From NCBI GenBank assembly GCA_022361095.1, contig JAKSBO010000589.1:1-19688 (forward strand): a stretch of DNA of 19,688 nucleotides. The letters are read 5' to 3'. The notes beneath the pieces are model-generated. The model had not been told where the DNA came from. It saw only the letters and a program-made list of their open reading frames with translations, and made no database searches. The translations under genes were made by a program, and so were the position numbers. This DNA is from Desulfobacterales bacterium. GTDB lineage: Bacteria > Desulfobacterota > Desulfobacteria > Desulfobacterales > Desulfobacteraceae. This document shows, in pieces, positions 1 to 19,688 of this stretch; the stretch's first letter is position 1, and the number at the start of each line of letters is the position of its first letter.

Positions 1-1
1 A

Positions 2-541
2 AAAGAAAAAATAACGGATTATCCCCATCTCAACTTGATTCGTGCCAAGTATAAAGACACTGCCGGCATAGATCGATCCTGGCTGTATGCCTCCAGGCAG
101 AATTCGGCCGTACCCGATGCCGTGGTGATTGTTCCGTTCCATCAACAGGAGAATAAGCTGGTTGTTATCAAAGAGTTCCGGGTACCCCTGGACGGATTCC
201 AGTATGCTTTTCCCGCAGGGCTTGTGGATGCCGGGGAGAGTATTGCCCAGGCCGGCCGGCGCGAGCTATATGAAGAGACCGGCTTAACTGTTACGAATGT
301 GATAAAGCAGAGCCCTGCGATCTTTTCTTCGCCGGGATTAACAGATGAAAGCATCAGCCTTTTGTATGTGGCATGTGAGGGGGCGGCAAATACGGAACAT
401 AACGAGGCTTCTGAAATGATTGAGGTTGAAATGCTCTCCCAGGCCCAGGCCGCCGGCTTTATACGTCAGGACAATATTTTGTTTGATGTAAAAACATGGA
501 TCGTTCTGGAGCGGTTCGCCGCAACAGGCCAGGTGATATAG
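2..541 (+). CDS. NUDIX hydrolase, ADP-ribose-pyrophosphatase-like (5' end cut off)
   Basis: Predicted cytoplasmic nucleoside-diphosphate-linked hydrolase. The full NUDIX box (G-x5-E-x7-RE-x2-EE-x-G) is visible: GLVDAGE followed by RELYEETGL at about 215-285. The Glu residues of REx2EE are the expected Mg2+ ligands. The frame stays open from base 2 and reads a typical family N-terminus (ITDYPHLN...). The TTG at 35 is therefore probably internal and the true start lies before the window. The WxxASRQ segment and the ProAlaGly just before the NUDIX box fit the ADP-ribose/nucleotide-sugar pyrophosphatase subgroup. The substrate cannot be fixed from sequence. The stop overlaps the longest possible start of the next gene, or lies 8 nt before its GTG, so the two are probably co-transcribed. 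Confidence 0.9.
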   Translation, partial: KEKITDYPHLNLIRAKYKDTAGIDRSWLYASRQNSAVPDAVVIVPFHQQENKLVVIKEFRVPLDGFQYAFPAGLVDAGESIAQAGRRELYEETGLTVTNVIKQSPAIFSSPGLTDESISLLYVACEGAANTEHNEASEMIEVEMLSQAQAAGFIRQDNILFDVKTWIVLERFAATGQVI

Positions 542-2400
542 GGCCTCCTGTGTTTTCAAATTTTATATATTTTCTGGCAGCCCTGGTCATTTACACCACA
601 TCGGAGCTGTTTGATAAACCTGCAAGGTTTGATCCCGGGGCCATTGTTTTCTGCCTGGCCTCAACAGCTGTTTTTGCCTTGGTCTGCCGGATCTATTTTG
701 ATCGCCTGGCGGTTCATGGGCGGTCCCTGCCGGCACAGGATATTGACCGGCGGGTGAACACTGCTGTTTCCCGGCTATCCATTGCTGCCCTGGTGCTGTT
801 TGCCGTAAATATTTATGGATTTCGCGTGAATCATCTGCTATCGGATGTTGCCGTGTTCCAATGGTTGCCCACCCTGGGTGCGCTCCTGTTTCTTGGATTA
901 TTCCTTTTTTATCTGATTTTGATATGGAACTTTGCCTATCAAATCCAGAAGCGTTTTTTTACGGGGGCTTTGACCAAAAAAAGCTTTATCCTTTCCAATG
1001 TTGCCTTTTGTCTGCCCGCCATGCTGCCCTGGTGCTTTCTGTCTCTTTTGGCCGACTGTCTGGGGCTTTTACCCTTTGACGGACTGAACCGTTTTATGAA
1101 CTCCACGGCCGGAGAGGTGATTTACATCCTTTTCTTTGTCATTGCCATCTCTGTGTTTGGACCGGTTCTGATCCAGCGTTTATGGGGGTGCCGTCCCCTG
1201 GCACCAGGGATTGACAGGCAGCGTATTGAAAAAACATGCCAGATGGCTGATCTTAAATACAGGGACATTCTGGTATGGAATCTGTTTGGCGGCAGTATGA
1301 TCACCGCGGGTGTTATGGGCATTGTCGGCCGATTCCGATATATCCTGGTGACACCGGCACTGCTTGCCTGCCTGGATGATGATGAAATCCAAGGCGTGGT
1401 TCTGCATGAAATCGGTCATGTGTATCACCGGCACATGGTGTTTTACCTGTTTTTCTTTGCCGGATTTATCGCCTGTAATTTTGTTTTTTTTGAGCCCTTA
1501 ATGTTTATGGTTTATCTGATCAACCCCTTGCAGCAGGGAGGCGTTTTTTTGGGGCTAAATCAGGATACTGTCCATGCCGCCATCATCTGCCTGGTACTTA
1601 TCGGGCTGTTTATTCTTTATTTCCGGTTTGTTTTTGGTCTGTTTATGCGGCATTTTGAACGTCAGGCAGATTTGCATATTTTTAAATATACGGACTCTCC
1701 ATCGGCATTGATTTCCACCTTCTACAAGATTGCATCCCTGAGCCGGCAATCCATTGATAAACCGAACTGGCATCATTTCAGCATCGGACAGCGTATTGGT
1801 TTTCTGGAGAAGTGCCGGATGAATCCGGGTATGATCCAAAGGCACCACAGGAAAGTAAAAACAATGATTACCGGATACCTTTTGGCTGTGGGGATCATTT
1901 TTTTCATAGGGTATAGTGTGAGTTATGGGGGGCTTAATACCTCTTTTACCCAATTTGTTGCCGGAAAAATTCTAAGCCGCCAGCTTGAACTAGATCCTGA
2001 TAATTCCGATTTATATGTTCAGGTGGGTGATTTTTATTATGATGCCCGGCAGTATGGGAAGGCCGCCGTGGCCTATGAAAATGTGTTAAAGATTGATCCG
2101 GTTAATGTCCACGCGTTAAATAACCTGGCCTGGCTCCTGGCCACATGTCCTGATACAGCGTTTCGAAATGCCGCAAGGTCTCTGGAACTGGCCCGCCGGG
2201 CTGTGAATATAAAAAGAGAGGCCTATATATTGGATACCTATGCCGAGGCCCTGTATGCAAATAATTATAAAAGCCGGGCATTGGCAACGGCAAAGCAAGC
2301 CCTTGGGGTTTCGACCAAAAGAAAAGAATATTACAGGGCGCAGGTGATACGATTTGAAAAAGCACTGCGAAACCATCTAATGCCCGGCCGAAAACCGTAA
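496..2400 (+). CDS. Membrane M48-family zinc metalloprotease with C-terminal TPR region
   Basis: Predicted inner-membrane endopeptidase. The zinc site HEIGH is at about residues 304-308 and the third ligand Glu388 lies in ERQAD, the usual M48 arrangement. About eight hydrophobic segments precede and surround the catalytic part, as in HtpX/Ste24. A last membrane segment near 455-475 is followed by a TPR-like region (about 490-600) with GDFYYDARQYGKAAVAYE and ALNNLAWLLA repeats, probably on the other side of the membrane. The family degrades or processes misfolded membrane or envelope proteins; the substrate here is unknown. The start is uncertain. ATG 496 gives a polar 18-residue lead inside the NUDIX gene. 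In-frame GTG 550 has AGGG six bases upstream, begins MFSNFIYFLAAL and lies just after the NUDIX stop, and is at least as likely. Stop is 15 bp from the convergent lipoprotein gene. Confidence 0.88.
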   Translation: MDRSGAVRRNRPGDIGPPVFSNFIYFLAALVIYTTSELFDKPARFDPGAIVFCLASTAVFALVCRIYFDRLAVHGRSLPAQDIDRRVNTAVSRLSIAALVLFAVNIYGFRVNHLLSDVAVFQWLPTLGALLFLGLFLFYLILIWNFAYQIQKRFFTGALTKKSFILSNVAFCLPAMLPWCFLSLLADCLGLLPFDGLNRFMNSTAGEVIYILFFVIAISVFGPVLIQRLWGCRPLAPGIDRQRIEKTCQMADLKYRDILVWNLFGGSMITAGVMGIVGRFRYILVTPALLACLDDDEIQGVVLHEIGHVYHRHMVFYLFFFAGFIACNFVFFEPLMFMVYLINPLQQGGVFLGLNQDTVHAAIICLVLIGLFILYFRFVFGLFMRHFERQADLHIFKYTDSPSALISTFYKIASLSRQSIDKPNWHHFSIGQRIGFLEKCRMNPGMIQRHHRKVKTMITGYLLAVGIIFFIGYSVSYGGLNTSFTQFVAGKILSRQLELDPDNSDLYVQVGDFYYDARQYGKAAVAYENVLKIDPVNVHALNNLAWLLATCPDTAFRNAARSLELARRAVNIKREAYILDTYAEALYANNYKSRALATAKQALGVSTKRKEYYRAQVIRFEKALRNHLMPGRKP

Positions 2401-2415
2401 ATTTTGATATCGCGT

Positions 2416-3132
2416 CTAAGGATACAATCCCACCGGAAGAAAGCTCATGCCGGCGATATGAACGGCCTGCTTGACAAACCGGTCTCCGCGTTCAGCCATG
2501 ATCAGGGCCATGGTATCTGATAAAATAATGAGTTTACCAAAAATGCGTTCAAAGCTTAAATTGGGTATGTCCCCTTGCAAGGTGTTGGTAATAAGGCACA
2601 ATTGGCCGGTGGATGCATGCCTGGTTTTCAGGCGCCACACCAGGATCTCTATGTTTCTGGCTGAGTTGTAAAAATTCTGGGAGGATAGAAAATCAAGCAT
2701 GAACAGGTGGCATTTGTTGTTAAAGGCCATGTGCAGCATGGTAAACAATCCGTACATGACCGCATAGACCCGGTCTCCTTCATAATCGGGGTCAAGACCT
2801 GCCAGCATGGCCTGGGTTGATCTTCTGCCGACAAGGTCCGGCTCAGGAGGCGGGGCAGGGCATTTGAATATGTCTGAAATTCTCGATTCTATGGTTGCTC
2901 CCGGGGTTTTAGTCAGTTCCCCGGGATTCATTTTGTATAATTTTTGGGTGAGTGTCTTTAGGAGCGTCAGTGTCTGGTCAATATAGATATCCGATACCAT
3001 ATTGATATCGGATTTAACCAGGGTCTCAACGCTGAATTTGGATGAGACACAACTGGCTGATAGAAGTGAAATGCTGACAAGAACAATACCGGTAACCCGT
3101 TTAAGAAACGTGTGCCGTCTGGAATTCCTCAA
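2416..3132 (-). CDS. Putative lipoprotein of unknown function
   Basis: I do not recognise this family. From a TTG start at 3132 the protein is 238 residues. It has a basic N-terminus (RNSRRHTFLKR), a hydrophobic stretch and the lipobox-like LLSASC with Cys28, so it is probably exported and lipidated. The rest is mostly helical-looking and soluble, with a PAPPPEPD linker near residue 90. An ATG frame extends to 3222, but the extra 30 residues lie out of frame over the scaffold gene and would place a polar tail before the signal peptide. I therefore reject that start, although TTG has only a weak, close AGGG upstream. The start overlaps the end of the upstream iron-sulfur scaffold gene by 32 bp, suggesting translational coupling. 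It converges with the M48 gene with only 15 bp between and no visible terminator. Confidence 0.7.
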   Translation of the reverse strand: MRNSRRHTFLKRVTGIVLVSISLLSASCVSSKFSVETLVKSDINMVSDIYIDQTLTLLKTLTQKLYKMNPGELTKTPGATIESRISDIFKCPAPPPEPDLVGRRSTQAMLAGLDPDYEGDRVYAVMYGLFTMLHMAFNNKCHLFMLDFLSSQNFYNSARNIEILVWRLKTRHASTGQLCLITNTLQGDIPNLSFERIFGKLIILSDTMALIMAERGDRFVKQAVHIAGMSFLPVGLYP

Positions 3133-3535
3133 GCCCTTGGTGCATTGTCTTGACTGCCAGTTGGATGCAATGATGCTTTTTTTCCGGTATACTTTTAAGA
3201 ACCCTGAAAACATCTCCGTCATTAATCTCTAAAGCCTGCTCAATGGTTTTTCCCTTGACAAGATCCACTGTGGCCATTGCTGCAGAAATAGCCCCTGCAC
3301 ATCCTGCGATCTCATATTTGGCATCCTGAACAATTTCGTGTTCATCAACCTTCAGATAGATTTTCATTGTATCACCGCAGGAGCCGACTTTAAAGGAAAT
3401 TTGGCTCGCATCTTCAATGGAACCCATATGTTTTTTTTCAAGGTAATAGTCAATCGCCGGCTCACCATATCCGGCCTCAGACAGCATTTTACGTTCTGAA
3501 TCCTGTATTGTAATTTCTGTGACCACTTCATACAT
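3101..3535 (-). CDS. IscU/NifU N-terminal-domain iron-sulfur cluster scaffold
   Basis: Predicted cytoplasmic scaffold on which Fe-S clusters are assembled. All ligands of the IscU fold are present. Numbered from ATG 3535, they are Cys53 and Asp55 in GSCGDTM, Cys79 in AGCAGAISA, and Cys123 in KHHCIQLA. Length (144 residues) fits a single-domain scaffold with no C-terminal Nfu domain. The frame runs up to an ATG at 3607, but the intervening 72 bp is very AT-rich and contains nested inverted repeats. Homologues usually begin close to the EITIxxxERKML motif, and AAGG lies four bases before ATG 3535, so I choose 3535. No cysteine desulfurase, ferredoxin or IscR neighbour is present. It heads a two-gene unit with the unknown lipoprotein. 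Confidence 0.88.
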   Translation of the reverse strand: MYEVVTEITIQDSERKMLSEAGYGEPAIDYYLEKKHMGSIEDASQISFKVGSCGDTMKIYLKVDEHEIVQDAKYEIAGCAGAISAAMATVDLVKGKTIEQALEINDGDVFRVLKSIPEKKHHCIQLAVKTMHQGLEEFQTAHVS

Positions 3536-3898
3536 CCTTAATTGTATGCCCTTGCCAAAATTAAATATTTTATCGGGCAATGAAATAAAATATTTTTCCC
3601 GGTACATAAATATAATAGCCCTTCTAAAATAATGAATTCCGTTTTTATGTCAAGGGTAATGACTATTTTCGTCCTATTGTTTTTACGATTCTGTTTGCGA
3701 TATGGTATTGAGAATAAAGATTTGCCCGCTTTGTTCCTTGTTTTGAATAAAATCTTCAGAGCACTGCAAATAGGGCTTGTGATTATAGCCAGTTATGATA
3801 TTCTATATCAACTATTTCGACAAAGTCAGCCATATACAGTTAAAAGTTGTAGTTTAAATATCTAATTCATTGTCATTTTGGTTAAAGGAGAGCCGCTC
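3536..3898. other. AT-rich divergent intergenic region
   Basis: This spacer lies between the minus-strand scaffold gene and the plus-strand KH gene and should hold both promoters. It contains the nested inverted repeat TTGCC...GGCAA with AAAAT/ATTTT inside (about 3553-3581) and a small dyad TGATAT-TCT-ATATCA at 3796-3810. I could not pick convincing -35/-10 pairs. A 77-codon open frame at 3632-3865 has no ribosome-binding site and AT-driven hydrophobic composition, so I do not call it a gene. Confidence 0.5.
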
Positions 3899-4129
3899 AT
3901 GAAAGAGTTGATTAAACTTATGGCGAAAGCGCTGGTTGATGATCCTGAACAGGTTGACGTACAAGAGATCAAAGCTCAGCAGACCCTTGTGTTGGAACTG
4001 CGGGTTGCCAAAGAAGACCTAGGCAAAGTGATCGGAAGAAAAGGCAGGACAGCCCAGGCCATGCGCACCATTCTTGCCTGTGCCTCTGCAAAGGAGCAGA
4101 AAAGGGTCATCCTGGAAATTGTTGAATAA
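3899..4129 (+). CDS. khpA: KH-domain RNA-binding protein, KhpA (YlqC) family
   Basis: Small (76-residue) cytoplasmic single-KH protein. The signature GxxG loop is GRKG in KVIGRKGRTAQAMRTIL (about residues 46-62), preceded by the typical N-terminus MKELIKLMAKALVDDPEQVDV. ATG 3899 is chosen over the longer frame from 3878 because AGGAG sits eight bases upstream. The family binds structured RNA and, with a Jag/KhpB partner, affects translation and cell-envelope growth in Firmicutes. In deltaproteobacteria it is normally encoded between rpsP and rimM. Here no ribosomal gene is adjacent: upstream is a divergent scaffold gene and downstream is non-coding DNA. A Shine-Dalgarno-like AAGGAG overlaps the stop codon but is followed by no ORF. 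Confidence 0.88.
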   Translation: MKELIKLMAKALVDDPEQVDVQEIKAQQTLVLELRVAKEDLGKVIGRKGRTAQAMRTILACASAKEQKRVILEIVE

Positions 4130-4264
4130 GGAGATATCGCACGCACGCCTTGCTATCAAGATTTTGCAGTGGCTTAATACATCTGTATTTTTTGGTGCCT
4201 TGAGGCTTAAATTTTTATGGTTTTTACTTTGTTGGGTTTGCGCGTTTTATAAAAAAATATGTTC

Positions 4265-4331
4265 AATCTCTATAACGTCCTTGGGCCGACCTGGTCTATC
4301 AACGTCCAGGCTCGACCCAAACGAAACATTA
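4265..4331 (-). repeat. Hairpin repeat copy 1
   Basis: The best-folding copy. On the plus strand 4283-4294 (gggccgacctgg) pairs with 4306-4318 (ccaggctcgaccc): 12 pairs with one bulge and one G-T wobble, loop around tatcaac. Its outer flank 4311-4331 is the inverted counterpart of 4561-4581, with 19 of 21 positions identical by hand count. Confidence 0.65.
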
Positions 4332-4354
4332 ACGTCGCTTAGTAACTTAATTGG

Positions 4355-4422
4355 TACTTTCATAGAACAGCCTGGGTTGACCTGACATATCAACTGCCAG
4401 GCATGGTCCACAACAAATCTTG
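4355..4422 (-). repeat. Hairpin repeat copy 2
   Basis: Same orientation as copy 1, about 90 bp downstream. The shared core is GACCTG, TATCAAC and CCAGGC. Pairing is reduced to TGG (4373-4375) with CCA (4408-4410) and CCTG (4381-4384) with CAGG (4398-4401). The segment 4361-4400 matches the reverse complement of 16326-16366 at 34 of 41 aligned columns (hand count). Confidence 0.6.
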
Positions 4423-4562
4423 AAAGATCTGTGAAACTTACCCAGACTTTCTTATAAGAAAATTCTTTCGATATTCGCAGTAAGTTTAGCTACCGTGAAA
4501 ACTCCGGTCGTTCCGTGGCTGTTCCTAGGTTAGAAGGGCCACTCGATTATTAAATCTCTTTT

Positions 4563-4630
4563 ATGTTTCGTTTGGGTTGAGACGATGCGCTGATAAGCCC
4601 CGATCACCCCATGGCTGTGACTTGAGATTC
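4563..4630 (+). repeat. Hairpin repeat copy 3 (inverted relative to copies 1 and 2)
   Basis: Begins with the exact 15-mer inverse of copy 1 (atgtttcgtttgggt) and ends in ATGGCTGTGA, like copy 4. Pairing: GGGT 4574-4577 with ACCC 4606-4609, GA with TC, CG with CG, loop containing CTGATAA. Confidence 0.6.
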
Positions 4631-4698
4631 ACCTCCTCCGTTGCATTGATTTTCCCACGGCATTTAATAAAGACTCCCGTTACGAGACAATTAAATTA

Positions 4699-4724
4699 TG
4701 AGAAATTATACCAATAATCTCTCA
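4699..4724. promoter_or_regulatory. Dyad upstream of the DUF534-type binding protein gene
   Basis: tgagaaattat (4699-4709) and ataatctctca (4714-4724) are inverted repeats matching at 10 of 11 positions around the 4-base spacer acca. The dyad ends 62 bp before the chosen ATG at 4787. No T-run follows directly, so it looks more like an operator or 5'-UTR structure than a terminator. Confidence 0.4.
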
Positions 4725-4786
4725 TTCTGTGATATGGGTAACTTCCATATTTAATTTTCGTTGTTTTAATGAAAGGGGTGGCGCCA

Positions 4787-5947
4787 ATGCAAATAAAAAA
4801 GTTTCTTTGTTCAATACTGTTTTTTTCCCTGCTTTCTTCTGCTTCGGTCATGGCTGCCGACAAAGGTGGTTTCAGCATAGAACCGAGTATGAATAATGGC
4901 AAAAAATGGCGTATCGGATATTTTGAGGGCGGTGAATACATTAATTATCCACTCAATTTCCTGGGGATTATCAAGGGGTTGATGGACATGGGATGGATGG
5001 AAAAGGCCAAAATTCCGGATCAGTCCGGTGAGCAGACCGCTCAATTATGGCAATGGTTGGCAAACAGCACCAAAAGCCGGTACATTGAATTTGTCAAGGA
5101 TGCGCATTACACAGGTAACTGGGACACGCCGTTGATTGAGAAGATGGTGCCGCAAATTATTTCCCGCCTGAATAATAAAAAGGATATTGATTTGATCATC
5201 GCAGCCGGCACCAAAGCGGGACTCAAACTTGCCACAAATAAACACAACGTACCTACTCTTGTAATTTCAACCACGGATCCTCTGGCTGCCGGTATTATTG
5301 AAAGTGTTGAAGATTCGGGTTTCGATCATGTCCATGCCCGGGTTGATCCCTATCGCCATGAACGTCAGATTCAGCTTTTTCATGATATTATCGGATTCAA
5401 TAAACTTGGCATTGCTTACCAGAATACTGAACAGGGCCGCAGTTGTGCAGCACTGGACAGCGTTAAAAAAGTGGCGGATGAGCGCGGGTTTAAAATTGTT
5501 CCCTGTTTCACCACGGATGAAAGTGCAAATGTCAAAAAAGACGAGGCGAGTGTAAAAAAATGCTTTGCAGCGTTGGGGAAAAGCGCAGGCGCCATTTATG
5601 TCACCACCCAGAACGGTGTCAATGCCGACAGTATCCCTGAGCTTGTTGACATCGCCAACAAATACCGGATCCCTACGTTTACCCAGTCCCATTCCGAGCA
5701 GGTAAAATATGGGTTTTTAATGAGCATATCCAGGGCGAATTTTCAATATGTCGGGCGGTTTTATGCCCGGACCATGGCAAAAATATTCAACGGAGCTAAA
5801 CCCAGGGATATCGGGCAATTGTTTGAAGATCCGCCAAAAATAGCCATTAATTTAAAAACGGCGGAATTGATCGGTTATGATCCGCCTGTTGATGTGTTAA
5901 GTGCGGCGGATGAGATATTTGAGGATATCGAAGTCCCAAAGAGATAA
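4787..5947 (+). CDS. ABC-type periplasmic substrate-binding protein, DUF534/TrpX-like (COG2984)
   Basis: Predicted periplasmic ligand-binding protein of 386 residues. A Sec signal peptide is clear: MQIKKF, a hydrophobic core, then VMA before ADKGG. The body has the two-lobe fold features of the family: IGYFEGGEY at the first strand, DLIIAAGTKAGLKLA, VPTLVISTTDPLAAGII, LGIAYQNTEQGR and GAIYVTTQNGV. ATG 4787 is preferred to ATG 4769 because AGGGG lies eight bases upstream of it and within the extra codons. Known relatives bind amino acids (tryptophan in TrpX) or are used in sensing; the ligand here is unknown. No permease or ATPase is in the window. The gene converges on the racemase/sensor-MFS operon and shares its terminator, so it may serve that system, but this is inference. 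Confidence 0.87.
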   Translation: MQIKKFLCSILFFSLLSSASVMAADKGGFSIEPSMNNGKKWRIGYFEGGEYINYPLNFLGIIKGLMDMGWMEKAKIPDQSGEQTAQLWQWLANSTKSRYIEFVKDAHYTGNWDTPLIEKMVPQIISRLNNKKDIDLIIAAGTKAGLKLATNKHNVPTLVISTTDPLAAGIIESVEDSGFDHVHARVDPYRHERQIQLFHDIIGFNKLGIAYQNTEQGRSCAALDSVKKVADERGFKIVPCFTTDESANVKKDEASVKKCFAALGKSAGAIYVTTQNGVNADSIPELVDIANKYRIPTFTQSHSEQVKYGFLMSISRANFQYVGRFYARTMAKIFNGAKPRDIGQLFEDPPKIAINLKTAELIGYDPPVDVLSAADEIFEDIEVPKR

Positions 5948-5970
5948 GTGTATTAATTGGAAATGTAACA

Positions 5971-6001
5971 AAAGGTCCGGACATATACCGGCCCTTTTTT
6001 T
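5971..6001. terminator. Bidirectional intrinsic terminator
   Basis: ggtccgg (5974-5980) pairs with ccggccc (5988-5994), one mismatch, loop acatata, preceded by a run of A and followed by seven T. It lies 26 bp after the binding-protein stop. On the minus strand the A-run gives a shorter U-tract, so it can also end the operon converging from the right, whose last stop codon overlaps it. Confidence 0.8.
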
Positions 6002-7577
6002 ATGTTTCAGCAGGGCTTTTGAAAAGAGGAATTTTTCCGAAAAGTTCCCTGGCGCATGCCTGTGCCACCATCTCCTGCCAGTCCGGTTGGCGGGTGATTG
6101 GGGCGCCTGCATCTGTAAGGGCGCCGAAAAGGCCTGCCATATGGGCCTGGGTGACGGTCAGGCCAAAGGCTTTGGTCAGATCGTTTTTATCGATTCCGCC
6201 GGCCTGGATGATCTCTATGGGGCCGGCCGGCAACAATGCATTGTCCTGTCCCGGACTCATGAATGCCAGCATCCCGTCCTGGTAAAGGTCGGTGGTGATA
6301 TCACGTATGATTTTCGCATTTGTGTTATCTGACAGGTCTTCAAGAGCTTTGGCAATGCCGTTTTTCATCCGGGAAAGATATGCGCCCTGGAATACGCCGC
6401 CCACACAGTTAAATCCCCTGGCAAAACAGATGAGCAGAAAACAGGTAAACAGGGACGGCAAAATTTTTTGTGTTCCCAACGCCCGGATCAGTTCATCCCG
6501 GGTGAAATTCATTGTATAAAAATCGCCCCTGTCATCCCTGCCGCAAAGGCAAAGATCGTTTTTTACCGATTTTAATGAGAGGGGAATCCGGCGTCCATAG
6601 GCATCAATTCCCCAGAAGAAAATGGTGCCTGTCGACGTTGCATTCGGTTTTCCCAAAGCTGCCTGTCTGGCATTAAGCCTGCCAACATGCCAGCAGCCCG
6701 GACAGCCATCCAAATGTTGAATAATCGTGTCGCGTAGTGTTGTATTGAAAAAGATGCGATATGCAAGGCTGTTTTCATGGTTGAGGTCTTTGCCCAGCAA
6801 AAAGGCGGCAATCTTTTCTATCTCGAGGTATATAATATCCGGTGACTGATCACTGGTTTTAAGCATGCGTTTGCCAAGCCGGCGGTTGACAATCATGGCT
6901 TGGGCTGCATAGTTGTCCTGGCTCTGGACCCTGTCATCGCCGTATTCATGTTCCAAAAGGCTTAAAATTGTTTTGGCCGTGGCTTTGGAGATCAGGTTTT
7001 CCTTTTCCCATTTAATTGTTTTTTGTATGGCCCTTTGCTGCATGGCCATGGTAAAGGGTTTTGCCAGGCTGGCCATGGTTCGTTTTTCATTATTCGGAAA
7101 TACAGGCAACCTTAACGGCAACGTTTTATTGGCACCCGGACCGGTACCGTATACCAGCAGTCCCCGGGCAAAGGTGGAGCTGTTAAGCGGCACATTTCCG
7201 AAACAGAAAATCGGGATGGTGGTGCCTTTGCGCCGGCCCATGAGCGTACCGGCTCCGTATATCAAGTTTCCCTGGACAGAGTTGGCAAAATAATCAATGC
7301 CAAGGTGTGTGGTGGTCATGACTGTGCCCGATGCCAAAAGGTCATTGGCAGCACGCGTGGCTGTATCTTTTCCCAGAACAGGATAAATTTGCGCAAAAGC
7401 GGCTTGTCTGATGTCTCCCCTGGGCTGAAGGGATGGACAGGGGAGGGTGTTAAAACGCTCCGTATATGCACCAAGGGACATATGGCCAAGGGTGCCCAGA
7501 ATATTTTTTACCACAGGAAGTTTATGGCAGACCATCTCCAGATATTGTGATGCATTGGATTGTGAATACAGTGTCAT
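6000..7577 (-). CDS. Protein of unknown function, 525 residues, linked to racemase and sensor-MFS
   Basis: I do not recognise the family. There is no signal peptide and no convincing membrane helix except one hydrophobic patch near residue 395 (SLFTCFLLICFA), so it is probably cytoplasmic. Notable segments are TTTHLGIDYFANSVQGNLIYG (split by no gap, residues about 88-108), NVPLNSSTFARGLLVYG, a Cys-rich DGCPGCWHVGRLNARQAALG near 300, FFWGIDAYGRRIP near 335 and DLCLCGRDDRGD near 360. The THLGxD segment followed by a strand-like run vaguely recalls HUP-fold ligases such as BshC, but I cannot support that assignment. It is the last gene of the operon, 13 bp after the sensor-MFS gene, and ends in the shared terminator. 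The ribosome-binding site is weak, consistent with translational coupling. Confidence 0.8.
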   Translation of the reverse strand: MTLYSQSNASQYLEMVCHKLPVVKNILGTLGHMSLGAYTERFNTLPCPSLQPRGDIRQAAFAQIYPVLGKDTATRAANDLLASGTVMTTTHLGIDYFANSVQGNLIYGAGTLMGRRKGTTIPIFCFGNVPLNSSTFARGLLVYGTGPGANKTLPLRLPVFPNNEKRTMASLAKPFTMAMQQRAIQKTIKWEKENLISKATAKTILSLLEHEYGDDRVQSQDNYAAQAMIVNRRLGKRMLKTSDQSPDIIYLEIEKIAAFLLGKDLNHENSLAYRIFFNTTLRDTIIQHLDGCPGCWHVGRLNARQAALGKPNATSTGTIFFWGIDAYGRRIPLSLKSVKNDLCLCGRDDRGDFYTMNFTRDELIRALGTQKILPSLFTCFLLICFARGFNCVGGVFQGAYLSRMKNGIAKALEDLSDNTNAKIIRDITTDLYQDGMLAFMSPGQDNALLPAGPIEIIQAGGIDKNDLTKAFGLTVTQAHMAGLFGALTDAGAPITRQPDWQEMVAQACARELFGKIPLFKSPAET

Positions 7578-7590
7578 AGGGGTATCCCAA

Positions 7591-10152
7591 TTAACCTAAA
7601 AATATGAAGATCAGGGTGAAAATCAGGTAGGCTGCTGCTGTCACGGCAATACCTGAATCTGACCCCAGGGTGATAAACAGCCATCCAAACAGGATGGGGC
7701 CGGTCACCTGCCCCAGGCGCAAAACAGCATTTAAAACGCCGATGGCCTTGCCGCCACCCAGTTGTTGGGTGATTTGAAAATCTAATACATATGCGCTTCT
7801 GACCGGAATAAGACAGGCGGAAAGCCCCAGAAGAAAGATGGAAACCGTAACGGATACGATGCCGGATACATCTTTGAAAAAATAGAAATTGGCAATGCTC
7901 AGGCTGCCGATGAAACTGCCTATGACAAGGTATTGTTTTTTGTCTTTGGCCCGGCCTACAAGCCTTGAGAGATGAGGCGATATATACATCAGGCAGATGC
8001 CGTATATCATGAATATCCGGCCGATATTGGACTGGGAGACGCCAATTTCCTTCAGGTATATGGGGCTGTAATAATTCATAAAACCGATAAGCACGATATA
8101 CCAGGGGAGCCCGTAAAATACCACCAGTGTGAAAATTTTACGCGTGAACAGGAAACTGAATATAGAGGGATGCCGGGATGATGGGCGTGTTTGTTCCGCC
8201 AATGCGGGCCGGGTTGTTTGGAGTTGCGGTTTTGGGCACATGACGGCATCTTTCATGATGAAAAAGGTATATACGATCATCATCAGCACAATTGTGCCGC
8301 CTACCAGAAATACCGGGGCATAACCGATTCGATCCGCCAGCATTGCGCCGGTGGCGCCGCCGCAGATACTGCCTGCATATACCCCGGCCCAGAGCTGGGC
8401 CATGCCCTGGGCACTGTTTTTTGCTGTGGTATGTGCAATGATAAAGCCCTGGGCCGCCATCAAAGAGAGCCCATACCCCATGCCTACCAAGCCTAAGGCA
8501 ATAAGAAAGAATAAAGACGATGGGGCCAGCCAGGCAAAGATAAACCCTGAACCGGATAGAAACAATCCGACCAGGAAGGGTTCCGCCCACCCCCGTTTGT
8601 CGCACCATACACCGGATATCAGCAATGATATGGCGGTGAACAGCATTTGTATGGAAATGGGAAGACCCATGATGATATTTTTGGAAAGCCCCAGTAATGG
8701 ATGGGACGGATTATACAAGGTGGCCATGTGAAGGGGCAGAAACGAAATACAGGTATCTATCCCGAAAAAAAACATGAACGCCACCGGACGGATGGCCGTG
8801 TAATGCACCTGCTTCTTTTGTGCACGCGGCGTTTGTGTGATCCGACGGTCAATAAGCTGGAGCTCAAGGATCAGTAGTTCCACAAAAAAGAAAATGGAGA
8901 CCCCAAGCACCGTGATGGAATCCAGGGCAATTGATTGAATTTTACTGAGCAGAAAATCTTTTGAAATATGGATGGTCAGCTTGCCGGCCAATGCACCGGT
9001 TTTTGATCTCTGGGTGTCGAACAGGTTCTGGGTGATGGTATATTGCGGGGCGCTTTTCAAAAACATCGTTTTGCAGTCTGCGCTTTGATTTTTTTTTGCG
9101 TTTGTCCGGTTACACATACCGTGCTGGGTGGCCATGTAAAGCGGCTTTGATTTGTCATCGGATATGGTAATGCCTTCAAGTTCAGGAGAGGCGGCAATGA
9201 CATCAGCCAGTTTTTCATCCATTTTTATCAGCCGCCGGATATTCAGACCCTTTGCCAGTAAATATTCAATGTCCTGTTTTAACAGCTTGGACATGACAAT
9301 GCTTTTTTGGGTAAACGCATCCACAAAATGGTTCCTGAATTCAAACAGATTGAACAGGCTCAAGGTGATTTGGGCCAGGCAGATAACAATGAAAAAAACC
9401 GCAGAGATTTTAAATTTTATTTGTCCAAGTGTTTTCTTAGATGTGCCGCGTTCCAGGTTCAAAGATCGCAGGTATATAAATAAAAGACCCATGGCACTGC
9501 AAAGAACCACTGCGATCAGGTCAATATTTTTCATTGCGATGGTCCGCAGCATGGATTTTACATGTTTTTGGCTGAAGGCAACCGTCACCGAGGCCACCTG
9601 TTTTTTTGAGAAAAATTGTATCACCGGCAGGGAAAGGTAATAGACGCCTTTGTATTTTATCGCGTTGTTTTCCTCAGTCGTATTTGTGCCTTTGATCATC
9701 GGCTGTCGCACCGGTTCAGGCAGGTCTGTTCCCACAACCTGTGTATTGCTGCTGTATAAAATATGTCCATCCGGGTCGGTAATGAAAACAAATATGTCGC
9801 TTTTATTTGTGCCGGATTTGCCTGTATTACTCTGTTCCGCGGCCAGATGCTGAAGGGTGTCTTGGATCAGCTTGTCCATACCAATGAAATTATCAACGCT
9901 TTTGCCGAATCGAACCGCTGTCTCCAGGTTGTGCCGGAGATCCTGTGCCACCACATTGTTTTTGGCGATAAAGGTTTTTACATACAGTTTTTCAAGGGTG
10001 GCGAATGTTAAAAGGATGTTGAATCCCAGTGCCAGCACCAGCATGACAAAGGCACCTGACAACAGGCGAATCCGTGATCTGTTTTTCTTCAATTGAGTCA
10101 TAGAACAACCGGCCTGTCTGTTTAGGTCCAAGCCCAAAATAAAGCCTTCCAT
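7591..10152 (-). CDS. Fusion of tandem extracytoplasmic sensor domains with an MFS transporter
   Basis: Predicted inner-membrane protein of about 853 residues. Two sensor modules come first, each a periplasmic region between membrane helices: helix about 29-52, periplasmic part to about 207, helix 211-229; then helix 247-268, periplasmic part to about 412, helix 413-431. They read like Cache/sCache domains of kinases and chemoreceptors (FVFITDPDGHILYSSN, then ELEGITISDDKSKPLY). A 12-helix MFS domain fills the rest, with the loop signature GVWCDKRGWAEP. There is no kinase, HAMP or output domain. ATG 10152 is chosen because GAAAGGG lies eight bases upstream; the frame stays open to 10197, but that ATG falls inside a large hairpin. 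The substrate is unknown; the preceding racemase suggests an amino acid or derivative. MFS proteins normally have about 400 residues, so the 450-residue front part is unusual. Confidence 0.85.
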   Translation of the reverse strand: MEGFILGLDLNRQAGCSMTQLKKNRSRIRLLSGAFVMLVLALGFNILLTFATLEKLYVKTFIAKNNVVAQDLRHNLETAVRFGKSVDNFIGMDKLIQDTLQHLAAEQSNTGKSGTNKSDIFVFITDPDGHILYSSNTQVVGTDLPEPVRQPMIKGTNTTEENNAIKYKGVYYLSLPVIQFFSKKQVASVTVAFSQKHVKSMLRTIAMKNIDLIAVVLCSAMGLLFIYLRSLNLERGTSKKTLGQIKFKISAVFFIVICLAQITLSLFNLFEFRNHFVDAFTQKSIVMSKLLKQDIEYLLAKGLNIRRLIKMDEKLADVIAASPELEGITISDDKSKPLYMATQHGMCNRTNAKKNQSADCKTMFLKSAPQYTITQNLFDTQRSKTGALAGKLTIHISKDFLLSKIQSIALDSITVLGVSIFFFVELLILELQLIDRRITQTPRAQKKQVHYTAIRPVAFMFFFGIDTCISFLPLHMATLYNPSHPLLGLSKNIIMGLPISIQMLFTAISLLISGVWCDKRGWAEPFLVGLFLSGSGFIFAWLAPSSLFFLIALGLVGMGYGLSLMAAQGFIIAHTTAKNSAQGMAQLWAGVYAGSICGGATGAMLADRIGYAPVFLVGGTIVLMMIVYTFFIMKDAVMCPKPQLQTTRPALAEQTRPSSRHPSIFSFLFTRKIFTLVVFYGLPWYIVLIGFMNYYSPIYLKEIGVSQSNIGRIFMIYGICLMYISPHLSRLVGRAKDKKQYLVIGSFIGSLSIANFYFFKDVSGIVSVTVSIFLLGLSACLIPVRSAYVLDFQITQQLGGGKAIGVLNAVLRLGQVTGPILFGWLFITLGSDSGIAVTAAAYLIFTLIFIFLG

Positions 10153-10183
10153 ATGGTTTGCCCTTTCATCCATCCTCTTGGGT

Positions 10184-10224
10184 GTGTCAATGGGCACATA
10201 TGCTTAATATGCTCCCATTGACAC
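10184..10224. promoter_or_regulatory. Large dyad/hairpin upstream of the sensor-MFS gene
   Basis: GTGTCAATGGG (10184-10194) and CCCATTGACAC (10214-10224) are a perfect 11-bp inverted repeat. Inside it CATAT (10197-10201) pairs with ATATG (10207-10211) around a five-base loop, separated from the outer stem by a 2x2 internal loop. It ends 31 bp before the chosen start in the 134-bp gap after the racemase gene. No T-run follows on the minus strand, so it is not a typical terminator. An operator or a 5'-leader RNA structure setting differential expression within the operon is likelier. Confidence 0.6.
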
Positions 10225-10286
10225 GCCTTGAATACGAACGAAAATTTGAAACCATATTTTGGAATGTTTTATTCCGGTCATGGGCC

Positions 10287-11354
10287 TTATTCCAGGTAAC
10301 GGATTTGGGTAAACGGTGATATGAGGCTTTGGAGAAACGCCTGGTAATTCATTGTGAAATCAATAAAATCCCCTACTTTTAAAGGATGAGTGCAATCGGT
10401 GATGTCTGCCAGGGTATAGTTGGAGTTGACCGAAACTATTTGTATCCCCGGGATTATCGGTGTTAATCCCGACGGGCAGGTATCGCAGATGCCGAAATTG
10501 AGAATCGCGCGTTTGCGTATGCCCTGGTGACTAAATTCAGGCAGAGTGCCCAACGCATCTTTTCCGCACAGTTGGGGCGGCATTACCCGTTTTTCTTGTA
10601 TCTCAAGGATATCGCTTGTGAATGTGGCCACCCGGGTGTCCAGATCCGGATGCACCTGGTTTATGGTGGGAATGGTGCCCAAAAACAGTGACTCACCCAA
10701 GCGTATATTGTTGATCCGGCCGGGAAGCGGTTTCTGCTGAAGCCATTTGAGCAATACGGATCCCCCTACGGATACGGTTTTGACCTCAATGTCGAGTGTG
10801 TATTCGATCTGATCGGCCAGTTCGGAGATAATACCAAGGTTATGTTCATCCGGTAAGGTGCCTGCACAACATCCAAGATTTGTACCGATGCCGGCAAAGT
10901 TAATGTTTCTGGGTCTGATCCGGTGAATTTCACGCACGGTATCCAGCACCTGTTCGGGCATCACGCCTTCCCTTAGGTCCCCGGTATCCACCATTAAAAG
11001 AATGCTGTGGGAGCAATTCATGGCAATGGCGGTTTGGTTGAGTTGTTCAATAACGGTTATTTCAGAATTGAAACTTGTACCAAAATACCGGACAATATCC
11101 GGCAGTTCATGGATTGAGGGCAGGGTAATGTAAATGGGCCGCTTGGAAAAGACCGGTTTTGCCGCCGGATTTTTGGGGACCTTGGATATCCCGATGTTTT
11201 CAAACCCCAACGCCATCATCTGGTTGATTATTATTTGGTCTGCACACGGATCCTTGATAATTCCGGTGATGCCCAGGCCGTGTTCCCTGCAGTGCCGGGA
11301 CAGAAAACGAATATTGTGACGCAGTTTATCCAGGTTCAGGATTAGTTGGCTCAT
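10287..11354 (-). CDS. Ornithine-racemase-like PLP enzyme (alanine racemase N-terminal fold)
   Basis: Predicted cytoplasmic PLP-dependent amino-acid racemase of 355 residues with a fold-type III barrel. Lys34 in GIIKDPCAD sits where family members carry the PLP lysine. Other segments match the ornithine racemase subgroup: LMVDTGDLREGV, GIGTNLGCCAGTLP, NNIRLGESLFLG, GKDALGTLPEF and GIRKRAILNFGICD. Ornithine racemases usually have GVTKxxC in the first motif, so IIKDPC is a small departure. Classic biosynthetic alanine racemase is unlikely, because the C-terminal beta domain with its catalytic Tyr is not seen. The substrate is inferred from resemblance only. No ornithine aminomutase genes are near, unlike in clostridial ornithine fermentation. 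The gene starts 15 bp after the phosphatase stop, so it belongs to the signalling operon; its own ribosome-binding site is poor. Confidence 0.8.
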   Translation of the reverse strand: MSQLILNLDKLRHNIRFLSRHCREHGLGITGIIKDPCADQIIINQMMALGFENIGISKVPKNPAAKPVFSKRPIYITLPSIHELPDIVRYFGTSFNSEITVIEQLNQTAIAMNCSHSILLMVDTGDLREGVMPEQVLDTVREIHRIRPRNINFAGIGTNLGCCAGTLPDEHNLGIISELADQIEYTLDIEVKTVSVGGSVLLKWLQQKPLPGRINNIRLGESLFLGTIPTINQVHPDLDTRVATFTSDILEIQEKRVMPPQLCGKDALGTLPEFSHQGIRKRAILNFGICDTCPSGLTPIIPGIQIVSVNSNYTLADITDCTHPLKVGDFIDFTMNYQAFLQSLISPFTQIRYLE

Positions 11355-11369
11355 AACGGTGCTATTTTT

Positions 11370-13388
11370 TCATTTATGAAATTTGATCATCAGCATGGCA
11401 ATATCATCGGATTGGGAGGCTGAGCCGGCATGTTGCCTGATGCGCTCGAGAAGATTGAGCACAATCGTTTCCGACGGCAGATCCCTGTCTTTTGACACTT
11501 CATCAATCATCAGCTGATTTGAAAACGGTTCGCCTTCCTTGTTCATGGCTTCGTTAACGCCATCCGTATATAACATGAATCCCTGTCCATTGCTGAGGGT
11601 CAGGGTACTATCCGAATAGATCATGCCCGGCATGGCACCGACAAGAGGTTCTTTTTTGCTTTCTATGAAACGGGCCCCGTCACGGGTCGTAATAATGGGC
11701 GGATTGTGCCCGCCGTTGGCATATATAACCTGACCTGTGCGAATATTCAAGGTGCCGATGATAAGAGTCACAAACATCGTGCGGGGGTTGTCCGAGCTTA
11801 GAACGTTGTTGATACTGGTCATCATCCGGGCCGGAGAGACATCTTTTCCGCTGAAGACCCGGATAAGGGTCCGGGTGACCACCATGAACAAGGCTGCGGG
11901 AACACCCTTGTCGGAAACATCTCCTAACGTAAAAACAACATGGTCATCGTCGAGCCTGAAAAAGTCATACAGATCTCCTCCGACTTCTTTGGCCGGCTGC
12001 AAGGTTGCATACAAATCTATCTGATCGAATTCAAGCAGGCCCGGAAAGGTTTTGGGCACCATGCCCATTTGGATCTCCCTGGCGATCCCCAGTTCACTTT
12101 CAATGTGCTGCCTGGCTGTGGTTATGTTGATCAGATCCTGGATATTCCGGCTTAACTCGTGGCGCATAAGGATAAATGAAGCTGCCAGATCGCCAACCTC
12201 ATCTTTGTATTTTTCAGGCAGGTCATCCACCGGTGTTGATTTTTCCATGGGTTTGCTGAAATCCAGTTTGGGAATTTTTCTGGCATAGGATGACAGCCGT
12301 TGTAAAGGTGTCGCGATCCGGCCTATGACCAGGATAATGGCTAAAAGGCCGGCTAGGGACATCATCACGATGATCAGGCTCTGCCGGATAACCAGGCGCT
12401 GGGCCGGCAGTTTGATCTCCTGCAAAGGAACGATGACACTGATGTACCACTTGAACGGTTTGAAATAATAACAATAGGCGATCATCTCCCTATCGCTTTT
12501 GTCCGGGTTCTCCGGCAGATAGCGAAAGTGTGAAAATTCAGCGGACGCGTTGTGACGGATATCGTCATTTATCAGATTGCCGGTCAGTTGATTGACCCGG
12601 GTTCTCATGGCCAGGGACGTACTTGCCTGGTGGGGAACGAGGACAGCACCTGATTTCTCAAAAATATAGACAAAACCGCTGCCGGCAATTTTCAGGCCCT
12701 GGGTATAGTCGGTCAAAGAAGAGATGATTTGGCTTTCCTGTTTTTCCGCCAATGCCTGGATCCGGCTGATATCAACGGATACGCCGATGGTCAGCGACCA
12801 AGGTGAGAATGGTGTAAAATAAGCCAGTACTGATGCGTTGTCCTGGCTTTGGTCAAGATTGAACGCTGCAAAATCTCCCCTTGGGGACAGGTTGTCAAAC
12901 TGCATGACCTTGGCTATGTTCCTGTGCTTGACATCGTTTAATGATTTGAACAAAAACGGGGTTACCTGCCTGTTGGAAGATGCTGTGACCTTGGATTGCG
13001 CATCAATGATGTAATAGGTGACATTGTCGAAGGGCGCTGTTTTAAGCCAGGCCAGAGCGTGTTCAAGCCCGAGTGGCTCCCGTGAATTTCCCTTGGCGGC
13101 AAAACCTGCAAATACCGATGCGATGATCCTTGCTGTGTCTTTTAACTGGCTGCGCTTTAAAAGGGTCAAGGAGCGTTTTTCCCTTAGGAGATTGTGGTAA
13201 TCGCCTTCAATAATCAAATCCAGGGAGTGCAGAATGTTCAAAGCCGAATCCTGTTGTGCTGCAAGCATGGCGTTACCCACATCCCGGTGGGTGGAAAAGA
13301 TGTTGACCAGGGTAGAGATCCCCATCACGATAATGACAGCAAATAAAATTTTCCCCTTAATCGTTGAGAACATTGTGGTTTTGTTCAC
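11370..13388 (-). CDS. RsbU-like PP2C serine phosphatase with periplasmic double-Cache sensor and HAMP
   Basis: Predicted inner-membrane phosphatase that dephosphorylates a STAS anti-anti-sigma-type partner. Layout: membrane helix about 14-32, long periplasmic Cache-like region about 35-325 (YYIIDAQSKVTASSNR, GFVYIFEKSGAVLVP), helix 332-357, HAMP about 354-410, SpoIIE/PP2C domain 440-670. Metal-binding Asp residues are visible: Asp472 in VGGDLYD, Asp490 in GDVSDKG, Asp609 in YTDGVNEA and Asp661/662 in SDDIAML. The domain is therefore probably active. The first codon is GTG 13388 directly behind GAGGA, with an ATG five codons later. Either may be used. It follows the RsbW-like gene by 83 bp and precedes the racemase by 15 bp. 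The ligand of the sensor region is unknown. Confidence 0.92.
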   Translation of the reverse strand: MNKTTMFSTIKGKILFAVIIVMGISTLVNIFSTHRDVGNAMLAAQQDSALNILHSLDLIIEGDYHNLLREKRSLTLLKRSQLKDTARIIASVFAGFAAKGNSREPLGLEHALAWLKTAPFDNVTYYIIDAQSKVTASSNRQVTPFLFKSLNDVKHRNIAKVMQFDNLSPRGDFAAFNLDQSQDNASVLAYFTPFSPWSLTIGVSVDISRIQALAEKQESQIISSLTDYTQGLKIAGSGFVYIFEKSGAVLVPHQASTSLAMRTRVNQLTGNLINDDIRHNASAEFSHFRYLPENPDKSDREMIAYCYYFKPFKWYISVIVPLQEIKLPAQRLVIRQSLIIVMMSLAGLLAIILVIGRIATPLQRLSSYARKIPKLDFSKPMEKSTPVDDLPEKYKDEVGDLAASFILMRHELSRNIQDLINITTARQHIESELGIAREIQMGMVPKTFPGLLEFDQIDLYATLQPAKEVGGDLYDFFRLDDDHVVFTLGDVSDKGVPAALFMVVTRTLIRVFSGKDVSPARMMTSINNVLSSDNPRTMFVTLIIGTLNIRTGQVIYANGGHNPPIITTRDGARFIESKKEPLVGAMPGMIYSDSTLTLSNGQGFMLYTDGVNEAMNKEGEPFSNQLMIDEVSKDRDLPSETIVLNLLERIRQHAGSASQSDDIAMLMIKFHK

Positions 13389-13471
13389 TCCTCATATTCG
13401 TATATCGGAATAGTAACGGTTTTTTGGGTAATCGGTCTTCCGAGTTTATATTCAGTATGTAAAAGACGGCA

Positions 13472-13873
13472 TCAGGGCAGCCAGATGCGGATTAAGTTTT
13501 TATGATCCTTTCTTTCGTACTGGATATCTTTTACAAATTTTTTTACAAGGTAAATGCCAAGTCCCCCCGGTTGCCTGTCTTCAAGGGGCATAAAGATATC
13601 AGGATCACTCTTTTCAAGGGGATTAAATGCAGGTCCATTATCTGTAATTTCGATAAATAAGGTTTCATCTTCAATGTCGGTACAAACGGCGATAAAGTCG
13701 GCTGTTAAATTTTTGATACTGTAAGTTGCAATATTTATAATCAACTCTTCAATGATAAGGTCAATTGCGAAGCATTTTGTTTTATTGGCCGCTTCCACAG
13801 AAAGCGCGGACTTAACGAATTCCTGGATACGGCAAACGGATTCAATTTCAGGTTTAAACGTTTTTGTTTCCAT
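13472..13873 (-). CDS. RsbW-like anti-sigma/serine-kinase ATPase domain protein
   Basis: Small (133-residue) cytoplasmic GHKL ATPase of the partner-switching type. The N box is EELIINIATYS (about 42-52), the G1 box ITDNGPAFNPL (about 76-86) and the G2 box GGLGIYLVKKF (about 102-112). RsbW-family proteins phosphorylate a STAS partner and sequester a target, classically a sigma factor. A ribosome-binding AGG lies eight bases before ATG 13873. It is the first gene of the minus-strand operon, followed by its expected opposing phosphatase; the candidate STAS substrate is divergent at 14272. No sigma-factor gene is present, so the controlled target is elsewhere or is not a sigma factor. Confidence 0.9.
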   Translation of the reverse strand: METKTFKPEIESVCRIQEFVKSALSVEAANKTKCFAIDLIIEELIINIATYSIKNLTADFIAVCTDIEDETLFIEITDNGPAFNPLEKSDPDIFMPLEDRQPGGLGIYLVKKFVKDIQYERKDHKNLIRIWLP

Positions 13874-14271
13874 TGAATCAGCCTGTTGTCTATATAAAAT
13901 TTTTATGCAATGTCGAGGTATCGTTAATTATCGTGTAATGTTTTAATTTAGCTTTTATAATAAGTAAATTCAAGCCAATAAACCTGCATATTTAATTGTG
14001 CCGGCTTTTATGGGTTAAATAAAAAGTTATCCAAACGCCGGATTTATGGCAAATGGATGAATAAATGGGGCTTGCTGATACCCAAATGATTTGAAATATG
14101 ATATACGTGTTAAATCGGTTCCGGTAATCTTTTTCGATTGAATATCGAGGTGTCATGTCCGCAATCCCCTTTTTCAAGGTTCCGGATGTAATAGGAGGGG
14201 GGCTCCGGAATCGTCAAAAGCGATCAAATATGTGACAGCGTATATTAAATAGCGATAATTCGGAGTATGAA
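13874..14271. other. Divergent intergenic region between RsbW-like and STAS genes
   Basis: 398 bp of AT-rich DNA that must contain promoters for the minus-strand operon and for the STAS gene. I see no credible gene; the 61-codon frame at 13992-14177 lacks a ribosome-binding site and family features. Near the STAS side, TTCCGGA (14180-14186) and TCCGGAA (14204-14210) form a perfect 7-bp dyad with a 17-base spacer. The spacer contains a purine-rich AGGAGGGGGG that looks like a Shine-Dalgarno but has no usable start codon after it. Confidence 0.5.
14180..14210. promoter_or_regulatory. TTCCGGA dyad upstream of STAS gene
   Basis: Perfect inverted arms TTCCGGA and TCCGGAA separated by 17 bases, ending 61 bp before the STAS start. 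Arm spacing suits a dimeric repressor or activator. The function is unproven. Confidence 0.3.
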
Positions 14272-14610
14272 ATGGATATCAGCATAGACGAACGTCCTGA
14301 AGCACTTGTTGTTTCCGTTACAGGAAAAATAGATGCGTCTAATTCTCCAAAGGTTGAAAAACAGATTGCGACCTACACTACACGTGTTCAGAAAGTTGTA
14401 ATCCTGGACCTTCTTGGAACGGAATACATGAGCAGTGCAGGACTCAGGGTGGTTCTCGTATTTGCCAAAAAACTTAAGGAAAAGGGGCAGGATCTGATTA
14501 TTTCAGGTCTACAGGGACATGTTAAAGAAGTGTTTGAATTGTCAGGACTTTATTCTATTTTTAGAATATTTCAAACCGTTGATGATGCGATGAACGCTAT
14601 CGAGGAATAA
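14272..14610 (+). CDS. STAS-domain anti-anti-sigma factor, RsbV/SpoIIAA-like
   Basis: Cytoplasmic 112-residue single STAS domain and the likely phospho-switch partner of the RsbW-like kinase and RsbU-like phosphatase encoded divergently. The family core is clear: VVSVTGKIDASNSPKVEKQI, VVILDLLGTEYMSSAGLRVVL and LIISGLQGHVKEVFELSGL. Ser55 in YMSSAG aligns with the phosphorylated Ser of SpoIIAA (DSSG), so the switch residue is present. GGAG lies seven bases before ATG 14272. The stop overlaps the end of the convergent DUF3124 gene by 14 bp. Being divergent rather than in the operon, it can be expressed independently of its kinase and phosphatase. Confidence 0.93.
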   Translation: MDISIDERPEALVVSVTGKIDASNSPKVEKQIATYTTRVQKVVILDLLGTEYMSSAGLRVVLVFAKKLKEKGQDLIISGLQGHVKEVFELSGLYSIFRIFQTVDDAMNAIEE

Positions 14611-15067
14611 GGACCTGGCCCCGGGATGTAAAAGAAGACCTCGAGCCAATCATTATGGTTTCCATTATAGGGGGATTCACTGGATTTTCAGATTGCCATT
14701 CAACAATGAAACTCGCCCCGGACCCTCCGGTCTTGTCATCATAGTCCACGACATAACGAACGGATTCAAAGGCTTTTAAAAAAACAGGCGCTGGGAGGTG
14801 TTTTTTTATAAGCACGCCCTTGGTGTTGTAATAATTTACGGATACAATTTTTATATCGTGGGCCATGTCTGTATTTCGGATGCTTAGCGTTACGGTTAAA
14901 AAAGAAGGAATCTGCCTGTTACCCGTGTAAATATGCGAATATGCGGGGATATAAATTTTTTGGCCCGTTGAAAGAGATGGGATCTCCTGGGCAAGCCCTG
15001 TACCTTTTGTCCACAATAGTAGTGTAATCAACAACATCAGGCAGGTTCGTATGTATTTTTTCCCCAT
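14597..15067 (-). CDS. Secreted DUF3124-family protein
   Basis: Predicted exported protein of 156 residues. A signal peptide is evident (MGKKYIRTC, hydrophobic core, GLA before QEIPS). The remainder matches DUF3124 as I know it: GQKIYIPAYSHIYTG, VTLSIRNTD, VVDYDDKTGGSGASFIVEW and NPPIMETIMIGSRSSF, ending SRGQVL. The function of DUF3124 is unknown to me; it resembles a small beta-sandwich envelope protein. ATG 15067 is preferred because AAGGTGAT sits just upstream; an in-frame TTG at 15091 is the only longer option. The gene is divergent from the OmpA-family gene and overlaps the STAS gene tail to tail by 14 bp. Confidence 0.85.
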   Translation of the reverse strand: MGKKYIRTCLMLLITLLLWTKGTGLAQEIPSLSTGQKIYIPAYSHIYTGNRQIPSFLTVTLSIRNTDMAHDIKIVSVNYYNTKGVLIKKHLPAPVFLKAFESVRYVVDYDDKTGGSGASFIVEWQSENPVNPPIMETIMIGSRSSFTSRGQVLIPR

Positions 15068-15434
15068 GGTTTTTATCACCTTTTTAAGCAAACAGTTTGA
15101 AACGGGAATGTATTTTCCCTGATCTTGACCAAGACTAACCTGAGTTTGCGCATTTTAGCAAGTCCGGCGGATAAAATTTTTACGGTCTTTCCATGCAAAC
15201 CACATCCCATAAAGTCCACTTGCCTGTTTGCCTGTCCTGTCGTGCAATAAACGTAATCCGAGATGAAATCCTTGTAACCGGACCATCTTTTTTACGGATG
15301 GTGTGTTTCTAAGTTCTATTAATTTCAAAATGTTATCATCGTGGCATGGGGGTTGCTGTCTACAGGAATTCCAAGGATGCGGAAGCATTTGGACGTTACC
15401 GCATTAACCTGAATTTTTAGAAAGGAAATGAACA
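15068..15434. other. Divergent intergenic region (DUF3124 / OmpA-family)
   Basis: About 370 bp with no credible gene; the 77-codon minus frame at 15155-15388 has no supporting features. It contains a sigma-54-type promoter (15342-15357) pointing to the OmpA-family gene. Forty bases upstream is a dyad, ACCATC (15282-15287) / GATGGT (15297-15302), that could be an activator site. I could not identify a promoter for the DUF3124 gene. Confidence 0.5.
15342..15357 (+). promoter_or_regulatory. Sigma-54 (RpoN) -24/-12 promoter candidate for the OmpA-family gene
   Basis: TGGCAT-GGGGG-TTGCT matches the consensus TGGCAC-N5-TTGCW, with the invariant GG and GC dinucleotides exactly ten bases apart. Predicted transcription would start near 15368, giving a leader of about 67 nt before ATG 15435. 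RpoN promoters need an enhancer-binding activator, which is not encoded in the window. Confidence 0.6.
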
Positions 15435-16121
15435 ATGAAATGCAACAGCGAAAAAGCAGCAGGTTTGGTCAGGTTTACAATTGCTTTTGCCCTGGCAGCG
15501 ACAGGATTTTGGATTTTTACGATATGCATATCCTCCACCGCCTTGGCAACCGATGCCGAAACCGTCAGACAACAAGCATCTTCAGCCATCGAACAAACAC
15601 ATATGGTGCCTGAATCCATTGCTGCTGACACCGAGAAAGTTGATACGCCTATCCTTGAGGAAAAGAGGGTCAAATCCCCTGTTCTTGAAGAGCAGGCCTT
15701 TGGAACCCGGGAGCAATCAGTGGACAAACGTGCCGTGTCTGTGGATTCCCAAAAATCCCCTTCAGAGGAAGAGACCCGGCAGTTTTTATCCAGACAGGTC
15801 TTTTTTGCGTTTAACAGCTCCCAACTGGATGAGCAGGCCCAAGCCCTGATCCGGGAACAGGCGGCATGGTTGGCGGCCAATCCGGACGTCGGTATTGAGA
15901 TCATAGGGTATTGCGATCAAAGCGGCCCCCAAGACTATAACATGGTTCTTGGGAAAAAAAGGGCCAATGCCGTAAAGACCTTCCTTGAACGTCTTGGTAT
16001 TGCTCCCCAGCGTCTAACCGAGGTCAGCTATGGGGAGCAATCTCCTATCCGCACCACCACAAATCAAACCGCTGCCCGAATCAATCGGCGTGTTGAGTTC
16101 AAAATTCAGCCGTCAGCCTGA
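15435..16121 (+). CDS. OmpA/Pal-family peptidoglycan-binding protein
   Basis: Predicted periplasmic protein of 228 residues. It has a long N-terminal signal or anchor segment (hydrophobic about 12-35, ending STALA before TDAE), a polar low-complexity linker rich in Glu, Lys and Ser (about 45-115), then an OmpA C-terminal domain (about 120-225). The domain shows VFFAFNSSQLDEQA, IEIIGYCDQSGPQDYNMVLGKKRANAV, VSYGEQSPI and NRRVEFKI. The Asp of GYCD and the Arg of KKRANAV, which bind the diaminopimelate of peptidoglycan in this family, are conserved. No lipobox is seen, so it is not classical Pal, and no beta-barrel precedes the domain. A Cys replaces the usual Ala/Thr in GHxD. AAAGGA sits eight bases before the ATG. 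A sigma-54-type promoter lies upstream and an intrinsic terminator 75 bp downstream. Confidence 0.88.
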   Translation: MKCNSEKAAGLVRFTIAFALAATGFWIFTICISSTALATDAETVRQQASSAIEQTHMVPESIAADTEKVDTPILEEKRVKSPVLEEQAFGTREQSVDKRAVSVDSQKSPSEEETRQFLSRQVFFAFNSSQLDEQAQALIREQAAWLAANPDVGIEIIGYCDQSGPQDYNMVLGKKRANAVKTFLERLGIAPQRLTEVSYGEQSPIRTTTNQTAARINRRVEFKIQPSA

Positions 16122-16154
16122 TTTCCCGCCTAAAGGGGTCCGGATCTTTGACCG

Positions 16155-16195
16155 CCTGTCCAGGGGAGGGGGTGGAGCCATCATTCCCTGGCAGG
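16155..16195 (+). other. Hairpin before the terminator of the OmpA-family gene
   Basis: CCTG-t-CCAGGG (16155-16165) pairs with CCCTGGCAGG (16186-16195): ten pairs with one bulged base. It lies directly before the T-tract terminator and could protect the mRNA 3' end. Confidence 0.45.
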
Positions 16196-16240
16196 AAAAG
16201 CGTTTTTCCCGCCTTTGTCAAGGGTCCGGGCGCTTTTTTT
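16196..16240. terminator. Intrinsic terminator, possibly bidirectional
   Basis: AAAAGCG (16196-16202) pairs with CGCTTTT (16231-16237), with an inner CCCG/CGGG stem, followed by further T. On the minus strand the same structure is followed by a short U-rich run, so it could also stop readthrough from the kinase gene. Confidence 0.7.
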
Positions 16241-16302
16241 ACATCAGTTTATATTTTCAGAGGGTTATATATAAGAACGTCCGGGTAAGTTGCCCAGATC
16301 TT

Positions 16303-16372
16303 TCAACCTTTGTTGCGGGCTAAGCTTGGCAGATGATATGTCAGGCCAGCCCATGGCTGTAATATGAAATTT
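16303..16372 (+). repeat. Hairpin repeat copy 4 (12 kb from copies 1-3)
   Basis: GGGCT (16317-16321) pairs with AGCCC (16348-16352), and GCTTG (16324-16328) pairs with CAGGC (16342-16346) including one wobble, around a loop with TGATA. The 3' flank ATGGCTGTAATATGAAA matches copies 2 (inverted) and 3. It lies between the terminator and the end of the convergent kinase gene. Confidence 0.6.
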
Positions 16373-16384
16373 AAGGCTTGATGA

Positions 16385-19135
16385 TCAAGACAAAAAGATG
16401 TTATCCGGTTTGATGGTTTTAAGTCCGTTTTGAATGGTCGCTATCTCATGGGTGAAACGTTTTAAAATTTTATCATCAAGCGTGCTTTTTTCTTTCAGGC
16501 ACATTTCCACTGCTGAACAGGCAGACTGCAACCTGGTCGCACCCAGGTTTCCGGCAACGCCTTTGAGGGAATGTGCAAGACGTTGGACATCTTCCGTTTG
16601 ACCGTTTTCGATGAGGTTGCGGATATCTGCGGCTGCATCGGCATATGTGCGGCGGAGTTTAAGCAGCAATTTTATATATAGTTCCCGGTTACCGCCAATT
16701 CGCCGTAAGCCGTCATCAATATCCAACCCGGGCAGTCTGGACGGAAAATCAGCCAGGGATTCTTCCTTTGGCATTTTAGGCGGTTTCTCTGGATGAAATT
16801 CTCCAGGCCGTTTCGGATTTACGGCCGGTATCCAGTGCATCAGAGATCTGAACAGCTCCTTGGGATCAATGGGTTTGGTCACATGGTCCTGCATACCGGC
16901 TGCAAGGCTTTTTTCCCGGTCGCCGGTCATGGCGTGGGCGGTCATGGCGACGATGGGCAGTTCATCGGCTGTTTTAAACTCGCGAATCATGGCCGTGGCC
17001 TGTATACCGTTCAATATCGGCATCTGAATATCCATGAGCACCAGGTTATATTTCTGGGCTTTTACCGCCTCAACCGCCTCCTTGCCGTTGTTGGCCACAT
17101 CTACGGCCAGACCGGAACTTCTCAGAATTTCCAATGCAATCTGCTGATTAATTTCATTATCTTCGGCTAGTAGAATACGCGCCCCATGTATCGCTTTTGC
17201 CTTGGCCAGGTAGTCGTCGATTCTGCGGTTTTTGCTTGTCTCGTTACGTCCATAAACCGTCATGATTGAGTCATAGAGCGTGGACTGGGTTACAGGCTTG
17301 GTCACAAATCCGTCCAATCCTGTTTTCCGCACCTGGTTCTGGGCTTCCGCCCTGCCATAGGCTGTGGCCATTATGATTTTGGGCATTGGCGTCAGCGCCT
17401 CCATGCAGAGGATCCGGCGGCAGGTCTCCATGCCGTCCATTACCGGCATTTTCCAGTCCAACAAAACAATTTCAAACGGATCTGCCTTAGTTGTCATTTC
17501 AAGCATTTCAAGTCCGGACATGCCGCTATCGGCGGTCTCTACCCTGAACCCCATGTTTTCAAGATAAGATTGGAAAATCCTCCTGGCGGCCTCATTGTCG
17601 TCTATTACGAGCACTTTTTTCCGGTGCAAATCATCGTCTGCCGTCACCTGCTTGCGCATACCCTGTTCGTTATCAATTTTCAGCAGGGCCGTAAAAAAGA
17701 ATGTAGAGCCCTTGCCGTATTCAGATTGAGCACCGATACCGCCGCCCATCAATTCTGCAAGATGTTTTGAAATCGTCAGTCCCAAGCCGGTGCCGCCATA
17801 TTTCCGGGTAAAGGAGCTGTCTGCCTGGGAAAATGCATGGAACAGGCTGTTTTGCTGTTCCAGAGTCATACCGATTCCGGTGTCCCGCACACTGAACCGA
17901 ATGACTGCCTTGTCTTTCATTTGTCTTTCCAGCGTGCAGGAGAGCTCAATTTCACCCTGCTCGGTAAATTTGTATGCATTGTCGGCCAGATTTACCAGAA
18001 TCTGCCTTAAACGGAGCGGATCACCGATAAGGTAACGCGGTACGTTTGCAGATATATGCACAAGCATTTCCAGCCCTTTTTCAGATGTTTTAACCGTTGT
18101 TACGTCTGCAGCGGCAGCCATAACGTCGTCAATATCAAATTTCACGGCTTCTATGTCGAGCTTGCCGGCTTCAATTTTTGAAAAATCCAGAATATCATTT
18201 ATCAATCCCAGCAATGAATTGGCGGCAGCGTCTATTTTATTGACATAATCCCGCTGCTTGAAGGAGAGCCCGGTCTTTAATGCCAGGTGGCTCATGCCGA
18301 TAATGGCGTTCATGGGCGTACGGATTTCGTGGCTCATGTTTGCAAGGAATTCGGATTTTGCCTTTTCAGCTTCCTCTGCGGTTATCTTTGCCTTTTCAAG
18401 TTCATCATTCCGATCAATCAAGGATTGGTTGGCCACCTTCAACGCCCGGGTTTTTTCCTGTACGCGTTTGTCCAGTGTGAGGAGTTGTTTTTTTAATGTC
18501 TGTCTCATGATCTCAAAGGATTTAGACAGTTTTCCAAATTCATCATTTCTGGGCATACCGATGGGCTCATCAAGCTCGTTTCGGGCGATTTTACCGGCAT
18601 GTTTTTCAAGGTAATGGATTGGGTTGATGATTTTATATCGGATAAATTTTAAAAATATAACAGACGTGACTGCCAGGGGTACGACCAGAATTAAAAGCGT
18701 AATACCGAAAATTTGAAAAAACTGGGCATGCGTATCATCGCTGAAATCAACTTCTATCCTTCCGATCACCCTTTTGTCAAAGATTACATCCCGGTGTATT
18801 GTGTTGCGCGTATCAATAGTTGTGCCGGCGGATGAATAATTTGAAAACGGCATATTTTCGAAATCATACACCCGGATTGCCAGAATCCGCTCGTCCTTTA
18901 CCATATAGTCGATCAACGGCAGATCAACCTGGGGGGTAAAATCATAAAGCGGCTGCTGCATGGCCGATGCGATGATTTTTGCCGTATCCTCTTGGAATTT
19001 CGTATGTTTAATTTCCAGCTTGTTTTTCTCAATGAATAGAAGGACCGTTCCGATTGTCGCTGTCGGGCCAAAGATGACAACAACCATTAAAAGGTAGAAC
19101 GCACCGGTAATGGAAGCATGCTTCAGTGAGAACAT
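16385..19135 (-). CDS. Hybrid sensor histidine kinase, HAMP-HisKA-HATPase-REC-REC-Hpt (BarA-like layout)
   Basis: Inner-membrane multi-step phosphorelay kinase of 916 residues from ATG 19135. Layout: helix about 8-34, periplasmic sensor about 36-138, helix 140-163, HAMP about 165-220, coiled coil to about 260, HisKA with His269 in [10 protein letters not shown], HATPase with N box [11 protein letters not shown] and G boxes DTGIGM and GGTGLGL, REC1 with Asp560 (LLDWKMP), REC2 with Asp702 (LMDIQMP), and Hpt with His855 (AHSLKG). All phosphorelay residues are present, so the output goes to a separate, unseen response regulator. The open frame extends to a TTG at 19183, but ATG 19135 is the natural start, giving a signal-anchor helix near the N-terminus. 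That ATG overlaps the upstream binding-protein gene by 13 bp, suggesting translational coupling and a shared sensing role. Confidence 0.93.
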
Positions 19136-19688
19136 GATGATGGTATCCAGCTTTTTACGGTGTCCTGGTGGCGGTTTATCCAAATCCGGGCTGCCTGATC
19201 ATGGGTTTTGTGTTCTATATCCACAAGAAAGGCCGCCTCCGCAATCATGCGGTTGGTCATTTTTATATTCTCAAGTATTTTGTAGGCGCAAGGCCACTGT
19301 TCTTTTAAGCCTTTCCAAGCCCCTTTGAACAGCCGCCCGTCTTTGGGATTCCCGCAGTCATGGGTTAACAAAGGATTTATCCCCCACTTTGGATCTGATT
19401 CGCACAGCGTTTCATGGGCCGGGAACTCCACAAATTCACCTTCATGGGCAAAATCTGTCCAGTTCGGGGTCCAGTTGAACATCACAATGGGCGTTTTGTT
19501 TTTTACGGCCCCTTGAAGTGCGGCTGTAAGTTCATCAGAATTTTTGGCCGCTCGAATCACGAAATCAAGTCCAAGCGCCTTTATCCGCTTGGCATCCGGT
19601 TTTTCCCAGGGGCCGCCGATATAAACACCTTTCCCATAACTTGCAGGCGTGGCAAACAGGTTGGCACATTTATTCAGTGCCCTGTAGT
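19123..19688 (-). CDS. Glycine betaine/proline-type substrate-binding protein (OpuAC/ProX family), N-terminal part outside window
   Basis: The C-terminal 188 residues of a periplasmic binding protein; the frame is open to the window edge, so the GTG at 19560 is not the real start. Family features are [38 protein letters not shown] with several Trp residues of the kind that form the quaternary-amine cage, and [17 protein letters not shown] near the end. In transporters this protein delivers glycine betaine, choline or proline-like ligands to an ABC permease. Here the next gene downstream is a hybrid kinase overlapping it by 13 bp rather than a permease, although transporter genes could lie upstream beyond the window. 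It could therefore feed a sensor instead of, or as well as, a transporter. Confidence 0.87.

Follow-up and report, generated by a model that had tools for sequence, protein, structure and literature searches.

A family of short, gene-less hairpin elements that probably jumped into many intergenic gaps of sulfate-reducing bacteria

Repeat units in the window

The DNA that we analysed, referred to here as the window, is a 19,688-nt stretch of a draft Desulfobacterales genome (contig JAKSBO010000589.1). An initial annotation had placed in it four copies of an intergenic repeat, near 4.3, 4.4, 4.6 and 16.3 kb, and profile scores and pairwise matches confirm both their positions and their relationship: copies 2 and 4 are 83% identical across 84 nt (4373-4456 versus 16270-16353), and copies 1 and 3 are 71% identical across 49 nt. 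Copies 1 and 2 are real, but they are not separate repeats. They are two head-to-tail units of ~94 nt on the minus strand (4273-4457) and make up a single tandem element, in which the 5' member is an A-type unit (copy 2; 4366..4457, profile score 74.7 bits, covariance-model match of 62.6 bits at 4365-4457) and the 3' member is a B-type unit ending in GTTA (copy 1; 4273..4367, 60.1 bits, with no covariance-model match at E ≤ 0.01). Comparison of orthologous loci and junctions with genome G016 gives the full extent of the inserted A-B element as 4272..4458 on the minus strand, and its flanks correspond to an uninterrupted TTTATAGAGATT site at the orthologous loci of G016 and G006. On the plus strand, these flanks resemble by eye the remnants of an older, decayed host unit: a left remnant at 4245..4271 (compared with the G016 and G006 orthologues, and without a profile score of its own) and a right remnant at 4458..4523 (compared with G016), the latter including a right-end fragment at 4496-4523(+) with a weak profile match (E = 0.99). 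The other two copies are also on the plus strand. Copy 3 is a decayed unit at 4534..4618 (33.7 bits, E = 2.4e-9, no covariance-model match at E ≤ 0.01), and copy 4 is a single A-type unit at 16269..16362 (79.7 bits for 16270-16360; covariance-model score 70.3 bits).

A second inverted repeat, CCATGAGAATTT ... ATTCTCATG, occurs in the gap between KH-domain and substrate-binding-protein genes at five loci of the same genus (L101, L102, L106, L110 and L112). Just its decayed right arm is present in the window, at 4207-4236, and it is unrelated to the units.

The unit has the frame TTTATAWGAAAG-HP1-CTTTCANNNTTTGTTGTG-HP2-RTGGCNGTTAT, with two hairpins in fixed order between a fixed left end (TATAWGAAAG) and a right end in terminal TTA(T). 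The bodies of HP1 and HP2 vary freely inside these ends, and unit length ranges from 68 to 119 nt (90-99 nt in 84 of 106 aligned units). The hairpin seen by the initial annotation therefore stands, but as one of two in a unit of ~94 nt rather than as a repeat of ~67 nt, and the "common 3' flank" that it described is the unit's own 3' end, followed in arrays by the start of the next unit. In copy 4, HP1 is predicted at 16275..16304 (+) from the sequence and the unit's fold, and HP2 at 16312..16357 (+) from sequence, fold and pair counts in 106 units; its foot is GTTGC/ATGGC, where the family consensus is GTTGT/RTGGC. Terminal inverted repeats are absent: the first 12 nt match the reverse complement of the last 12 at a mean of 3.9 and a maximum of 7 positions.

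One strand of the unit folds better than the other (-41.9 versus -29.7 kcal/mol for an A unit and its complement, and -29.2 versus -22.4 for a B unit), largely because of the conserved wobble pairs U-G, U-G and G-U at the HP2 foot. Among 103 distinct units, these three pairs are retained in 92, 97 and 91, respectively. Long forms of HP1, built from short direct repeats, occur in G005 and in Desulfotignum. Such bodies (for example AGCTAACAGCTAAC, GCCGTCAGCC and GAGTATTGAGTAGTGAG) were seen at L262, L276, L293, L297, L303, L307 and L325 and at L421 and L431 of G005, and at the two G005 loci their two halves are mutually complementary. Five loci of G020 (Desulfocicer vacuolatum; L163, L165, L166, L167 and L168) have a GC-rich structured insert, GAGCCGCCCCCCGATGGGCAATAGG..., before the same kind of right end. 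This multi-copy form resembles a cargo-bearing relative of the unit; no gene was noticed by eye within the 700 nt viewed in these long elements.

Abundance and genomic context

Many more copies exist in the window's own genome and in relatives. A search of the own genome gave 43 matches at E ≤ 0.001 from 40 scored of 254 first-look candidates, and in total this draft contains at least 120 units; they form 82 arrays, of which 46 are single, 34 double and 2 triple. Head-to-tail arrays are common. Because only 40-72 candidates were scored per genome, unit counts are lower bounds. Using a profile built from 55 units, we found family matches in 26 of 59 genomes, the own genome included. They comprise 17 of 18 other genomes of the same genus (the sole exception is G011, and G008 and G014 have just 3 matches each), 7 of 17 genomes from other genera of the family, and 1 of 23 from other families of the order; the 59 genomes yielded matches in eight genera besides the window's own. 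Profile scans of 20-kb stretches gave densities of 72 units per Mb in G016 and 20 in G005, where the stretches were evenly spaced, and of 153 in G020 (120 with a narrower profile) and 37 in G027, where they came from contigs chosen for a match or for Y1 genes.

The family is present well beyond chance expectation: the exact right-end pattern had 21 matches in G005 and 12 in G023, whereas the same pattern read backwards had 0 in both. At least 105 stretches of named genomes matched the framework pattern. Among the 80 loci listed with their hosts, these were Desulfobacter, Desulfotignum, Desulfocicer, Desulfobacula, Desulfamplus, other Desulfobacteraceae/Desulfobacterales and a deltaproteobacterial MAG (two contigs), together with one contig each labelled Pseudodesulfovibrio, Desulfarculaceae and Chloroflexi. 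The Chloroflexi match has no convincing hairpin and may be due to chance. Plasmid records gave no match to the family.

Units are mainly intergenic: 70 of 75 in the sampled stretches have their midpoint outside simple ORF calls, which cover 81-87% of the stretch DNA. Arrays between co-directional genes are antisense to them in 56 cases and sense in 19 (p = 2e-5; overlapping genomes removed, crude gene calls). This overall bias is due to G016 (17:2, p = 0.0007) and the named contigs (17:7); the other sets gave 11:7 (own genome, p = 0.48), 3:0 (G005), 6:3 (G020, p = 0.51) and 2:0 (G027). A start codon lies ahead of 90 left ends, at a distance of 11-39 nt in 33 of them. We found no significant replication-strand bias in 20 stretches each of G016 (34:24, p = 0.24) and G005 (10:15, p = 0.42), with the origin and terminus placed roughly.

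Units were also seen at or near the ends of nine contigs of the own genome (C8, C166, C256, C313, C549, C758, C911, C953 and C1078), and the repeat itself is therefore probably a cause of breaks in this assembly.

Pairing at the 3' end of the unit

The initial annotation described conserved pairing with drifting sequence, and this is borne out in the larger family. Across 106 units the covariation score is 0.263, compared to 0.150 ± 0.005 after shuffling; none of 500 shuffles reached the observed value, and every slid structure scored 0.078 or less. The 60 units taken from the window and the sampled stretches gave a score of 0.282, with shuffles at 0.153. Both alignments were fitted to the structure and hence lean towards it. 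Folding an alignment of mixed A and B units without such guidance gave an almost structureless result with 2 pairs, after which the structure was set by hand on diverse units. Against a tree-aware null (self-written and approximate, with 60 simulated alignments), just 2 of the 30 modelled pairs were significant at E < 0.05. Covariation is present by the shuffle tests and, at these two modelled pairs, by the tree-aware null.

The strongest covarying pair lay outside the model and had been missed by the initial annotation. Its partners are a variable base in the 3' arm of HP2 (N') and another variable base, N, located five from the end of the unit, and its score of 90.3 was matched by none of 256,680 null values. 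In the 99 of 106 units that have letters at all three places compared, N' and N form a Watson-Crick pair 91 times (AT 37, GC 32, TA 12, CG 10), and the rival pairing of N' within HP2 gives 69 Watson-Crick and 15 G.U pairs. Pairing of N' with N makes a terminal hairpin, C-N'-GCC-CRT-GGC-N-G, immediately before TTA; in copy 4 the corresponding candidate hairpin is CAGCC-CAT-GGCTG at 16347..16359 (+), predicted from the sequence and the N'-N covariation of the family and overlapping the 3' arm of HP2. As judged from these base pairs, the 3' arm of HP2 has two alternative partners. Since N' can pair either upstream, within HP2, or downstream, with N, two hairpins would compete at the 3' end. Subfamilies with a short HP2, for example in Desulfotignum, show no terminal hairpin in the same register by eye.

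Much of this is also what one would expect of a functional structured RNA, either a small RNA or an mRNA leader element, that is also dispersed: a G.U-rich strand-specific fold with covariation, competing hairpins that resemble a switch, the spacing of left ends from start codons and the bias in orientation relative to co-directional genes. We consider such an RNA very improbable, because the copy numbers, the recent identical jumps described below and the replacement of stem bodies by unrelated sequence all argue against it. In addition, read-through from co-directional flanking genes does not in most cases yield the G.U RNA, since that strand lies antisense to them. Rfam 15 has no match in the window, and its hits in six relatives were just three of microRNA type, each below threshold and located in the long L061 insert. 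What survives of the earlier suggestion of a small-RNA family is thus the structure alone, with no Rfam family matching it.

Insertion sites and candidate mobilising enzymes

The site occupied by the A-B element is intact in G016 and G006, where the minus strand reads ...ATTTATAGAGATT...; at the same site the window reads ...TTCTTAT-AAGAAAG ... GACGTTAT-AGAGATT.... To the eye, the orthologous sequence looks like a decayed older unit, so the A-B pair would have inserted into another unit. By joining the flanks of 280 full units we found three further nested insertions (L244, L289 and L171), giving four pre-insertion sites in all, one orthologous and three nested. All four fit insertion behind TT (TT^AT for the window and L171, TT^CT for L289), with L244 less clear because its host allele is not known. 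No target duplication is present at these four junctions beyond a possible 2-nt TT, which may be the element's own end. At the level of sequence comparison, these sites show insertion behind TT, mostly TT^AT, in a T-rich context and without a long target duplication. A MITE of a DD(E/D) transposon was rejected on the lack of inverted repeats and of any duplication beyond that possible TT. For copy 4 and the unit at L018 we found no clean empty sites, the intergenic regions being too diverged or, in G016, occupied by other units.

Recent movement of a single unit is shown by genome G004, in which a 95-nt B unit recurs without change at three unrelated loci; two of these copies adjoin different neighbouring units. 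Insertion sites and identical copies thus uphold the movement implied by the initial annotation's "mobilised RNA", as movement of DNA. Loci L217 and L218 of G009 are two copies of one 2.5-kb stretch, 100% identical and oppositely oriented in the record, with a unit pair inside; we did not count this pair as movement because it is part of a duplication of at least 2.5 kb. Nor do we claim an age polarity within arrays (5' member younger; 23 versus 11 of 36 pairs, p = 0.06, Wilcoxon p = 0.19).

The edges of arrays in the own genome are also regular: of 66 left edges 58 read TTTAT, and of 66 right edges 49 read GTTAT. Tandem arrays, free inner sequence and a better-folding strand are shared with integron attC-type cassettes, which are moved by a tyrosine recombinase acting on the folded strand. 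The attC core, however, is GTTRRRY, whereas the unit's junction is GTTAT/TTTAT, and units are scattered genome-wide instead of on one platform; we regard this explanation as extremely improbable.

We looked for a mobilising enzyme among three kinds of gene. Y1 transposase genes were found at 7 places in the own genome, and 15 of 16 further genomes also have them; they were not detected in G023 (80% complete), though units are present there. TnpB is in only 7 of 17 genomes, and Y2 is in 16 of 19 (not in G005, G023 or G055). Near the 37 Y1 and 19 TnpB loci fetched (174.5 kb; the Y1 loci are the best Y1 matches, mostly IS200-type, and a subset of the Y1 places) there were 7 units of at least 35 bits, or 9 at a looser cut, which is close to the sampled density of 60 in 1.209 Mb. 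Near 20 Y2 loci (65.9 kb), units occurred only at L415 of the own genome, around a 69-aa Y2 fragment. At the loci sampled we saw no link of the units to Y1, Y2 or TnpB genes, and none of the three stood out there as the mobiliser. In G005 and G023, 26 of 30 right ends have a left end within 81 nt and 4 do not. Taking these four and seven more, we ran Pfam on 16 ORFs upstream of the 11 right ends without a near left end (the ORF listing separately followed 8 loci) and found no transposase: the ORFs belong to ordinary metabolic or regulatory families, with 3 lacking a family.

How the unit relates to REPs was raised by the initial annotation, which called it REP-like. This is right in kind. Like REPs, BIMEs and REPINs, as outlined in PMC3733652, PMC6006769, PMC8266576 and PMC12306157, the unit is intergenic, hairpin-forming, present in high copy (20-153 per Mb) and strand-specific in its fold, and like them it was likely moved in trans. 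It differs in having two hairpins per unit, in forming direct arrays where REP/BIME/REPIN arrays are described as alternating in orientation, and in length, at 68-119 nt against the published ranges of 14-65 nt for the short REP palindrome. REPs also carry a GT[AG]G or CGTC tetranucleotide at the hairpin foot, according to PMC6006769 and PMC3733652. Within 8 nt of the foot, we found none of GTAG, GGAG, GTGG or CGTC at HP1 (0/106) or at HP2 (0/89 with a findable foot), so the unit falls outside the REPs on both tag and length. GGAG is also counted as a REP tag. A true REP/RAYT system, with the units as REPs moved by a REP-associated tyrosine transposase (TnpA-REP), gains from the high copy number, intergenic position and hairpins, and from Y1 proteins of RAYT-like length, longer than IS200 TnpA, in the own genome and others searched. 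With no tag, no clustering of units at the Y1 loci fetched, and units in G023 where Y1 was not detected, we judge it improbable. The RAYT-like gene in L035 also adjoins a different short repeat, GTGTCCCCGGATT-like: this Y1 gene (219 aa, L035 1207-2000) is beside the short direct repeat GTGTCCCCGGATT/ATGTCCCCGGATT, possibly its own REP and distinct from the unit family.

In its anatomy the unit matches the PATEs (palindrome-associated transposable elements). Those of Haloquadratum walsbyi are described in PMC3119063 as lacking terminal inverted repeats and a long target duplication, having near-terminal palindromes and being too short for a transposase, and the unit agrees with that account in each of these features and in its high copy number. 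It differs in its hosts, its head-to-tail arrays, its competing 3' hairpins and the lack of a related IS605 parent in the genomes sampled. With IS200/IS605 ends, as outlined in PMC6006769, it shares hairpins near both ends, a short target to the left and the lack of inverted repeats, but it contains no tnpA or tnpB and shows no detected replication-strand bias. The initial annotation had named a match to a known transposon end as a refuting outcome; none was found among four IS200-type elements of Desulfobacteraceae that we compared, whose ends are unlike those of the unit. That the units are true PATEs, end pieces left by an IS200/IS605 parent that is now lost or rare and whose transposase once moved them, would suit these shared features and the fixed ends around free inserts. 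We think it rather unlikely, since none of the four pairs of ends compared is unit-like, units are not enriched at the Y1 and TnpB loci fetched, and the 16 ORFs scanned upstream of the lone right ends gave no transposase.

Taken as a whole, the initial interpretation is partly supported. We favour, with moderate confidence, the view that the family is a non-autonomous mobile DNA element. By analogy, it would work most like PATEs and REPs, and we read it as a new, strand-asymmetric element mobilised in trans as they are. An enzyme supplied in trans would recognise the top strand in its folded, single-stranded form, since the conserved G.U/U.G pairs of HP2 would let only that strand fold fully. 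It would cut beside the terminal hairpin and join the strand behind TT, much as the HUH enzymes of IS200/IS605 and REP systems do, and switching from HP2 to the terminal hairpin and back may expose or hide the cut site. Arrays could then grow at the TTAT left on both edges, and would form because it remains there. Against the non-autonomous element stand the failure to find an autonomous copy or a cognate enzyme in the genomes sampled, the lack of enrichment at the Y1 and TnpB loci fetched, the genomes in which Y1, Y2 or TnpB was not detected, the different ends of the four IS200-type elements, the lack of the replication-strand bias that HUH elements can show, the 2 of 30 modelled pairs that pass the tree-aware null, and the short-HP2 subfamilies without the same terminal hairpin. 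A bolder proposal, which we hold to be doubtful, is that the unit represents a separate single-strand class, in which the 3' arm of HP2 would switch between an upstream and a downstream GGCNG partner and so control cutting behind TT, with a mobilising enzyme other than Y1 or Y2 and not tied to TnpB, and with unrelated hairpin cargo accepted within the fixed ends.

The repeat is not described in the literature searched (titles and abstract openings, with few subscription papers covered), and among Desulfobacter and related bacteria it would count as abundant. Desulfobacterium autotrophicum has been reported to contain 2357 exact repeats of at least 50 bp (PMC2702500). The unit may help to explain why genomes of this kind hold so many repeats and assemble in fragments. 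The three-way pairing at its 3' end yields a concrete prediction for the recognition and cutting of a folded single strand, and which enzyme mobilises the unit can now be tested directly.
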